From: Pseudoalteromonas ulvae UL12
Lineage (GTDB): Bacteria > Pseudomonadota > Gammaproteobacteria > Enterobacterales > Alteromonadaceae
DNA: 64,000 nucleotides
NCBI RefSeq assembly: GCF_014925405.1
Contig: NZ_AQHJ01000019.1
Location: 74,120 to 138,119 of the forward strand
Direction: 5' to 3'
The translations under genes were made by a program, and so were the position numbers. The notes under the pieces are model-generated. The model ran no database searches, had not been told where the DNA came from, and saw nothing but the letters and a program-made list of their open reading frames with translations. Below, one piece after another: positions 1-64,000 of this stretch; positions within the stretch are counted from its first letter, which is position 1; every line of letters begins with the position of its first letter.

Positions 1-847
1 GTGAGGCGATATCTTCACAGTTGGCCGCTTCACTTTCTGGCATGTCAGAGACATCTTCCCAGTTACGATCTGCTGATTTTGCGTACGCAGAAGCAGGAGT
101 TGCATGGGTGATACGCGCAGTCGAAATAATACCTGTTGATTTACCCGCTAACTCAGCCAATTCTGCGGCACTCACAAGCTCTTGCCCTTTGGTGGATAAA
201 CAACTTCCACGCTCAGCGCCTTCAGCCACCCCGACAACACCGATATCGGTTTTCACACCCGCAATCATTGCCGTCATGGTTCCTGCAGAATCTGGTGTTT
301 GCGCGTCAACATTATAGGTTTTAGAAAAACCAGAAAACGGCATAGTATCGAAACTCAGTGAGTGCTCTTCGCCTAATTTACCTTTGCTTTGCCCCTCTAA
401 AATACGCGCTGCAGTGACTGTGGAAATACCCATGCCGTCGCCCACAAATAAAATCACGTTTTTAGCTTTACCTGACTCTTTAGCTATTTTTGCAGCTAAC
501 GATTTGGCCGCTGCAACTTGATTTTCACCTTCAGTGAACCACGTATTGTTGGCAGTCACAGCCACATCGTTCGAGCTTAAACTTGTGATAGTCGGTGCAC
601 AAACATGCTCAGTGCTGCTCACTTCATCAGTGCTTAGCGCGCCATTACTATCAGCATCAAGTCCTGAATCAATTTTCACGCCGCCATTACGACAGACCGT
701 ATCACCAACAGCTAACTGCGTTTGCAATACTAAGCTCGACAATCCATTTGCGCCATCGATGCCGTTTTGGCCATTATTACCATCATCACCAGAACAACCA
801 GAAAGTGCCGCTGTCACTGCGACGAAAAGAAGTGTTAATTTTTTCAT
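1..847 (-). CDS. Alkaline phosphatase, lipoprotein form (3' end outside window)
   Basis: Partial gene: it starts at the ATG at 847 and runs off the left edge, leaving about 282 codons. The N-terminus is a lipoprotein signal ending in the lipobox LSGC. A short collagen-like Gly-X-Y stretch (GDDGNNGQNGIDG) follows, then a Cys-flanked segment with an Asp-rich loop (LDADSNGALSTDE), resembling the small accessory domain often seen at the N-terminus of marine gammaproteobacterial lipoproteins. The catalytic part begins with the metal-binding VGDGMG, and the nucleophile motif PDSAGT is present. It is clearly paralogous to the gene just upstream and starts 11 bp after that gene's stop, so the two are probably cotranscribed. 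It likely releases phosphate from organic monoesters while anchored to the outer membrane. The C-terminal metal ligands lie outside the window. Confidence 0.88.
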   Translation of the reverse strand, partial: MKKLTLLFVAVTAALSGCSGDDGNNGQNGIDGANGLSSLVLQTQLAVGDTVCRNGGVKIDSGLDADSNGALSTDEVSSTEHVCAPTITSLSSNDVAVTANNTWFTEGENQVAAAKSLAAKIAKESGKAKNVILFVGDGMGISTVTAARILEGQSKGKLGEEHSLSFDTMPFSGFSKTYNVDAQTPDSAGTMTAMIAGVKTDIGVVGVAEGAERGSCLSTKGQELVSAAELAELAGKSTGIISTARITHATPASAYAKSADRNWEDVSDMPESEAANCEDIAS

Positions 848-858
848 TGTGATACCTA

Positions 859-2445
859 CTATTGTTCGATTAAGCCAAGCGACTGATTAATAAGATGGAA
901 AATGACACTTTGTTCGATAATCCCTTGTGCAAACTGAGCGCCAGGCCCTTGTGCATGCAATGAAATATCTTCGCCTGCGTGCGTTTCTGAACTAAGGGGA
1001 ACCAATGCTTCTTGGTGAAAGCCTGATGTCGTTGTATCCACGCTGGTTAAATCTTGGCGACCAGTGGTCACCGCCGGCTTGTTATAAGATGCATCGGCAT
1101 CGGTTTCATTGCCTAAGTCTCGAAACCCTAAGCCATTGCTATAACCTAATGTGGTGTAAGGCATGCCATCTTGTGCCAGTGTCGGCTCTGTGCGACCCAC
1201 ACTGACCACTTTGCCTAAAATCGGATTTCCGCGTTTTGGATAGCCAGCAATAGTAAATACATGACTGTGATCGGCAGTCACTAAGATAAGCGTTTCTTCA
1301 GGATTGGTTGCATCGACTGCTGCTTGCACCGCTTTACTCAATTCAATTGCATCGGTGAGCGCGTTGTAAGCACTGCCTGCATGATGGCCATGATCAATTC
1401 GCCCTGATTCAACGGTCAAAAAGAACCCTTTATCTGAGTTATCTAAAATGTCGATGGCTTTTGTTGTCATTTGCGTTAGCGAAGGTTCGCCTGCAATGTC
1501 ATTGCCACGATCCGCCTCATATTGCATATGCGACTCATTGAACAAAGCAAACACATGGGACGCTGTATCTGGATTAATAGCATCAAAGCCTGTTTGATCC
1601 ATCACATATTGGCCTGTTGGGTACTGCGCTTGCCACTCTGCCGTTAAATCACGACCATCAGTACGATCGCCTTCTACAGCACTCCTTGCATCAGCGGAGT
1701 TAAATGACGCATCTTTTGGTAAAAAGTGACGACGGCCTCCACCCATAACCACTTCAAGGCCATCGACATCGACACCTAAGTAACGCGCTTCAAGATTCTT
1801 TTCGAAATTCACTAACTGTGACGCAATATCTTCACAACCTGCTGTGACGGCGGCCTCTGGCATATCCGACACATCTTCCCAATTACGATCAGCTGATTTT
1901 GCATAAGTTGCAGCGGGTGTCGCATGGGTAATACGGGCGGTGGAAATCACGCCGGTTGCCAATCCTTTGATTTCTGCCAATTCAATAGCAGTCACCAGCT
2001 CGTTGCCCGCAACAGTGCTGCAATTACCGCGTTCAATATCTGCATCCACACCAATAACGCCTGCATCTGTCTTTACACCGGAGATCATAGCGGTCATCGT
2101 TCCCGCTGAGTCTGGGGTTTGTGCATCGACATTATACGTTTTGACTTGCGCAGAATAAGGGAATTGCTCAAAGCTCAACAGGCCCTCTTCGCCAGATTGC
2201 CCTTTGTTTTGACCATCTAAAATGCGTGCAGCGGTTAGAGTTGAGACCCCCATCCCATCACCAACAAACAAAATGACATTTTTTGCTTTTGCCATTTTTA
2301 ACATCGTTTGTTTATCAACGATTTTATCTTGCGCAGCACTGTACCAAAGTGAGTTTTTTTGAATATCTGGTAACACACTGGCCATTGCACTACCTGAAGC
2401 CATCGAAAGCGCAGCAATAGCCAGCGCAAGCTTGTTAAATTTCAT
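859..2445 (-). CDS. phoA: Alkaline phosphatase, secreted
   Basis: A 528-residue PhoA-superfamily phosphomonoesterase that hydrolyses phosphate esters in the periplasm or outside the cell. It has a Sec signal peptide with likely cleavage after ASGSAMA near residue 22. Metal-ligand Asp lies in VGDGMG (about residue 63) and the nucleophile Ser in PDSAGT (about residue 113). Further metal ligands lie in ESGRIDHGHH and TADHSH, so all the catalytic elements are visible. It is the first gene of a two-gene phosphatase operon and is preceded by an 11-bp phased Pho-box-like array, so phosphate-starvation control is likely. It is longer than E. coli PhoA and closer in layout to the marine and Vibrio-type enzymes. 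Confidence 0.92.
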   Translation of the reverse strand: MKFNKLALAIAALSMASGSAMASVLPDIQKNSLWYSAAQDKIVDKQTMLKMAKAKNVILFVGDGMGVSTLTAARILDGQNKGQSGEEGLLSFEQFPYSAQVKTYNVDAQTPDSAGTMTAMISGVKTDAGVIGVDADIERGNCSTVAGNELVTAIELAEIKGLATGVISTARITHATPAATYAKSADRNWEDVSDMPEAAVTAGCEDIASQLVNFEKNLEARYLGVDVDGLEVVMGGGRRHFLPKDASFNSADARSAVEGDRTDGRDLTAEWQAQYPTGQYVMDQTGFDAINPDTASHVFALFNESHMQYEADRGNDIAGEPSLTQMTTKAIDILDNSDKGFFLTVESGRIDHGHHAGSAYNALTDAIELSKAVQAAVDATNPEETLILVTADHSHVFTIAGYPKRGNPILGKVVSVGRTEPTLAQDGMPYTTLGYSNGLGFRDLGNETDADASYNKPAVTTGRQDLTSVDTTTSGFHQEALVPLSSETHAGEDISLHAQGPGAQFAQGIIEQSVIFHLINQSLGLIEQ

Positions 2446-2532
2446 GTTGTTTCCCGTGTTTTTAGAATGTGCGAATGAATCTGTAAGCGTGATTACTGTA
2501 GTGGGTGAGTGTTGCTGTTTAATAAAATTTAA

Positions 2533-2572
2533 ATGACTGAGCTGTGACTCTAAAGCGGCTTTTTTATGACAA
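2533..2572 (-). promoter_or_regulatory. Pho-box-like array upstream of the alkaline phosphatase operon
   Basis: On the minus strand four 7-bp units repeat every 11 bp: TTGTCAT, AAGCCGC, GAGTCAC and CAGTCAT, with 4-bp mostly A/T-rich spacers. Units 1, 3 and 4 share the GTCA core and unit 2 is degenerate. This is the known geometry of PhoB boxes (CTGTCAT-type heptamers on an 11-bp period). A TATTAA that could serve as -10 follows 8 bp after the last unit. The position, about 90 bp before the start codon of a phosphatase gene, fits PhoB activation. Confidence 0.6.
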
Positions 2573-2641
2573 TCATCAATAATCAGTAATTATTTTTTGT
2601 GCAATGATTACATCTTCCTTTAAGTGCGGTATAAGTGCGCT

Positions 2642-3502
2642 ATGAAAACACCAAAACAAATTTTACCGTTAATCGAAGACGGTTTGGTTGATGAAGTCAT
2701 TAGCCAGTTAATGAGCGGCAAAGAAGCCAGTGTGTACGTAGTCAGATGCGGAGCGGATATCCGCTGCGCGAAGGTTTACAAAGATGCCGCTCAGCGCAGC
2801 TTTAAACAAGCGGTGCAATATCAAGAAGGCCGAAAAGTACGCAATAGCCGCCGCGCTAGAGCAATGGAAAAAGGCTCTAAATTTGGCCGCTCAGAACAAG
2901 AAAGTGCATGGCAACATGCTGAAGTCGATGCCCTTTTTACACTCGCAAAAGCAGGAGTGCGCGTACCGCAACCTTATGGTTGCTACGATGGGGTGCTGCT
3001 TATGGATTTAATTACCGATGAAGACGGAGATGTTGCTCCGCGCCTCAACGATGTCAGCATGACCGCCGAGCAAGCGATTGAAGATCATGCCATCATGATC
3101 CATTACATCCGATTAATGTTATGTGCAGGCATAGTACATGGTGATTTATCTGAATTTAATGTGCTCGTCGATGAAGAGGGCCCAATCGTAATCGATTTGC
3201 CTCAAGCCGTTAATGCTGCTGCCAATAATAATGCTGAACGTATGTTCTTACGTGATGTCCACAACATGCGTCATTATTACGGCCAGTATGCCCCTGAGCT
3301 ACTTGAGACACAATTTGGTGAAGAAATGTGGGCCTTATATGAAACCGGTGATTTAAGCCCTGAAACAGAGCTTTTTGGCATAATAGAACAAGACAATCAC
3401 AGTGCAGATGTCGACTCAGTGCTCGATGAAATTAAAGCCGCCTTTGAGCTAATGCAAGAAAACCAAGCACGACTTGAAGCTGCAGATCAACCAGGCGAAT
3501 AA
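2642..3502 (+). CDS. RIO1-like serine protein kinase
   Basis: A 286-residue cytoplasmic protein of the bacterial RIO1-like kinase family (Pseudomonas PA4780 type). Family features seen are the N-terminal MSGKEASVYVVRCG nucleotide-binding loop, a Lys in RCAKVYK, the catalytic loop HGDLSEFN and the metal-binding IDLPQAV. A GTG 18 bp upstream also opens the frame. The ATG at 2642 gives the usual family N-terminus (MKTPKQILPLIEDGL), so I chose it. The gene is monocistronic, divergent from the phosphatase operon, and ends at a hairpin terminator. The substrate is unknown. Confidence 0.88.
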   Translation: MKTPKQILPLIEDGLVDEVISQLMSGKEASVYVVRCGADIRCAKVYKDAAQRSFKQAVQYQEGRKVRNSRRARAMEKGSKFGRSEQESAWQHAEVDALFTLAKAGVRVPQPYGCYDGVLLMDLITDEDGDVAPRLNDVSMTAEQAIEDHAIMIHYIRLMLCAGIVHGDLSEFNVLVDEEGPIVIDLPQAVNAAANNNAERMFLRDVHNMRHYYGQYAPELLETQFGEEMWALYETGDLSPETELFGIIEQDNHSADVDSVLDEIKAAFELMQENQARLEAADQPGE

Positions 3503-3511
3503 TCACAACAT

Positions 3512-3539
3512 AAAAAAGCCCATATTCAAATGGGCTTTT
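3512..3539. terminator. Bidirectional intrinsic terminator
   Basis: A 10-bp stem AAAAGCCCAT (3514-3523) pairs with ATGGGCTTTT (3530-3539) around a 6-nt loop. A-rich and T-rich flanks let it end the kinase gene on plus and the CBS gene on minus. Confidence 0.85.
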
Positions 3540-3559
3540 CTCACCTGTCAAATTAGGTA

Positions 3560-4135
3560 TTAATGCGGATGGTCCACCGACAACATCACTTCGTGAAAAC
3601 CATTGGCAATGGGTGTAATGTGCAATGGAATATTCAACCGACGTGAAATTTCTCTGGCTGAAATTAAACCACACACTTGATTATCCGATGATAATACCAT
3701 CAAAAACATAACCCCTTGCTTTTGCATGGTGTGTAACGTATCTCCTATGGTTGCCGTTTCCAAGTAGCGCAAACTGACTCCTTGCGCTTTTTTGATCGGA
3801 GTCATCATATCTTCAATCGTGAGATCTTTACGGGTTAACCCTAATTGCGTTGCCAAACTGAGCACTTTAGCAGACTGCAAATCTGCCGCTGTAATCACAC
3901 CAGTAAAATGCCCATGTTCATCAAGCACCAAAATAAATGACGTTGCAGCATCACGCAGCGCTGCCAACGCTTCATCAATACTGGTTGTGCCCAATAATCG
4001 TAACGGATTATAACTAGCAAAATCAGTCACAATTGTTTTAACAGGATCGCTTAGTGTCAGTACAGCTTGCTCGGTAGGTTGAGGAAGCCCGCAATTATCT
4101 AGAGTTTTTGTATTAAGCGCTTTAAATGTATTCAT
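3560..4135 (-). CDS. CBS-domain protein
   Basis: A protein of about 191 residues with two tandem CBS motifs, roughly residues 45-100 and 110-170. Typical hydrophobic beta-strand signatures are FILVLDEHGHFTGVITAADL and MFLMVLSSDNQVCGLIS. CBS pairs usually bind adenine nucleotides and regulate a partner. Here no catalytic domain is attached, so it is a stand-alone sensor of unknown role. I chose the ATG at 4135 because GGTGA lies 5 bp before it. The ATG at 4147 in the same frame lacks a ribosome-binding site. It lies 36 bp downstream of the small hydrophobic gene and could be cotranscribed with it. Confidence 0.8.
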   Translation of the reverse strand: MNTFKALNTKTLDNCGLPQPTEQAVLTLSDPVKTIVTDFASYNPLRLLGTTSIDEALAALRDAATSFILVLDEHGHFTGVITAADLQSAKVLSLATQLGLTRKDLTIEDMMTPIKKAQGVSLRYLETATIGDTLHTMQKQGVMFLMVLSSDNQVCGLISAREISRRLNIPLHITPIANGFHEVMLSVDHPH

Positions 4136-4171
4136 ATTGATCACCATAAAATTTATTAATATTGAATTGTT

Positions 4172-4489
4172 TTAACTAATAAATTCAGAAGGTGGTGCAC
4201 GACCTACGGCAACGCTATATCGCTTTGGAAAAACAAAAAATGACAATAACTCACTGGAAGGTTCGCAGCAAAGACCATTACTAGGAGTCAGTAAAAATTG
4301 ATGAGCAGCATCGTCGTCACTTTCAAATTGAGGATCCTCAGCGAGAGCATCATCAACATTGCTAACCAACTCGACAGAATGACTATGCAAGGAAATATCA
4401 GTGTGACTAAACCATGATGTAAAACACATAAAAACGACTGCGCAGATAAGCGAAATCCCGTGTTTTATTATTGATACATGATGTGCCAT
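4172..4489 (-). CDS. Small membrane-anchored or secreted protein, unknown
   Basis: A 105-residue protein I do not recognise. Residues about 10-27 form one hydrophobic segment (ISLICAVVFMCFTSWF) that could be a signal anchor. An acidic stretch follows (DDALAEDPQFESDDDAA), then a Cys pair (CCEPSS). A good ribosome-binding site (GAGG, 7 bp before ATG) supports it as a real gene. It precedes the CBS gene in the same direction. Confidence 0.55.
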   Translation of the reverse strand: MAHHVSIIKHGISLICAVVFMCFTSWFSHTDISLHSHSVELVSNVDDALAEDPQFESDDDAAHQFLLTPSNGLCCEPSSELLSFFVFPKRYSVAVGRAPPSEFIS

Positions 4490-4677
4490 GACATTACCTC
4501 ATACTACAGCCATACTTAACAAATAAAGCATTTTTGCGATATTTACAACTTATAAAATAGTTTCATCGTGTCTATTTTTTAGTAGGATAAAAACCAGCCT
4601 TTGTTGCAAAAAGCACATTTACTGCATAACGTTTACATTCATCCCCGTATTGCACACAAGAAGCGGTGTTTATTTGT

Positions 4678-5466
4678 ATGCTAAAAATGGTCAAACAACT
4701 GAAGATTTTAATTGTTTTTTTCACACTGACGCTGTGCTTCAATGCTTTTGCCGAAAAAATAAAAGTCGTTGCTGAACACTTGCCGCCTTATCAGATAGCA
4801 AACAGTACACGTCTAGATGGGTTTGCCATTGATGTCACGCAAGCCTTATTCTCCACGCAACCTCAACAACCTGATATTGAAATCATGCCTTGGGCAAGAG
4901 CGTACTTAACTGCGCTGCACAATAAAAACACCCTTATTTTGTCGATTGCACGCATGCAATCTCGCGAAACGTTATTTCACTGGATTGGCACACTTAATAC
5001 TGAAACATTGTATGTGTGGTCTTTGGCCAGCAATACAGAGCTCACGCCTTACAGTCTCATGCAGCTTAAAACAGCCCATATCGCTGTCTCACAAAACTCA
5101 TACGTCGATCAATTTTTAACACAGCAGTTATTCACTAATCTCGAACGATTAGCTACACCAGAGCAATACATTGGTATGCTGTTTAAATCTAGGGTCGATT
5201 ATATAATCAGTACCGAAGCAACGCTGAAAAAACAACTCGAACAACTCAATCTCGACTTTAAACAGCTAAAAAAAGTACTCGCCCTGACTGAATTACAAGA
5301 AAACCTCAGCATTGCTATCAATTTAAACAGCAACCCCGAACTTATCAGACAATTTCAAACAGAGTTTAAGCAGTTAGAAGAAAATGGCGTATTGCAACAA
5401 TTAAGGCACAAGTGGCAAATTGATGTGGATATGAGTAAAAAAGAAACAAGCCTAAATATCATGTGA
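4678..5466 (+). CDS. Periplasmic solute-binding protein (PBPb type)
   Basis: About 262 residues with a Sec signal peptide (hydrophobic core ILIVFFTLTLCF, cleavage after AFA). The mature part starts with KIKVVAEHLPPYQ and GFAIDVTQAL, typical of the family-3 amino-acid-binding fold. It has no linked ABC permease or ATPase, so it belongs to the many orphan PBPb proteins of Alteromonadales, which may bind a ligand for sensing rather than uptake. In-frame GTG (4666) and ATG (4687) are alternative starts. A strong hairpin follows the stop. Confidence 0.72.
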   Translation: MLKMVKQLKILIVFFTLTLCFNAFAEKIKVVAEHLPPYQIANSTRLDGFAIDVTQALFSTQPQQPDIEIMPWARAYLTALHNKNTLILSIARMQSRETLFHWIGTLNTETLYVWSLASNTELTPYSLMQLKTAHIAVSQNSYVDQFLTQQLFTNLERLATPEQYIGMLFKSRVDYIISTEATLKKQLEQLNLDFKQLKKVLALTELQENLSIAINLNSNPELIRQFQTEFKQLEENGVLQQLRHKWQIDVDMSKKETSLNIM

Positions 5467-5470
5467 AATT

Positions 5471-5508
5471 TGAATGATGTCCTTACTATCGAGCAAGGAC
5501 ATCATTCA
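5471..5508. terminator. Terminator hairpin between convergent genes
   Basis: A 14-bp perfect inverted repeat, TGAATGATGTCCTT (5471-5484) with AAGGACATCATTCA (5495-5508), has a 10-nt loop. It sits between the convergent genes ending at 5466 and 5521. The U tract is weak, so it may also act as an mRNA 3' end stabiliser. Confidence 0.7.
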
Positions 5509-5520
5509 TTTATTACTGTA

Positions 5521-5766
5521 TTACCAACCAAAGCCTCTACAAGGCTCTGCACCGACTAATCTTTTATAAGGTGTTGTCTGACCTGTAGTATAAATTCGAC
5601 CGTCACAGTTTTGAATTGACTCACCAACAACCGTGCTGTAGGTTGAATCTGCGTAGTACACATATTCAATAATTCTTGCATTTGAGCCTGCAATCGCGAA
5701 AGAGCCACCCAATAAAGCCAAAGCAGAGCCAGCAACAACTAATGATTTTTTCATTTTGTTTTTCAT
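5521..5766 (-). CDS. Small secreted Cys-containing protein (DUF6289-like)
   Basis: An 81-residue precursor with a clear signal peptide (KKSLVVAGSALALLGGSFAIA, cleaved near residue 27). The mature peptide is about 54 residues, Tyr-rich with two Cys, and ends in PCRGFGW. The pattern (YYADSTYSTVVGE, C-D-G, TTGQTTPY) resembles small DUF6289-type proteins; that assignment is from memory and tentative. AGGA lies 9 bp before the ATG at 5766, which decides the start over the Met at residue 5. The gene lies downstream of the three-adaptor ABC exporter in the same orientation, but 133 bp separate them. Confidence 0.6.
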   Translation of the reverse strand: MKNKMKKSLVVAGSALALLGGSFAIAGSNARIIEYVYYADSTYSTVVGESIQNCDGRIYTTGQTTPYKRLVGAEPCRGFGW

Positions 5767-5899
5767 AGTATTTTTCCTGTTGTTATCGTTTTATTGTAAA
5801 CAACACGTACCTTAATTAAAAACAATATAGCTGTAAACAAAAAAATTCCTTTTCCTTAATCTCGAAAATTCAAATAATTTCATTAGCTATCCTAACAAG

Positions 5900-7135
5900 C
5901 TAATCACTTTGCAGTGCTGTGATCGGGTCCAATTGTGAAGCTTTTATCGCGGGATACACCCCAAATATCAAACCAATCGATGCACAAATACTAAATGATA
6001 ATAAAATCGCACTGATTGACCATGAAACAGCCCATTGTGAATACAATGAAATGGCTTCAGAGAGCAAGATACCAAAGACTACGCCAAGCAAGCCCCCCAA
6101 AATTGAAATCGTAAAACTTTCAGCAATAAACTGAATACGAATGTCTTTTTCCGTGGCACCAATGGCGCGCAATAAGCCTATTTCTTTTGTCCGCTCCAAG
6201 ACGGTGGCAAGCATAATATTCATAATGCCAATGCCGCCCACCAATAAAGAAATACCCGCAACACACGACATGACAATATTAAAAATCTGCTGAGTTTGTT
6301 TTTGTTGTGCTAATAAAGCTGCAGGAATAACCAGTTCATAATCTTCTACATCATTATGACGACGCTTAAACAATTGCTCGATAGCCTGCGCAGCGACCAC
6401 AGAATCAATCGACTGATCTAAGCCCAATGTCAGGCTACTTATTTCACTGGCGAGTTCGATATCAGCAAAACGATGAATGGCCGTTTTTAAAGGAATAAAG
6501 ACTTGATCTTGCTCGGTACCCAGTTTAACTCCTTGAAACTCATTTTTACCAAGATAAGGGTCAGCCAACACACCAATCACTTCAAACCATAAGTGATTAA
6601 TTTTAACCGTTTGACCTAGCGCATCGTGTGCAGGAAACAGACTTTTCGCAGTATTAGCCCCCAATAACACCACTTGTTTAAAGCGCTGATCATCTGCTGA
6701 GCTAATTAAACGCCCTTGCGCGAGTTTGAAATGTGCCAACTCAAAATAATTGGCACTGACACCAACCGCTTGCCCCTCGCTTTTGCCATGCTCACTAAAA
6801 ATATGATAAGTATCTATCTCTTTTTTGGCGCTAAAGTCGTTCACAAAAGGTAATGAAGCAACACTGATTTCTCCATCTCGAATAGATAACCCTGCCGAAT
6901 GTTTACGCTGCTCTGCTAGCTCCTTTTTATCAAACTCTTTGGCGTTAATAATGACGTTATACAACCCCATCGAATCAATCATTTTCAGTGCTTCTTGCTC
7001 CGCTCCTTTACCAATATTAAGCATGGCAATGACCGCGCCGACGCCAAAAATCATCCCCAACAAAGTCAAAAAAGTGCGTAGCTTGTGCTGCGCGAGTTCT
7101 GCTGCAGTATCGTAAAATAAGGTAATATACTTCAT
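5900..7135 (-). CDS. MacB-like ABC transporter permease
   Basis: About 411 residues. An N-terminal membrane segment (FLTLLGMIFGVGAVIAMLNIG) is followed by a large periplasmic MacB core domain. The C-terminal FtsX-type block of three membrane segments includes the characteristic IGIMNIMLATVLERTKEIGLLRAIGA. It is the last gene of the exporter operon. The chosen ATG at 7135 lies 4 bp after the stop of the adaptor gene with GGAGG upstream. A further upstream start (7159) would overlap that gene. It is expected to work with the ATPase at 10274-10954 in mechanotransmission-type export of a peptide, lipid or drug across the envelope. Confidence 0.87.
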   Translation of the reverse strand: MKYITLFYDTAAELAQHKLRTFLTLLGMIFGVGAVIAMLNIGKGAEQEALKMIDSMGLYNVIINAKEFDKKELAEQRKHSAGLSIRDGEISVASLPFVNDFSAKKEIDTYHIFSEHGKSEGQAVGVSANYFELAHFKLAQGRLISSADDQRFKQVVLLGANTAKSLFPAHDALGQTVKINHLWFEVIGVLADPYLGKNEFQGVKLGTEQDQVFIPLKTAIHRFADIELASEISSLTLGLDQSIDSVVAAQAIEQLFKRRHNDVEDYELVIPAALLAQQKQTQQIFNIVMSCVAGISLLVGGIGIMNIMLATVLERTKEIGLLRAIGATEKDIRIQFIAESFTISILGGLLGVVFGILLSEAISLYSQWAVSWSISAILLSFSICASIGLIFGVYPAIKASQLDPITALQSD

Positions 7136-7139
7136 CAGG

Positions 7140-8330
7140 TTAACCCTCCACTCGCGCAATCAATGACACCACTTGATCGCTATCAATACCGCTGATCACT
7201 TCGACTAAACTAGCACTGCGCTGGCCTATCTCGACTTGCTGTTTTATATATTTCCCTTGCTGATAAAGGAAAACAAAATCAGCATTTTCTTCTTTAAAAA
7301 CCGCATGACTTGGCACTGTGATAGCCTGTGACACTTGCGCAACTAAAATAGAGGCTGTCAGTTTTAAGCCCGGAAAAAATCCAGCTTGGGTGGCATCTAA
7401 AGCCGCTTTCACTTGGTAAAATTTTTGTGGATCGCCTCGTTTTATACTCTGTGGGAACGGACTCACTTCACTGATCGTCGCCGTAAATGTGTGCTGAGCC
7501 TGCGCATTCAGTGTAAAACTCACTGTCTGCCCAACCGCTAAATCAAACGCCTCGCGTTCAGCCACAAACAGTTTGAGCGCCATCACACTGGTATCGGGTA
7601 ATTCTGCTATCTTCTGCCCTGGCCACAATGTTTGCCCTTCTTTAGGTTTTTCACCGCGCCAATTAGCCTCATACGTCAATAACCCATCATGGGGCGCGAC
7701 CACTTCAAGGGATGAAAGATTGCTATCAATCATGCTCATACGCTGCTTAAACTGCGATTCTTTCATCGCAATCAAAGCCATCTCTCCCGCAGAGCTGTGT
7801 GAAAACCGTTGATCATTCCACGCTAAGAATTGCTCTTTTGCCTGCAAAAATTCGGTATTTTGTGCAGCATCAATAATATCGAGCTTCGAACGAATGCGAA
7901 TATCGTCAATATTGTAATCTTGCGAAAACTGCTTTTCATGACCAACCGCTGCTAAATCGAACTGTAAAATCGCCTTTTCGCTATCCAGTTGTGCTTTTTT
8001 ACCTTGGCTTTCTTCACTGGTTAGCGCCAAATCACTGCTCAACTGTGAACGCTCGTCTTGCAAGCGCTCCCCTTCAAAGCGTGCAACTACTTCGCCTTTT
8101 TTCACCACCGAATACTCTGGCGCGAGCCACGCTAATGTTTGCGGCCCTCGAGAGCCTACTGGCGAATTCACTGGGGTCGCTGTTACTGCTTCTAAATATC
8201 CTTTTGCAGGCACCATGGTTTTGAAATCTTGCTTGACTACCCGGTAATGCAAAGGATCCATGGCGACATCATCTTGACTACAGCCAACCATGCAAACACT
8301 CAATAATAAACACGGAATCAACTTGCTCAT
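7140..8330 (-). CDS. HlyD/MacA-type periplasmic adaptor lipoprotein (adaptor 3)
   Basis: A 396-residue membrane-fusion protein with a lipoprotein signal (lipobox VGC near residue 17). It has biotinyl-lipoyl-like halves around a helical hairpin (residues about 95-200) and a C-terminal beta-barrel region (VSFTLNAQAQHTFTATISEVSPFP). It overlaps the upstream adaptor gene by 4 bp (ATGA), so translation is coupled. It is the third adaptor in the same operon, and its role relative to the others cannot be told from sequence. Confidence 0.84.
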   Translation of the reverse strand: MSKLIPCLLLSVCMVGCSQDDVAMDPLHYRVVKQDFKTMVPAKGYLEAVTATPVNSPVGSRGPQTLAWLAPEYSVVKKGEVVARFEGERLQDERSQLSSDLALTSEESQGKKAQLDSEKAILQFDLAAVGHEKQFSQDYNIDDIRIRSKLDIIDAAQNTEFLQAKEQFLAWNDQRFSHSSAGEMALIAMKESQFKQRMSMIDSNLSSLEVVAPHDGLLTYEANWRGEKPKEGQTLWPGQKIAELPDTSVMALKLFVAEREAFDLAVGQTVSFTLNAQAQHTFTATISEVSPFPQSIKRGDPQKFYQVKAALDATQAGFFPGLKLTASILVAQVSQAITVPSHAVFKEENADFVFLYQQGKYIKQQVEIGQRSASLVEVISGIDSDQVVSLIARVEG

Positions 8331-9340
8331 AATGCGCCTCCTTGCGTCTGAGAATGTGCCGCCACTTCTATTTCGATACGAGCAGACATACCTGGGCGCA
8401 TCACACTGGTTTCTATTTCATCTAAGGAAATTTGCGCATCGATAATACGCCGTTTGTCTTGCCAAGATTTTTCGCGAAACACCCCACCCAGATTCAGTAC
8501 ATTGCCACTGACCACGCGCTCAGAACTGCCATCTAAAATGACTTTAACACGCTGACCAGGCAGCACTTTTCCACTATCTGGTTCATCTATTTGGGCCTTC
8601 ACTTGCATTTTATCGAGCTTCACGACTTCGACCACAGCTTGGCCAAACTGAGCAGTTTCTCCAACGGAGAGTTTTTCATCATCAAAATTGGTTTTGTATA
8701 TCACAAAGCCATCTATTGGCGACTTCACTTTGAGTTTGTCTATTTCGCCTTGCAACTCGTTTACGTCCGCGCTCAGCCGATCGACCTTTCCTTGCGCCAT
8801 TTTCAGATTTAATTCCGTTGTCTGGTAGTGATAGTCGAGTTTCTTTTTGGCTAAAAACAAATCATTTTGCGCAATGGTAAAATCTATTTGAGATTTTTTG
8901 CGCTCAATATCAGAACGAGAGTGATCAATGATCTGCGCCTTACGCTCAGCTTTGTCATAATTCATTTGCTGCTCAGCCACAGCAAGAATCAATTCTTGCT
9001 CATTTTCCTTTTCGCTCGACGCTTCGTTTTCAAGGGTTTTCTTAGCTTGCTCAAGTTCTCCAGTCTTTTCTATTAACCGGTCTTGCACTTGTTTATCATC
9101 AAATTTAATCACAACCTGACCTTGCTTAACCGCGCTATTTTCAGGGGCTAAAAACTTAATTTGATACTGCCACATACGTTTGATCGAGGGCGGTGCTAAC
9201 AAGTGACTTTCAGCAGACTCTAATTCTCCACTGGCATAAACAACCGTACTTTGTTGCGCTGGCTTTGCTGTGATGCTGTTATCTTGCTGGCAACCGCTGA
9301 GCAATCCTACTGCCATTAACATGATCAATCCTTTATTCAT
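8327..9340 (-). CDS. HlyD-type periplasmic adaptor lipoprotein (adaptor 2)
   Basis: A 337-residue adaptor with lipobox LSGC. A Glu/Lys-rich coiled-coil hairpin spans about residues 85-195 (LEQAKKTLENEASSEKENEQ and onward), followed by a lipoyl-like segment (VKSPIDGFVIYKTN) and a beta-barrel part (GQRVKVILDGS). It overlaps both neighbours in the operon (8 bp upstream, 4 bp downstream). It probably bridges the MacB-like permease to an outer-membrane channel. No TolC-like gene is linked. Confidence 0.83.
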   Translation of the reverse strand: MNKGLIMLMAVGLLSGCQQDNSITAKPAQQSTVVYASGELESAESHLLAPPSIKRMWQYQIKFLAPENSAVKQGQVVIKFDDKQVQDRLIEKTGELEQAKKTLENEASSEKENEQELILAVAEQQMNYDKAERKAQIIDHSRSDIERKKSQIDFTIAQNDLFLAKKKLDYHYQTTELNLKMAQGKVDRLSADVNELQGEIDKLKVKSPIDGFVIYKTNFDDEKLSVGETAQFGQAVVEVVKLDKMQVKAQIDEPDSGKVLPGQRVKVILDGSSERVVSGNVLNLGGVFREKSWQDKRRIIDAQISLDEIETSVMRPGMSARIEIEVAAHSQTQGGAL

Positions 9341-10286
9341 TATCGGCTCCTGCTAGTGCTAATTGCACGCTCATTCCGGGAATGAGTTTAAAAGTGGGTT
9401 TAGATGAAAAGCTAAATTCAGCTCTAAAATAAGCATCGCCTCCCCAGGGTTTCTTTTCTTCTGGTTGTGTCGAAATATCGGTAATGGTCGCGCTGAATTC
9501 TTGTCCTGAGTAAGCATCGAGCTTAAACGACGCGTTTTTGCCTAACGATAATTGATGAAAATCCACCTCGTGGATCCATGCTTCAATATACAACCCAGCT
9601 AACGAAGGAATTTCAGCAATGCTCCAACCGGGTTGAGCCGTCATGCCAACAAAGTTTTTTTCACCATTCCAAGGATGTTTGCCATAAATCAATGGTCCAG
9701 CTTGGGCGGCAGTTAAACTCATTTGCGCTAGCTGTTTTTCGTTTCGGGCTAAATCCGCTGTGGTTTTTTCTATCAGCAGTTGTTGTTTAGCGATATTAAC
9801 CTGACTGGTAATTTTGCTCTCGCGCAATTTTTCTTGCGATTTATTCAGCTCTATTAGCGCTTTTTCTAACTCAAGTTGGTTTTTTTCATAATCGTAAGCA
9901 CTCAAGTTTGCTTTTGGGATCTCGGCATCTATTCGAGCTTTTTCGAGCAATAGCTGATGACGCTTCACCGCAAACTCAGCTTCTAACATCGCTTGCTCTG
10001 CGTTACTTTTCACTCGTTGCAATTCTTCTTGACCAGTAAAGAGTGTGACTTTCGCTTGCTCTATTTGCGAGGCGATACTGCCGCTGTCAAACACCACTAC
10101 CACTTCTCCTTGCTGAGCCACCTCTCCTTCAGGCTTCATCCATTGCACTTCAACTCGCCAACTATCTGTTTTAGGAGCAAAAAACTCTTGATTCTCCCGA
10201 GCTTTAATTTCACCACTGATCAACAAATCAGCAATGGCTACGCTGCTTGTAAGCAAGAGCAAACTGGCCAATATTAGGCTGCGCAT
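9333..10286 (-). CDS. HlyD-type periplasmic adaptor (adaptor 1)
   Basis: A 317-residue adaptor with a cleavable Sec signal (LILASLLLLTSSVAIA) instead of a lipobox. A coiled-coil region (about residues 75-185) is flanked by lipoyl-like beta segments, followed by a barrel segment (NASFKLDAYSGQEFSATITDIS). It overlaps the ATPase gene by 13 bp. Being soluble or inner-membrane associated, it differs from the two lipoprotein adaptors that follow, which suggests a composite periplasmic conduit. Confidence 0.8.
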   Translation of the reverse strand: MRSLILASLLLLTSSVAIADLLISGEIKARENQEFFAPKTDSWRVEVQWMKPEGEVAQQGEVVVVFDSGSIASQIEQAKVTLFTGQEELQRVKSNAEQAMLEAEFAVKRHQLLLEKARIDAEIPKANLSAYDYEKNQLELEKALIELNKSQEKLRESKITSQVNIAKQQLLIEKTTADLARNEKQLAQMSLTAAQAGPLIYGKHPWNGEKNFVGMTAQPGWSIAEIPSLAGLYIEAWIHEVDFHQLSLGKNASFKLDAYSGQEFSATITDISTQPEEKKPWGGDAYFRAEFSFSSKPTFKLIPGMSVQLALAGADNE

Positions 10287-10954
10287 GCGCTATCCTCCAC
10301 AATATTGCCATCTTTCATCCGAATGACTCTTTGTGCGTATTGCGCAATGTCTTCTTCGTGGGTCACCATCACTATGGTTTGCCCTTGCTGATGTAATTCA
10401 GTTAGTAATGTCATGATTTCATGTGATGTTTTGCTATCTAGATTACCGGTCGGCTCATCAGCAAAAATGACCGCAGGACGATTAATAAGTGCGCGCGCTA
10501 TTGCCACTCGCTGACGCTGCCCCCCAGACATCTCATTAGGACGGTGATGCGCGCGATGATCGAGCCCCACTTTCGCTAGCATCTCTAACCCTCTTTGCAT
10601 TGCTTCATCAGATGGAGTTGAGCTATAACGCAAAGGTAAAATGACATTTTGCAAAGCGGATAATCGGCTTAATAAATGAAATGTTTGAAACACAAAACCG
10701 ATTTTTTGATTGCGTATTTGCGAGAGGGAGGCATCATCAATTTCCTTAATGCTCTCCCCTGATAAAAGATATTCACCTTCATTGGGCGTATCTAGGCAGC
10801 CGAGTATATTCATTAAAGTCGACTTGCCTGACCCTGAAGAACCCATAATCGCAACAAACTCATTTTCTTTAATATTTAAAGAAACCTTGTTCAGTGCCAC
10901 CACCTGTGACTCGCCTTCCCCATAGCTTCGTTTTAGATTCTCAACCCTAATCAT
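10274..10954 (-). CDS. ABC transporter ATP-binding protein (MacB/LolD type)
   Basis: A 226-residue nucleotide-binding protein that powers the exporter. Walker A GSSGSGKST is at residues 38-46, the Q-loop at Gln90, signature MSGGQ at 142-146, Walker B VIFADE at 162-167 and the H-loop in VTHEED. It lacks membrane segments, so unlike E. coli MacB the ATPase and permease are separate polypeptides. It is the first gene of the operon 10954 to 5900; the five genes overlap or nearly abut. Confidence 0.9.
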   Translation of the reverse strand: MIRVENLKRSYGEGESQVVALNKVSLNIKENEFVAIMGSSGSGKSTLMNILGCLDTPNEGEYLLSGESIKEIDDASLSQIRNQKIGFVFQTFHLLSRLSALQNVILPLRYSSTPSDEAMQRGLEMLAKVGLDHRAHHRPNEMSGGQRQRVAIARALINRPAVIFADEPTGNLDSKTSHEIMTLLTELHQQGQTIVMVTHEEDIAQYAQRVIRMKDGNIVEDSACAA

Positions 10955-11243
10955 CTAAATTCCTTATTATTTTTTTGATTAGCTACGGTATATTAAGACG
11001 CTGTTTCGCGCAAGAATTTGAGTTTTGCTAACTGTGACAGCCGTGACATGCATCCGCCAACCCTTTAGGCGCGGCATGTTAGGTTTGGGAGAGTTTTTGA
11101 TAAAACGGATACGGCAAAGAGGAATGAGTCTTGAATTAGGCAACAATGGTTTATCAATCGCTGCCTAACTGTTCTAATATTTTTTGGCGAGGGTCTGATT
11201 TACGCTTAATTTTGTTGGTTAATTGTAGGGGCGACTACCTGAT

Positions 11244-11594
11244 TTAAAACACCATAACATGATCGCACAAGTAGCGGCCGTTTTGCTTAACCAGCACCAT
11301 CTCAGCGACAAAATCACCATCCTGCTGAGTGAAATTTTGTCGCCAAATCAACACTGCTGAATCTGGGCGCTTAAACACCGCCACTAGATTACGCTGCGCA
11401 AAGAGACCTTTTTCCTTTTGATATTGCTCGACCACCTTTTCGAAATATTCTGGGGTCACTATGCCTCGCATACGCGCGGTAAAATCGACAACATGGCTAT
11501 CAAAGTTTCGTTGCGTCGAAGCAAGCATCAGGTTATCCATAATTGGGGTCGCAATGTTGATAATTTGCGCTTCACTTAGGGTGGTAAAATTCAT
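11244..11594 (-). CDS. Unknown protein of the heme-uptake operon
   Basis: A 116-residue soluble protein without signal peptide that I do not recognise. It begins 12 bp downstream of the hmuV-type stop, so it is very likely the last gene of the heme ABC operon. Alternating strands (AVLIWRQNF, DGDFVAEMVLVKQNGRYLCDHVMVF) suggest an alpha+beta fold. The location points to a cytoplasmic accessory role in heme or iron handling; the sequence itself shows no heme motif. Confidence 0.65.
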   Translation of the reverse strand: MNFTTLSEAQIINIATPIMDNLMLASTQRNFDSHVVDFTARMRGIVTPEYFEKVVEQYQKEKGLFAQRNLVAVFKRPDSAVLIWRQNFTQQDGDFVAEMVLVKQNGRYLCDHVMVF

Positions 11595-11606
11595 ACTCGT
11601 TCCTTA

Positions 11607-12407
11607 CTAACTTAGTGCAATCTGTAAATGGGGGTGAAAATTGTTTTGCTCAAACAAGTGCGCTTTCATGTGATACACCTGCTCGAGGTTCGCTGTTTGC
11701 AACACAGTTTTTGGATCGCCCTGCGCCACCACGCAGCCATCTTGCATAATGTAAATATAATCCGCAAAACTGGCTGCTAACGATAAGTCATGCAGTACGG
11801 CAACAACACCAGCACCTTGGTTGGCAACCTGTTTAGCCGTTTCCATCACTTGGTACTGATGAAATAAATCTAAGCTTGCGGTGGGCTCATCGATTAATAA
11901 ATACGGGGTGCCATTGCGTTGCTGCTGCGCAGTATGTAAAGCAGGTAAAAGCTGTAAAAGCACCCGCGCAAGCTGAACGCGCTGCTGCTCGCCACCAGAT
12001 AACAACGTAAAGGTGCGATCTAACAAGGCTGTGACTCCAACCATTTCAATCGCTTGTTTAAACATCGCCTGATGATCAAGCTCATTGCTTTGCTCGGCAA
12101 AAGCAAATGCTCCCATTTCAATTACTTCACTGACTTTAAATGGAAATTGCATCTCATAGCACTGACTCAACACTGCTCGCAGCTGAGCAAGTTGAGCATA
12201 ACTAAACTGCTTTAGTGGTTGCCCATTTAAACTCACTCGACCAAAGCTTGGTTGGTAATCCCCTGCCATTATCTTTAAAGCACTCGATTTACCTGCCCCA
12301 TTAGGACCGATAATGACCACCAACTTCCCGGCCGGGATCGTCATACTGACATGGCTTAAAATGTGTTTATTCCCTTTTTCAAGGCTGACATTATCAAGTT
12401 GGAGCAT
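11607..12407 (-). CDS. hmuV: Hemin ABC importer ATP-binding protein
   Basis: About 266 residues: Walker A GPNGAGKSS, signature LSGGEQQRVQLARVL and Walker B LLIDEPTASLD, as in HmuV/BtuD-type importers. I chose the ATG at 12407 because GAGG lies 5 bp before it and it follows the permease stop by 1 bp. An in-frame ATG at 12428 would overlap the permease gene. It energises import of heme across the inner membrane with the genes at 12409 and 13467. Confidence 0.9.
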   Translation of the reverse strand: MLQLDNVSLEKGNKHILSHVSMTIPAGKLVVIIGPNGAGKSSALKIMAGDYQPSFGRVSLNGQPLKQFSYAQLAQLRAVLSQCYEMQFPFKVSEVIEMGAFAFAEQSNELDHQAMFKQAIEMVGVTALLDRTFTLLSGGEQQRVQLARVLLQLLPALHTAQQQRNGTPYLLIDEPTASLDLFHQYQVMETAKQVANQGAGVVAVLHDLSLAASFADYIYIMQDGCVVAQGDPKTVLQTANLEQVYHMKAHLFEQNNFHPHLQIALS

Positions 12408-12408
12408 A

Positions 12409-13464
12409 CTAACCTCGTTGTGAGCCAAATGTTTTAAATAACATAATCAAAAAGAATGGCCCGCCTATCGCACTTGTGAGTAACCCAATGGGCAGCTCGG
12501 CAGGCAAAATGAGTGTCCGGGCAAATAAATCTGCAACACTCAGCAAAATGGCACCTAACAGCATACTTGCTGGCATTAAATAACGATGATCGGGGCCAAT
12601 CAGCAATCGCACCAAGTGCGGTACAATAAAGCCAACAAAACCAATTACCCCGGTGATAGACACCGCTGCGCCAAGGCATAACGCGGTGCATAAAAAGACC
12701 TGTTTTTTTAGCTTAACGACATCAAGCCCTAAATGCCTAGCTTGATGCTCACCAAGCAAATACAAATTAAGCGCTTGAGAGGATTTCAACAAGACACAGC
12801 ACGATAAAACAATAATCACTGCAACAGGAAAAATCATTTTCCAGCTATTACCCGCAAGCGATCCCATGCTCCAAAATGTCAAATCACGCAATTGTTGATC
12901 AGTGCTAATCAAAGTCAAAAAACCTATCAAAGATTCCACGATTGCATTAACGGCAATTCCCGCCAATAACAAACTCACTATGGTGAATTCACCACCATGA
13001 CTGCTAAGCCGATAAATAAAACTACAAACGATTAATGCCCCGATAAATGCCCCCACTGGCACTGCATAAATAGCCAGTACTTCACTAAAATCGGTAAATA
13101 AACTCGAACCTAAAACGATCATGCTCACAGCACCAAGTGCTGCACCACCTGAGACACCAATTAGACTAGGATCTGCCAAAGGGTTACGAAAAATCGCCTG
13201 CATCGCCGCACCACATGCTCCGAGCCCAGCGCCAACCAACACACACAACACAAGTCGCGGTAAACGAATTTGCCAAATAACAGCATCGGCTAAGCTCGTA
13301 TGGTCACTGTTAATAAAAACCGAGAACAACTGTGACCACGACAAGTCAATCGCACCGCTTTGTAGCCCGATTAAGGCTACAAAAACCGTCAGCACACATA
13401 GCGCCGGAATGAATAATTGCCGCGGACGAGTATGACGACTCAGTAAAGACTGCTCGACCCACAT
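12409..13464 (-). CDS. hmuU: Hemin ABC importer permease (FecCD family)
   Basis: A 351-residue polytopic protein with about ten hydrophobic segments. FecCD/BtuC signatures include the internal GLGACGAAMQAIFRNPLADPSLIGVSGGA region and the C-terminal ITGVIGFVGFIVPHLVRLLIGPDHR. It starts 2 bp after the hmuT-type stop and is followed directly by hmuV, so the three are coupled. The substrate is inferred from the heme receptor and HemS-like genes facing it. Confidence 0.9.
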   Translation of the reverse strand: MWVEQSLLSRHTRPRQLFIPALCVLTVFVALIGLQSGAIDLSWSQLFSVFINSDHTSLADAVIWQIRLPRLVLCVLVGAGLGACGAAMQAIFRNPLADPSLIGVSGGAALGAVSMIVLGSSLFTDFSEVLAIYAVPVGAFIGALIVCSFIYRLSSHGGEFTIVSLLLAGIAVNAIVESLIGFLTLISTDQQLRDLTFWSMGSLAGNSWKMIFPVAVIIVLSCCVLLKSSQALNLYLLGEHQARHLGLDVVKLKKQVFLCTALCLGAAVSITGVIGFVGFIVPHLVRLLIGPDHRYLMPASMLLGAILLSVADLFARTLILPAELPIGLLTSAIGGPFFLIMLFKTFGSQRG

Positions 13465-13466
13465 AA

Positions 13467-14360
13467 CTATAAACTCACAGGCTGCGCGGTTTTAGCGTGG
13501 CTAAATTGATAACCTTGTGGCAATTGTCCATTCAAATAAAATAAACTGGCCAGCTCAACCACAGCTTGTGGCGTGCGTGGCCCCATACCGAGTAAGTAGC
13601 CGCCATCAAAGGTATAAACACGTTGATTTTTAACTGCATTTGAAAATTGAAAATGAGGGAGTTTGGCTAGTTTTTCTGTATTATTACCGCCGTGTGTTCC
13701 CATCATCAAAATCACATCAGGATTGAGCTCTGCAGCAGCCTCAACAGATAACGGCTTCCACCCTTCAAACGTGGCGGTTAAATTCACCCCACCGGCAGCG
13801 GTAATAACCTGATCGGCACTGGTGCCAGCACCTGCGGCTAAGGGTTGGCCACTGCGCGCTGCTAAAACAAACAGTACCTTAGGTGCAGGCTCTGAACGCT
13901 GAGCTAAAATACTGCGCAGCGCTGCTTTATGGTGAGCGATATCAGCTAAAATAACCTCTGCTTGCGTTTGCGCACCAAGTAGCTCGGCCACTTTTTTGAC
14001 TTTGTCTTCAATGCGATGAAAATCATCTTCTTGAGAAAAAATAACCGTTTTCAGCCCCATATCTTGAAGCTGTTTGAGGGATTTGTCTGGGCCGGTATCT
14101 GCTTCGCCTAGCAATAAATCGGGCTGTAGAGCCAGCACACCTTCGACAGCAATACGCCTTACATAACCTATTTGTGGTTTTTCGGTCGCTATGGCTGGAA
14201 AAGTACTGGTGCTATCGAGGCCAACAATTTTATCTTGCTGCCCTAATGCATACACAATTTCGGTGATGGAGCCACCCGATACCACGATACGTTCAACATC
14301 CGCATGTGAAAAAAAACTGAGCACACTCAGCAGTAAGAATAAAAAAGCTTTTTTAATCAT
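13467..14360 (-). CDS. hmuT: Periplasmic hemin-binding protein
   Basis: 297 residues with a signal peptide (FLFLLLSVLSFFSHA). The mature protein is a class III binding protein with two lobes: IVVSGGSITEIVYALGQQDKIVGLD and PQIGYVRRIAVEGVLALQPDLLL. It would pass heme from the outer-membrane receptor to HmuUV. It is the first gene of the operon, divergent from the receptor gene with a shared 187-bp control region. Confidence 0.88.
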   Translation of the reverse strand: MIKKAFLFLLLSVLSFFSHADVERIVVSGGSITEIVYALGQQDKIVGLDSTSTFPAIATEKPQIGYVRRIAVEGVLALQPDLLLGEADTGPDKSLKQLQDMGLKTVIFSQEDDFHRIEDKVKKVAELLGAQTQAEVILADIAHHKAALRSILAQRSEPAPKVLFVLAARSGQPLAAGAGTSADQVITAAGGVNLTATFEGWKPLSVEAAAELNPDVILMMGTHGGNNTEKLAKLPHFQFSNAVKNQRVYTFDGGYLLGMGPRTPQAVVELASLFYLNGQLPQGYQFSHAKTAQPVSL

Positions 14361-14455
14361 TGCATTAAATCCAGTTTGTTCGCATTAATCTTGCTAAATG
14401 AAGCCTATTAATATCGGCTTTGGTGCTGCATTGTAGCAACTCTTGACTATATGTA

Positions 14456-14474
14456 AATAATAATACTTCTCATT
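14456..14474. promoter_or_regulatory. Fur-box-like site between heme operons
   Basis: The 19-mer AATAATAATACTTCTCATT matches the GATAATGATAATCATTATC Fur consensus at about 12 of 19 positions by hand alignment. It lies in the divergent region of the heme receptor and hmuT operon, where iron control is expected. The match is imperfect and the region is A/T-rich. Confidence 0.4.
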
Positions 14475-14547
14475 TTTATTAATGTTTGATAGCTTATAAA
14501 TAGACAACTAGCAAACAACTTGTTTAATTAAATTTTCGGAGAGTGTT

Positions 14548-16635
14548 ATGTTGCGTTCTAAACTCGCAATTTGTATTTCCCTTTCGTTGCTACCTGCTTT
14601 GCAAAACGTGTATGCCAGCAGCGCGATTACCACATTAGATAAAACGACAGTCACGGCCACCCGGACTGAGAAATCAACACTTTCAACTTCCCAAGCTGTT
14701 AATGTGCTTGAGATCAATGATATTGAGCGCAAGTTAAGCGGATCTATTTTTGATTCTCTTGATTTAATTCCTAACACCTCAGGTGTCGGTGGGCCGTTTG
14801 CCAATGGCTATAAGTTTGATATTCGTGGATTTAGTGACGCAGAAGATGTCATGGTAACGTTAAACGGTGCCGTACAAACGTTCGAAAAATATCGTATGGG
14901 CAGTGTATTTATTGATGCCGACCTCTATCGTAGTGTCAGCATCAAACGTGGCCCAAGTACCGTTTTACACGGTGGTGGCGCATTGGGTGGACTTGTTCAA
15001 TTTGAACTTAAAGACGCCAATGATTTCTTACGTGACGATCAAACTGTCGGCGCCAAGGTTAAACTTGGTCACCACAGTAATAATAACCAAAAAAATGCCG
15101 CTGTTTTTGCCTATGGCACGCCGACAGAGCAACTGGATTTACTGTTTGCTTATGTCACTCGTGATTCGGATGACTTCAAATTGTCAAATGATGAGACATT
15201 AGCAGACTCCGCCATTAAAAGTGATTCTTGGCTTGCAAAAGCCACGTATGATTTAAGCGACTTTCAAGCGCTTTCCTTTAATGCGAGCCAAACACAAGAC
15301 GCTCAACGCGCTGAATTTAACACAACCGATAAAGGCGCTTGGGGTACGGTGTACCGCGATGTAAACCAAACGACCTATAATTTAGAATACACACAGCATG
15401 ATGCGAATAACCCGTGGATCGACCTCAGTATCAAACTAGGTCAAAGTCAAAGTCATGTTACGGAAAGTGATGCCAGCCCTGCATTGGCTGATTTTATTGG
15501 TGTTGAATCTGACTACCAATACAATATCAATACGCTTGATGTGAGTAATACCTCGCGCTTTTCTAACCACGCCCTGACTTATGGTGCGCAATACTCTAGT
15601 CAAGAAAGAGTGGGCAATAAAACTGCTTTTCCATGTTTAAACTTTAATCGTCAAACATATCAGTGTGAGCAATATGGTGATACTGCCAGCACCTCACAAA
15701 TCAGCTCGCAACCTGCTGGTGAACAAAACAGATTTGCATTGTATATACAAGATGAATATTACTGGCAGGCTTTTACTCTGACCGCCGGTTTACGTTATGA
15801 GAAATACCAATCAACTCCTACCGCTGAGTTTTTAGCAAAATTACCCACGCCATCGACTGGTGAAGTAGATCATGACCATGTCGTTCCTGCGGTATCGATC
15901 AATTACCAAGCAACGGATAATATTAATGTCTTTTATTCTTACCAAGAAGGCTTCCGCGCTCCACTAATTGATGAGCTTTATGACCGTTATGGCGGTCGTT
16001 TACCTAACTTTAATCTCGATATCGAAACCAGTAATAGTCATGAATTAGGTGCAACAGCCAGCTTTGATGATGTACTCATTAACAATGACAGTCTACGTGC
16101 GCGTTTAGTGTACTTTGATACTTCAGTTGATGATGAAATATTAAGTCAAACTAGCTCAGTGACCAACCCTGCACCTGCCCCAAGATACAATAATGCTGGC
16201 AGCAATGATCGTGATGGTTACGAGTTTGAACTCAGCTACGCCAACCGCTTTATGTACAGCAATATTGTCTACAGCGAAGTCGCCGGTCAAGATCATAACC
16301 ATGAACCTTTATGGCAGTTACCTGCTGATAACCTGGTATTCGATACTGGATTATTATTTGATGATGCGTCTGTCGGGATGACGTTTAAACACGTGCAAAA
16401 CCGCGATGTACAAACCTTCAATATGCATACCCGTCAAACAGAACAAGTCCAACATGCAGGTTATAGCCTCATCAATGCTTACGCTAACTGGCAAGTGAAC
16501 CAACAAATAAATGTCAAATTGGCGCTCGATAATCTACTCGATACTGAATATCAAGTGGTTGCTGGCACCGGTGGTGCAATTGGTAACTATGGGGTAGGCC
16601 GCAATGCCAAAGTACAAATCAGCTATCAATTTTAA
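14548..16635 (+). CDS. hutA: TonB-dependent heme/hemoglobin receptor
   Basis: 695 residues: signal peptide ending VYA, TonB-box-like segment near residues 30-40 (TTVTATRTEKS), plug domain (SGVGGPFANGYKFDIRGF, about 65-150) and a beta-barrel ending with aromatic Phe. The FRAP motif of heme receptors is present (GFRAPLIDELYDRYGG), followed by a modified NPNL-like LPNFNLDIETSNSHELG. GGAG precedes the ATG. The following gene, 9 bp away, encodes HemS/HmuS, which supports heme as substrate. HutA/HmuR-type naming is by family only. Confidence 0.88.
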   Translation: MLRSKLAICISLSLLPALQNVYASSAITTLDKTTVTATRTEKSTLSTSQAVNVLEINDIERKLSGSIFDSLDLIPNTSGVGGPFANGYKFDIRGFSDAEDVMVTLNGAVQTFEKYRMGSVFIDADLYRSVSIKRGPSTVLHGGGALGGLVQFELKDANDFLRDDQTVGAKVKLGHHSNNNQKNAAVFAYGTPTEQLDLLFAYVTRDSDDFKLSNDETLADSAIKSDSWLAKATYDLSDFQALSFNASQTQDAQRAEFNTTDKGAWGTVYRDVNQTTYNLEYTQHDANNPWIDLSIKLGQSQSHVTESDASPALADFIGVESDYQYNINTLDVSNTSRFSNHALTYGAQYSSQERVGNKTAFPCLNFNRQTYQCEQYGDTASTSQISSQPAGEQNRFALYIQDEYYWQAFTLTAGLRYEKYQSTPTAEFLAKLPTPSTGEVDHDHVVPAVSINYQATDNINVFYSYQEGFRAPLIDELYDRYGGRLPNFNLDIETSNSHELGATASFDDVLINNDSLRARLVYFDTSVDDEILSQTSSVTNPAPAPRYNNAGSNDRDGYEFELSYANRFMYSNIVYSEVAGQDHNHEPLWQLPADNLVFDTGLLFDDASVGMTFKHVQNRDVQTFNMHTRQTEQVQHAGYSLINAYANWQVNQQINVKLALDNLLDTEYQVVAGTGGAIGNYGVGRNAKVQISYQF

Positions 16636-16644
16636 GGATTCATA

Positions 16645-17715
16645 ATGACTTCACTTCTCGCACAATATCAAGCCTTACAAGCTGAAAACCCGGCGATTCG
16701 ATCTCGAGATGCGGCCACTAAACTAGGTATTTCTGAAGCGCAATTGCTCGATATTCAAACTGGTGACACTATTTTTCGCTTACAACCTCGTTTTGCCGAG
16801 TTATTGAAAAAGCTAAAAAATGTCGGCCCAGTGATGGCACTTACGCGCAACCAAGCGGTCGTTCACGAGCTAACTGGCCACTATGAGAAACTGTATGTAA
16901 ATAATCACGGCGACAAAGAAGTCGCCATCGCCATCAATCCTGGCGGTATTGATTTACGGTTATTTTTATATAAATGGCACAGTGGTTATGCGCAAATCAC
17001 GGATAAACATGTCAGCTTCCAATTTTTTGACCGCTTTGGTGATGCAGTCCAAAAAATCTACTCGACCAAAGAGACGGATATCGATGCATTCCACCAGCTG
17101 ATCTGTGATTTCAAAACCGCCACGGATGAACCATTACAATTAGATTTACAACCAGAACCGAACGCAGTGACGCTGAGCGATGATGAGGTTGATGTCTTAG
17201 CACTCAAAGCAGATTGGCAACAATTAAAAGATGTGCACGACTTTCCTAAAATGTTGGAAAAACATCAGGTCACTCGTTTACAAGCGCTTAATTTAGCAGG
17301 AAAAGAATGGGCTCAACCGATTTCAGCTTCAGCACTTGAAGTAATATTGAATCAAGTGCGTGAAGATCAAGTTGAAATCATGGTGTTCGTTGGCAATGCA
17401 GGTGCCGTGCAAATTTTCTCTGGCTTTATTGAAAACCTAAAATGGTTCAAAGATTGGTTTAATGTTCTTGACCGTGATTTCAATTTACATGTTGATACTA
17501 AACAGTTAGCTCAGGCGTGGCTGGTGCATAAACCAACCGATAAAGGGCAAAACATCATCAGTTCAGTTGAGTTTTTTGATGCGCAAGGCGACACCATTTT
17601 AACGTTATTTGGTCGTCGTGATGAAGGCAATAGCGTCAATCAAGATTGGCAACAGCTGGTGCAAAATATGGCTACCCGTTACGCCAATGCAGACGAGCAA
17701 ACGCAAGTTGCATAA
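16645..17715 (+). CDS. hmuS: Hemin-degrading/heme-trafficking factor HemS-HmuS family
   Basis: A 356-residue cytoplasmic protein made of two similar halves, about residues 30-170 and 205-345, as in HemS/ChuS. Repeated features are GPVMALTRNQAVVHELTGHYE and VEIMVFVGNAGAVQIFSG. It binds incoming heme and is thought to release iron or hand heme on. It is cotranscribed with the receptor (9-bp gap) and ends at a hairpin terminator. Confidence 0.9.
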   Translation: MTSLLAQYQALQAENPAIRSRDAATKLGISEAQLLDIQTGDTIFRLQPRFAELLKKLKNVGPVMALTRNQAVVHELTGHYEKLYVNNHGDKEVAIAINPGGIDLRLFLYKWHSGYAQITDKHVSFQFFDRFGDAVQKIYSTKETDIDAFHQLICDFKTATDEPLQLDLQPEPNAVTLSDDEVDVLALKADWQQLKDVHDFPKMLEKHQVTRLQALNLAGKEWAQPISASALEVILNQVREDQVEIMVFVGNAGAVQIFSGFIENLKWFKDWFNVLDRDFNLHVDTKQLAQAWLVHKPTDKGQNIISSVEFFDAQGDTILTLFGRRDEGNSVNQDWQQLVQNMATRYANADEQTQVA

Positions 17716-17816
17716 TGAGCTCAATACAAACGCTGACAAAAATGGTAAGCCTTGCTATTAGTGAATACTCACCATCTTTTGAAAAACCCGCGTTTTAAAT
17801 TCCAATAACCTCAGGC

Positions 17817-17852
17817 AAAGCCAACTTATACTTGTCATAAGCTGGCTTTTTT
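17817..17852 (+). terminator. Terminator after the heme receptor operon
   Basis: An imperfect stem, AAAGCCAACTTAT with ATAAGCTGGCTTT, is followed by a T run at 17847-17852. On the minus strand it could also end the collagenase gene, which converges here. Confidence 0.7.
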
Positions 17853-17855
17853 CTC

Positions 17856-18776
17856 TTAACCGTTTTCGGCATCAAGCTCTGTAGCACGCTCTGTTAGCCA
17901 CGTTGCAAACTCAGCATCATATTGCGTGCCCCATTGTTTAACTAACGCCTGATAGCGGCTATAGAAACCTCGTCGAGTTAAGCTGAGCATCACATCAACC
18001 TGCTCGCGATGTTGCTCCATCATAAACCGAACCGCTAAATAACCCCAATCGTACACTCGCTCTGAGCCACCGTTTTGCTCGTAACTGGTGTTGAATAATT
18101 CACTGAGTTTATAATCCTGCTTGGCCCCATTTTTTATCGCACGAGGATTGTGTTGTTGATGCGCGATATACTCAGCAACTCCTTCACTCCACCACACTAA
18201 ATGCGGCAATAAAGGTGCAGGCTGTGGGCAATATTCTGGCGCCGAATGCGAATCATGCAGCGATGCACAAAAATCACCGTACATGTTAAAACGCCCATCT
18301 AAATAATGAATGTATTCGTGACGTAGATTCCAAATCTCACCATTACGCTCATATGCGACAAATTCAGCATGATTATCAGCTAAATGAGGCAACCCTTCGA
18401 GATACATGCCACCATTGTCGCTCGGCACATCAAAATGATCAGTCACATACTGCACATACGCCTCGCGATCGGCATAAATATTGGCTCGCATATTATCGTT
18501 ATTATCATTGGCTACCGGTTGACCTAACGTATTAAACGTTCGATGAAATAGCGCTTCTTGCTCGGCAAGCATGGCACAAGCCTGTGTCACCTGTGCTCGC
18601 TCAAGTGCTTGTGAGCGCAGCGTAATACTTGCACTACAATCATACACTTGCTTAAGCACTGCCTCTAAACTGCCCTCTTGTATCACGACTGGAGTTTGAC
18701 TACACGCTACCAATCCCAACACCGACAGCGTGACACCAATATTTTTATAACTCATACTGAACCAATTAAATTGCAT
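17856..18776 (-). CDS. M9-like collagenase-type zinc metallopeptidase, lipoprotein
   Basis: About 306 residues with a lipoprotein signal ending in LGLVAC. The zinc site is HEYIHYLDGRF (HExxH) with the third ligand Glu in WWSEGVAEYIA about 50 residues on, as in M9 bacterial collagenases (Vibrio/Clostridium). It holds only the peptidase core, with no PKD or collagen-binding domains. I chose the ATG at 18776 because GGA lies 6 bp before it. The ATG at 18755 gives an equally good shorter lipoprotein signal. The enzyme probably sits on the outer membrane; actual collagen activity is not shown by sequence. Confidence 0.78.
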   Translation of the reverse strand: MQFNWFSMSYKNIGVTLSVLGLVACSQTPVVIQEGSLEAVLKQVYDCSASITLRSQALERAQVTQACAMLAEQEALFHRTFNTLGQPVANDNNDNMRANIYADREAYVQYVTDHFDVPSDNGGMYLEGLPHLADNHAEFVAYERNGEIWNLRHEYIHYLDGRFNMYGDFCASLHDSHSAPEYCPQPAPLLPHLVWWSEGVAEYIAHQQHNPRAIKNGAKQDYKLSELFNTSYEQNGGSERVYDWGYLAVRFMMEQHREQVDVMLSLTRRGFYSRYQALVKQWGTQYDAEFATWLTERATELDAENG

Positions 18777-18910
18777 ACAATATCCACATTTAATCACTGA
18801 CAATGACGAAAGTAAAGTCAGCGCGATTGGTTTGACATTATTAAGCACCGCAGTAAGCTCAAGTTTCAATAATAACGACCTAAGCTCTGGTTAAAAAAAC
18901 AGGATCCATT

Positions 18911-19750
18911 ATGAATCAAACAGTGGTTATTACCGGAGCGTCGAAAGGCGTTGGTGCAGCTTGTGCAAAACTCTATGCCGCACAAGGCGCGAATTTAGTG
19001 CTAGTTGCCAGAGGATTAGCTGCCTTAGAGCTACAAGCTCAAGAACTCACACTGCAATTTCCACACAGCCAAATTCTGACTCTTAGTGCCGATATTGCAA
19101 AACTGGGTGACTGCCAAACCATTATTGCATCAGCTGTAAAACGTTTTGGTGGCATAAATGTGCTTATCAACAATGCTGGATTACATCACCGAGGAGAGTT
19201 TAGCGACCAAACCGCACATGAAATGGCGGCCATGGTCGATGTGAACTTGCGTGCACCAATTTACTTATGCGCCTTAGCGTTGCCTCACATGCTCCCCTCA
19301 ACTGCCGATCATCAAAACGCCATTGTGATGGTTGGTTCTTTAGCTGGTCGCGCCCCACTACAAGGTGCGGCCACTTACTGTGCAACCAAAGCGGGACTGC
19401 GCGCATTTACCTACGCCTTACATGATGAGCTCATCAATAAAAATATTAATGTGGCGGTGGTGTCACCAGGACCCATCGATACCAGTTTTATCATGGAAGA
19501 AATTGATGTAGTTGAAGACATTGTTTACTCTCAACCTATGTCGACCCCAGAACAGGTGGCTGAGAATGTTTGCAAGCTCAGTCAAAGCTCACACACTGAA
19601 ATCGCCATGCCTTGGTTCAGTGGTAAGCTCACCACCCTTGGTTATTTATTGCCGAGCTTTCGCCGTGCAACACGAGGCCTACTGTATAAAATTGGTAAGA
19701 AAAACAAACAAAAATATCGCAATCGAGCCAATAAACCCTCTGCGAGCTAA
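18911..19750 (+). CDS. Short-chain dehydrogenase/reductase
   Basis: A 279-residue classical SDR: NAD(P)-binding TGASKGVG at residues 8-15, NNAG motif (LINNAGLHHRGEF), catalytic Ser in VMVGSLAGR and YxxxK in YCATKAG. The C-terminus is basic (IGKKNKQKYRNRANK). The substrate cannot be inferred. It lies 49 bp before cobQ in the same direction, but no functional link to cobalamin is apparent. Confidence 0.85.
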   Translation: MNQTVVITGASKGVGAACAKLYAAQGANLVLVARGLAALELQAQELTLQFPHSQILTLSADIAKLGDCQTIIASAVKRFGGINVLINNAGLHHRGEFSDQTAHEMAAMVDVNLRAPIYLCALALPHMLPSTADHQNAIVMVGSLAGRAPLQGAATYCATKAGLRAFTYALHDELINKNINVAVVSPGPIDTSFIMEEIDVVEDIVYSQPMSTPEQVAENVCKLSQSSHTEIAMPWFSGKLTTLGYLLPSFRRATRGLLYKIGKKNKQKYRNRANKPSAS

Positions 19751-19799
19751 GCCATTTAACGATACAATCGGGACATTCGCTATTTAATCGATAAGCATA

Positions 19800-21266
19800 A
19801 TGAAAAGCCCCAATACACTGATGGTGCAAGGCACCACCTCCGATGCAGGGAAAAGCGTCCTTGTTGCCGCCTTATGTCGTATTTTAGTGCGCCACGGTAT
19901 TGATGTGGCACCTTTTAAGCCCCAGAATATGGCGCTCAATAGCGCAGTGACTGCTGAAGGTGGAGAAATTGGCCGCGCTCAAGCAGTGCAAGCAGAAGCG
20001 GCAAAAATTCCACCCCATGTTGATATGAATCCTGTTTTGCTTAAACCCAACTCAGATATTGGCGCGCAAGTGATTTTGCTCGGTCAATCAATTGGAAACA
20101 TTGACGCGTTTGACTACCACCAATACAAACCTAAAATGCTCGGCCACGTACTCGCCGCCCACCAGCGATTGACAGAACGATATCAAGCAGTGATCGTAGA
20201 AGGAGCCGGCAGCCCAGCCGAAATTAACCTTCGCGATCGCGATATCGCTAATATGGGCTTTGCCGAAGAAGCCGACTGCCCAGTCATTATTGTGGCAGAC
20301 ATCGACAAAGGTGGAGTATTTGCCCATTTAGTAGGAACCTATGACTTATTAAGTCAAAGCGAACAACAAAGAGTAAAAGGCTTTATTATCAATAAATTTC
20401 GTGGTGACATTAGTTTACTGCAACCCGGTATTGATTGGCTTGAAGCCCGCTTGGGGATTCCGGTACTAGCAACCATTCCATATATTCAAAATTTACACAT
20501 TGAAGCCGAAGATGCGATTGATTTTAGCCAAACACTTGACCAAAAAAATCACATTAAAGTGACTGTGATTGTCTACCCGCGAATTTCTAACCACACAGAT
20601 TTTGACGTGTTGAGGTTGCACCCTAATGTTGAACTGACATTTGCGCGCACCCCAAACGAAGCACCTCACAGCGACTTAATTATTTTACCCGGAAGTAAAA
20701 ATGTGCAAGCCGATTTGGTTTGGCTCAAACAGCAGGGTTGGCCAAGTGTGATTAATCAGCATTTACGCTATGGCGGAAAAGTACTTGGAATTTGTGGCGG
20801 CTATCAAATGTTAGGTCAAAGCATTAGTGATCCCCATGCAATCGAATCCGCCCAAGCAACGCAATCGGTTGGATTAGGCTTACTCGCCATGACTACAGAG
20901 TTACACAGTAAAAAAACGCTCACTAATGTCAGCGGTATTTGCCTAAACACTAAAGCACCAATTCAAGGTTACGAAATCCATTTAGGTGTCTCACAAGGGG
21001 AAGCCTTAACCCGCCCGTTATTTTCTCTAGGCCACGCTCAACCAGAAGGCGCACAAAGCGACGATGATCAAATAAAAGGTACCTATTTACATGGTATTTT
21101 AGACAATCAGGCTTTGCTCGAAAGCTGGCTCTCATGGGCGGGCCTGAAACAAATCACGCCATTCGACTATCCCGCCTTTCGCAATCAACAACTCGATTAC
21201 CTCGCCGATGAAGTAGAAAAAGTCTGGCCAATTGAAAAGATAAAGCGGTTGTTGAGTTTAGAATGA
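19800..21266 (+). CDS. cobQ: Cobyric acid synthase
   Basis: A 488-residue cytoplasmic amidotransferase that amidates adenosylcobyrinic acid a,c-diamide to cobyric acid. The N-terminal dethiobiotin-synthetase-like ATPase starts with VQGTTSDAGKS. The C-terminal type-1 glutaminase-like domain holds the nucleophile Cys in GKVLGICGGYQMLG and the His in GTYLHGILDN. No other cobalamin gene is in the window, so it may serve salvage or have distant partners. A bidirectional hairpin follows at 21308. Confidence 0.93.
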   Translation: MKSPNTLMVQGTTSDAGKSVLVAALCRILVRHGIDVAPFKPQNMALNSAVTAEGGEIGRAQAVQAEAAKIPPHVDMNPVLLKPNSDIGAQVILLGQSIGNIDAFDYHQYKPKMLGHVLAAHQRLTERYQAVIVEGAGSPAEINLRDRDIANMGFAEEADCPVIIVADIDKGGVFAHLVGTYDLLSQSEQQRVKGFIINKFRGDISLLQPGIDWLEARLGIPVLATIPYIQNLHIEAEDAIDFSQTLDQKNHIKVTVIVYPRISNHTDFDVLRLHPNVELTFARTPNEAPHSDLIILPGSKNVQADLVWLKQQGWPSVINQHLRYGGKVLGICGGYQMLGQSISDPHAIESAQATQSVGLGLLAMTTELHSKKTLTNVSGICLNTKAPIQGYEIHLGVSQGEALTRPLFSLGHAQPEGAQSDDDQIKGTYLHGILDNQALLESWLSWAGLKQITPFDYPAFRNQQLDYLADEVEKVWPIEKIKRLLSLE

Positions 21267-21307
21267 GACACAGGCACAGTCCCTTGAAAAAGATTTTCAA
21301 ACGCAAC

Positions 21308-21342
21308 AAAAAAGCACTGACCTTGAGGGTTCAGTGCTTTTT
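21308..21342. terminator. Bidirectional terminator (left repeat copy)
   Basis: AAAAAGCACTGA pairs with TCAGTGCTTTTT around a 10-nt loop, with A and T runs on both sides. It serves cobQ on plus and the peptide genes on minus. The same hairpin is at 22444-22478 in the right copy. Confidence 0.85.
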
Positions 21343-21397
21343 ATTCGCGCTTTGGGATTAACTGCATAGGCAGTCTCCTTATTTATTTCATGATTGT

Positions 21398-21541
21398 TTA
21401 TCGTGTAGCAACTATATAACCACCTGCTATCACAGTTCCTGCGACAACTGCTGAGGCCATACCCGCTGTGGCTAAAAACGCGATGCCTGCCACTGCTAAG
21501 ACTGATGTTGCCATTGATTCAATTATTGATGATGTGTTCAT
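21398..21541 (-). CDS. Small hydrophobic peptide A (47 aa)
   Basis: A 47-residue peptide starting MNTSSIIESMATSV and ending AGGYIVATR. The middle is an uninterrupted Ala/Gly/Val/Ile-rich segment of about 30 residues (VLAVAGIAFLATAGMASAVV and on) with several small-xxx-small patterns. It would span or insert into a membrane. AAGGGA lies about 9 bp before the ATG. It has three paralogues here (B, C, D), with differences concentrated in the N-terminal third, so it is under coding constraint. There is no double-glycine leader and no Cys. Function is unknown: bacteriocin-like, holin-like or small membrane regulator are all possible. Confidence 0.7.
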   Translation of the reverse strand: MNTSSIIESMATSVLAVAGIAFLATAGMASAVVAGTVIAGGYIVATR

Positions 21542-21575
21542 TGTACGTTTCCCTTTAAATGTTGAATTAAGTAAA

Positions 21576-21719
21576 TTAACGAGTTGCTAAGATATAACCG
21601 CCAGCTAATACAGTACCTGTCACCACTGCTGAAGCCATACCCGCTGTGGCTAAAAATGCGATACCTGCCACTGCTAATACTGATGTCATTGTAAATTCGA
21701 TGATGTTTGAAGAAGTCAT
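21576..21719 (-). CDS. Small hydrophobic peptide B (47 aa)
   Basis: A 47-residue peptide starting MTSSNIIEFTMTSV and ending AGGYILATR, sharing the VLAVAGIAFLATAGMASAVV core with peptide A. AGGT lies about 8 bp before the ATG. It is upstream of A in the same transcript direction, with 34 bp between B's stop and A's start, so A and B form a two-peptide pair. Only one residue differs from its copy D (Val/Ile at position 17), a stronger conservation than between A and C. Confidence 0.7.
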   Translation of the reverse strand: MTSSNIIEFTMTSVLAVAGIAFLATAGMASAVVTGTVLAGGYILATR

Positions 21720-21810
21720 AATAATTACCTACTAAGTTTTGAATTAAGTGGCTGTTTGCCGTGTCGTTGAGGTAATAGTAGGCAAGATCCTGCGCTCTGT
21801 TTGCGACTAT

Positions 21811-21840
21811 GTGATGAGTGGTGAAGTAAGGTGATAAAGG
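21811..21840 (-). promoter_or_regulatory. 10-bp phased direct repeats upstream of peptides B-A
   Basis: Read on plus, GTGATGAGTG, GTGAAGTAAG and GTGATAAAGG are three consecutive decamers, so CAC recurs every 10 bp on the coding strand. They end 30 bp upstream of a TACTAT that may be the -10 (21775-21780), with no good -35. This layout suits an activator binding one face of the DNA. The array is duplicated at 22947-22986. Confidence 0.5.
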
Positions 21841-21919
21841 GTCAATTCAAGGTATAAACTTAACGCTAGAAAGTGAGTGAATTAGTACTGGCATTGCAAA
21901 GAGCTTGGATCAAACCCAT

Positions 21920-22369
21920 TTAACTCTGTTCAACAAAGGCCTTGATATCTTGCAAGTCTTTTTCGATCAGTTTGAGCATTGATTTTTTGATAAAAAAGCC
22001 CATGATGGCGGTCATGCACTTCATAACCATCCCATCTGCACTTCCCTGGAAAGACATGGTGAGTTGAGTGTTTCCTGCCACTTCATCGAGTGAAATTCGA
22101 GTGGTGTAGATTGCCCCACAGTTTTCTGCGCGAGTACAATAATATTCTTGCTCTTTGGCTTGGGTGATCCACATTGTTTCGGTGGATTCTTTACCAAATA
22201 CTTGACGTGTCTCCGCCCATTTTAAACCAATTAATCCCTCTGCCGGCTGATGAATTACATTCAAGTCAAGGATACCGTCAATCATCGTTTGCCATTGCGA
22301 AATATCCGTTATTGCAGCCCAGACATCAGCTCTTGGGCTGTTAATTTCTATTGATGAGACGATATTCAT
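21920..22369 (-). CDS. SRPBCC (START-like) family protein
   Basis: 149 residues of the polyketide-cyclase/START-like fold: N-terminal strand IVSSIEINSPRADVWAAITDISQW, typical of the family, then GLIGLKWAETRQVFGKE, TTRISLDEV and a long C-terminal amphipathic helix. Such proteins have a cavity for hydrophobic ligands. It lies between the two peptide repeats in the same orientation. Whether it protects against, modifies or merely neighbours the peptides is not known. Confidence 0.8.
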   Translation of the reverse strand: MNIVSSIEINSPRADVWAAITDISQWQTMIDGILDLNVIHQPAEGLIGLKWAETRQVFGKESTETMWITQAKEQEYYCTRAENCGAIYTTRISLDEVAGNTQLTMSFQGSADGMVMKCMTAIMGFFIKKSMLKLIEKDLQDIKAFVEQS

Positions 22370-22443
22370 ACTTAATTTCCATTATTTATAAGACAGTTAG
22401 ATTTTATTTACTAAGAGCATAGTCAATAAATACTGATAATCAC

Positions 22444-22478
22444 AAAAAAGCACTGACCTTGAGGGTTCAGTGCTTTTT
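22444..22478. terminator. Terminator hairpin (right repeat copy)
   Basis: Same stem as at 21308-21342 (AAAAAGCACTGA / TCAGTGCTTTTT). It ends the D-C transcript on minus and insulates the SRPBCC gene from it. Confidence 0.85.
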
Positions 22479-22533
22479 ATTCGCGCTTTGGGATTAACTG
22501 CATAGGCAGCCTCCTTATTTATTTCATGATTGT

Positions 22534-22677
22534 TTATCGTGTAGCGACTATATAACCACCTGCTATTACTGTTCCTGCGACAACTGCTGAGGCCATACCC
22601 GCTGTAGCTAAGAATACGATGCCTGCCACTGCGACGACTGATGTTGTTATTGATTCGACCATTGATGATGTGTTCAT
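22534..22677 (-). CDS. Small hydrophobic peptide C (47 aa)
   Basis: Paralogue of peptide A: starts MNTSSMVESITTSV and ends AGGYIVATR. It differs from A at about six positions, all conservative and mostly in the N-terminal half. The hydrophobic core FLATAGMASAVVAGTVIAGG is identical. Same ribosome-binding context and 34-bp spacing from its partner D. Confidence 0.7.
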   Translation of the reverse strand: MNTSSMVESITTSVVAVAGIVFLATAGMASAVVAGTVIAGGYIVATR

Positions 22678-22711
22678 TGTACGTTTCCCTTAAAATGTTG
22701 AGTTAAGTAAA

Positions 22712-22855
22712 TTAACGAGTTGCTAAGATATAACCGCCAGCTAATACAGTACCGGTTACCACTGCTGAAGCCATACCTGCTGTGGCTAAAAATGCGATAC
22801 CTGCGATTGCTAATACTGATGTCATTGTAAATTCGATGATGTTTGAAGAAGTCAT
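22712..22855 (-). CDS. Small hydrophobic peptide D (47 aa)
   Basis: Paralogue of peptide B with one amino-acid change (Ile for Val at position 17) although the DNA differs at several synonymous sites, for example GTAACC versus GTGACA in its second half. This pattern supports translation and purifying selection. First gene of the D-C pair. Confidence 0.7.
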   Translation of the reverse strand: MTSSNIIEFTMTSVLAIAGIAFLATAGMASAVVTGTVLAGGYILATR

Positions 22856-22946
22856 AATAATTACCTACTAAGTTTTGAATTAAGTGGCTGTTTGCCGTGT
22901 CGTTGAGGTAATAGTAGGTAAGATTCTGCACCCTGTTTGCGACTAT

Positions 22947-22986
22947 GTGATGAGTGGTGAAGTAAGGTGATAAAGGGTGAAATCAG
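22947..22986 (-). promoter_or_regulatory. 10-bp phased direct repeats upstream of peptides D-C
   Basis: Four consecutive decamers start with GTGA on plus: GTGATGAGTG, GTGAAGTAAG, GTGATAAAGG and GTGAAATCAG. The fourth extends past the repeat boundary, and the left copy has GTCA at this position. Likely the operator of the second peptide pair. Confidence 0.5.
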
Positions 22987-23129
22987 CGGATAAAAAATCA
23001 ACGAACATTAATTCAGATCACATAAGGCTGAAATGACCCTGAAAAAGCCCTATAGATTGCTGTTTGTCTCTTTAATTGCTGCTATAATAAGCAGCTGTAA
23101 ACTCTTCATTTTTACTCATTGATAATACA

Positions 23130-23867
23130 ATGATTTATTTCATCATCAGGTACTCAGTGGCGCGCACTACTTTCTCTTTTACTCTGCCCCTTCTATTATT
23201 GCTTGGCTGTCTTTTTCCTGCTTATGGACAAACCCAACTCACATTTGGTCTTTATCCATTTCCGCCCGATATCACACAAAATCAACATGGCGAATGCGAA
23301 GGACCTGCTGTCGCGCAGCTCAAAAAGCTATTTCTTTTTAGTGAGCAACCATTGAAAATACTCTGTGTCACGCCCGCTCGGTTATATAAGTTATTTGCCA
23401 ATGGAAAAGTTGACATGTTGCTCAACATCGCATCGACAAAAGCACTGCAAGGGCAATCTGTTATTGTTAAACCGCAATTTCACTACATCAATCTCGCATT
23501 TGCGACGAATAAAGCGATGGCTGAACAAAAAACAGTCTCAGCGATTCGAGGGTATAATTACGAAGGGCAAAGAGAAGTGCTCGAGCAGCGAGGTTATGAA
23601 TTTGTCGAGCTTAAAAATGGTGTGGATGCTTTAGAATTGTTTGCGTTAGGCCGTGTTGCCCACCATATCGGTTATATTCAGCACAAAGAGATGCTTAATT
23701 TCCATGACACTAAGCACCTCAAGTTAGATCAAATTGAATTTAACTCTCTTGAATTGATCCCTACTTATATTCATATATCCAAAAAATCCCCTCACCTAGA
23801 GACTATTAATGCGTATTTAACACAACTTATTTCACAAAAACACTGTCAAAACCTCTACAACTGTTAA
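23130..23867 (+). CDS. Periplasmic solute-binding-like protein
   Basis: 245 residues with a signal peptide (LPLLLLLGCLFPAYG). The mature part has the PBPb pattern: LTFGLYPFPPDI, GPAVAQLKKLF, LFANGKVDMLLNIASTKA and a final YLTQLISQKHCQNLYNC with two Cys. It is an orphan binding protein, similar in kind to the one at 4678, with no transporter next to it. It overlaps the convergent acetyltransferase stop by 4 bp. Confidence 0.68.
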   Translation: MIYFIIRYSVARTTFSFTLPLLLLLGCLFPAYGQTQLTFGLYPFPPDITQNQHGECEGPAVAQLKKLFLFSEQPLKILCVTPARLYKLFANGKVDMLLNIASTKALQGQSVIVKPQFHYINLAFATNKAMAEQKTVSAIRGYNYEGQREVLEQRGYEFVELKNGVDALELFALGRVAHHIGYIQHKEMLNFHDTKHLKLDQIEFNSLELIPTYIHISKKSPHLETINAYLTQLISQKHCQNLYNC

Positions 23868-24385
23868 GACGGCCAATACGCAAACACTAAGTCATTACAC
23901 CACTGGTTATGAATTCGAAAATTATCTTTTAAGCGCCCTTCAAGTTCAAAACCTGCTTTTGTTAACAATGCAACTGAGCCCTCATTGCCTTCAGTGACCG
24001 TCGCGGTTATTTTATGAAACCCACACCCTGCAGCAGCAAAATGCAATACACTGAGTAACGATTCATACCCGTATCCAGCACCTTGGGCATCTGGATGAAT
24101 CATAAAGCCCACCTCGGCCTGTTGATATGGATGCCAACGCGATAAGAAGCCTGTTAAGCCAACTGCTCTGTTTGACTCCTTTTCAATTATCAATAGCGTT
24201 AACCAACCTTGGTTTTCTTTCGACCACGGGGCTGAACGCTCATTAAATCGAGCCAAAATTTGCGGCTCTTGTTCAATATCCGCCACAAACTTCATCACAG
24301 ATGGTAACTGATGTAATGCCAGAAAAAACGGCCAGTCATCTTCACAAAGCGACCGCAGGATTAAACGAGTTGTCTCTAGTTGCAT
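23864..24385 (-). CDS. GNAT-family N-acetyltransferase
   Basis: About 173 residues in the RimJ/RimL-like branch: LETTRLILRSLCEDDW at the N-terminus, VGFMIHPDAQGAGYGYESLLSVLHFA as the acetyl-CoA-binding motif A, and KAGFELEGRLKDNFRIHNQWCNDLVFAYW at the end. I chose the ATG at 24385 because AAGGG lies 8 bp before it and it gives the usual family start. Upstream in-frame ATGs at 24391 and 24439 are alternatives. Substrate unknown, possibly a protein N-terminus or small amine. Confidence 0.8.
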   Translation of the reverse strand: MQLETTRLILRSLCEDDWPFFLALHQLPSVMKFVADIEQEPQILARFNERSAPWSKENQGWLTLLIIEKESNRAVGLTGFLSRWHPYQQAEVGFMIHPDAQGAGYGYESLLSVLHFAAAGCGFHKITATVTEGNEGSVALLTKAGFELEGRLKDNFRIHNQWCNDLVFAYWPS

Positions 24386-24497
24386 CTTCATTCCCTTCTT
24401 TTTAATAATGTTAATAACTTTTACCAGCCAATTAATCAAGATTTGAGTACACTAGGTTTTTATCCACAATCGCATATTCGAGATAACAGAGGTAACA

Positions 24498-24890
24498 ATG
24501 CACCAACAATCAATTGCAAACGTGAGTTTGCTCGTGACGGATTACGATCAAGCCATTGATTTTTACACTCAAAAAATGGGATTTGCGCTACTTGAAGATA
24601 CTGACTTAGGTGCTGGTAAACGCTGGGTACAAGTTGCACCAAAAAATAATACAGGCACTGCGTTATTGTTAGCAAAAGCAAGCTCTGCAGAACAATGCGC
24701 CGCTGTAGGCAATCAAAGTGGTGGTCGCGTCTTTTTATTTTTACAAACCGACGACTTTTGGGCCGACTATAACGCGATGAAAGACGCTGGGGTAGAATTT
24801 TGCGAACAACCCAGAGAAGAAAGCTATGCAACCGTTGTGGTACTTCAGGATTTGTATGGCAATAAATGGGATTTAATCGAACGCAAATAA
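24498..24890 (+). CDS. VOC (glyoxalase/bleomycin-resistance) family protein
   Basis: A 130-residue protein with two beta-alpha-beta-beta-beta modules: ANVSLLVTDYDQAIDFYTQKMGF and FLFLQTDDFWADYNAMKDAGVEF, ending in VVLQDLYGNKWDLIER. Putative metal ligands are few (an N-terminal His and a C-terminal Glu are candidates), so the reaction cannot be assigned. Confidence 0.82.
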   Translation: MHQQSIANVSLLVTDYDQAIDFYTQKMGFALLEDTDLGAGKRWVQVAPKNNTGTALLLAKASSAEQCAAVGNQSGGRVFLFLQTDDFWADYNAMKDAGVEFCEQPREESYATVVVLQDLYGNKWDLIERK

Positions 24891-24962
24891 ACCCGAATTG
24901 CATATCTCATAACCAAACACTCTAGCCGCCCATTCAAACAAAACAACCATGTAAGAAAACGC

Positions 24963-24988
24963 TTAAGCGCTTAAAAAATGGCGCTTAA
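24963..24988. repeat. Inverted repeat upstream of cysG
   Basis: TTAAGCGC (24963-24970) and GCGCTTAA (24981-24988) are perfectly complementary around a 10-nt A-rich loop. A GCTTAAGC palindrome overlaps the left arm. It could be a weak terminator of the VOC gene or an operator for the cys operon; no T run follows. Confidence 0.4.
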
Positions 24989-25127
24989 ACCAAAATCAAA
25001 GTCACTATATAACTTTTTAGAATATAGATGCATTATTAATTATTTTTTACTTGTCTCTGCCCAGCATATTCTGCCAAGGTCATAGCCGAATTGAATGGCT
25101 AGTTCAGTGTTAGTTGAGGAACGTTCA

Positions 25128-26549
25128 GTGCAGTATTTACCTATTTTTACCAAATTAGATAATAAACCGGTGTTGATCATCGGCGGTGGTGAAGTTGCAC
25201 TACGAAAGTGCCGTGCGTTTTTACAAGCACGCGGCCGCGTGACCTTAGTTGCACCTGAGTTTTGCCATGAACTTCTAGAAATGGCACAAGAAAAGACAGT
25301 GACACTGGTACATGACTATTTTAGCCCTGAGCAGCTTGATGGCCAAATGTTGGTCATTGCAGCGACAGATCTAAATGCTGTTAACGAAGCGGTATTTAAT
25401 GCCGCCAATGAGCGTAATATTTTCGTTAATGTGGTTGACGATCAACCTAAATGTAGCTTTATTTTTCCTTCTATTGTTGATCGTAATCCTATCACTATTG
25501 CGATCTCAAGTGCTGGCACTGCGCCAGTGCTTGCCAGACGCTTACGCGAAAAACTCGAAACCTTAATTCCACAGCACATCGGCCCTTTAGCAGAGTTAGT
25601 CGGTAGTTTTCGCCATAAAGTTAAACAACGTTTTAAACAGTTTTCAGATCGCCGCCAATTTTGGGAAAGCGTGTTTGATTCTCAAGTCGTCAGCAAAGTA
25701 CAAACCGGCGATATAGACGCGGCTTCTGCACAGCTTGATGCAATGCTCAACAACACGGTAGAACCTGAAGGCGAAGTGTATGTTATTGGCGCAGGTCCGG
25801 GCGACCCTGAGTTACTGACGCTCAAAGCACTACAACTGATGCAGCAAGCCGACGTCGTTGTATACGACTATTTAGTGTCAGATGAAATTATGGAACTGGT
25901 TCGCCGTGATGCTGACCTCATTTGTGTTGGCAAACGAATGGGAAATCACAGTGTTGAGCAACACGACACCAATCAATTATTAGTCCGCTTAGCTAAAGAA
26001 GGTAAAAAAGTATGCCGCATTAAAGGTGGCGATCCATTTATTTATGGCCGAGGCGGTGAAGAAGTCCAAGTACTGGTTGCCAATCACGTTAGTTATCAAA
26101 TTGTCCCGGGCATTACCGCTGCCGCTGGTTGTGCTGCTTATGCAGGCATTCCATTGACTCATCGCGATCATGCGCAAGCAATTCAGTTTGTCACAGGTCA
26201 CTGTAAAAAAGATGGTCAAGATTTAGATTGGCGCTCATTAGCTCAACCTCATCAAACCCTCGCAGTGTATATGGGCGTGGTAAAGTCACCCCATATACAA
26301 GCGCAGTTGTTAGAGCATGGCCGTGCAGCCACAACACCTGTTGCTATCGTTGAAAATGGCACACGTAAAAACCAACGAGTTGTAACCGGCCAATTAGGCT
26401 CGTTAGCTGAGTTGATTGAACACAATAATATTCAGTCACCTGCACTTTTAATCATTGGTGAAGTTGCGCAACTTCATCATGAACTTGCTTGGTTTGGCAA
26501 ACAATCACAAACCAGCAGTTTTGCGCAACCGCTAACAGATATAGCATAA
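25128..26549 (+). CDS. cysG: Siroheme synthase (multifunctional)
   Basis: About 473 residues. The N-terminal domain (1-200) is precorrin-2 dehydrogenase/ferrochelatase with Rossmann motif VLIIGGGEVALRKCRAF. The C-terminal domain (215-465) is uroporphyrinogen-III C-methyltransferase with VYVIGAGPGDPELLTLKAL and IVPGITAAAGCAAYAGIPLTH. It makes siroheme for sulfite and nitrite reductases. I chose the GTG start at 25128: GAGGA lies 7 bp upstream and the protein then begins with the usual MQYLPIFTKL. The in-frame ATG at 25095 has no ribosome-binding site. First gene of the sulfate assimilation operon. Confidence 0.93.
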   Translation: MQYLPIFTKLDNKPVLIIGGGEVALRKCRAFLQARGRVTLVAPEFCHELLEMAQEKTVTLVHDYFSPEQLDGQMLVIAATDLNAVNEAVFNAANERNIFVNVVDDQPKCSFIFPSIVDRNPITIAISSAGTAPVLARRLREKLETLIPQHIGPLAELVGSFRHKVKQRFKQFSDRRQFWESVFDSQVVSKVQTGDIDAASAQLDAMLNNTVEPEGEVYVIGAGPGDPELLTLKALQLMQQADVVVYDYLVSDEIMELVRRDADLICVGKRMGNHSVEQHDTNQLLVRLAKEGKKVCRIKGGDPFIYGRGGEEVQVLVANHVSYQIVPGITAAAGCAAYAGIPLTHRDHAQAIQFVTGHCKKDGQDLDWRSLAQPHQTLAVYMGVVKSPHIQAQLLEHGRAATTPVAIVENGTRKNQRVVTGQLGSLAELIEHNNIQSPALLIIGEVAQLHHELAWFGKQSQTSSFAQPLTDIA

Positions 26550-26581
26550 ATAAATTTTAATTATTGTTAGGAAGGTCAACC

Positions 26582-27481
26582 ATGGCTTTAACACACCTTC
26601 AGCAACTCGAAGCTGAAAGTATCAAAATAATGCGAGAAGTCGCCGCTGAGTTTGAAAACCCAGTGATGCTTTATTCAATCGGTAAAGACTCTTCTGTGCT
26701 ACTACATTTAGCACGTAAAGCCTTTTACCCAGCGAAAATTCCTTTCCCTTTACTTCATGTCGACACTGACTGGAAGTTCAAGGAAATGATCGAATTTCGT
26801 GACCGTTTAGCTAAAGAATACGACTTTGACTTAATCGTGCACAAAAACCCTGAAGGGATTGAGATGGGCATAGGTCCATTTACTCATGGTTCAGCTAAGC
26901 ATACTGACGTTATGAAAACGCAGGGCTTGAAACAAGCGCTCAATAAATACGGCTTTGATGCTGCCTTTGGTGGCGCACGCCGCGACGAAGAAAAATCTCG
27001 CGCGAAAGAACGTGTTTACTCATTCCGTGATAAACATCACCGTTGGGATCCTAAAAATCAGCGCCCTGAGCTTTGGAGCACCTATAACAGTCAAGTGAAC
27101 TCTGGTGAGAGCATCCGTGTATTCCCATTATCAAATTGGACTGAGCTGGATATCTGGCAATACATTTATCAAGAAAACATCGATATGGTGCCTTTGTATT
27201 TAGCTAAAGAGCGCCCAGTTGTTGAGCGTAACGGTACCCTAATCATGGTTGACGACGAGCGCATGCCCCTTGATGAAGGTGAAGTGCCACAAATGAAGTC
27301 AGTACGCTTTCGTACTCTTGGTTGTTACCCACTCACCGGTGCAGTCGAATCAACAGCTGATACATTAGCTGGAATTATTGAAGAAATGCTGCTTTCAACC
27401 TCATCAGAGCGTGAAGGCCGCGTCATTGATCATGATTCAGCAGGATCAATGGAGAAGAAAAAACGTGAGGGGTATTTCTAA
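26582..27481 (+). CDS. cysD: Sulfate adenylyltransferase subunit 2
   Basis: A 299-residue PP-loop ATP sulfurylase subunit that forms adenosine 5'-phosphosulfate with CysN. Motif [13 protein letters not shown] binds ATP, and [24 protein letters not shown] is diagnostic. I chose the ATG at 26582 after AGGAAGG; a TTG 18 bp upstream opens the same frame. The stop overlaps the cysN start by 1 bp. Confidence 0.96.
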
Positions 27482-28905
27482 TGTCTAAAACAAACGACAC
27501 TATTAACGAAGTCAAAGAGTTAGGCGTAGAAGCATATCTTGCTCGCCAACAAGACAAAAGCTTACTGCGTTTATTAACCTGTGGCAGCGTCGACGACGGT
27601 AAATCAACCTTGATTGGTCGCTTATTACACGACAGCCACCAAATTTATGAAGATCAACTTGCCGCATTACATAAAGATAATGAAAAAGTGGGTAACGCTG
27701 GTGAAGAACTCGATTTAGCGTTATTAGTAGATGGCCTGCAAGCTGAGCGCGAGCAAGGCATCACAATTGATGTCGCGTACCGCTATTTTTCAACAGCAAA
27801 ACGTAAGTTCATCATTGCAGATACGCCTGGACACGAGCAATACACTCGAAACATGGTGACAGGTGCATCAAACAGCGACTTGGCAATTATTTTGGTCGAT
27901 GCACGTTATGGCGTGCAAGTTCAAACTAAACGCCATAGTTTCATTTGTGATTCATTAGGTATTGAGCAATTTGTTGTTGCGATCAATAAGATGGATATCG
28001 TCGATTTTGATGAAGCTGTGTATGAAAAAATTAAGACTGACTATTTAAAATTCGCTGAGCAATTAAATGTCAGCAACATCAAGTTTGTGCCAATGTCAGC
28101 CCTTCGTGGTGACAACGTAGTAACGCGCTCTGAACATACACCGTATTACACAGACAAACCATTGCTTGAATTACTGGAAGATTCGCCGGCGACATTGGCA
28201 AACCACAACTCAGAAGCGCGTTTACCGGTGCAGTATGTGATTCGCCCAAATCTTAACTTCCGAGGCTTTCAAGGTACGATTACTTCAGGTGAGTTTAAAG
28301 CCGGTGATGCAGTCAAAGTATTACCATCGGGTAAAACATCAACGATTAAAGAAATCGTCACCTTTGATGGCAACCTACCGCGCGCAGAAGTGGGCCAAGC
28401 GGTCACTTTGACCTTAACTTCTGAAATCGACATTAGTCGTGGCGATGTAATTGTTCCTGCTAGCTCTCAAGCGCAAGTGAGCAATCGCTTCCAAACTAAG
28501 CTTGTTTGGATGCATGAAGAGCCGTTGGTATTAGGTAAAAGCTACAACATCAAAATTAGCAGTAAAAATACCACCGCGACTGTGACACGTATCGATCACA
28601 CCATTGATGTCAATACACTTAAGCATGGGCAAGCTGATTCATTGCAACTCAATGAAATCGCGATTGTGACACTAGAACTAACAGAAAGCGTGTTAGCGGA
28701 TAAGTATCACGATAACCACGAAACCGGTGCATTCATTTTAATCGACCGTTTAAGTAACTTAACCGTTGCTGCGGGTATGATTGAGCAAGTGCTGGCCAGT
28801 GAAGTCCATGACAGTCGCTTTAGTCAACAAGAGCTTGAACTTAATGCCTTTATTCGAAAGCATTATCCTCATTGGCAAGCCATTGACATTGCAAAGCTTA
28901 AATAG
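27481..28905 (+). CDS. cysN: Sulfate adenylyltransferase subunit 1 (GTPase)
   Basis: 474 residues of EF-Tu-like architecture: G1 CGSVDDGKST, G3 DTPGHEQYTRNM, G4 INKMDIV, followed by two beta-barrel domains. GTP hydrolysis drives sulfate activation by CysD. There is no fused APS kinase domain; cysC is separate further down the operon. The start codon overlaps the cysD stop. Confidence 0.96.
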   Translation: MSKTNDTINEVKELGVEAYLARQQDKSLLRLLTCGSVDDGKSTLIGRLLHDSHQIYEDQLAALHKDNEKVGNAGEELDLALLVDGLQAEREQGITIDVAYRYFSTAKRKFIIADTPGHEQYTRNMVTGASNSDLAIILVDARYGVQVQTKRHSFICDSLGIEQFVVAINKMDIVDFDEAVYEKIKTDYLKFAEQLNVSNIKFVPMSALRGDNVVTRSEHTPYYTDKPLLELLEDSPATLANHNSEARLPVQYVIRPNLNFRGFQGTITSGEFKAGDAVKVLPSGKTSTIKEIVTFDGNLPRAEVGQAVTLTLTSEIDISRGDVIVPASSQAQVSNRFQTKLVWMHEEPLVLGKSYNIKISSKNTTATVTRIDHTIDVNTLKHGQADSLQLNEIAIVTLELTESVLADKYHDNHETGAFILIDRLSNLTVAAGMIEQVLASEVHDSRFSQQELELNAFIRKHYPHWQAIDIAKLK

Positions 28906-28907
28906 TC

Positions 28908-28927
28908 AACTGGGCTTCGGCCCAGTT
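28908..28927 (+). other. UUCG tetraloop hairpin in the cys operon
   Basis: AACTGGGC and GCCCAGTT form an 8-bp stem closed by TTCG in the short cysN-permease gap. No T run follows, so it is more likely an mRNA-stabilising or processing hairpin than a terminator. Confidence 0.65.
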
Positions 28928-28942
28928 TGGAAATAACTCATA

Positions 28943-30670
28943 ATGTATCAGCAACTTGTATTAACCGGGATCATGCTTACGCTTGTTGGGTGCCTTTTTG
29001 GCACCAAGCTTAGGCCTGCCTGGTTATTTGCAGCCGCAATTGGTGCCTGCTTTTTAACTGGGCTGATCGAGCTTGAGCAGATGCTGGTGAATTTTGCCAA
29101 TCCTTCTTTGATCACTCTGATTTTACTTGTGGTGGTCTCTATCGGCATTGAAAAAACCACGCTTGTTCAAAAGCTTTCCCGCTCACTGGCCAACGGTAGT
29201 TTACTCAAAACGGTGGCAAAGCTGGGAATTTCGACCGGCTTTTTATCCTCATTTACCAACAATACTGCGGTTGTCGCCACATTGATTTCTGCGGTTAAAG
29301 ATAACCCAACCCATGCCCCTTCAAAGTTATTACTTCCTTTGAGTTATACGGCTATTTTGGGCGGGACACTGACGTTAATTGGTACCTCAACTAACTTGAT
29401 AGTCAACGGCTTTGCCATTGAAGCAGGTATGGAACCACTGGGCTTTTTTGATTTTACCTTAGTTGGATTAGCTGCTTTTTCTGTTGGCTTAATCAGCCTG
29501 CTCTTTTTAGTGCGATTTTTGCCTGACAATGGCCGTGCCGATCAAGAAGTGGTGCCCTTCTATGTTGAAGGAAAAATTCAAGCGGACTCGAAGCTCATTG
29601 GCCAAAGTGTCGAAGAAAATGGCCTGCGTGATTTAAAAGATTTGTTTTTAGCTGAAATAATTCGCGCCGAGCAACGCATCGTGGCCGTTTCGCCCAAAGA
29701 AATACTGCAGCAAGGCGATATCTTGTTGTTTGTAGGGGATATTAAATCTGTGCCTCTGCTTACGCAATTTGATGGTTTAAAAGTGCTCCATGATAAGCAT
29801 GATATGCGCATTGAGCACTTAGTTGAGGTAGTTGTCAGCCACTCCTCTAAAAACATAGGGAAAACCCTCAAAGAAGCACGCTTTAGAGAGCAATTCAACG
29901 CCGCGGTTATTGCTATTCGACGTGGTCATGATCGCCTTCAAGGCGGCCTTGGGCAAATTCGCTTACAAGCTGGGGATTCGCTTATTTTAGCGCCTAGCGC
30001 TAAGTTTTATGACACCACAGATTTGAAGCGAGAGTTTGTTTATATTTCAGGTCTTGACCTACAAACGCATCTCAATGATAAAAAATCCTTTGCTGTATTG
30101 GCCACATTCATTGCAACCTTAGGGTTAGGCATTACAGGTGTCGTGCCCTTAGTCAAAGGTCTATTAGTGCTGCTGATTGCTTATATGCTCACAGGTATGG
30201 TGCGCGTCAACGAAGTGAAGCGCCGCTTTCCGTTAGAGTTACTTGTGGTTGTAGGCAGTGCAATTGGCTTAGCTAAATTGATGATCGGCACAGGTGTCGC
30301 GTCGGAGATTTCAAATGCCATGTTGTATGTGTTGGGTGACTTTGGCCCATACGGCGCATTTATTGCCATTTTTATCATGACGGTCATATTCACCGAGTTA
30401 ATCACCAATAACGCTGCAGCGGCGCTGTCTTTTCCGGTCGCCTATGCCTTAGCAATTGGTTTTGATGTCAATCCATTGCCATATATCATGGCGGTCGCAT
30501 TTGGCGCATCTGCTAGCTTTATTTCGCCATTTGGTTATCAAACAAACTTAATGGTTTACAGTGCGGGTAATTATCGCCTGCGAGATTATTTTACCATTGG
30601 TGTGCCGATGTCTCTGATTTACTCGATCACAGTGCTGACGGTCATTCCTATGGTTTTTCCATTTAAATAA
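28943..30670 (+). CDS. SLC13-type permease with RCK/TrkA-C domains, probable sulfate importer
   Basis: 575 residues. N-terminal membrane segments contain FLSSFTNNTAVVATLI and GTLTLIGTSTNLIVNGF, the family's paired Asn-Ser/Thr substrate motifs. The middle carries two TrkA-C-like domains (about 205-275 and 290-365: LIGQSVEENGLRDL, NIGKTLKEARFREQF). The C-terminal membrane half has ELITNNAAAALSFPVAYA and SASFISPFGYQTNLMVY. Its place between cysN and cysC suggests Na+-coupled sulfate uptake in place of the CysTWA ABC importer, which is not in the window. Confidence 0.85.
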   Translation: MYQQLVLTGIMLTLVGCLFGTKLRPAWLFAAAIGACFLTGLIELEQMLVNFANPSLITLILLVVVSIGIEKTTLVQKLSRSLANGSLLKTVAKLGISTGFLSSFTNNTAVVATLISAVKDNPTHAPSKLLLPLSYTAILGGTLTLIGTSTNLIVNGFAIEAGMEPLGFFDFTLVGLAAFSVGLISLLFLVRFLPDNGRADQEVVPFYVEGKIQADSKLIGQSVEENGLRDLKDLFLAEIIRAEQRIVAVSPKEILQQGDILLFVGDIKSVPLLTQFDGLKVLHDKHDMRIEHLVEVVVSHSSKNIGKTLKEARFREQFNAAVIAIRRGHDRLQGGLGQIRLQAGDSLILAPSAKFYDTTDLKREFVYISGLDLQTHLNDKKSFAVLATFIATLGLGITGVVPLVKGLLVLLIAYMLTGMVRVNEVKRRFPLELLVVVGSAIGLAKLMIGTGVASEISNAMLYVLGDFGPYGAFIAIFIMTVIFTELITNNAAAALSFPVAYALAIGFDVNPLPYIMAVAFGASASFISPFGYQTNLMVYSAGNYRLRDYFTIGVPMSLIYSITVLTVIPMVFPFK

Positions 30671-30679
30671 GGGTTTAAA

Positions 30680-31276
30680 GTGGATAACAATATTGTTTGG
30701 CAACACTATGCCGTTTCAAAGCAAGATAGATCATCACAAAAACAGCATCGCCCTTGCATTATTTGGTTTACTGGTTTTTCTGGTTCAGGCAAAAGTACGG
30801 TAGCAGGCGCGCTTGAACACGCTCTGCACCAAGCAGGTGTGCATACCTATTTGCTCGATGGCGATAATGTCCGCCATGGTCTGTGTAAAGATCTTGCCTT
30901 TAGTGATGCAGATCGCCAAGAGAACATCCGCCGGGTGGGTGAAGTCGCTAAACTGATGCTGGATGCGGGCCTAGTTGTACTGACGGCGTTTATTTCTCCA
31001 TTTAGTGCAGAGCGTCAAATGGTGCGTGAATTAGTCGACGAAGGTGAATTCATTGAAGTCTTCCTCGATACCCCATTAGCAGTCTGTGAAGAACGGGATC
31101 CAAAAGGTTTGTATGTTAAAGCCCGTGCAGGTGAAATTAAACATTTCACTGGGATAGATTCTGAATATCAAATCCCAAACAACCCTGAAGTGGTGCTCGA
31201 TACCAGCCAAAACCAGTTAGCTGACTCCGTAGCACAACTGATTGATTATCTTAAAACGCAGCAAATTATTAAGTGA
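30680..31276 (+). CDS. cysC: Adenylyl-sulfate kinase
   Basis: A 198-residue kinase that phosphorylates APS to PAPS. The P-loop is GFSGSGKST (about residues 31-39), followed by [29 protein letters not shown], the APS-binding signature. It starts at GTG (30680), 9 bp after the permease stop. The stop overlaps the beginning of the cysQ frame region. Confidence 0.95.
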
Positions 31277-31281
31277 TAACT

Positions 31282-32052
31282 ATGAATCAGTCTGATTTAT
31301 TAGAACAAATCGTGGCCATTGCTCGTCAAGCAGGGCAAGCTGCGATGGTGATTTACGACAAAGACTTCAACATCGAATACAAAGGCGATGATAGCCCAGT
31401 GACTGACGCTGATTTAGCGGCCCATGCAGTGATTGTAAAAGGCTTAAAAGCACTCACTCCAGACTTGCCTATTTTGAGTGAAGAAAGCGCCAACATCAGC
31501 TGGGATGAGCGCCAAACTTGGCAACAATATTGGCTCGTCGATCCGATTGATGGCACAAAAGAGTTCATCAAAAAGAATGGTGAATTCACTGTGAACATCG
31601 CTTTAATCGACCATGGTAAGCCAATCCTCGCCGCTGTTGATGCACCTGCGCTAGGTGTCACTTATTGTGCTGCAACAGAGTTAGGCGCATTTAAAGATGA
31701 TGGCCAGAGCCGCATCCAGCTCAGTGTCACTAAAAAAGCTAACTCAGGATTAATTCGAGTCGTCGGGAGTCGTTCACATCCATCACCTGACCTAGCCCAA
31801 TACTTGACGCAATTTGATGAAGTTGAGATGGTGCCAACTGGCAGCTCACTCAAGTTATGCTTGGTTGCCGAAGGCAAAGCTGATATTTACCCACGTTTAG
31901 GCCTGACATCCGAGTGGGATACCGGCGCAGGTCATGCCGTAGCAGAAATAGCTGGCGCCTCAGTCACGCAAGTCGATGGTTCACCGCTTCGTTACAACAC
32001 CAAAGCAGAGTATTTGAATCCCTACTTTATTGTTTCAGCACTGCAGCCATAA
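31282..32052 (+). CDS. cysQ: 3'(2'),5'-bisphosphate nucleotidase
   Basis: A 256-residue inositol-monophosphatase-fold enzyme that removes PAP produced by PAPS reduction. Motifs are EESANISWDER, WLVDPIDGTKEFI (metal-binding DPIDGT) and TSEWDTGAGHAV. The ATG at 31282 is 5 bp after the cysC stop; no strong ribosome-binding site, so coupling is likely. Last gene of the operon. Confidence 0.94.
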   Translation: MNQSDLLEQIVAIARQAGQAAMVIYDKDFNIEYKGDDSPVTDADLAAHAVIVKGLKALTPDLPILSEESANISWDERQTWQQYWLVDPIDGTKEFIKKNGEFTVNIALIDHGKPILAAVDAPALGVTYCAATELGAFKDDGQSRIQLSVTKKANSGLIRVVGSRSHPSPDLAQYLTQFDEVEMVPTGSSLKLCLVAEGKADIYPRLGLTSEWDTGAGHAVAEIAGASVTQVDGSPLRYNTKAEYLNPYFIVSALQP

Positions 32053-32099
32053 GATTTGAACCGTAAAAATAAGGCTGTTCACTAAAACTTTGACAGCGA

Positions 32100-32141
32100 C
32101 AAGTAATGCGATGAGATCAATTGATGTCATCGCATTACTTG
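32100..32141 (+). terminator. Terminator of the cys operon
   Basis: A 15-bp perfect stem, CAAGTAATGCGATGA (32100-32114) with TCATCGCATTACTTG (32127-32141), is followed by TTTAATT. Confidence 0.85.
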
Positions 32142-32369
32142 TTTAATTCCTACCATAAACATCAAAACTGACAACTTATAAAGCAGATTTAAAGAATTTA
32201 TAGATATAAAACAAGCCGCTAACTGAGTAAAAAAACAACGAACCTGCTGCTATTTTGCACAAAAAATCATTTCTTTGTGATACACATCAAATATTATTCG
32301 TTATTACCTTGTGTTTTAGCCAACATACCCCAAACTCTAATAGTGAAGTAACAATAAAAAGGAAAACCT

Positions 32370-32726
32370 ATGAAAATAAATGTTTCAGGTCATCATGTCG
32401 ACGTTACTGCTTCAGTTAGAGAACATGTCGAAGAAAAGTTTTCGAAAATTGCGAGCCACTTTCCATCTTTAATTGCATTAGACATTATTATTTCGAAGGA
32501 ACACAATCAGCATCAGGTTGAAATCAGTACTATTTATGAAGGCGCACGTATCTCAGCGACCGGTGAGAATGATGTAATGTATCCAGCGATTTCTGCAGCT
32601 GCGAAAAAATTAGATGCGGCATTGAAGCATCGAAAAGGCCAACTCAAAGCGAACTTACATGAAAAACCAGTAAGTACCACGCCTGAGATTGCACACGAGA
32701 TTATTCAAGAGATGGAATTAAATTAA
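32370..32726 (+). CDS. hpf: Ribosome hibernation-promoting factor
   Basis: A 118-residue short-form HPF/YfiA protein: MKINVSGHHVDVTASVREHVEEKF, then HNQHQVEISTIYEGARISATGENDVMYPAISAAAKKLDAALKHRK. It binds the 30S decoding region in stationary phase and blocks translation or dimerises ribosomes. AAAAGGA precedes the start. Monocistronic, not next to rpoN as in enterics, and followed by a good terminator. Confidence 0.92.
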   Translation: MKINVSGHHVDVTASVREHVEEKFSKIASHFPSLIALDIIISKEHNQHQVEISTIYEGARISATGENDVMYPAISAAAKKLDAALKHRKGQLKANLHEKPVSTTPEIAHEIIQEMELN

Positions 32727-32746
32727 GTCTTCCGTCTTTTTTAACT

Positions 32747-32765
32747 GGGCCTAACGGCCCTTTTT
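32747..32765 (+). terminator. Terminator after hpf
   Basis: GGGCC-TAAC-GGCCC hairpin immediately followed by TTTTT. Confidence 0.85.
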
Positions 32766-32854
32766 CATCAATGATGACCCCCCCTAAACTACCTGTAAAA
32801 ACTTATACCTTTGCTTTATAAAGTTTTTAATTTACAGACCTATTTACACTATGA

Positions 32855-33273
32855 CTTTTTGTCAGCCCTAACATTCATGCTGAAGCAGTTTTTGCGGTCA
32901 AAGCAGATATCTATCAACTTGAAAATAACATCACCATAGATAGCAAAATCGAACGCACTCTTGAGTCTAAAACACCTATCCACCAGCCTCGCTTCTAGCT
33001 CAACTAGGTAAAAGTGCCTTAATCGAAATCGGAGATAATGATCAGCTCACTGCTTTAGAGGTGCTCAGTACAAAAGATGGTGAGTCGTTTAATGCGTCAA
33101 TGAAATTAAAAGATAGAGTTGAAGGTGAATGGCAAACGATTACGTCGTTTATGCCACATATTCCCAACGGACAAACGGTATATTTTAGCCGCAATTTTAA
33201 CGATAGCGTTTCGCTCATTAAACTCAAAGGGACGCGATATGAGTCTGAGCAATTAGGTAGACAAAGCTTTTAA
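32855..33273 (+). pseudogene. Decayed gene, unknown family
   Basis: No intact ORF fills 32767-33297, but two frames read as connected protein. From 32855 one frame reads NIHAEAVFAVKADIYQLENN and on to a stop at 32996. A second frame, open from about 32977, continues with LGKSALIEIGDNDQLTALEVL and ends at 33273. A single frameshift near 32977-32996 would join them. The left end looks like the tail of a signal peptide (ending HAEA) without its start, so the 5' part is also lost. Family not recognised. A 70-residue ORF from 33061 could still be translated. Confidence 0.5.
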
Positions 33274-33297
33274 GTTACTAACAACACAGCAGTGCAC

Positions 33298-33531
33298 TTA
33301 GTGGCTGCTGTGTTCTTGCTCATTTTTCATCAGTAAAATTGTTAAATAAATCTTTGTCGGTAAAGACATGATTAACCCGATTGCAATGCATGCGGCTATG
33401 ATCATAATGCCTGTAACACCCATAGTCTCATGTAGTTTCATTCCCGATAACAAATAATGCCCGACTAATATCAAACCAATACCAAAAAACATCACCCCTT
33501 TTAATGCTCTGATTACGTTTTTATTTCTCAT
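33298..33531 (-). CDS. Small two-segment membrane protein, unknown
   Basis: A 77-residue protein with two hydrophobic helices, about 12-30 (VMFFGIGLILVGHYLL) and 37-56 (MGVTGIMIIAACIAIGLIM), then a third partly hydrophobic stretch and a His/Glu tail. GAGGAATT directly before the ATG is a strong ribosome-binding site. Not recognised. Confidence 0.65.
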   Translation of the reverse strand: MRNKNVIRALKGVMFFGIGLILVGHYLLSGMKLHETMGVTGIMIIAACIAIGLIMSLPTKIYLTILLMKNEQEHSSH

Positions 33532-33749
33532 AATTCCTCGCTAATAATTGGCTAAATGAGCGTACAAATTAGTCCAATTAATCACTATCAATTTCACCCT
33601 TTTGTATATAAAACATAGCTCAGTATCAGAGACTCTCTTTGATCGAAATCATCAATTGAATAAACAAGTTCAAACTTTAAAACTAAGCATTTTGAGCTAA
33701 AGTTAAAAATAGCCTTTTGATTTTAACCTTTTATTCTTAGGACAATTTC

Positions 33750-35588
33750 TTGGATAATATCGCCATCAGACTTGTTTACGCGAGTGTGTATCTACTCACT
33801 GCGCTGATCATTTTCTTTCAGCTAAAAAACCGTAAAGATCGCAACTTGCTTTTTGTGCTTGCCTGTAGCTTCTTAGCTCTTTATTGGTACGTCATTTCAT
33901 TTATGCTGATAGTGCCGATACACTCTTCGTACTTACCCCAATTCGGACGGGTTATTTTTCATATCGGTTTATTCAGTTTTGTCTGGGCCTCTTTATTAAG
34001 AAATTACTCGCCAAAATGGCTCAAGGCTTTAGCTGTTCTGGATTTATTTATTTATTTCATTGATGTGCTGAGTTTAGGGCCTACTTTATCTTTTGTTTAT
34101 TATGTCGCCAGCAGCCAACTTATTATTGCCATTAGCTTTTTTCTACGATCAGCCAAGCGAAACTCGGCCGACATCGTACTTGTCTTTTTATTTGTGCTAT
34201 CTGCTATGATGGTCACTTTTCGCCAGCCACTCGAACAGCTATCACCTTTAATTAATTTATCAGGCGTCGCATTGATTAATGTCTCTGTGTGTTTTGCATT
34301 ATTTGGTAGCTCACTGTTAGATTATCAACAGGAAATTTCCAAACTCATTAACAGCGACACCATCTCTAATCTGCCAAATAGACGCGCCCTTTTTAAAGAG
34401 TTAAAAAAACGAGATGGGCAAGGCAGCTCTTATCACTTGCTGATTGTAGAGTGGCAAGGGCTAAAAGAAATAACCCATGATTTTGGTTATAGCATCACAG
34501 ATAAAACCCTTGGTCTGCTCAGTAAAAAAACGCAACAACTAACCCTACCAATTCAGTGGTATAATTTGAGCCTGACTCAATGGGTTATTTTATTTGAGAA
34601 CAATGAAGATCAAGTTAACATCATCACAGAACAAGTTACTCTCTTAGTTCGCCAAGCCTTTAAAATTGAGCAACACGAAGTGCGGTTAAAAACACTTTTC
34701 GGGTTTGCTCCTGCAAGCTTAACGAATTCTTTTAGTGATAAAATTCAGCTAGCTCAGCTGCATTTGAGCCAAGCAGACAAAACCAATCATATCAATGCGC
34801 TCTTTCCTGTTTCAAACAACCTGCTCTCTCACTCTAAGCAGGAACAAGCGCTGGAGCAAAAGCTCAAATTAGCCATTCAGAATGAAGATATCAGCATTGC
34901 TTATCAGCCCAAATTTTCAGCATCAAATACCGAGTTGATGGTGGGATGTGAAGCGCTCGCACGCTGGCAAAGTGACGGGCAATGGATCTCTCCCGGTATC
35001 TTCATTCCTTTAGCTGAACGATTTAATTTAATTAGTCAAATCGACTTAATTGTTCTCAAAAAAGCATGGCAATTTGCGGCAAGCTTAAAGCGTGAGGACT
35101 TTCGAGTCGCAGTTAACTTTTCATCTGTGAATTTTAATTATGAGGTTGATTTATTCTCAATTGTTAAAAACCTAGCTGAACGCTACCAACTGCCTTATCA
35201 AGTATTAGAAATCGAAATTACTGAAGCTGCGATGGCGAATTCCGACTATGTCGTAGCACAATTAACACAGCTGCAAAGCTTAGGGATAACGGTCGCGATT
35301 GATGACTTTGGTACGGGTTTTTCGAGCCTGTCACAAGTAAATAAACTCCCTTTTGATACCCTCAAAATCGACCGAGCATTTATTCAGGCTCTTCCTGACC
35401 ATAATGCCATCGCACGTTTTGTATTGCAGCTTGCACAAGAATTAAAAGTCAACGTAGTTGCCGAAGGCGTCGAAACGCATCAACAATTAGATTGGCTCAT
35501 CGCAGAGCACTGTGATGTTATTCAAGGATTTTTATTAAGTAAGCCCATCTCTGAACAAGCTCTTAAAGAGCTGTTATTTTGCAAGTGA
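33750..35588 (+). CDS. Membrane EAL-domain c-di-GMP phosphodiesterase with degenerate GGDEF
   Basis: 612 residues. The N-terminus (about 5-195) has seven to eight hydrophobic segments forming a membrane sensor. A GGDEF-like region (about 205-355) lacks the GGDEF signature and is probably catalytically dead. The EAL domain (about 365-610) keeps the expected residues: EAL in CEALARW, NFSSVNF, EITEAAM, IDDFGTGFSSL, KIDRAF and AEGVET. It should hydrolyse c-di-GMP. The start is TTG at 33750 with AGGA 8 bp upstream. The last 15 bp overlap the convergent binding-protein gene. Confidence 0.85.
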   Translation: MDNIAIRLVYASVYLLTALIIFFQLKNRKDRNLLFVLACSFLALYWYVISFMLIVPIHSSYLPQFGRVIFHIGLFSFVWASLLRNYSPKWLKALAVLDLFIYFIDVLSLGPTLSFVYYVASSQLIIAISFFLRSAKRNSADIVLVFLFVLSAMMVTFRQPLEQLSPLINLSGVALINVSVCFALFGSSLLDYQQEISKLINSDTISNLPNRRALFKELKKRDGQGSSYHLLIVEWQGLKEITHDFGYSITDKTLGLLSKKTQQLTLPIQWYNLSLTQWVILFENNEDQVNIITEQVTLLVRQAFKIEQHEVRLKTLFGFAPASLTNSFSDKIQLAQLHLSQADKTNHINALFPVSNNLLSHSKQEQALEQKLKLAIQNEDISIAYQPKFSASNTELMVGCEALARWQSDGQWISPGIFIPLAERFNLISQIDLIVLKKAWQFAASLKREDFRVAVNFSSVNFNYEVDLFSIVKNLAERYQLPYQVLEIEITEAAMANSDYVVAQLTQLQSLGITVAIDDFGTGFSSLSQVNKLPFDTLKIDRAFIQALPDHNAIARFVLQLAQELKVNVVAEGVETHQQLDWLIAEHCDVIQGFLLSKPISEQALKELLFCK

Positions 35589-36701
35589 AGTGTTTGAAGG
35601 TTTTAAATTACTCACTATTTTTTCAACACTAAACTGATAACCAGCATTAGCCTGGTTTTGTAAACTAAATTGCCTAAAGTCAAAATCAATCCATGCATTT
35701 TGATTCTGTTTCATTAAGGGAAGTAAAGAAGCAACATTATCTTGATTAACAAGTTCAAGCTCAAAAATAAGCTGTTTGCTTTTTGAGTGTGACCAATATG
35801 GAATACCCTGCATGTGATCAGCAATACTTATCAATGCCCAAGCGCCCATCATAAAATGCCCGCCAACGGATGCTGACATCTCACCTTGAATGATTTTCTC
35901 TAAAGATGGATTGAGCCAATCAAAGCCACCGATAAACACATCTTTATTGACTATTAGCCCTAGCTCTTTACTCGCTCTAATTGCACCATACCCCATCAAA
36001 TCGGAAGCACTCCAGATCATTGCTGTTTTAGGGTAACGTTTTAATAACTTGAGGGTATTTTGATAGGCTAATTGTTCAGACCAACTTGCGTAGACAATTT
36101 GCCCCAAACTGACAGCCTCAGATTGAGCAACACTCTCTAATAACCCTTGGTTACGCGCCAGCGACTCCTGTCCATGGTGCCCACTTAACCCAATCACAGT
36201 TGCGGACTCAGTGTGATGTTTCTGATATTGACGAATCAAATCACTCGCCAATAATTTACCCGCCTGTTGATGATCGTAAAAAATCTCTCCTAGCCAGTAG
36301 GTAAAATTTTCACCTGGCAGCCCTACTTGTGTGCGCTCTTCATCTAAGATATTGTTTTCTAGAGTAATAAAAGGCACTTTATATTCCTCAAGCAGCGACA
36401 TCATAGGTTTAGCCCCGCCAGGGTAGTTCATGAAAATCACATAATCTGGTTTTTTCTGATATTGCAAATACCGCCTTACTTCATCAAACTGAATTAAACG
36501 ATTGCCACCACCATAAACAATATCAAGTTGAATATCTAAATCAGCCGCAGCAGCTTGGGTGATCATTTCCGTTTTGAGCCAAAAAGGTTCGTTAATTATT
36601 GAGGGATTCACAAATAATACGGTAGGTTTAGCTAAAGCAGCAGTAGAAGCAGCAAAGCTTATAAAAACAAACCAAACGATGAATTTTCTAAACACGTGCA
36701 A
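35574..36701 (-). CDS. Periplasmic sugar-binding-like (LuxP/RbsB fold) protein
   Basis: 375 residues with a signal peptide (FIVWFVFISFAASTAALA). Two-lobed type-I binding fold: TVLFVNPSIINEPFWLKTEMITQAA, PDYVIFMNYPGG, ATVIGLSGHHGQESLARNQG and IGGFDWLNPSLEKIIQGEMSASVGGHFMMG. No ABC transporter genes are adjacent. Its 3' end overlaps that of the EAL gene. Such orphan proteins often feed a ligand signal to a membrane sensor, as LuxP does for LuxQ, and this pairing is an inference. Confidence 0.75.
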   Translation of the reverse strand: MHVFRKFIVWFVFISFAASTAALAKPTVLFVNPSIINEPFWLKTEMITQAAAADLDIQLDIVYGGGNRLIQFDEVRRYLQYQKKPDYVIFMNYPGGAKPMMSLLEEYKVPFITLENNILDEERTQVGLPGENFTYWLGEIFYDHQQAGKLLASDLIRQYQKHHTESATVIGLSGHHGQESLARNQGLLESVAQSEAVSLGQIVYASWSEQLAYQNTLKLLKRYPKTAMIWSASDLMGYGAIRASKELGLIVNKDVFIGGFDWLNPSLEKIIQGEMSASVGGHFMMGAWALISIADHMQGIPYWSHSKSKQLIFELELVNQDNVASLLPLMKQNQNAWIDFDFRQFSLQNQANAGYQFSVEKIVSNLKPSNTSLAK

Positions 36702-36767
36702 GCCATTTTGAACGGAGAGTAATTTTTATCTAACTACCATCCGTTACAAAAGTAAAGTTGTACGCCA

Positions 36768-36800
36768 TAAAAAGCCGCCAAAATACGATTGATGGCGGCT
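36768..36800 (-). terminator. Terminator of the NO-defence operon
   Basis: AGCCGCCA (36773-36780) pairs with TGGCGGCT (36793-36800). On minus it is followed by TTTTTA. It lies 10 bp past the hmp stop. Confidence 0.8.
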
Positions 36801-36809
36801 ATTTATCGA

Positions 36810-37994
36810 CTAATGGTCAAATATATTTGCGTGCGGGCCGAACACTTCATAATGAATACGAGAAGCTGCGACCCCAAGCTCTCTAAGTTGCTGATAAGCA
36901 AACTGCATAAATCCTATTGGCCCACAAATATAAAAGTCACCCAGCTCAATTGGTAACGGCACTGCATTTAACTGCATAGTGCCATGGCGTGCATTTTCAA
37001 CATGTTCATGCTGATGCCATATATAATGGGCTGCATTTAATTGCTGACATAAGGCTTGAGTATTTTGAGCAAAGCTCTGCTGCGCCAATGAATTACAAGC
37101 ATGTAAAAAAGAGACTGGAAGCTTATACTCTTGCTTGGCAAGCGTATCTAACATCGCCATCATTGGTGTAATTCCGACTCCCGCAGAGATTAAAACCACA
37201 GGCGCATCACGGTCCACCAAAAAGAACTCACCCGATGGCGGATATAATGTGACTTCATCGCCTAACATCAGCTCATTATGTAAGTAATTAGAAACCACAC
37301 CTATAAATGGCGTGTTTTCACGTTTTACTGAAATGCGATAACTCTCGCCATTACTCGCTTGAGATAACGAATACTGTCTGATCTCCTTAAATTCTGCCGT
37401 TGGAATTTTCACCTCAATCCCAATATATTGACCACTGACATAATCCAATACCGGCAATCCATCTAACGGGGAAAAAGTAAAGCTTGTCACCAGTTCAGAC
37501 TCAACCTCTTTGGCTATTAATTTGAAAGCTCTAGGGCCTCGCCAACCACCAGCAGCATTGCTTCGCTCTTGATACAACTGAGCCTCACGCTCTATAAAAA
37601 TACCGGCTAAGACTTGGTACGCACTTTGCCATGCCGCTAATACGTTTTTAGGGAAACTCTCTGGTGCTAACTCATCAAGGGTTGCCAGTAAATGCTCACC
37701 TACAATCGCGTAATGTTCAGCTTGAATATTTAAGCTAGTATGCTTTTGTGCGATGCGTTCGACAGCACCTATTAGCACACTCACATTTTCAATATTTTTA
37801 GCATACGCAGCAATAGCCTCAAACAAAGCCAGTTGCTGACGGCCACTTTTCTGATTGCTCATATTAAATATGTGCTGCAATTGTGGATGATGAGAAAATA
37901 AACGTTGGTAAAAATGCGCAGTTAACGCTGGGCCTGCACTTTCCAGTACTGGTATCGTGGTTTTAATAAGCCCCAATTGCTGTTCGCTTAACAC
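36810..37994 (-). CDS. hmp: Flavohemoprotein, nitric oxide dioxygenase
   Basis: 394 residues, the usual Hmp length. Globin domain at 1-140 with proximal His in KHTSLNIQAEHYAIVG, FAD domain with RQYSLSQ, NAD domain with GVGITPMMAML and YICGPIGFMQ, and the C-terminal HYEVFGPH. It oxidises NO to nitrate. I chose the GTG start at 37994 because TAAGGAG lies 8 bp upstream and the N-terminus becomes MLSEQQLGLIKTTIPVL. The longer open frame to 38168 overlaps nnrS and is not used. Third gene of a NorR-controlled operon. Confidence 0.94.
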   Translation of the reverse strand: MLSEQQLGLIKTTIPVLESAGPALTAHFYQRLFSHHPQLQHIFNMSNQKSGRQQLALFEAIAAYAKNIENVSVLIGAVERIAQKHTSLNIQAEHYAIVGEHLLATLDELAPESFPKNVLAAWQSAYQVLAGIFIEREAQLYQERSNAAGGWRGPRAFKLIAKEVESELVTSFTFSPLDGLPVLDYVSGQYIGIEVKIPTAEFKEIRQYSLSQASNGESYRISVKRENTPFIGVVSNYLHNELMLGDEVTLYPPSGEFFLVDRDAPVVLISAGVGITPMMAMLDTLAKQEYKLPVSFLHACNSLAQQSFAQNTQALCQQLNAAHYIWHQHEHVENARHGTMQLNAVPLPIELGDFYICGPIGFMQFAYQQLRELGVAASRIHYEVFGPHANIFDH

Positions 37995-38014
37995 AAATAA
38001 ACTCCTTAACTCAA

Positions 38015-39241
38015 TTATGACTGACGTGGTTGCGTCAAAATAGGTAAATAAACAACACAGAACATCGTAAATGCGACACCCCATAAACACGCACTGACAA
38101 CCCAAGCTGCGGGGTGTAAATTCAGTACGCTCAAAAAGAATCGGCTCAAAGTGGCCATTAGCATCCACATGAACCCTAAGCTAATCGCCCCTCGGACAAC
38201 GAGCGCTCGGCCGGTGTGCCCTAAAGAGACACGGCTCATCATGGATAAAATCATCAATCCGATTGACCCTAACGTAATCACATGTAGGCCAGTGCTAAAA
38301 GAAAAGTACGAATGGAAATAGCTACTACCAAGCAAGATAAGCCCCACAGCGAGTAGCAAATACGCCAAATGCAAAGACCACAATAAAGGAATCGACATCA
38401 CCTTATGAGGATACCAAAACACCATACGCGCCAAATGCAGGCAACCGACTAACAGTAACCACACGCCAGCACTCACTGTTAACGTAAAAAAATAACTCAT
38501 AAAAAAGCTCACGGTCCCTGCCAATGCAACCCAAGGCAACAATCGCTCTAACCATTTAGGGGCACTTTTATCCTCCAATACAATCCCTTCTCGAGCACAG
38601 CCACTGCGGGTGAAAAAGGGGATCACTCGCCCACCTAATAACGCAATTAAAATAGTGAATAGCAGCACGCAGGTGCGCATAATATGAAGTGCAAAACCGA
38701 CATACCCCGAAACATCTGCAATCAGCGCAGCTAAATTCGCCAACATCAGGACAGTTAGCAAACCAATAAAGACATAATTACGACGATTTTTGGTTTCAAT
38801 AATCGGTCGTGCAAACTGGACAATGACCCAACCCCACCATAGCACCTGTAAAATAATCACCAAAAACGCCTGCTCAGCCTCAACACTCCAAAAGCTAATG
38901 CGAATGATGCACCACAAGAAAATCAGGCCAAGTAAATGAGGAGCTGCAAGTGTTTTTTGCCCTGTCCATGTCTGCACTGCAGTCAATAAAAATCCTGCTG
39001 CGACGGTTGCAGCAAAGGCAAAAATCATCTCATGACCGTGCCAGACTACCGGTGTGAGTAGCAACCTTGCGTGTGACACACCTCCAAATAGCACACCTAA
39101 CCAAACAGCTAAGGCCGCAATTGAGCCAAAACTGGCCATTAAAAACAGTGGCCTAAACGCCATGCTCAACAATGGATGATCCCAACCAGTTTGCGCGACG
39201 TGCAGATTCTCTGCCCCATTGGGCATCACCAACTTACTCAT
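38015..39241 (-). CDS. nnrS: NnrS family membrane protein
   Basis: A 408-residue polytopic protein with about twelve hydrophobic segments: HPLLSMAFRPLFLMASFGSIAAL near the N-terminus, WHGHEMIFAFAATVAAGFLLTAVQTWTG (conserved HGHE) and VITLGSIGLMILSMMSRVSLGHTGR. NnrS proteins protect against NO-derived stress and may carry heme or copper. The ATG at 39241 sits 1 bp after the stop of the small membrane gene. The longer upstream frame is a shadow. Confidence 0.9.
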   Translation of the reverse strand: MSKLVMPNGAENLHVAQTGWDHPLLSMAFRPLFLMASFGSIAALAVWLGVLFGGVSHARLLLTPVVWHGHEMIFAFAATVAAGFLLTAVQTWTGQKTLAAPHLLGLIFLWCIIRISFWSVEAEQAFLVIILQVLWWGWVIVQFARPIIETKNRRNYVFIGLLTVLMLANLAALIADVSGYVGFALHIMRTCVLLFTILIALLGGRVIPFFTRSGCAREGIVLEDKSAPKWLERLLPWVALAGTVSFFMSYFFTLTVSAGVWLLLVGCLHLARMVFWYPHKVMSIPLLWSLHLAYLLLAVGLILLGSSYFHSYFSFSTGLHVITLGSIGLMILSMMSRVSLGHTGRALVVRGAISLGFMWMLMATLSRFFLSVLNLHPAAWVVSACLWGVAFTMFCVVYLPILTQPRQS

Positions 39242-39242
39242 A

Positions 39243-39512
39243 TCAGAATTCTCTGCTGCCAAGGTTATACAAAGCAAAACAACGTAAAACGTATGCCAAT
39301 TTAAAAACACCAGCAAAAACAATGGTCAGTAAATGCGCGGCAATTTGGCTATACAATGAAAAAAACTCTGCGTAGCCATAGCTAATCACTAAGCACAAAA
39401 CAGTGAGCGATAAATTGATGATCATTGCCCAATTAGCCCACACTAAACAACGAGAAAGGAAAGCTGGCTGAATACTGCCAGGCTGCTCATGAATATGAAT
39501 CTGCGATATCAT
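39243..39512 (-). CDS. Small membrane protein of the NO-defence operon
   Basis: 89 residues with two hydrophobic segments, about 26-45 (WAMIINLSLTVLCLVISYGY) and 53-75 (SQIAAHLLTIVFAGVFKLAYV), and a His-containing N-terminus. First gene after the sigma-54 promoter and translationally coupled to nnrS, so it belongs to the NO response. No ribosome-binding family match; molecular role unknown. Confidence 0.75.
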   Translation of the reverse strand: MISQIHIHEQPGSIQPAFLSRCLVWANWAMIINLSLTVLCLVISYGYAEFFSLYSQIAAHLLTIVFAGVFKLAYVLRCFALYNLGSREF

Positions 39513-39544
39513 TACGACGCTCCTAAATAAATATACCTAGCTAT

Positions 39545-39561
39545 AGCAATCACAATGCCAA
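39545..39561 (-). promoter_or_regulatory. Sigma-54 promoter of the NO-defence operon
   Basis: On minus, TTGGCATTGTGATTGCT has GG and GC separated by exactly 10 bp and matches the TTGGCAC-N5-TTGC consensus closely. The start codon of the first gene follows about 33 bp downstream. Confidence 0.85.
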
Positions 39562-39624
39562 TCTCGAAATAAAAATCAAATCGTTAAAAAACAATAAGTT
39601 AAATGCAAATCAAAAACTAGAAGA

Positions 39625-39660
39625 GTCATTTTGACCTCGCCAAAAAAGAGTCAAAGTGAC
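39625..39660. promoter_or_regulatory. Two NorR enhancer sites
   Basis: GTCATTTTGAC (39625-39635) and GTCAAAGTGAC (39650-39660) both fit the NorR core GT-N7-AC, spaced 25 bp apart. They lie about 65-100 bp upstream of the sigma-54 -24 element and just before norR. E. coli norV has three such sites; I see two good ones. Confidence 0.8.
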
Positions 39661-39725
39661 TCTTATGTTTATTTTTGCAAAAACTGCTACACTTGGACCA
39701 CACTCTTTGCTCCTTGAATAGCGCT

Positions 39726-41306
39726 ATGACTTCTCTTTCGCACAATGCTTTAATCGAACTTGCACTGGATTTGACGCAATCACTCAATAGCGCAGATCGC
39801 TTTGACCGCCTGCTCGATACTATTCGTAAAACTATTCATTGCGACGCGATTGCGTTACTGCTTTATCAAGATTCATTACTCAAACCTCTTGCGATGCAAG
39901 GGTTGAGTAAAGAGACACTCGGACGACGCTTTATCCTTAACGAACACCCAAGATTTGAGCGGATTTGCCAATCAGAGTCACCAACTCGTTTTAGTAGTGA
40001 CTGCTCTCTACCAGATCCATATGACGGCCTTTTACGAGACAGTGAAGATGATTTGCCTGTGCATGCTTGTATGGGATTACCTTTACACGCGAATAATCAG
40101 CTGATCGGTGTCCTCACGTTAGATAGCCTCAGCCCTGGCATATTTGACCAAATACCAGAACGTGTCCTTGCTATTATTTCGGCCATGGCCTCCGCCACTC
40201 TCAATACAGCAATTCATTTAGAGCAGCTGGAGCTGCAAGCGCAACATAACAAAAATGTTGTCGCCGAGCTGACCCAAGAAGCGTGGCAAAAAGATGGTGG
40301 CGAAATCATCGGACAAAGTCCGGTGATCACAGCACTCAAAAATGATATCCAAGTGGCAGCGTCCTCCGATCTCACCATTCTTATTACAGGCGAAACTGGC
40401 GTTGGCAAAGAGTTGGTTGCCCGCACGCTCCATCAAGCATCTCATCGCCACCATGCGCCACTGGTTTACGTCAATTGTGCAGCCCTACCTGAAAACCTGA
40501 TTGAGAGTGAGTTATTTGGCCATGTAAAAGGAGCATTCACCGGCGCGTTAAAAAACCGTGCGGGTAAATTTAATTTAGCTGATGGCGGGACGTTATTTTT
40601 AGATGAAATCGGCGAACTACCACTACTGGCGCAAAGTAAGCTGTTAAGAGCATTACAAAATCAGGAAATTCAACCAGTTGGTCAAGACCATATTCACAAA
40701 GTCAATGTGCGAGTCATAACCGCAACCAATCGTGATTTGAATGTCGAAGTACAAGCAGGACGATTTAGAGCCGATCTCTTTCATCGTTTAAGTGTTTACC
40801 CGATTGACGTGCCACCGCTGAGAGAGCGTGTCGGTGATATCCCCATCCTTGCTGGTTTTTTTGTTGAACTAGCCAGACGCAAATTTGCAGTTAGCCAATT
40901 TAAACTCTCACCTCAAGTAATTATTAACTTAAGTCAATATTCTTGGCCTGGTAATGTCAGAGAACTCGAACATGTCATTAACCGTGCGGCGTTAAAAGCG
41001 CGCGCCCGTAATCCTCAACAACCGATCATCACTTTGCAACCCGAAGATTGCACCGACTTGCCTGCCGATTTATCAACGCACTCATCAGAATTGGACACTC
41101 CGACTTCCCCTGAGCTCAGTTATACCTTGGGTCACTCTTTGAAAGAAGCAACTGAGCACTTTCAACGGCAAACCATCTTAAATGCATTAGTAAAACACCA
41201 TGGCAATATTGCAGCGACGGCACGTGAGCTATTAACAGATCGAGCCAACTTGACCAGACTGATTAAACGCTTAGGAATAAAAATCAATAAACAGATATCA
41301 CTGTAA
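39726..41306 (+). CDS. norR: NO-responsive sigma-54 activator NorR
   Basis: 526 residues: GAF domain (about 20-165) that senses NO through non-heme iron, AAA+ domain (about 185-410) with Walker A GETGVGKE and the sigma-54 contact loop GAFTGA, and a C-terminal Fis-type HTH ([46 protein letters not shown]). The ATG at 39726 gives the usual N-terminus; a TTG-opened frame from 39675 is less likely. It is divergent from and should activate the nnrS-hmp operon. Confidence 0.93.
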
Positions 41307-41607
41307 TAGTTATTGCAATAAAAGCATCAATACACGTATTTAAAATCCCTTCAACAAAACACCTGATGGCGCAATGCATATAGAGCTTGCGCCCACCCTG
41401 TCAAATAAACTGAATTCACAAGTTAAATTAATGCGCATTTACGAATAAATAAACCTGCATTAAATAATTGGTAATCTAACTCATTCACTTGTGCCCAAAT
41501 TTGCGCATTATGTAATAAAAATGTAACTTGGTGTTTTTACACTAGCAGTTCCATTTATGGGGCTTTACTTTCACGCAAATAACCTTGTTGGATAACAGGA
41601 ACAAATC
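41307..41607. other. Intergenic stretch between norR and the nuclease gene
   Basis: About 300 bp, A/T-rich. I see no hairpin terminator, RNA gene or convincing operator. It should hold the promoter of the nuclease gene, with GGATAACAGGA near the start codon as ribosome-binding region. Confidence 0.5.
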
Positions 41608-44238
41608 ATGACAATTATAAAAATGGCACCTTTGGCAGCGCTCATCGCTGCCAGTGTTGCACCCGTTCACGCTAATATATTTATTTCAGAATATGTCGAA
41701 GGAAGCAGTAATAACAAAGCGATTGAATTGTTTAATCCAAGCGAATCAACAATTGATTTAGCCAATTATCAACTCAAATATTATTTCAATGGTAAAACTG
41801 ACGTTGGTTACACCATCAATTTAACAGGTGAGATCCCGGCCAAAGGAACCTTCGTTGTTGCTCACTCGAGCGCGGCTGCTGATGTATTGGCACTCGCAAA
41901 TCAAACAACGGGTGGGAGCTGGTTCAATGGCGATGATGCCATCACACTTGAAAATAATAACGCTGTAATTGATAGCTTTGGTCAGGTTGGCTTTGATCCT
42001 GGCTCTTACTGGAGCAACAATGATGTTCGTAGCCAAGACCGTTCGCTTCGTCGTGCAAGCTCAGTCAATACCGGCCGCACTGATGCAATGGCTGAATTTA
42101 TTATTGATGAACAGTGGGAAAGCTTCGCGAAAGATGACTTCTCAGGTTTAGGGCAGCACGCCGGCGGAAATGGTGGCACCGATCCTGTCGAACCGGTTGA
42201 GCCTGTTGTTTGTGGTACAGAAGCGACCCGAATTCATACCATTCAAGGCCTCACTGACATCAGCCCTCTTGATGGGCAAGTTGTTGAGGTAGAAGCTGTT
42301 GTTACGGCTGATTTCCAAGCAGATAATCAATTAAAGGGCTTTTTTATTCAGGCGTTAGCCAATAACTTTGATAACGACCCTATGACCTCTGAAGGCCTGT
42401 TTGTGTATCACCAAGCTGACGATGTCAATGTCGGAGACTTAGTGCGTATTCGCGCTAAAGTAAAAGAAGCTTACAATGCCACACAACTCAGCAATGTCTC
42501 TGACTTAGCTATTTGTGGAACAGCCACCAGCGAAGCTGTAACCGTTAACTTACCAGTAAACAACGCAGCCGATCTAGAAGCATACGAAGGCATGCGCGTT
42601 GTATTCACTCAACCATTAGTCGTGGCTGATAACTATGGTTTAGGCCGTTATGGCGAATTAAAGCTTGCAACTGAGCGCCTTTACCAATCGACACAAATTG
42701 CCTTACCAGGTGATGCTGCAAAAGCTGTCATGGCTGATAACGCAAGAAAAATCATCGTCCTTGATGATGGTTCAACCGCACAAAATAGTGACCCGATAGC
42801 TTACCCATCACCGGAGCTTGATGCATACAATACTTTACGTTTAGGCGACCAAGTCACCAATATTGAAGGTGTGATGACTTATAGCTTTAACCAATATCGC
42901 GTTCACCCAACGAGCATGCCAACGTTTGTAACAAACAATCCTCGCCCTGAAACGATTGAATTACCAGAAATTGGTGACTTACGTATCGCCAGCTTTAACG
43001 TACTAAACTACTTTAATGGTGATGGGCAAGGCGCAGGATTCCCAACTAGCCGTGGTGCTGATTCAGCCCAAGAATTTACTCGCCAGCGTGATAAAATCAT
43101 CACAGCCATTTTAGCGCTTGATGCTGATGTGATTGGCTTAATGGAAATGGAGAACGATGGCTTTGGTGAATTCAGTGCGATTCAAGACTTAGTGAATGGC
43201 CTCAATGCCGTTGCTGGAGCTGGAGCTTATGCCTTTGTTAACTTTAATGCCGAGCAAGTAGGTACTGATGCCATTATGTCAGCCATGCTGTATCGTACAG
43301 ATCGCATTGCTGAAACAGGAACAGCGGCATTTACCACAGCAGTCCCATTCGATTATGGTAACCGTCCACCTATGATGCAAAGCTTTACTGATATTCGTCA
43401 TAATGATGTCTTTTCGGTGGTTGTGGCACATTTACGCTCAAAAGGCAGTTGTTCAAAAGCAACCGATGGCGATATCGATTCAGGCGATGGCCAAGGTTGC
43501 TGGAATGCCACACGCGTTCAAGCTGTTAATGAATTAAGCGCATGGGTTGCAACACAGCCAACTGCTGTTGATGACGCGGATGTGATTATTCTTGGCGATA
43601 TGAATGCTTACGCATTAGAAGATCCTATCTTTGCCTATGAAACTAATGGTTACACCAATCTGAAAAAACTAATCAATGGCAACACACTTGATTACTCTTA
43701 TGTCTATCAAGGATTAATGGGCAGCCTAGACCATGCATTAGCGAGCAGCTCAATGGCCGAGAAAGTCACAGGGATTGCTGATTGGCATATCAATGCAGAT
43801 GAACCCATTATTCTAGACTACAACACTGAATATAAGAGTGATAAGCACCAAGCAAGCTTATATGCCAATAATGCCTATCGCGCATCTGATCATGATCCAA
43901 TTGTGATTGAAGTGAAAACCAAAGTAGACTCACCGGCATTTGAAGGTGAAATCACTAATATTTCTGGTTGGTTTTGGTGGAATAGCTATCAAATTGATTT
44001 ACCTGCAGGGTACGACAATTTAAGCATTAGTATTGGTGGTGGCACAGGTGAAGCGGATTTATATGTTCGCCAAGGCAAACAAGCTAGTTTCTTTAAATAT
44101 GATTGTCGCCCGTATGTTTGGGGCAATGAAGAAACCTGTGAATTTAATGCGCCAAAAGAAGGCAAATGGTTTATTCGCACTCGTGGCTTTTTACCTTACT
44201 CAGATGTAACGTTAAAGTATAAAGCAACTAAAAACTAA
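41608..44238 (+). CDS. ExeM/NucH-type extracellular endonuclease
   Basis: An 876-residue secreted protein. Signal peptide at 1-22 (ending PVHA), lamin-tail domain at about 23-150 (NIFISEYVEGSSNNKAIELFNPS), a Gly/Pro/Val linker near 185-200, then an OB-like region. The endonuclease/exonuclease/phosphatase domain spans about 455-770 (LRIASFNVLNYFNGDG, VIGLMEMENDGFG, VVVAHLRSKGSC, IILGDMNAY, ASDHDPIVIE: all catalytic blocks present). A C-terminal PPC-like beta domain follows at about 790-876. It degrades extracellular DNA in Shewanella and Vibrio relatives for nutrient use or biofilm turnover. Ends at a clear terminator. Confidence 0.9.
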   Translation: MTIIKMAPLAALIAASVAPVHANIFISEYVEGSSNNKAIELFNPSESTIDLANYQLKYYFNGKTDVGYTINLTGEIPAKGTFVVAHSSAAADVLALANQTTGGSWFNGDDAITLENNNAVIDSFGQVGFDPGSYWSNNDVRSQDRSLRRASSVNTGRTDAMAEFIIDEQWESFAKDDFSGLGQHAGGNGGTDPVEPVEPVVCGTEATRIHTIQGLTDISPLDGQVVEVEAVVTADFQADNQLKGFFIQALANNFDNDPMTSEGLFVYHQADDVNVGDLVRIRAKVKEAYNATQLSNVSDLAICGTATSEAVTVNLPVNNAADLEAYEGMRVVFTQPLVVADNYGLGRYGELKLATERLYQSTQIALPGDAAKAVMADNARKIIVLDDGSTAQNSDPIAYPSPELDAYNTLRLGDQVTNIEGVMTYSFNQYRVHPTSMPTFVTNNPRPETIELPEIGDLRIASFNVLNYFNGDGQGAGFPTSRGADSAQEFTRQRDKIITAILALDADVIGLMEMENDGFGEFSAIQDLVNGLNAVAGAGAYAFVNFNAEQVGTDAIMSAMLYRTDRIAETGTAAFTTAVPFDYGNRPPMMQSFTDIRHNDVFSVVVAHLRSKGSCSKATDGDIDSGDGQGCWNATRVQAVNELSAWVATQPTAVDDADVIILGDMNAYALEDPIFAYETNGYTNLKKLINGNTLDYSYVYQGLMGSLDHALASSSMAEKVTGIADWHINADEPIILDYNTEYKSDKHQASLYANNAYRASDHDPIVIEVKTKVDSPAFEGEITNISGWFWWNSYQIDLPAGYDNLSISIGGGTGEADLYVRQGKQASFFKYDCRPYVWGNEETCEFNAPKEGKWFIRTRGFLPYSDVTLKYKATKN

Positions 44239-44251
44239 GTTTTCAACAGTC

Positions 44252-44276
44252 AAAAGGCTTCTATACGAAGCCTTTT
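44252..44276. terminator. Terminator after the nuclease gene
   Basis: AAAAGGCTTC pairs with GAAGCCTTTT around a 5-nt loop. A-tract and T-tract allow use from both sides; the minus-strand gene ending at 44309 converges. Confidence 0.85.
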
Positions 44277-44308
44277 ATTCTGACGACATTCAATTAGAAC
44301 AACCTTTT

Positions 44309-44761
44309 TTAGCGCATAAATGTTACACGCTTTATCAAGCCATCCTCCACTTCATAGGCTGCAATCACTTTAATACTGCGATCAACCTCTCCAGCAGTTT
44401 TACTACATGACTGTGCTAATTCGTGATCAACTAAAAAACGCCCTTCAATCATTCGCACTAAAGACGAAGCATGCAAACATTTTAATTCCGCAAATTTTTT
44501 ACCGTAGCGTTTGATTAATTCATCCTTGCCTTGATATTGCAGCCCACCAGGAAAACGATGAATTTCAACATCGTCATGATACGTGGCAGCAAAGGCTGCA
44601 ATGTCTTGGTTATTATATGCTTGCAGCTGTAAATCAACGATCGCTTGGGTGTGTAACGCTTGCTCAGTGAGTGGGTTGCTTTGTGCGCTTACATCAATGC
44701 TGGGGTTCAAAAGAAATCCTGCAAGCATTAACCCGACCCCGTACTTACTCAATCTTATCAT
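44309..44761 (-). CDS. Secreted NTF2-like (SnoaL-type) protein
   Basis: 150 residues with a signal peptide ending DVSA. The mature part has the cone-shaped NTF2-like pattern: IVDLQLQAYNNQDIAAFAATYHDDVEIHRFPGGLQYQGKDELIKRYGKKF, followed by strands ending RVTFMR. GAGGAG precedes the ATG. Substrate unknown; these domains bind small molecules or act as isomerases. Confidence 0.75.
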   Translation of the reverse strand: MIRLSKYGVGLMLAGFLLNPSIDVSAQSNPLTEQALHTQAIVDLQLQAYNNQDIAAFAATYHDDVEIHRFPGGLQYQGKDELIKRYGKKFAELKCLHASSLVRMIEGRFLVDHELAQSCSKTAGEVDRSIKVIAAYEVEDGLIKRVTFMR

Positions 44762-44801
44762 GGCTGCTCCTCATCAAATTAGACGCAAAACTATAACAAA
44801 G

Positions 44802-45509
44802 TTATTCGCCATAAATAATCAGTAACTCACAATTAAGTGCCGGATTTGTACTGTTGAGTTTAGGTGTAAATATATCGGCTGCTTTTGGGCCGAAAAATGT
44901 CGGTTTTTCGCCTTGGCTAAAGTGGTAACGTTGAATAATCGTCTCATGCTGCTCTAATGTGAGATAGCGCTGATCAAATTGCCATTGGCCACTGAGCTTA
45001 ATGATTGAGAACTCTGATTCTGATTCATTATTTTTTGTAGAATTAAGTAATTCGTATTCATAAACAAAGTCACCATTTTTCGCAAGCTGCAACACGCCAT
45101 CAGCGGTATTGCAATATTGGGTTCGGATATAGCTCGGCATGACATAATCATTTACCACCACTGGGTTTTTTACATACAGCCCTATGTTATTGCCATTATA
45201 AAAATGCTTTCCTTGTGCAAAGCGATAGATATCCGCTCGTTTAAACCCTTTGTCGCTTAATAGGTTTTCAATCTTATTTAGTAATTGAGACTGATGAAAA
45301 CCAGGATTGACAGCTAACGATGTTTCGTCAAATTCACTCGGGATCTGTACAGCGTCGCTCACAGTTACTTGCGCTTCTAATGTATTAAGTTCGCTGATCA
45401 AAGGCGCTAACTCTTCGCTCGAGTAACCTTGGCTAATAACATAAATATGAGGTGTTTGCGTGCACGCGGTTAACACTAGCAGCATAATCGGCAATATATA
45501 TCGATTCAA
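44802..45509 (-). CDS. Lipoprotein, unknown
   Basis: About 235 residues with lipobox LTAC. I chose the TTG at 45509 because GGAG lies 7 bp upstream and a good lipoprotein signal follows (MNRYILPIMLLVLTAC). The frame stays open to a GTG at 45524, which would overlap that ribosome-binding site. The mature protein has an N-terminal IYVISQGYSSEELAPLISELNTLEAQV region, possibly a small binding fold, and a C-terminal beta-rich part. Not recognised. Confidence 0.6.
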   Translation of the reverse strand: MNRYILPIMLLVLTACTQTPHIYVISQGYSSEELAPLISELNTLEAQVTVSDAVQIPSEFDETSLAVNPGFHQSQLLNKIENLLSDKGFKRADIYRFAQGKHFYNGNNIGLYVKNPVVVNDYVMPSYIRTQYCNTADGVLQLAKNGDFVYEYELLNSTKNNESESEFSIIKLSGQWQFDQRYLTLEQHETIIQRYHFSQGEKPTFFGPKAADIFTPKLNSTNPALNCELLIIYGE

Positions 45510-45581
45510 ATTATATCTCCCCACATTGATTACAAGTGTAATCCAATATGAAAACTTGATATTGCCAAGAAAAATGTTTGT

Positions 45582-45606
45582 AAAAAAGGAGCATGACGCT
45601 CCTTAT
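45582..45606 (-). terminator. Terminator after the 98-residue gene
   Basis: AAGGAGC-ATGAC-GCTCCTT hairpin; on minus it is followed by a TTTTTT run. It lies 19 bp past the stop at 45625. Confidence 0.75.
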
Positions 45607-45624
45607 TTCAATAACAGACAGAGG

Positions 45625-45921
45625 TTAAATAAGAATGGACCCACCGTTGTCTTCTATCCATTGATTAACTTGATCGGTGTTATACATTAACTCATTAAAT
45701 AAACGGTGTTTTTGAGCTTGTAGTTGTGGTTCGCAAGGAGATTGCTGATATAGCAACTTGGCATGATTGTCGTTAAAGCGAGTCATTAATTCAAAATTAG
45801 CTTGGCTTTGAGTTGGATCCATTTTCATCGCTAGCGACAATGCTTGTCTCACATCTTCTGCTGTGGTCAACCCTTGCGCATTACCCATTAATTCTTTTTT
45901 TAGTGAAAGTCTGATCCCCAT
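45625..45921 (-). CDS. Small cytoplasmic protein, unknown
   Basis: A 98-residue helical, Gln/Asn-rich protein with no signal peptide (LTTAEDVRQALSLAMKMDPTQSQANFELMTRFND). Strong ribosome-binding site GAGGAG before the ATG and its own terminator show a real single gene. Not recognised. Confidence 0.62.
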   Translation of the reverse strand: MGIRLSLKKELMGNAQGLTTAEDVRQALSLAMKMDPTQSQANFELMTRFNDNHAKLLYQQSPCEPQLQAQKHRLFNELMYNTDQVNQWIEDNGGSILI

Positions 45922-46299
45922 GCTTCACTCCTCTTCGCATTATGATTGTTACTGTTGTCAGTACTTAATTAAGACCGTCTTAATTGGCCTAAAGCAAGTT
46001 TTACTCCAACTCTTAAACTTTATTATTCTATGCTTCGGCCTCTTTTTACGCCGATTCAGCTTAAGTGTAAAGGTACAGGGTTGTAACAATTTATGTGTAC
46101 CTACTCATTTAGTGCACACTTACACGCTTATGGACAAATTGAACTTTCCCTTACGGAATGGCGCATCATAAAGATCACATATGATCATCCGATGACAACC
46201 TCGATAAATATTAAAAAACCAACTTAACTTTTACGATACTGAGATTGCATCAGGTATAATCTTTCAACTTTGACCCTTTACTATAAATTGAGTTCCACT
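45922..46299. other. Intergenic stretch upstream of the S4-domain gene
   Basis: 378 bp between divergent genes. Near the right end, TTACGA (46231-46236) and TATAAT (46255-46260) with an 18-bp spacer form a likely promoter for the S4-domain gene. Elsewhere I see only scattered open reading in plus frame up to 46171 without ribosome-binding support, and no clear RNA gene. Confidence 0.5.
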
Positions 46300-46704
46300 A
46301 TGTCAGACGAAAATATCATTATTGAGCTAGAAGAAGAGCCGATAGAATTGTGTAAATTGCTTAAGGTTCTCGATTTAGTGGAAGGTGGCGGGCAAGCAAA
46401 AATGCTCATCGCCGATGGGTATATTGGTTTGAACAATGAAACCTGCTTGCAAAAACGCAAGAAAATCTATGGTGGAGATTTACTGCATTTTGATGGGGAA
46501 ACATTCGAAATTACCTTAGCCGAAGGCGTCACGCCTGCTGAGCGCCCAGTGCAAAACTTAGCCTATCAAGCTAAGCCTGAACCAGTCAAAGCGACCACCA
46601 AATCGCCGCAGAATAAGAAAAAAAGTGCCCAACAATCCAACAAGCAGGCTAAACCGAAAAAGCCCGGTAATGGCACTGGCCGTAAACCTATTTCGTTTGG
46701 CTAA
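46300..46704 (+). CDS. S4-domain RNA-binding protein (YbcJ-like)
   Basis: 134 residues. A small S4 domain at 1-75 (IELCKLLKVLDLVEGGGQAKMLIADGYIGLN, then KRKKIYGGDLLHFDG) is followed by a Lys/Gln/Pro-rich tail (ATTKSPQNKKKSAQQSNKQ). YbcJ-type proteins bind structured RNA. I chose the ATG at 46300, giving MSDENIIIELEEE; the frame opens 30 bp earlier. The last 17 bp overlap the convergent gene. Confidence 0.83.
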   Translation: MSDENIIIELEEEPIELCKLLKVLDLVEGGGQAKMLIADGYIGLNNETCLQKRKKIYGGDLLHFDGETFEITLAEGVTPAERPVQNLAYQAKPEPVKATTKSPQNKKKSAQQSNKQAKPKKPGNGTGRKPISFG

Positions 46705-47479
46705 CCCGACTCCATTTTTCCATGCTTTTTTCAAGTAACACCTGATCGTCTGACTTTTCGCCGGGGCAAAGCCTCGGCCCTCCTTGCGGCATCCCTGATT
46801 TACCAAAGACAGTGGCCAGATCCACGTCGTAACACTTCCCTCTCCACTTTTCGACTCGTTTTGCTCCTCCTGCACTGACTGCAATAATCTGGCTACTTTC
46901 CTCTCTCATATCTTCTCTTGGCACGGTTATTCGATCATTAATCGTCATTTCTTTTTTGGATTTATGATTAGGGTAACCGAATGTCACCTTTTCTTTATTT
47001 GAAAAGTCACCTGTCGATATTTGAGGTAGCCTCTTATAAGGGTTAAGCTTTTTGAAGTCACTCTGTCTCGTGTCAATCGCGTTTGTTTGCGTAGCCACAC
47101 GTGTAGATTCATTGTTTGTAGTGACATCACTCAACGTTGATTTTTCTCTTACTGAGGATTTTTTATCCTTTAAATGAGCTTTTTGTGATTTGATATTATT
47201 TAGTTTTTTATCTGTCGTTGTAGTGACATCACTATTTGGTGTCGCTGTATCTTCTTTGCTAATAACCCGGTCAGTAAAAGACTGCACATTTTGCGGCGTG
47301 GTTTTTGTAGGTGAAGGTGTCAAATTGGGTAAGGAAGCTAGATTAACCGTTACATACGCTTTCATCTTAGGTGCAGCCTCGTGGTACAAGACTGGCAATC
47401 GCATGGTTAAAATCGCAGCAATGAGCAGAGCATGAAGCCCTATTGAAACGGCCCATGAACTGTAATTCCTTTTATGCAC
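46688..47479 (-). CDS. TonB-like membrane-anchored protein, unknown
   Basis: 263 residues. The N-terminus resembles TonB (SSWAVSIGLHALLIAAILTM, one inner-membrane anchor), then a long Ser/Thr/Lys-rich, poorly structured region (about 50-190). A compact C-terminal segment carries two Cys (RGKCYDVDLATVFGKSGMPQGGPRLCPGE). The usual TonB C-terminal domain is not evident, so it may be a periplasm-spanning protein of another kind. AGGAGG precedes the ATG. Confidence 0.6.
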   Translation of the reverse strand: MHKRNYSSWAVSIGLHALLIAAILTMRLPVLYHEAAPKMKAYVTVNLASLPNLTPSPTKTTPQNVQSFTDRVISKEDTATPNSDVTTTTDKKLNNIKSQKAHLKDKKSSVREKSTLSDVTTNNESTRVATQTNAIDTRQSDFKKLNPYKRLPQISTGDFSNKEKVTFGYPNHKSKKEMTINDRITVPREDMREESSQIIAVSAGGAKRVEKWRGKCYDVDLATVFGKSGMPQGGPRLCPGEKSDDQVLLEKSMEKWSRVSQTK

Positions 47480-47548
47480 AATACCTCCTTCCCATTAAGT
47501 GATTATATGAGTATGAAAATATTGCTTTAGTTCCATATTTTAGGCATT

Positions 47549-47578
47549 AAAAAGCCCCACCAGATGGCAGGGCTTTTT
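47549..47578. terminator. Terminator at the end of the S10 ribosomal operon
   Basis: AAAAAGCCC (47549-47557) pairs with GGGCTTTTT (47570-47578). It lies 22 bp past the rpsQ stop, showing that the operon ends here rather than reading into the spc operon. Confidence 0.85.
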
Positions 47579-47599
47579 CAGTTAAAAGTTAATTAAAAA

Positions 47600-47854
47600 T
47601 TAACCTTTAGCTGTTTCGATAACGTCAACTAACGTCCAAGACTTAGTCTTAGAGATAGGTGCACATTCGCGGATTGTTACCACGTCACCTGTGTTAGCTA
47701 CGTTTGCTTCGTCATGTGCGTGTAACTTAGTTGTACGCTTGATGAATTTACCATAAATTGGGTGCTTCACCTGACGTTCAATAGCAACAACGATAGACTT
47801 GTCCATCTTGTCACTTACTACACGGCCTTGAAGAGTACGGATTGCATCGCTCAT
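47600..47854 (-). CDS. rpsQ: 30S ribosomal protein S17
   Basis: 84 residues: [43 protein letters not shown] is the family signature. An OB-fold primary binder of 16S rRNA. Last gene of the operon; its start overlaps the rpmC stop by 1 bp. Confidence 0.98.
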
Positions 47855-48045
47855 TATTGACCTGCCTTCTGGTTAATAACTGTTTTAACACGCGCGATAT
47901 CGCGACGTACTGTTCTTAGCAAATGAGTCTGAGCTAATTGACCAGTGCTAGACTGCATGCGCAAGTTGAATTGCTCACGAAGTAAAGCTAAAAGTTCAGT
48001 GTTTAACTCTTCAACATTTTTGTCTTTAAGTTCACTAGCTTTCAT
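47854..48045 (-). CDS. rpmC: 50S ribosomal protein L29
   Basis: 63 residues: [31 protein letters not shown], then [15 protein letters not shown] two-helix protein near the peptide exit tunnel. Overlaps both neighbours by 1 bp. Confidence 0.98.
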
Positions 48046-48458
48046 TACATCACCGTCCGAGTTACAAAAGTTGTTTTGAAAGGTAATTTACGAGCAGCTA
48101 GGTCGAATGCTTCACGAGCTAATTGCTCAGAAACACCTTCCATTTCGTAAAGTACACGGCCTGGCTGAATTTCAGCAACCCAATACTCAACGCTACCTTT
48201 ACCTTTACCCATACGAACTTCTAGTGGCTTTTCAGTGATAGGCTTATCTGGGAATACACGAATCCAGATTTTACCTTGACGCTTAACGTGACGTGTCATA
48301 GCACGACGAGCCGCTTCAATTTGGCGAGCAGTCATACGACCACGACCAGTTGCTTTCAGACCGAAAGTACCGAAGCTTACTTTGTTACCGTTTTGTGCAA
48401 GACCACGGTTGCGGCCTTTATGCACCTTACGGAATTTTGTACGTTTTGGTTGTAACAT
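48045..48458 (-). CDS. rplP: 50S ribosomal protein L16
   Basis: 137 residues starting [19 protein letters not shown] and containing [21 protein letters not shown]. Organises the tRNA-binding sites of 23S rRNA. Standard length. Confidence 0.98.
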
Positions 48459-48470
48459 TATTCGCTACCT

Positions 48471-49175
48471 CTACTTAGCACTTTTACGGGCTTTCTTCGG
48501 TGCACGTGGTTTGGCTGGCTTCTCTTGCTCTTGTACTAGTGGTAAACCACCAATAACTTCGCCTTTGAAGATCCAAACTTTAACACCGATGATGCCGTAA
48601 GTGGTTAAAGCTTCAGAAGTTGAATAATCAATATCTGCACGAAGAGTATGTAGAGGTACACGACCTTCACGATACCACTCAGAGCGTGCGATTTCAGCGC
48701 CGCCTAAACGACCACTAACTTCAACTTTGATACCTTTAGCACCAATGCGCATTGCATTTTGTACCGCACGCTTCATCGCGCGACGGAACATAACACGACG
48801 CTCAAGCTGAGATGCGATGCTATCTGCAACCAATTTAGCATCTAACTCTGGCTTACGTACTTCAGAAATATTGATCTGAGCAGGTACACCAGCCATTTTA
48901 GATACCGCTAGACGTAGTTTTTCAACGTCTTCGCCTTTTTTACCGATAACAACACCAGGACGAGCTGTGTGAATTGTTACACGGATAGATTTAGCTGGAC
49001 GCTCAATAACGATCTTAGATACAGAAGCAGCTTTCAATTCCTTAGTAAGGTATTGACGTACTTTGTGATCGCCGAAAAGCATCTCAGGAAAATCTTTAGT
49101 ATTCGCGAACCAGGTAGAAACCCAAGGCTTAGATATACCTAGGCGAATACCAGTAGGATGAACTTTTTGTCCCAT
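48471..49175 (-). CDS. rpsC: 30S ribosomal protein S3
   Basis: 234 residues: [24 protein letters not shown] domain with [14 protein letters not shown], and the C-terminal [20 protein letters not shown]. Basic Lys/Pro tail. Part of the mRNA entry site. Confidence 0.98.
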
Positions 49176-49187
49176 TACTTATATCTC

Positions 49188-49520
49188 CTAGTTATCTGAA
49201 ACCACAACAGTGATGTGGCTTGTACGCTTAAGGATGCGATCAGCGCGGCCTTTAGCACGTGGCATAATACGTTTCATTGTAGGACCATCGTCCACAAAAA
49301 TCGTAGTTACACGAAGCTCATCAATGTCGGCACCTTCGTTATGCTCCGCGTTAGCGATAGCAGACTCAAGTACTTTCTTAACTAATACAGCCGCTTTTTT
49401 AGGGCTATACGCTAGGATTTCAAGCGCTTTATCTACTGGAAGTCCACGGACTTGATCAGCAACTAAACGCGCTTTTTGCGCCGAACCAGAGGCGAATTTA
49501 TGTTTAGCTAATGCTTGCAT
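49188..49520 (-). CDS. rplV: 50S ribosomal protein L22
   Basis: 110 residues: [30 protein letters not shown] and the tunnel-loop region [21 protein letters not shown]. Lines the exit tunnel. Confidence 0.98.
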
Positions 49521-49531
49521 TTATCAACCCC

Positions 49532-49819
<288 letters not shown>

Positions 49820-49825
49820 TCAATA

Positions 49826-50650
49826 TTACTTAGTACGACGACGTACTATAAATTTATCAGTACGCTTGTTTTTACGAGTCTTAGCACCCTTAGTCGGTTT
49901 ACCCCATGGAGACACAGGATGACGACCACCAGATGTACGACCTTCACCACCACCGTGTGGGTGATCTACCGGGTTCATGGCAACACCACGAACTGTCGGA
50001 CGAACACCGCGCCAGCGGTTAGCACCAGCTTTACCAAGCGAACGAAGCATATGTTCTGCGTTACCTACTTCACCTAGTGTCGCGCGACAATCAGACTCAA
50101 CTTTACGAACTTCGCCAGAACGAAGACGTAGAGTGACGTATTGACCTTCACGAGCAAGGATTTGTACGTAAGCACCTGCTGAACGTGCGATTTGCGCACC
50201 TTTACCAGGCTTTAATTCAACGTTATGAACCGTTGCACCGATTGGCATATTGCGCATTGGTAATGTATTACCAGGCTTAATTGGTGCATCAACACCAGAC
50301 TGGATAGAATCTCCAGCTTTTAAACCCTTAGGTGCAATGATGTATTTACGCTCACCGTCTGCATATAATACAAGAGCAATGTTTGCGCTACGGTTTGGAT
50401 CATATTCAAGACGCTCAACAACAGCTGGAATGCCATCTTTGTTACGCTTAAAGTCTACTACACGGTAATGATGCTTATGACCACCACCAATGTGACGAAC
50501 CGTGATACGACCGTTGTTATTACGACCACCTGACTTAGAGTTTTTCTCTAATAGTGGTGCAAATGGTTTACCTTTATGTAGATCTGGGTTAACCACTTTA
50601 ACAAGGTGACGACGACCCGCAGAAGTAGGTTTACACTTTTGAAGTGCCAT
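49826..50650 (-). CDS. rplB: 50S ribosomal protein L2
   Basis: 274 residues: family start [18 protein letters not shown], the RNA-binding [13 protein letters not shown], and the conserved C-terminal [15 protein letters not shown] required for peptidyl-transferase centre assembly. Confidence 0.98.
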
Positions 50651-50667
50651 AATTCTAACTCCCCTTA

Positions 50668-50970
50668 TTACTCGGCGCCGCCGACAAAGTCTAGCTCGCT
50701 ACCTTCTTTAAGAGTAACGTAGGCTTTCTTCCAGTCTGAACGACGACCGAAACGCATACCAGTACGCTTAGTTTTACCCTTAACGTTTAGAGTGCGAACA
50801 CCTGTTACTTCAACTTCAAAAAGCTTCTCAACTGCAGCTTGTACTTCAGCTTTAGTTGCATCTTTAACTACTTTAAAAACAATAGTATTGTTTGTTTCAG
50901 CGTTAACAGTGCTTTTCTCAGAAATATGTGGGGCTAGTATAACCTTTAATAAACGCTCTTCACGGATCAT
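50668..50970 (-). CDS. rplW: 50S ribosomal protein L23
   Basis: 100 residues: [49 protein letters not shown]. At the exit tunnel, docking site for trigger factor and SRP. Its start overlaps the rplD stop by 4 bp. Confidence 0.98.
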
Positions 50971-51572
50971 GCTAACGACTCCTCAAGTTGCTTAACTGCA
51001 GCAGCAGTAATAAGAACCTTATCGAATGCGATTAGACTTACTGGGTCGATACCAGCTACATCACGTACGTCAACCTTATAAAGGTTACGAGAAGATAAGA
51101 ATAAGTTCTCATCAACTTCTTCAGTAACGATTAGTACGTCTTTTAGCTCTAACTCTTTTAACTTAGCAACTAAGTGCTTAGTTTTAGGAGCTTCAATACC
51201 AAAGCTTTCAACTACAATTAAACGCTCTTGACGAACTAATTCAGACAAAATGCTTTTAATCGCACCGCGATACATTTTACGGTTTACTTTTTGGCTGTGA
51301 TCTTGCGGCTTAGCTGCAAACGTCACACCACCCGAGCGCCAAATTGGGCTACGGATTGTACCAGCACGCGCGCGGCCAGTACCTTTTTGATTCCACGGCT
51401 TTTTACCGCCACCGCTTACTTCAGAACGTGTCTTCTGAGCACGAGTACCTTGACGAGCACCAGCTGCAAAAGCAACTACTACTTGGTGTACTAGAGCTTC
51501 GTTAAACTCACGTCCAAAAGTAGCTTCGGAAACTTCAAGAGCGCCTGACGCGTCTTTCAATGTTAATTCCAT
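50967..51572 (-). CDS. rplD: 50S ribosomal protein L4
   Basis: 201 residues, the E. coli length: [53 protein letters not shown]. The ATG at 51572 has GGAG 7 bp upstream; a GTG one codon earlier is not needed. In E. coli L4 also represses this operon by binding the S10 leader, and a leader with an attenuator is seen here. Confidence 0.98.
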
Positions 51573-51586
51573 CACTAATCTCCGAC

Positions 51587-52222
51587 TTAAGCTTTAACAG
51601 CAGGTTTAACGATCACGTCGCCGTTGATTGAACCAGGAACTGCACCTTTAACAAGTAGCAAGTTACGTTCAACATCAACACGAACAACTTCTAGGTTTTG
51701 AGTCGTTACACGCTCAGCACCCATGTGACCAGCCATTTTCTTACCTTTGAATACTTTACCAGGTGATTGGTTTTGACCAATTGAACCCGGAGCACGGTGA
51801 GAAAGTGAATTACCATGAGTAGCGTCTTGCATGCTGAAATTCCAGCGCTTAACACCACCTTGGAAGCCTTTACCTTTAGAAGTACCAGTAACGTCAACTT
51901 TAGTTACGTCATTGAATAATTCTACTGTAATTTCGCTACCAACTTCGAAGCTACCTTCGTCGCCAGATAGACGGAATTCCCACAGACCGCGACCCGCTTC
52001 AACGCCAGCTTTAGCGAAGTGACCCGCTGCTGGTTTGTTTACGCGGCTTGCTTTTTTAGTGCCTGCGGTAACTTGAAGCGCGTTATAACCGTCAGTTGCA
52101 TCAGTTTTGATTTGTGCAATGCGGTTAGGAGTTGCTTCGATTACGGTTACTGGGATAGATACGCCATCTTCAGTGAAGATACGAGTCATGCCCACTTTAC
52201 GACCGACTAGACCTAATGCCAT
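51587..52222 (-). CDS. rplC: 50S ribosomal protein L3
   Basis: 211 residues: [56 protein letters not shown] and [23 protein letters not shown]. An early assembly protein. The Gln in the loop [11 protein letters not shown] is the position modified by PrmB in relatives. Confidence 0.98.
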
Positions 52223-52249
52223 TTTCCTAAAACCTCTCTAATCTTACGA

Positions 52250-52759
<510 letters not shown>

Positions 52760-52765
52760 CTGCGT

Positions 52766-52793
52766 ATTATAGGGAAGTTGGTGATAAATGCAA
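52766..52793 (-). promoter_or_regulatory. Promoter of the S10 operon
   Basis: On minus, TTGCAT (52788-52793) and a perfect TATAAT (52766-52771) are separated by 16 bp. Transcription would start near 52759. Confidence 0.75.
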
Positions 52794-52839
52794 CAGTTTT
52801 ATTAGAACAAGTTTGAAATGGCTATTTTGAGGAAGAAGA

Positions 52840-52866
52840 AAATGAGGGGGGATAAGTCCCTCATTT
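52840..52866. terminator. Hairpin downstream of the lipoprotein gene
   Basis: AAATGAGGG pairs with CCCTCATTT. On minus it is followed by TCTTCTTCC, a weak U-rich tail. It could end transcription from the lipoprotein/receptor genes before the S10 promoter. Confidence 0.5.
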
Positions 52867-53053
52867 GGTCCTAAGAAAAATCGCCATGCGATTTCAAGTT
52901 ACTGTATTAGTTCGGTTGTTATAATAAAACCGCGAAGTGTCTAGAGGAACATACAAAGTGATAAACGGAATGATAACTTTTAATAGTACATATTAATTGG
53001 GGTATTTATTAGCCTAAATAAAGCCATCAACCCGCTATTGCATAATCCAGATT

Positions 53054-53341
53054 TTAGTTATCTCTTGTAACTCCAGATTTTTGCAGTCGTTGTATTGCCC
53101 GATCAGCTTCTATTTTATCTTTTTTCATTTGCTCCGACGTTCGGCAGACTTTGGTCTTTTTATTGCTGCCTGTCCGTGACATCATTTCACATCGAATACC
53201 CAACTCACTTTCGGTGAGATTTGTGTTCGATGCTAATAAGGCTTCATTTGCATCTTGTTTTTTTCTGAACATATCCTGCGAAGACTCACAACCACTTAAC
53301 AGTAAACCAAAACCGGTAACTAACAGCACTGATAATTTCAT
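53054..53341 (-). CDS. Small lipoprotein, unknown
   Basis: 95 residues with lipobox LSGC. The mature part is charged and helical (MFRKKQDANEALL, QMKKDKIEADRAIQRLQK) with two Cys at about residues 51 and 66. GGAGG precedes the start. It follows the large TonB-dependent receptor by 61 bp in the same direction, with a G/C-run hairpin between, so partial cotranscription is plausible. Confidence 0.65.
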   Translation of the reverse strand: MKLSVLLVTGFGLLLSGCESSQDMFRKKQDANEALLASNTNLTESELGIRCEMMSRTGSNKKTKVCRTSEQMKKDKIEADRAIQRLQKSGVTRDN

Positions 53342-53367
53342 ATTTAAAACCTCCTTTTAAATCAAAT

Positions 53368-53382
53368 GGGGGGTCTCCCCCC
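53368..53382. other. G6/C6 hairpin between receptor and lipoprotein genes
   Basis: GGGGGG-TCT-CCCCCC forms a short, very stable hairpin inside a run of eight C. Followed on plus by CCTTTTT and on minus by ATTTGATTT. May attenuate readthrough into the lipoprotein gene, and the homopolymers are prone to length change. Confidence 0.5.
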
Positions 53383-53402
53383 CCTTTTTAATTAAGTGCA
53401 AA

Positions 53403-56327
53403 TTAGAATCTAACTTGTGCTCTCATATACATGTATCGCCCGACGATGTCGTAGGTGGAAACATCTGTGTTTGCACCAAAGGCTGAGTAAACAAATGGTG
53501 GCTCTTGATCAAATAAGTTATCAACACCAAGTGTGACAGTTAAATGATCAGTTACAGCGTAATTACCCTGTAAATCAACCACGACGTTCGACTCTACAGT
53601 ACGTTCAAATGGTGCAGTCCACCAACCTTGCTCTACCTCTACCACGCTATCGATGTAACGAGTAGTTAAAGTAGCGTCAAAGTCATCAAGTGACCAACCA
53701 ATAGTGAAGTTCGTTTTTAGTTTTGCGAAATGACCATCATGATCCCCTTCAAAACGACCGACATGATCGATTGTTTGAGAAGCTAAGTGCTTGTCATACT
53801 CTAAAAGATATGTCCCATCTAGGCCTAAACGCCAATCACCAAAGCTAGACTCAAATCTGTAACGTAGATCAAAGTCAACACCTGAGGTATCGATTCCACC
53901 CACATTCACAGCATAGTCATCAACCGTTTTAATATTACCTGGTATCGCACTGTCTGATTTAAAGCGGTCAATACGATCACAGTAGTCACCATTATTAAAG
54001 CAACCATCTAAAGTACTTTGTGTACCAACAGTAGATAACGCGTTTGTAAGCTGAATTTCCCAATAATCAACGCTCATTGAGAAGTTTTCAAAAAACTCAG
54101 GCGTATAAACAAAACCCAATGTTAGAACATCTGCAGTTTCTGGCTCAAGTACAACTGAACCACCCCAGTTAACTGCACCACCTGTATTACTCGGTATTTG
54201 CTCAACGCCTCCAGAACTATAACCACTTTGTGGTACGCCTGTTGACACACAGTTAGCCCAGTTTGGTGAGTTTCGGACAGCTTGATAATCAGCTGGGTTA
54301 GAGTAAGTATCTGCATCACAAGGATCTGAAGCTTCAGGGAAACCAATAGCAGATCCACCCACTAAATCGTCAATCGTTGGCGCTCTAAATGCATCAGAAA
54401 CTGTTGCACGCACTAATAAAGACTCGACAGGCATCCATTTGATCCCGATTTTTCCACTCGTATTACTACCAAAGGTATCGTAATCAGAGTATCGGAATGC
54501 GGCATTCACTTCCAACATATGTGCCATTGGTGCTTCATCAAAAATTGGGATGATGACTTCACCGAACACTTCTTCTACGTCATATCCACCTTTTGTTGAT
54601 ACCGCACTACCTGCGGTAGTGATACCACCAAGAATGAGTGTATCAGGCTTGTAATATCCTGACTCTTTGCGTTTTTCATAACCTGCGGCAAAACCAACAG
54701 CACCCGCAGGCAAGTCAAATAAATCACCAGAAACAACAGCCGATAGAACCTCTTGACGATTTTGTCCTAATTCAGTGGTATTGTATGCACCTGAAATGTA
54801 TTGCAGCATATCAGGCGAGATCTCTGAATCTGTGCCAGGCTGACCAAAAATATTCAACGGTACACAGCCATCAATCACTGCGCCATCTGCATTCAAACAG
54901 ACCATTTGAGAACCATTGGCTTCAACAAGAGGATTCCCATTAGCATCAGTTATCAAAGCGCCGTTTTCATCTAACCAACCAGTAGGACCAACAGCTTCAG
55001 CCACTCTGTCTAAATTAAAATAACCTTCGGCACGCTCTACCGAATCACTTTGCCCATAGTTATACGATATTTCCCAATCCCAGCCATTATCAAAGACACC
55101 ATTAAAACCAACTACAGTTCTAAAGGTTTTATAATCACGGAAGTTTGCGCGACCACCCGTCTCTAACATACGACGACGCCAATCATTTAATGTGTAAGAA
55201 TTACCATCAGCATCTTTTGGGCCTTGCGTACGGTTATAGTAGTTATCAGGTGAATAGGGTGCTGCTGTCTGGAAAAAAGCCAGTGGAGCTAAAGGCTCTG
55301 GAGCTATAAGTCGATCACCATTTGTCTGAACATAACTTGCTTCAGCAAAAGAGTTAACCTCTCCTAAAAAGCCAAACTCGCCTAATAAGTAGTTAGCGAA
55401 TACATTTGCATATTTGCGAGAACTAGGCGTTTGAAGGTAATTAACAGGATTATAATTGAAAGCATCTGTTGCGCCACTGTAATCGCGCCACGAACCAAAC
55501 TCAGGACCTCGGGTAACATTGGTATCAGCATTCGGAGCTTCTGGGTTATTAGCTGAGCCTGGAGCACCATCTACATGGGCCCATGGTGGAGCCGACGATC
55601 CACCTTGTTGAGTTGAACCATCAGGATAAGCGCGTAATTCGTATTCAGAAAAACTTCTATCACCTTGGAAAGCATCACCTTGATCATTATACCCTAATGC
55701 AAACACAACATTACCGCGATCACTCGATGCACCAAAGGTGAAGTCTATACCTTTTGATTTCGCATCACTTTCACCACTTTGCCCAGCATTAACTTTAACT
55801 TCAAAGCCTTCCATATCAGTATGGGTAATGATATTAACCACACCAGCAATAGCATCAGAACCATAAGTGGCAGATGCACCATCTTTTAATACTTCAACAC
55901 GTTTAACAATCGAAGTTGGAATAGTATTCAAATCAACAGATGCATTGGCTCCACTACCACCAGCAACAACTCGGCGACCGTTAATGAGAACTAAAGTTCG
56001 TTCATCACCAATACCTCGTAGTGAGAATCGGGTACTTGAGTCTCCACCATTATTTGTTTGTGTGTTTACAGCTGCACCGGCAGACGAGGTGAGGTTCTGT
56101 AATAAATCGCCGACATTATTGACACTCATTTTACTAATAGCTGCCGCATCTATGGTTGTTACTGGGTTTGCACCTTCCATATCCGTTCGCTTTATGCGAG
56201 ATCCTGTTACTTGAATTCGCTCTACTGCATCGACACCTTCCTCAGCAGCATGAACATTAAAGCCTATGCCAGCAAACAACGCTGAGCCAATTGCTAGATG
56301 TAACGTTGATAACTTTAAGTTAAACAT
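53403..56327 (-). CDS. Large TonB-dependent receptor
   Basis: 974 residues: signal peptide ending NVHA, TonB-box-like ERIQVTGSRIKRTDMEGANPV, plug domain (about 50-170, with STRFSLRGIGDERTLVLINGRRV and GSDAIAGVVNI), then a long beta-barrel ending with Phe (MYMRAQVRF). The SRIKR-type N-terminus is characteristic of the expanded receptor family of Alteromonadales, Xanthomonadales and Caulobacter, many of which import oligosaccharides or peptides. The substrate is unknown and no enzyme genes sit next to it. Divergent from the LytTR regulator. Confidence 0.88.
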   Translation of the reverse strand: MFNLKLSTLHLAIGSALFAGIGFNVHAAEEGVDAVERIQVTGSRIKRTDMEGANPVTTIDAAAISKMSVNNVGDLLQNLTSSAGAAVNTQTNNGGDSSTRFSLRGIGDERTLVLINGRRVVAGGSGANASVDLNTIPTSIVKRVEVLKDGASATYGSDAIAGVVNIITHTDMEGFEVKVNAGQSGESDAKSKGIDFTFGASSDRGNVVFALGYNDQGDAFQGDRSFSEYELRAYPDGSTQQGGSSAPPWAHVDGAPGSANNPEAPNADTNVTRGPEFGSWRDYSGATDAFNYNPVNYLQTPSSRKYANVFANYLLGEFGFLGEVNSFAEASYVQTNGDRLIAPEPLAPLAFFQTAAPYSPDNYYNRTQGPKDADGNSYTLNDWRRRMLETGGRANFRDYKTFRTVVGFNGVFDNGWDWEISYNYGQSDSVERAEGYFNLDRVAEAVGPTGWLDENGALITDANGNPLVEANGSQMVCLNADGAVIDGCVPLNIFGQPGTDSEISPDMLQYISGAYNTTELGQNRQEVLSAVVSGDLFDLPAGAVGFAAGYEKRKESGYYKPDTLILGGITTAGSAVSTKGGYDVEEVFGEVIIPIFDEAPMAHMLEVNAAFRYSDYDTFGSNTSGKIGIKWMPVESLLVRATVSDAFRAPTIDDLVGGSAIGFPEASDPCDADTYSNPADYQAVRNSPNWANCVSTGVPQSGYSSGGVEQIPSNTGGAVNWGGSVVLEPETADVLTLGFVYTPEFFENFSMSVDYWEIQLTNALSTVGTQSTLDGCFNNGDYCDRIDRFKSDSAIPGNIKTVDDYAVNVGGIDTSGVDFDLRYRFESSFGDWRLGLDGTYLLEYDKHLASQTIDHVGRFEGDHDGHFAKLKTNFTIGWSLDDFDATLTTRYIDSVVEVEQGWWTAPFERTVESNVVVDLQGNYAVTDHLTVTLGVDNLFDQEPPFVYSAFGANTDVSTYDIVGRYMYMRAQVRF

Positions 56328-56661
56328 TTATTTCTCCCTGGATTATTATTTTTAACAATTTTTACAAATTGTCGCGACTGACAAACTAATCACAGAGTTC
56401 AATTGTTTCTATCGATAATACGCAAAAGGAGTCGTTTGAATGCCCAAAGGTTGGTTATATGGGATCAGCAATAAAAATGTAAGATTAATACCTTTAACTA
56501 TTAACAAACCATTAAAAACATAGGGTTAGTGAATAAGTAACCACTTGCATTTTGTTACAATCGTTTACTTTATAGGTTCGAAATTTAGTTTATCTTAGCA
56601 ACATGAATGTTATATTTTTCTGCTCTGAGTAGAAGCAACAACTCATCTTAAAGGAATAAAT
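56328..56661. other. Divergent control region, receptor / LytTR regulator
   Basis: 334 bp, A/T-rich. It must hold promoters for both genes. AAAGGA lies before the regulator start. I see no convincing known operator. Confidence 0.45.
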
Positions 56662-57426
56662 ATGAAAAAATTCAGTGTAGTAATAGCCGAACCCTCAGAG
56701 TCTATTCGTCGGCAATTGCAAGAATTACTCAAGTCACATCCTCGTTTTGAAGCGCTAACCCTTGCTTTTGATCTTCAAGAGGCCAAAGACATTTGTGATT
56801 CAATGCAGGCTGACGTGCTTTTTATCAGTAAAAACATGCTACAACAATCAACACTAGCCAATACTCAGGCTAATTTGCCCTTTCATACTTTGACTGTGTG
56901 TATGTCAGATTCTATTGATTATGCAGCACAAGCATTTGAGCATGATGCGATTGACTATTTGGTTCACCCGATAAGCCCTGAGCGCTTTAATAAATGTATT
57001 TCAAAGTTATCCGCAAGACTTGGTACGTTTAACTTGGAACCCTTACAACAAATGCAAGGCTTGATTAAAACGATGCAATTTGCTACTCAAGCAAAAAAAG
57101 TTGATCCTTTGATTATTAAAGAATCTGGCCGGATTCGAATTGTCGAACATGACAGCATTATGTGGGTAGGCGGTGCGGGTAACTACGTAGAGTTGCACCT
57201 TATCGATGAAGACCGACCCATTCTCTATCGCGAAACACTGACAGAAATGGCTAACAAACTAGCCGACTTTGGTTTTGTTCGAATCCATCGTTCAATCATC
57301 GTTAAAAAGCACTTCATTAGTGAGTTAAAGCCGACAGAAAATGGGGATTATCTCGTCACACTTAAGAATGGTACACCGTTAAACTTTTCAAGACGTTACA
57401 AACAAACAATGTCTGAAATATTTTGA
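56662..57426 (+). CDS. LytTR-type regulator with degenerate receiver domain
   Basis: 254 residues. The N-terminal 120 residues follow the receiver layout (FSVVIAEPSESIRRQLQELL, ADVLFISKNM, TVCMSDSIDYAAQAFEHDAIDYLVHPISPERF). The acidic pair is replaced (AEPSE), the phosphoacceptor Asp position reads Ser (FISKN) and the Lys before Pro is His (VHPIS). The C-terminal LytTR DNA-binding domain (about 148-254) has the family features GRIRIVEHDSIMWVGGAGNYVELH and FVRIHRSIIVKKHFI. It likely works without phosphorylation. Its target may be the divergent receptor gene. Confidence 0.85.
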   Translation: MKKFSVVIAEPSESIRRQLQELLKSHPRFEALTLAFDLQEAKDICDSMQADVLFISKNMLQQSTLANTQANLPFHTLTVCMSDSIDYAAQAFEHDAIDYLVHPISPERFNKCISKLSARLGTFNLEPLQQMQGLIKTMQFATQAKKVDPLIIKESGRIRIVEHDSIMWVGGAGNYVELHLIDEDRPILYRETLTEMANKLADFGFVRIHRSIIVKKHFISELKPTENGDYLVTLKNGTPLNFSRRYKQTMSEIF

Positions 57427-57601
57427 ACTGAGCCCACAACCTAGCAAAGGCTCCCATTTTATCGGGTGAAAATCACATTAGCCTTTTAAGGTATTGAAAT
57501 ACCAGCACAACGATATGAGTCATTCCATTGGATGAATATTTGCTTCGCACCCCTCGTTGCTTATGAGTTGCTCTGAAATAAACCTTATTCCATCGAAATT
57601 A

Positions 57602-57630
57602 TTGACTTATCGCATTGTAAAATCGACTAT
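57602..57630 (+). promoter_or_regulatory. Promoter of the Cys-containing lipoprotein gene
   Basis: TTGACT (57602-57607) and GACTAT (57625-57630) with a 17-bp spacer, 56 bp before the start codon. Confidence 0.5.
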
Positions 57631-57686
57631 ATTCCCTGTGAAACGTGCTATTTTGATGGCTGTTAACTGAAACTAGGAGGTTTTTT

Positions 57687-58085
57687 ATGATTAGATTGAA
57701 TGTGATGGTGTTTTTTATGCTTGTTTTTATCAGTGCCTGTTCATTAACAACGCCTCAAACAGTTGATTCTCAAGTGTCACAGACCATCACTGATGCAGAA
57801 TTAAAACTAAACAAGCTCATTGAAAACAAAACATGTGATGGCAGCTTCCAATGCAAAGTACTCCCTGTTGGGCAACAACCTTGCGGTGAACCAAGTCGCT
57901 ATGTCGTCTATTCAAACAAACATGCCTCTACTGAACAAGCTGAACGCATGGCTGCAGACGTGACTGAATTCGAGAAAATTTATAACCAACAAGCGCCTGC
58001 ATTGGCTGGATGCCAGAGTATTTCAATTCCACAAGCACTGTGCTTAGAAAACACATGCCAAGTGTACAAACTCAATACGCAATAG
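57687..58085 (+). CDS. Cys-rich lipoprotein, unknown
   Basis: 132 residues with lipobox ISAC. The mature part has six further Cys (in KTCDGSFQCKVL, QPCGEP, AGCQS and LCLENTCQVY), probably forming disulfides. AGGAGG lies 6 bp before the ATG. Not recognised. Confidence 0.7.
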   Translation: MIRLNVMVFFMLVFISACSLTTPQTVDSQVSQTITDAELKLNKLIENKTCDGSFQCKVLPVGQQPCGEPSRYVVYSNKHASTEQAERMAADVTEFEKIYNQQAPALAGCQSISIPQALCLENTCQVYKLNTQ

Positions 58086-58086
58086 T

Positions 58087-58110
58087 GGCAAGGCTCAACA
58101 GAGCCTCGCC
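58087..58110. terminator. Hairpin between convergent genes
   Basis: GGCAAGGCTC and GAGCCTCGCC form a stem with one mismatch. No clear T run, so termination strength is uncertain. Confidence 0.45.
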
Positions 58111-58128
58111 AATAAAAATACAAATTGG

Positions 58129-59607
58129 TTATTCGAGTTCGACCCGTATTTTGTTTTTGACACCTCTTTTTAAAATCACATCGCCAGAGGCAAAAAATTT
58201 ATCCATCGCCGCAAACTTTAAGTAATACCGGCCACTGTTTACTGGCTCTGTCACCCCATTTTTTAAAAAGTCAGGTCGTTGATGAAGTTCGCCATTGCTC
58301 TGTACTTTAAATATGCTGCCAGTTGCTTGTTTAAGCTCAGATCCTGACTCTTGATGTTGAGCAATCACCTCTATTTCAGTCATACCTGAGCCGCTAGGCT
58401 CGTGCTCAATTGACAAATGACCGAAATCGTTAGGCGCACGGTACGCTTCATACAAAAATTCATCTGCCATGTCAGTGTTAGTTGCAACCCCGGCAAATGC
58501 ATTCGCTATCATGCCAAAGCCACTTTGAATCGAGTTATTCAAACAACCTGAATCTGCGAGGGCCCCATTTGTTTCATCATCAATCGTTCCAGTCACTTCT
58601 ATGCTCGCGTCCTTTTGAAAACGCTCTAAAGCACGAATTGTATTCGGTGTTAATACTCCTTCGGACTCTTGATCAGATAAATAACCTAAACAATTAAGCT
58701 GTGCCTGAGCCATCGAGATTTTTACTTTGTCAAAAGGGTTCGCGAGCGACCCCATTGATGATTGCTCATGCTCACTCGTGCTTTTTCCATCGAGCTTGGC
58801 AACGTTTTTCTGATGTTTGATAGGTGCAGGAGCTGTCGCACCCGCTAACAGTGTGTTGTTCTGATCGTATCGGTAATATACATCTGGGATTTTAGTTAAG
58901 GTGTATTCAACCGCTTTTTGTATTACTTCCCGCAATGCCTTTTCTTTTGGTGTGTTCGACCAAGCGCTCAGCCCGCCACCAACAATTGAACTGCCAAAAT
59001 TGGTCGCGGCCGCTGTTAAGTCAAAGTCTTTGCTGCCACCTTCAACCGTCGTTGCAGCTAAAATACGTGACGTTCGTGTATCTATCAGTCGTAAATCGAT
59101 AGCCATATGGGTATTGGAGAAACCAGCTGAAACAGATTTCATCATATCACCCATGAAGCCTCCACCACCTAAGCTCGCTCCTGACGCATTATCATCAAAC
59201 TCTGTGACAGAAGCGATAATCACAATTTCCGCTCCTTCTATCTCACCAAAAGCAGCGCCACTTTGACGACTGACTCGCCCAGCTGTCACTAAATCCTGTT
59301 CAGATAAGACAGCATCAAGCGCCTGTCGCTCTAAAACAATAAAACGGTTCGTACCAACCAGTGCTGTAGTCAGTTGGTCAGACATACCATTACCAATCTC
59401 TTTAGACCACCAATGACTGTTATTTGATTGATCAGTGAAACGAGCAACTGCAATACGTGCTTTGGCACCATTATACGCTTGCTGTTGAACCTGATTGACG
59501 TTAGGAGTTTGCTGATTAGAACTCACTTGAGTTGTAGTACTTTGACACGCCAGAAGGCTCGATATCACCGAGGTAAGAATGAGTGGACGAACATAATGTT
59601 TTAACAC
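58129..59607 (-). CDS. CsgG-like lipoprotein with peptidoglycan-binding-like domain
   Basis: About 492 residues. I chose the GTG at 59607 because AAGGA lies 6 bp upstream and a clean lipoprotein signal follows (ILTSVISSLLAC). CsgG/HfaB-like domain at about 45-255: KARIAVARFTDQS, GMSDQLTTALVGTNRFIVLERQALDAVLSEQDL, AEIVIIASVTEF, MAIDLRLIDTRTSRILAATTVEG. A PG-binding-1-like repeat lies at about 315-380 (AQAQLNCLGYLSDQESEGVLTPNTIRALERFQ). CsgG proteins form outer-membrane secretion pores. No curli genes are adjacent, so the cargo is unknown. Confidence 0.8.
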   Translation of the reverse strand: MLKHYVRPLILTSVISSLLACQSTTTQVSSNQQTPNVNQVQQQAYNGAKARIAVARFTDQSNNSHWWSKEIGNGMSDQLTTALVGTNRFIVLERQALDAVLSEQDLVTAGRVSRQSGAAFGEIEGAEIVIIASVTEFDDNASGASLGGGGFMGDMMKSVSAGFSNTHMAIDLRLIDTRTSRILAATTVEGGSKDFDLTAAATNFGSSIVGGGLSAWSNTPKEKALREVIQKAVEYTLTKIPDVYYRYDQNNTLLAGATAPAPIKHQKNVAKLDGKSTSEHEQSSMGSLANPFDKVKISMAQAQLNCLGYLSDQESEGVLTPNTIRALERFQKDASIEVTGTIDDETNGALADSGCLNNSIQSGFGMIANAFAGVATNTDMADEFLYEAYRAPNDFGHLSIEHEPSGSGMTEIEVIAQHQESGSELKQATGSIFKVQSNGELHQRPDFLKNGVTEPVNSGRYYLKFAAMDKFFASGDVILKRGVKNKIRVELE

Positions 59608-59770
59608 AACAATTCCTTTTAAAATGTAAATATAAGTGCTGAATAGGCTATGAGCATAGCGCCAGTTATCGCTATGCACTCTGCCATCATATAAACATTT
59701 AAATTAATAAAATCAATGCATTAAAAATAGTACAAATACGAAATTCATTTGTACTGAAACGAAAATTCAT

Positions 59771-62700
59771 TTAAAGGTTGAGCGTTTCTTTATGTCTGTA
59801 CTGTTTAGGCGAAAGACCTGTGGCAGCTTTAAAGCAACGGGCAAAATAACTTTGTGAATTAAACCCACACAGCTCTGAAATGACCCCAATCGAATGACTC
59901 GACTCCGTTAGTAACAGCTTGGCCTGGTTCAAACGATAATCCCGTACATAATCCATCGGACTCAAATTAAATAATGCACGCGTTTTATTTTGCAGCGTTC
60001 GTTCTGTCGTGCAAAGCGCGTGCGCTAACTCTTCCAAAGACATGCTTGTATTGCGATATAAATTAGCCAAAGCAGTATTGAGCTGATTCACAAATTCATG
60101 ATCTCTGTGCGAAAGCGCACTAGAGGCTTGATGGCTATTGTGATTATTTGATTCTAAAAATGGCTCAAACGCATTGCGGTTTCGCGTTAACAGCTGCCTT
60201 ATACTCAGTAAATTATTTATTCGACTTAAAAGCTCTGCTTCATTAAAAGGTTTGGCTAAAAATTCATCCGCCAATAAATCAAACCCTTTTAAGCGCATAT
60301 CTTCAGTATGATAGGCCGTTAATATTAATACGGGTATATGACAAGTATCTAAGTCTTCTCGTAAACGCGATAACAATTCAAAACCCGATAGAATAGGCAT
60401 CATGACATCACTTATAATTAAATCGGGCTGCAAAGCTCTAGCCTGCTCCAGACCAACTTCACCATTGATTGCACTAAAGCATTGATAATAAGGCTGTAAA
60501 AACGTTTCTAAATAGGCTCTCAGATCGGCATTGTCTTCAACGATTAATATTTTGAATGCGCTGGTGTCTTTTATAATCATTTGAGGCGGTGCTGACGGAG
60601 CGATTTTTGGTTGCTCACAAGATCCATACTGATAGTCTTGTATCGGCAAGCTTACCGTAAACTCTGAGCCTAAATTTGGGGTGCTTGTCACCGACATCAC
60701 CCCTTGGTGTTGCTGCACAATATCTTGTACAATTGCTAACCCTAAGCCATGCCCCTCAAGTTCATTTGTTCGTCGACCGCGTTTATATTGATCGAAAATA
60801 GCCTCTAATTCATCAACATCGATTCCAATACCTGTATCTTTAACCCGCAAACAACAGCGATCTCCCATTACATCTAGCGACAACTCAACTTGCCCATGCT
60901 CGGGAGTAAATTTTATAGCATTGTAGAGTAAATTAGACATAATCTGATCTGCAGCATCGACCTGCATTAATGTGTTACACACCCCGAGTCCGTTTAATTG
61001 ACCAGTGAGTGAAATACTCTTCTGTGCAGCCAATAATTTAAACCCTTCAATATAGAGCTGACTCAATGCACACAAATCAACCGTTACAACGGGCTTAGTG
61101 TCATCATTAATATTTCTGGTCTGCAAAATATCATTGACCAGCCCAAGTAATCTATCGGCATTGCGGCGCATCATAGCCAAAGAATGCACCATTAAAGGGT
61201 CTGAATTACTAACTATTAAACGCTCGATTGGGCCAGATATCATAGTTAGAGGTGTTTTAAATTCATGAGAAATAGTCGCTAATAAATTATCCTTCGCGGT
61301 GATCATCGCCTGACTATGAATTTTCTCTTGTTCAGCTATCCGTCGGTGGTAAATAAGCCATACACCATACGCAATTACACTTAAACTCAACAAGATATAG
61401 CTCGTTAAGGCCCACCAAGATAACCAAGGTGCTGGCGTAACTGTAATATCTAGGGTTTTGATCGGTCCCCACTCACCATGGGCAAATCGAGCTTTCACTT
61501 CAAATTGGTAAGTGCCTGACGATAGATTGGTATAAGTAGCGACACGCTGTTGTGAAGAAGCATTTAACCATACGCGGTCAAAACCAACTAGGCGATAAGC
61601 ATAGTCGATGGGTTCAGGCATTAATGAATCAGAAGAAGTAAATTCCAATGCAAATAAGTTATGTTGATAATCTAAGTACAGATGAGGTAAAAAATTAATG
61701 TGCTGACTGAGGTTAAAACCAGAACCAGACTCTTTATCTTGAACACGCACAGGTTGATTCAATAACAGCAACTCTTTCAATGATACTCTTGGGGGAGAAA
61801 GCGTTGATGCCAGCTCTTTTGGATCAAAGTAATTAAAGCCATTCACACCACCAAAATACAGCTCTCCTTGCTTTCCTTGATGTGATGCCCCAAGGATGAA
61901 TGAACGCCCTTGTAAACCAACTTCAGGTTTAACATGAGTGATCGCCTGAGTCGATTTGTTAAGCTTCATTAGCCCATTATTAGTACTAATCCATAAATAG
62001 CCGAGTTGATCTTCCTCAATGGCAAATATATTTTCATCAACTAGCCCGTCACTTTGAGTAAATTGCACCACCTCATTTGTTTGTGGATCTAAGCGATTCA
62101 AGCCTTGCATAGTCCCAACCCAAATATAGCCTTGTAAATCTTGGTGCAACGCAGTAACCATATTGGCTGTTAGCTGGCCGCTTTCTTGCCTAAAATGAGT
62201 AAACCCCCTCCGGTCATCATTCAAAAGGTTTAAACCCAATCGCGTACCGACCCATACACGCTCTTTATTATCCTGAAGAACAGAAAATACAACATTATCA
62301 GATAAACTATCTGCATCATTCGGGTCATATTTAAAATGTTGGCTAGTGAAAATTTGAGTATTAAATAAACTCAACCCTTTATTACTGCCAAGCCATAATG
62401 AATCATCCGTGGCAGCAGCAATAGCATAAATACGGTCAGAGATAAGACTCTCAGAATCATTTTTATGATGCTTAAACTGAGTAAAATCATCCGTTTTCGA
62501 GGAGTATTGCAATAATCCCCCTCCATATGTACCTAACCACACACCGTGAGTTTTGGAAGAAAAAAGCGCAAAGACATTATTAACAGCTAAACTGCGCGGG
62601 TGTTCTTTATCATGGTAATAACGTTTGAATTCAATACTATTTAACTCTCGTCTATTTACCCCTTCTCGTGTTGCAACCCAAAGTTGCCCTTGAGTGTCTT

Positions 62701-63802
62701 GTGTAATCGCGCGTACAAAGCTATGGCTTAAAGTACTATTATCATCAGGGTCATGTTTATGATGATGATAATTCAGCCGGCTGGGAATATAACGATTAAC
62801 TCCACCACCATCTGTCCCAATCCAAATATGCTTATTCGTTGATTGATACAAAGATAAAATATAATCATTACTTAAACTATTTCCTTCCAACGGATCATTG
62901 TTCAGTGATGCCTCTAAAGTACCCTTTAAATCAAAAATAAAAACGCCACTACCGTATGTGCCAACCCACACTCTATTGCCAGACTCAACAAACACACTGG
63001 TCCCCCAGTTCTTTGCTTTACCGCCTAACTCAAAATATCGCAGTTGTTTATTTTCTACATTTAAGCGAAAGAGGCCGCCACGACCCGTTATCCATAATCT
63101 GTTTTCATGATCTTCTGCAATAGACCAAACAGCCAGATTATCGAATTGCTCGTTCTCATTCACAAGTATAAAAGGCTTAATTTGAGCAGCTTGCTGATCA
63201 AAATAATAGAGACCGTTAGCACTACCAATCCAGATTGTTCCATTGCTAGACTGATAAAGAGCACGGATACCTTGTATAGAATTTTTAGGCTGAGTTGCAA
63301 CCTTGATAGAGTGATCTGATAAATTAATAATACTTAAGCTACCTGAAGCACTACCGACCAACAGCTCCCCTGTATCACTCATTAGCATCGATAACACTCG
63401 TTTGTCTTGCAACTGTGATGACCAGTGATTTGCCTCAAACAAGCCTGTCATAGGATTATAGCGATTGATGCCCTTACTCGCAGTCGAAAACCACAATTGC
63501 CCAGAAGGATCCTTAACACAAGCAGTAATCCAACTACCAGTTAAATACCCTTGCTTGTTTATTTCCTTATGAGTTTCAATACTATAACCATCTAACTTAT
63601 TCAGGCCATTTTGTGAGCCAAGCCAAGTAAACCCTAAATTATCTTCAACAACACAAGTCACACTGGACTGAGTCAAGCCATCTTCGACTGAAAAGCGATC
63701 GAAATAAATGAAAGGTGCCTCTGAAAAACTAGGAAAAGAGAGAGTGAAAACAAAAAGAATAAGAAGGTATTTGGAAAAAGAGGCAAGAGACATAATTGAC
63801 AC
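59771..63802 (-). CDS. Hybrid sensor kinase / response regulator with AraC output (HTCS-like)
   Basis: 1343 residues in one chain. Signal peptide at 1-28, then two seven-bladed propellers of Reg_prop repeats (about 30-640, many LWIGT-type blocks), Y_Y_Y domain (about 725-790), one membrane helix (792-817), HisKA with phosphoryl His in ISHEFKTPLT (about 843), HATPase with GHGLGLAIVQDIV, receiver with Asp in PDLIISDVMMP (about 1131), and AraC HTH (about 1235-1340). Periplasmic ligand sensing and DNA binding are thus in one protein, as in Bacteroidetes polysaccharide-utilisation regulators. GTG at 63802 has AAGGA 5 bp upstream; ATG at 63793 is an alternative. Confidence 0.92.
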   Translation of the reverse strand: MSIMSLASFSKYLLILFVFTLSFPSFSEAPFIYFDRFSVEDGLTQSSVTCVVEDNLGFTWLGSQNGLNKLDGYSIETHKEINKQGYLTGSWITACVKDPSGQLWFSTASKGINRYNPMTGLFEANHWSSQLQDKRVLSMLMSDTGELLVGSASGSLSIINLSDHSIKVATQPKNSIQGIRALYQSSNGTIWIGSANGLYYFDQQAAQIKPFILVNENEQFDNLAVWSIAEDHENRLWITGRGGLFRLNVENKQLRYFELGGKAKNWGTSVFVESGNRVWVGTYGSGVFIFDLKGTLEASLNNDPLEGNSLSNDYILSLYQSTNKHIWIGTDGGGVNRYIPSRLNYHHHKHDPDDNSTLSHSFVRAITQDTQGQLWVATREGVNRRELNSIEFKRYYHDKEHPRSLAVNNVFALFSSKTHGVWLGTYGGGLLQYSSKTDDFTQFKHHKNDSESLISDRIYAIAAATDDSLWLGSNKGLSLFNTQIFTSQHFKYDPNDADSLSDNVVFSVLQDNKERVWVGTRLGLNLLNDDRRGFTHFRQESGQLTANMVTALHQDLQGYIWVGTMQGLNRLDPQTNEVVQFTQSDGLVDENIFAIEEDQLGYLWISTNNGLMKLNKSTQAITHVKPEVGLQGRSFILGASHQGKQGELYFGGVNGFNYFDPKELASTLSPPRVSLKELLLLNQPVRVQDKESGSGFNLSQHINFLPHLYLDYQHNLFALEFTSSDSLMPEPIDYAYRLVGFDRVWLNASSQQRVATYTNLSSGTYQFEVKARFAHGEWGPIKTLDITVTPAPWLSWWALTSYILLSLSVIAYGVWLIYHRRIAEQEKIHSQAMITAKDNLLATISHEFKTPLTMISGPIERLIVSNSDPLMVHSLAMMRRNADRLLGLVNDILQTRNINDDTKPVVTVDLCALSQLYIEGFKLLAAQKSISLTGQLNGLGVCNTLMQVDAADQIMSNLLYNAIKFTPEHGQVELSLDVMGDRCCLRVKDTGIGIDVDELEAIFDQYKRGRRTNELEGHGLGLAIVQDIVQQHQGVMSVTSTPNLGSEFTVSLPIQDYQYGSCEQPKIAPSAPPQMIIKDTSAFKILIVEDNADLRAYLETFLQPYYQCFSAINGEVGLEQARALQPDLIISDVMMPILSGFELLSRLREDLDTCHIPVLILTAYHTEDMRLKGFDLLADEFLAKPFNEAELLSRINNLLSIRQLLTRNRNAFEPFLESNNHNSHQASSALSHRDHEFVNQLNTALANLYRNTSMSLEELAHALCTTERTLQNKTRALFNLSPMDYVRDYRLNQAKLLLTESSHSIGVISELCGFNSQSYFARCFKAATGLSPKQYRHKETLNL

Positions 63803-63950
63803 TACTATCCTTAAGTCAATAATCTGATATTACGCGAGTCATTTAGGAACAATATATCGAATAGCTAATTAATTCAATGAGTTCGTCTTGGTGAGCTTTA
63901 TGATCGAAGTTAAATTAAGGCGTTTTGAGTAAATAAAAAAGCAGACAGCA

Positions 63951-63979
63951 AAAAGCCCGACTCAATGAGTCGGGCTTTT
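63951..63979. terminator. Strong intrinsic terminator at the right edge
   Basis: AAAAGCCCGACT and AGTCGGGCTTTT form a 12-bp perfect stem with a short loop, flanked by A and T runs. It probably ends a gene beyond the window's right edge on minus, since no plus-strand gene is seen before it. Confidence 0.8.
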
Positions 63980-64000
63980 CTTAATAGGAGCCTGGCGATG

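Follow-up and report, generated by a model that had tools for sequence, protein, structure and literature searches.

The window (the whole 64,000-nucleotide stretch of Pseudoalteromonas ulvae UL12 DNA that was analysed) contained two direct repeats of 537 bases, at 21306–21842 and 22442–22978, which aligned without gaps and were 95.2% identical. Outside the repeats identity fell to chance level, at 27% and 29% in the 100-base flanks. Each repeat carried two 47-codon genes between a promoter and a terminator, and an SRPBCC-type gene separated the repeats (Table 1). This agrees with the first-pass annotation of the locus, which had described the ungapped repeats with their four small genes, a shared upstream region and dedicated terminators; of these, the upstream region, with its operator, proved the most important. 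Between the -10 element and the start codon, 0 of 61 bases differed between the two copies. Three further cassettes, each with a single peptide gene, were found on another contig of the same genome. The best explanation is that each window repeat is transcribed as a unit of its own and belongs to a multicopy small-protein regulon.

Table 1. Features of the two cassettes and of the gene between them
Feature	Positions	Strand	Description and basis
Operator/promoter 2	22906..22997	-	10/20-bp phased direct repeats (ACC..ATCAC units), -10 TACTAT at 22911-22916; 32-promoter alignment; lag-20/10 autocorrelation; model match 60.8 bits, by construction
Peptide D, 47 aa	22712..22855	-	ORF; family matches; dN/dS; AF2 single helix
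Peptide C, 47 aa	22534..22677	-	ORF; family; dN/dS
Likely intrinsic terminator, cassette D-C	22445..22478	-	Hairpin and T run
SRPBCC-type protein, 149 aa	21920..22369	-	Pfam PF10604; genome distribution; outside conserved unit
Operator/promoter 1	21770..21861	-	Architecture as operator/promoter 2; promoter alignment; 60.9 bits, by construction
Peptide B, 47 aa	21576..21719	-	ORF; 1 residue from D
Peptide A, 47 aa	21398..21541	-	ORF; 6 residues from C
Likely intrinsic terminator, cassette B-A	21309..21342	-	Hairpin and T run

The likely terminator hairpins had folded energies of -28.7 (cassette B-A) and -19.8 (cassette D-C). Both were absent from the output of a consensus scan with a loop limit of 8 bases, their own loops being about 10. 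Allowing up to 3 mismatches, no further copy was found in the genome, and a scattered REP element was rejected since the hairpin was present at the two cassettes only. A leader hairpin sequestering the ribosome-binding site (TTACCTACT/AGTAGGTAA) was set aside because its 5′ half coincides in part with the -10 element and precedes the probable start of the transcript; by eye, other cassettes lacked it.

The single residue change between B and D was accompanied by 5 differing DNA sites, and the six between A and C by 14. Synonymous changes dominated between the window copies, with dN/dS values of 0.15 (B/D) and 0.31 (A/C), calculated from few changes and without a significance test. A further peptide pair in the same genome (C27) had 14 synonymous and no nonsynonymous changes. 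On this evidence the peptide genes look real and under purifying selection, as had been suspected from B and D, and the dN/dS comparisons gave no sign of diversifying selection.

Distribution and properties of the peptides

Relatives of the peptides were recovered from 9 of 108 Pseudoalteromonas genomes, with 3 to 11 intact copies each, so that the family is multicopy in eight genomes besides that of the window. Other members of the order that were sampled yielded none. The fetched loci held 56 intact peptide genes; the cassettes have one or two genes of 44–52 aa each. Several carriers had single-peptide cassettes; the pairing of peptides that the window suggested is therefore not obligatory.

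No family in Pfam, NCBIfam, PADLOC or PHROGs matched above cut-off, in line with the earlier remark that no described system is known to have this layout. Sporadic weak matches were far below cut-off (e.g. MscSThanab, E 0.006, and DUF2177, E 0.007). Plasmid and phage searches with one peptide each gave no match, a fold search of the peptide helix against PDB gave none, and the peptide profile had one chance-level match among PDB sequences (E 0.11). An open-access literature search found no description of the family; the passages of a proteomic study of P. tunicata biofilms that concern hypothetical proteins mention them by accession or in general (PMC12153261). The peptides are best read as a new family within a known kind of regulon.

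Properties were counted in 55 of the 56 intact peptides, one 67-aa reading having been dropped. All 55 had an acidic N-terminal end, a basic C-terminal end and the motif GMxxAxxxG, which confirms the membrane-type sequence with small-xxx-small spacing noted earlier. None contained Cys. Net charge ranged from -1 to +1 (zero in 49) and GRAVY from 0.95 to 1.58. In the window peptides the hydrophobic core began at about residue 13 and no GG or GA occurred before residue 40, consistent with the lack of a leader stated previously. AF2 predicted one helix over residues 3–46 (best pLDDT 92, pTM 0.48; pLDDT 72 to 92 across five models), though a single helix is readily drawn for short hydrophobic peptides. 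As modelled, these are hydrophobic peptides of less than 60 aa with one helix, the form by which membrane type I toxins are recognised.

Three carriers (G003, G034 and G017) differed from the rest in that 10 of their 13 peptides had GG (7) or GA (3) at residues 16–17, after an acidic-Leu stretch. The other six carriers supplied 42 peptides, the window peptides among them, and none had either dipeptide at that position. Double-glycine leaders, including those of two-peptide class IIb bacteriocins, are N-terminal and end in GG, GA or GS. The dipeptide resembles such a leader end and, judging by sequence, could be a processing site.

The shared operator and its candidate regulators

Most cassettes had a common operator of 10/20-bp phased direct repeats just upstream of the -10 element; one or two peptide genes came next and then, as a rule, a terminator-like hairpin. 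The promoter alignment comprised 32 of 44 cassettes. Of the 12 left out, four (L023, L027, L059 and L061) encode family-member peptides, yet the operator was absent. In two the upstream sequence was too short (L025 second, L065), one was truncated (L062), two were very distant (L075, L076), one was decayed (L055 first), in one an insertion separated the operator from the gene (L057 third), and one was weak (L028). Autocorrelation of the operator profile was 0.21 at lag 20, 0.13 at lag 10 and 0.08 at lag 30, and did not exceed 0.025 at any other lag between 5 and 30.

Scanning the nine carriers for the operator returned 73 rows at E ≤ 0.01, comprising 37 at cassettes and 36 elsewhere; two of the cassette rows (G016 C163 and G102 C67) end at a contig edge before any peptide. 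The same scan of 30 of the 99 peptide-free genomes returned 6 rows (best E 0.0029), two of which were read (L319, L320). Both scans scored the best 150 or so first-look candidates per genome. Thirty of the 36 non-cassette operators were read. They preceded DUF3718 genes (9), ABC operons (5), pspA-linked genes (2), a 58-aa peptide (4), a 63-aa peptide (2) and others (8), the 58-aa and 63-aa products being two further families of small membrane peptides. Compared with mononucleotide shuffles, periodicity in 19 of these 30 operators reached z 10.2 at lag 20 and 5.3 at lag 10, the sites having been found with a model already holding the periodicity. An ABC ATPase carried the operator in five carriers, four of the five sites coming from close relatives, and an ABC-2 permease was next to it in the two read further; the G128 operon had a peptidase-like part. 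ABC operon and cassettes have a common operator at separate loci. The pspA-linked and ABC operators were weak singly (E 2e-5 to 5e-3 per genome).

A histidine kinase was present at no less than 52% identity in 8 of the 9 carriers and was not found in the ninth, G003 (460 contigs). Matches at E ≤ 1e-60 came from just 4 of the 99 remaining genomes, at 31–33% identity. Pfam recognised no sensor domain in the kinase. In all eight loci read, the kinase adjoined an OmpR-type regulator with receiver and Trans_reg_C domains (81–97% identical in the seven aligned). In G087 and G002 the kinase and regulator lay beside DUF3718 pairs that bear the operator. In G016 only weak operators were nearby, and the loci in G000, G128, G017 and G034 had no convincing one (best E 0.19). 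A contig search with the kinase alignment had one carrier (strain P1-9) among the matches listed and was not used for the distribution. The nine carriers probably represent a few related clades, so the co-occurrence of kinase and peptides may partly reflect shared descent. A BaeSR-like pair adjoining one operator in G128 was rejected as the common regulator because it is not conserved in other carriers; its regulator had matches at E ≤ 1e-60 in only 5 of 14 other genomes searched (47–54% identity). As this case shows, lying near an operator is little evidence by itself.

The operator is a helical-phase direct repeat, which fits the OmpR/PhoB type. As in the ArcA, OmpR and PhoB regulons, it lies next to a promoter, and a regulator of that family co-occurs with it. 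In the account of OmpR-family ArcA sites in PMC3798270, direct repeats of this kind are spaced 11 bp from centre to centre, unlike the 10 and 20 bp seen here, and the targets here are a new peptide family and DUF3718 instead. The 20-bp spacing also allows a LytTR-type regulator to be considered; LytTR genes were present in 19 of 19 genomes tested (7–12 in carriers, 2–7 in 10 non-carriers). LytTR, for which carriers had more genes, is a less favoured candidate, the extra 10-bp phase pointing to the OmpR type.

Alternative readings and a proposed envelope regulon

The peptides could be exported and bacteriocin-like, or self-acting pores, with the co-regulated ABC-2 operon serving export or immunity; they would be leaderless in the window species and perhaps have a double-glycine-like leader in some others. 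We consider this unlikely. Clustered transport and immunity genes are typical of leaderless bacteriocins, whereas these peptides are scattered and their neighbours vary from site to site (19 loci listed). Tandem paralogues, a hydrophobic helix, the operator-bearing ABC genes and the GG/GA dipeptides of three carriers fit the idea, but the dipeptide is missing from the other six carriers, no NCBIfam leader model was among the matches of 25 family members, and diversifying selection was not seen. The leaderless enterocins DD14/L50 and aureocin A70 are likewise 30–50 aa long, with paralogues side by side, and leaderless like the window peptides. However, they are cationic and less hydrophobic, examples of leaderless bacteriocins tabulated in one review having net charges of +2 to +7 and GRAVY of -0.14 to 0.71 (PMC6131525), against nearly neutral and far more hydrophobic peptides here. 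The bacteriocin suggested in the first-pass annotation retains the leader-like dipeptides in its favour and has charge and neighbours against it.

Type I toxin-antitoxin-like loci, with hydrophobic toxins under antisense RNA control like E. coli Ldr/Rdl, are a distinctly less probable explanation. Ldr is itself multicopy in direct repeats of about 0.5 kb, matching the cassettes in that respect, and TisB, Ldr, Hok and Ibs are also short hydrophobic single-helix peptides. No sequence relationship to these toxins was found, and most cassette copies differ from them in sharing a direct-repeat operator. The Fst/Ldr PxxxGC motif, as given in the part of PMC8309996 on these toxins, cannot occur in the 55 peptides because they have no Cys. 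No Rfam family reached its gathering cut-off in the window, and few bases separate the -10 element from the start codon (very roughly 45–95, judged by eye). The window cassettes had no opposite-strand promoter-like site, in a scan that missed the cassettes' own promoters too; one such site was found inside the SRPBCC gene.

It is very doubtful that recombination or mobility is the main role of the cassettes, with the peptides incidental, even though passenger genes do change. The gene between the window repeats is of SRPBCC type (Polyketide_cyc2, E 2.9e-7, above the Pfam cut-off), and homologues at E ≤ 1e-15 occurred in 12 of the 108 genomes. Eight of the 11 others lacked peptides, three carried the gene away from any cassette found, and it was absent from five of the nine peptide carriers. 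Its earlier assignment as immunity protein or partner is rejected by this distribution; by sequence comparison it looks like a passenger outside the conserved unit. G128 has another gene at the same site. A BCCT-like site holds one cassette and no BCCT-like gene in G002 and G102, and two cassettes flanking that gene in G016 and G087; a katG-like site holds two to three cassettes with differing genes. Cassette copies at a cobQ-like site were 94–95% alike within species and 83–84% between species, and transposase-like ORFs lay near cassettes in L068 and L071. Against mobility as the main role, the conserved parts are the peptide genes and operator, and each window repeat is bounded by its operator and its terminator. 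In addition, the two G087 copies grouped together in the BCCT-site tree but the two G016 copies did not, the katG-site tree was unresolved, and the plasmid and phage searches were negative. The locus is also an example of multicopy small-protein cassettes between which passenger genes change. Least probable of all are secreted or membrane signalling peptides of quorum type sensed by the same two-component system, since the co-occurrence of sensor kinase and peptides is offset by up to 11 paralogues per genome and an extreme hydrophobicity that suit a diffusible signal poorly, and by a kinase without a recognised Pfam sensor domain.

We favour instead, at a probability of roughly 0.46, an envelope response in which a dedicated two-component system switches on multicopy single-helix inner-membrane peptides. 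Operator and cassette layout, purifying selection, the other operator targets and the kinase/regulator co-occurrence come from the sequences themselves. The kinase would sense envelope disturbance, and the phosphorylated OmpR-type regulator would bind the operator as tandem dimers and turn on the cassettes together. The peptides may insert in the inner membrane as one long helix with the acidic N-terminal end out and the basic C-terminal end in, and could form oligomers, packed along the invariant G-x3-A-x3-G face, that alter membrane permeability or stiffness. Pf3-type N-out membrane peptides, with one hydrophobic helix, no leader, and an acidic N-terminal and basic C-terminal end, offer an analogy for the topology of the window peptides; no sequence relationship to Pf3 and no phage match were found. 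Insertion of leaderless peptides of this type is attributed to YidC in the literature.

In the proposed envelope response, the co-induced ABC-2 system and pspA-linked protein would handle the consequences of these membrane changes. Psp and Lia are envelope and peptide-stress regulons with PspA and ABC exporters. Similarly, a pspA-linked small membrane protein and an ABC-2 operon bear the operator here, the pspA link being weak; unlike in Psp and Lia, the regulator is of a different kind and the dominant targets are multicopy peptides. Many cassette copies may serve dosage, and recombination between copies may let passengers such as SRPBCC come and go. A bolder version, which we think rather improbable, is an undescribed Gram-negative system in which the sensor-regulator pair fires an ABC-2/peptidase-like transporter along with as many as eleven charge-neutral membrane peptides that pack as helices. 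The target of this system would be the membrane of the cell itself or of a rival, and the cassettes would double as recombination points that swap passengers.

The locus brings together a new small membrane-protein family and an operator of sharp definition, and a candidate regulator pair can be named for them. A single mutant and a single reporter would now be enough to test the proposed envelope regulon in marine bacteria.

Window cassettes and the peptide family

The first-pass annotation described two direct repeats in the window, each with a pair of 47-residue peptides, a shared upstream region and a terminator. This layout was confirmed: the repeats (537 bases) align without gaps at 95.2% identity between flanks unrelated to each other, and each carries two 47-codon genes on the minus strand, with a promoter region before them and a terminator-like hairpin behind. 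The hairpins were missing from the list of the consensus scan because their loop is larger than its limit. Selection on the protein was also borne out, as synonymous changes prevail: dN/dS was 0.31 for peptides A/C, 0.15 for B/D and 0.14-0.21 for the window copies against those of G128, and a second peptide pair within the UL12 genome differed by 14 synonymous and no nonsynonymous changes, small counts that were read by their agreement across pairs and not by per-pair significance tests.

A profile built from 14 peptides found relatives in nine of the 108 genus genomes (the carriers), and a broader profile found none in the other 393 of the 394 genomes sampled from the order (E<=0.001). The fetched loci (L handles) held 56 intact peptide genes, in pairs or singly in their cassettes: 11 in G087 (matched to P. 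piratica), 9 in G016, 7 each in G000 (UL12) and G002 (P. spongiae), 5 each in G003 (strain NBT06-2), G128 and G017, 4 in G034 (P. denitrificans) and 3 in G102 (strain P1-9), the counts in draft genomes being likely underestimates because in G003, G034 and G102 several cassettes are no more than about 400 bases from the start of a contig. A large protein database yielded 93 homologues; the named ones were hypothetical proteins, and the organisms named were Pseudoalteromonas. Plasmid and phage searches with one peptide gave no match. No family exceeded its cut-off in Pfam and NCBIfam (25 members each) or in PADLOC and PHROGs (6 peptides each), and the few weak, scattered matches looked like chance.

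Residues M1, L23, G27, M28, A31 and G35 were invariant among 25 aligned members. The motif GMxxAxxxG was present in 55 of 55 peptides, partly by construction because the profile itself retrieved them. These 55 have a net charge of -1 to +1 and a GRAVY of 0.95-1.58, and lack Cys and Trp. All carry an acidic residue within the first 14 positions and a basic one within the last 8; two have a basic residue within the first 14. Under the positive-inside rule, this charge distribution would place the C-end in and the N-end out. AlphaFold2 predicted a single helix over residues 3-46 (best pLDDT 92, five models 72-92, pTM 0.48). We infer that the peptides insert into the membrane and oligomerise.

Coordinates of features in the window and in fetched loci
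Feature	Genome	Sequence	Coordinates
First direct repeat	G000	window	21306-21842
SRPBCC gene	G000	window	21920-22369
Second direct repeat	G000	window	22442-22978
LytTR-domain gene	G000	window	57130-57420 (G000:C18:131249-131539)
Triplicated regulator/kinase segment	G000	L212 (contig C29)	2166-6516
Tandem DUF3718 genes	G087	L122	5122-6191
Extra bases in cassette	G087	L057	about 9343-9548
Cassettes around different gene	G128	L054	6047-7039
LodA/LodB-like pair		L021	6369-10607
LodA/LodB-like pair		L055	7099-11236
REP-associated transposase-like ORF	G017	L071	7819-8265
IS3-like ORFs	G034	L068	7766-8934

Operator, targets and candidate regulator

The upstream regions of 32 cassettes gave a 92-column alignment with ATCAC/ACC units every 20 bases, followed by a -10 CTATTATT-like element. 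Autocorrelation over the first 56 columns was 0.21 at lag 20, 0.13 at lag 10 and 0.08 at lag 30, and at most 0.025 at every other lag from 5 to 30. The operator was missing at L023, L027, L059 and L061, where a single-peptide subfamily (MNTSNAFDLLFT...) retains its peptide. In the third katG-site cassette of G087, about 160 extra bases separate operator and first peptide gene relative to its sisters. When the best ~150 first-look candidates per genome were scored with the sequence-only operator model, the nine carriers gave 73 sites at E<=0.01, and 30 of the 99 peptide-free relatives gave 6 (best E 0.0029).

Away from cassettes there were 36 carrier sites, of which 30 were read. Their targets were DUF3718 genes (9), an ABC ATPase gene (5), a 58-aa peptide with a GAGMxSAVVIG-like core of the peptide family (4), a 63-aa peptide (2), weakly a 38-aa hydrophobic ORF upstream of pspA (2), and assorted genes (8). 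The periodicity recurred in 19 of the 30 sites, which had themselves been retrieved with the operator model (z 10.2 at lag 20 and z 5.3 at lag 10). DUF3718 proteins have a signal-like N-end; the assignment was Pfam-supported in G000, G003, G017, both of G002 and one of G087, and made by eye in the others. The G087 genes form a tandem duplication (497 bases, 91%), and G002 has a similar pair. In both loci followed beyond the ATPase gene an ABC-2 permease comes next, which in G128 continues into what is presumably a peptidase-like part with HEVAH. The G000 pspA exceeded its NCBIfam cut-off.

Next to the DUF3718 pairs of G087 and G002 that bear the operator lies a convergent histidine kinase/OmpR-family regulator pair. 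Kinase relatives at >=52% identity occurred in eight of the nine carriers, and the other 99 genomes gave four matches at E<=1e-60, with 31-33% identity; the pattern was first noticed on 39 genomes. The regulator adjoins the kinase in all eight loci read (81-97% identity in the seven aligned). ArcA, of the OmpR family, binds multiple direct repeats one helical turn apart (PMC3798270). This match of operator to regulator family, together with the co-occurrence, points to the two-component system as candidate regulator. Counting against the link, the carriers are related to one another, the kinase was not found in G003, and no convincing operator was found beside the pair in G000, G128, G017 and G034. 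A LytTR regulator acting on the operator instead is less favoured, and stays in play because carriers have more LytTR genes (7-12, vs 2-7 in 10 non-carriers tested); the LytTR-domain gene of the window showed no link to the cassettes. In G000 the candidate regulator gene and the 3' part of the kinase are present as a tandem triplication (100% identity over 1031-1548 bases), which reflects either recent amplification or an assembly artefact.

Genes between cassettes

The SRPBCC protein had been proposed as an immunity or lipid-binding partner of the peptides, which its conservation contradicts: homologues occurred in 12 of the 108 genomes, eight of them without peptides, and none (E<=1e-15) was found in carriers G128, G102, G003, G034 and G017. 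In G002, G087 and G016 the gene was located away from every cassette found. It is most probably a passenger. At the equivalent chromosomal site of G128, which synteny and sequence suggest is P. tunicata, two cassettes surround a different gene. The BCCT site holds one cassette and no BCCT-like gene in G002 and G102, and two cassettes flanking such a gene in G016 and G087; at the katG-like site differing genes are flanked by two or three cassettes (gene names at both sites were assigned by eye). Cassettes also flank a gene pair that we take to be LodA/LodB-like, and those around it in G128 have decayed. ORFs whose motifs are presumably REP-associated transposase-like and IS3-like lie, respectively, between two cassettes in G017 and beside one in G034.

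At the cobQ-like site, copies from one species were 94-95% identical and those from different species 83-84%, a grouping with full support in the tree that reflects either separate duplication or likeness kept by gene conversion. In the BCCT-site tree the two G087 copies grouped (97.5%) and the two G016 copies did not, and the katG-site tree gave no clear resolution; thus, one site demonstrates concerted evolution and another does so in part.

An envelope-response reading

We propose an envelope-response regulon whose main output would be inner-membrane peptides of a single helix, encoded in multiple copies. Three operator targets point to the envelope, namely the DUF3718 proteins with their signal-like N-end, the ABC-2 operon and the pspA-linked peptide. 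The first-pass annotation had raised a bacteriocin, toxin, pore or signal. In G003, G034 and G017, residues 16-17 are GG in 7 of 13 peptides (L064, L066, L068, L069, L071, L073 and L074) and GA in three others, after an acidic-Leu stretch, which we take to resemble the end of a double-glycine leader, and this site keeps the exported-bacteriocin reading alive. None of the 42 peptides from the remaining six carriers shows it, and no leader model was among the NCBIfam matches of 25 members. Set against those leaderless bacteriocins of PMC6131525 with which they were compared, the peptides are neutral and of higher hydrophobicity, and the cassettes lack constant neighbours; both points make an exported bacteriocin less likely. 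A type I toxin-antitoxin system is also less likely, since the peptides lack the Fst/Ldr motif and a scan of low sensitivity showed no antisense promoter.

No description of the peptide family and operator was found in the open-access literature searched. As a kind of system, small membrane proteins that a two-component regulator controls in response to stress are already known; what appears to be new is the peptide family and the arrangement of multicopy cassettes with passengers.
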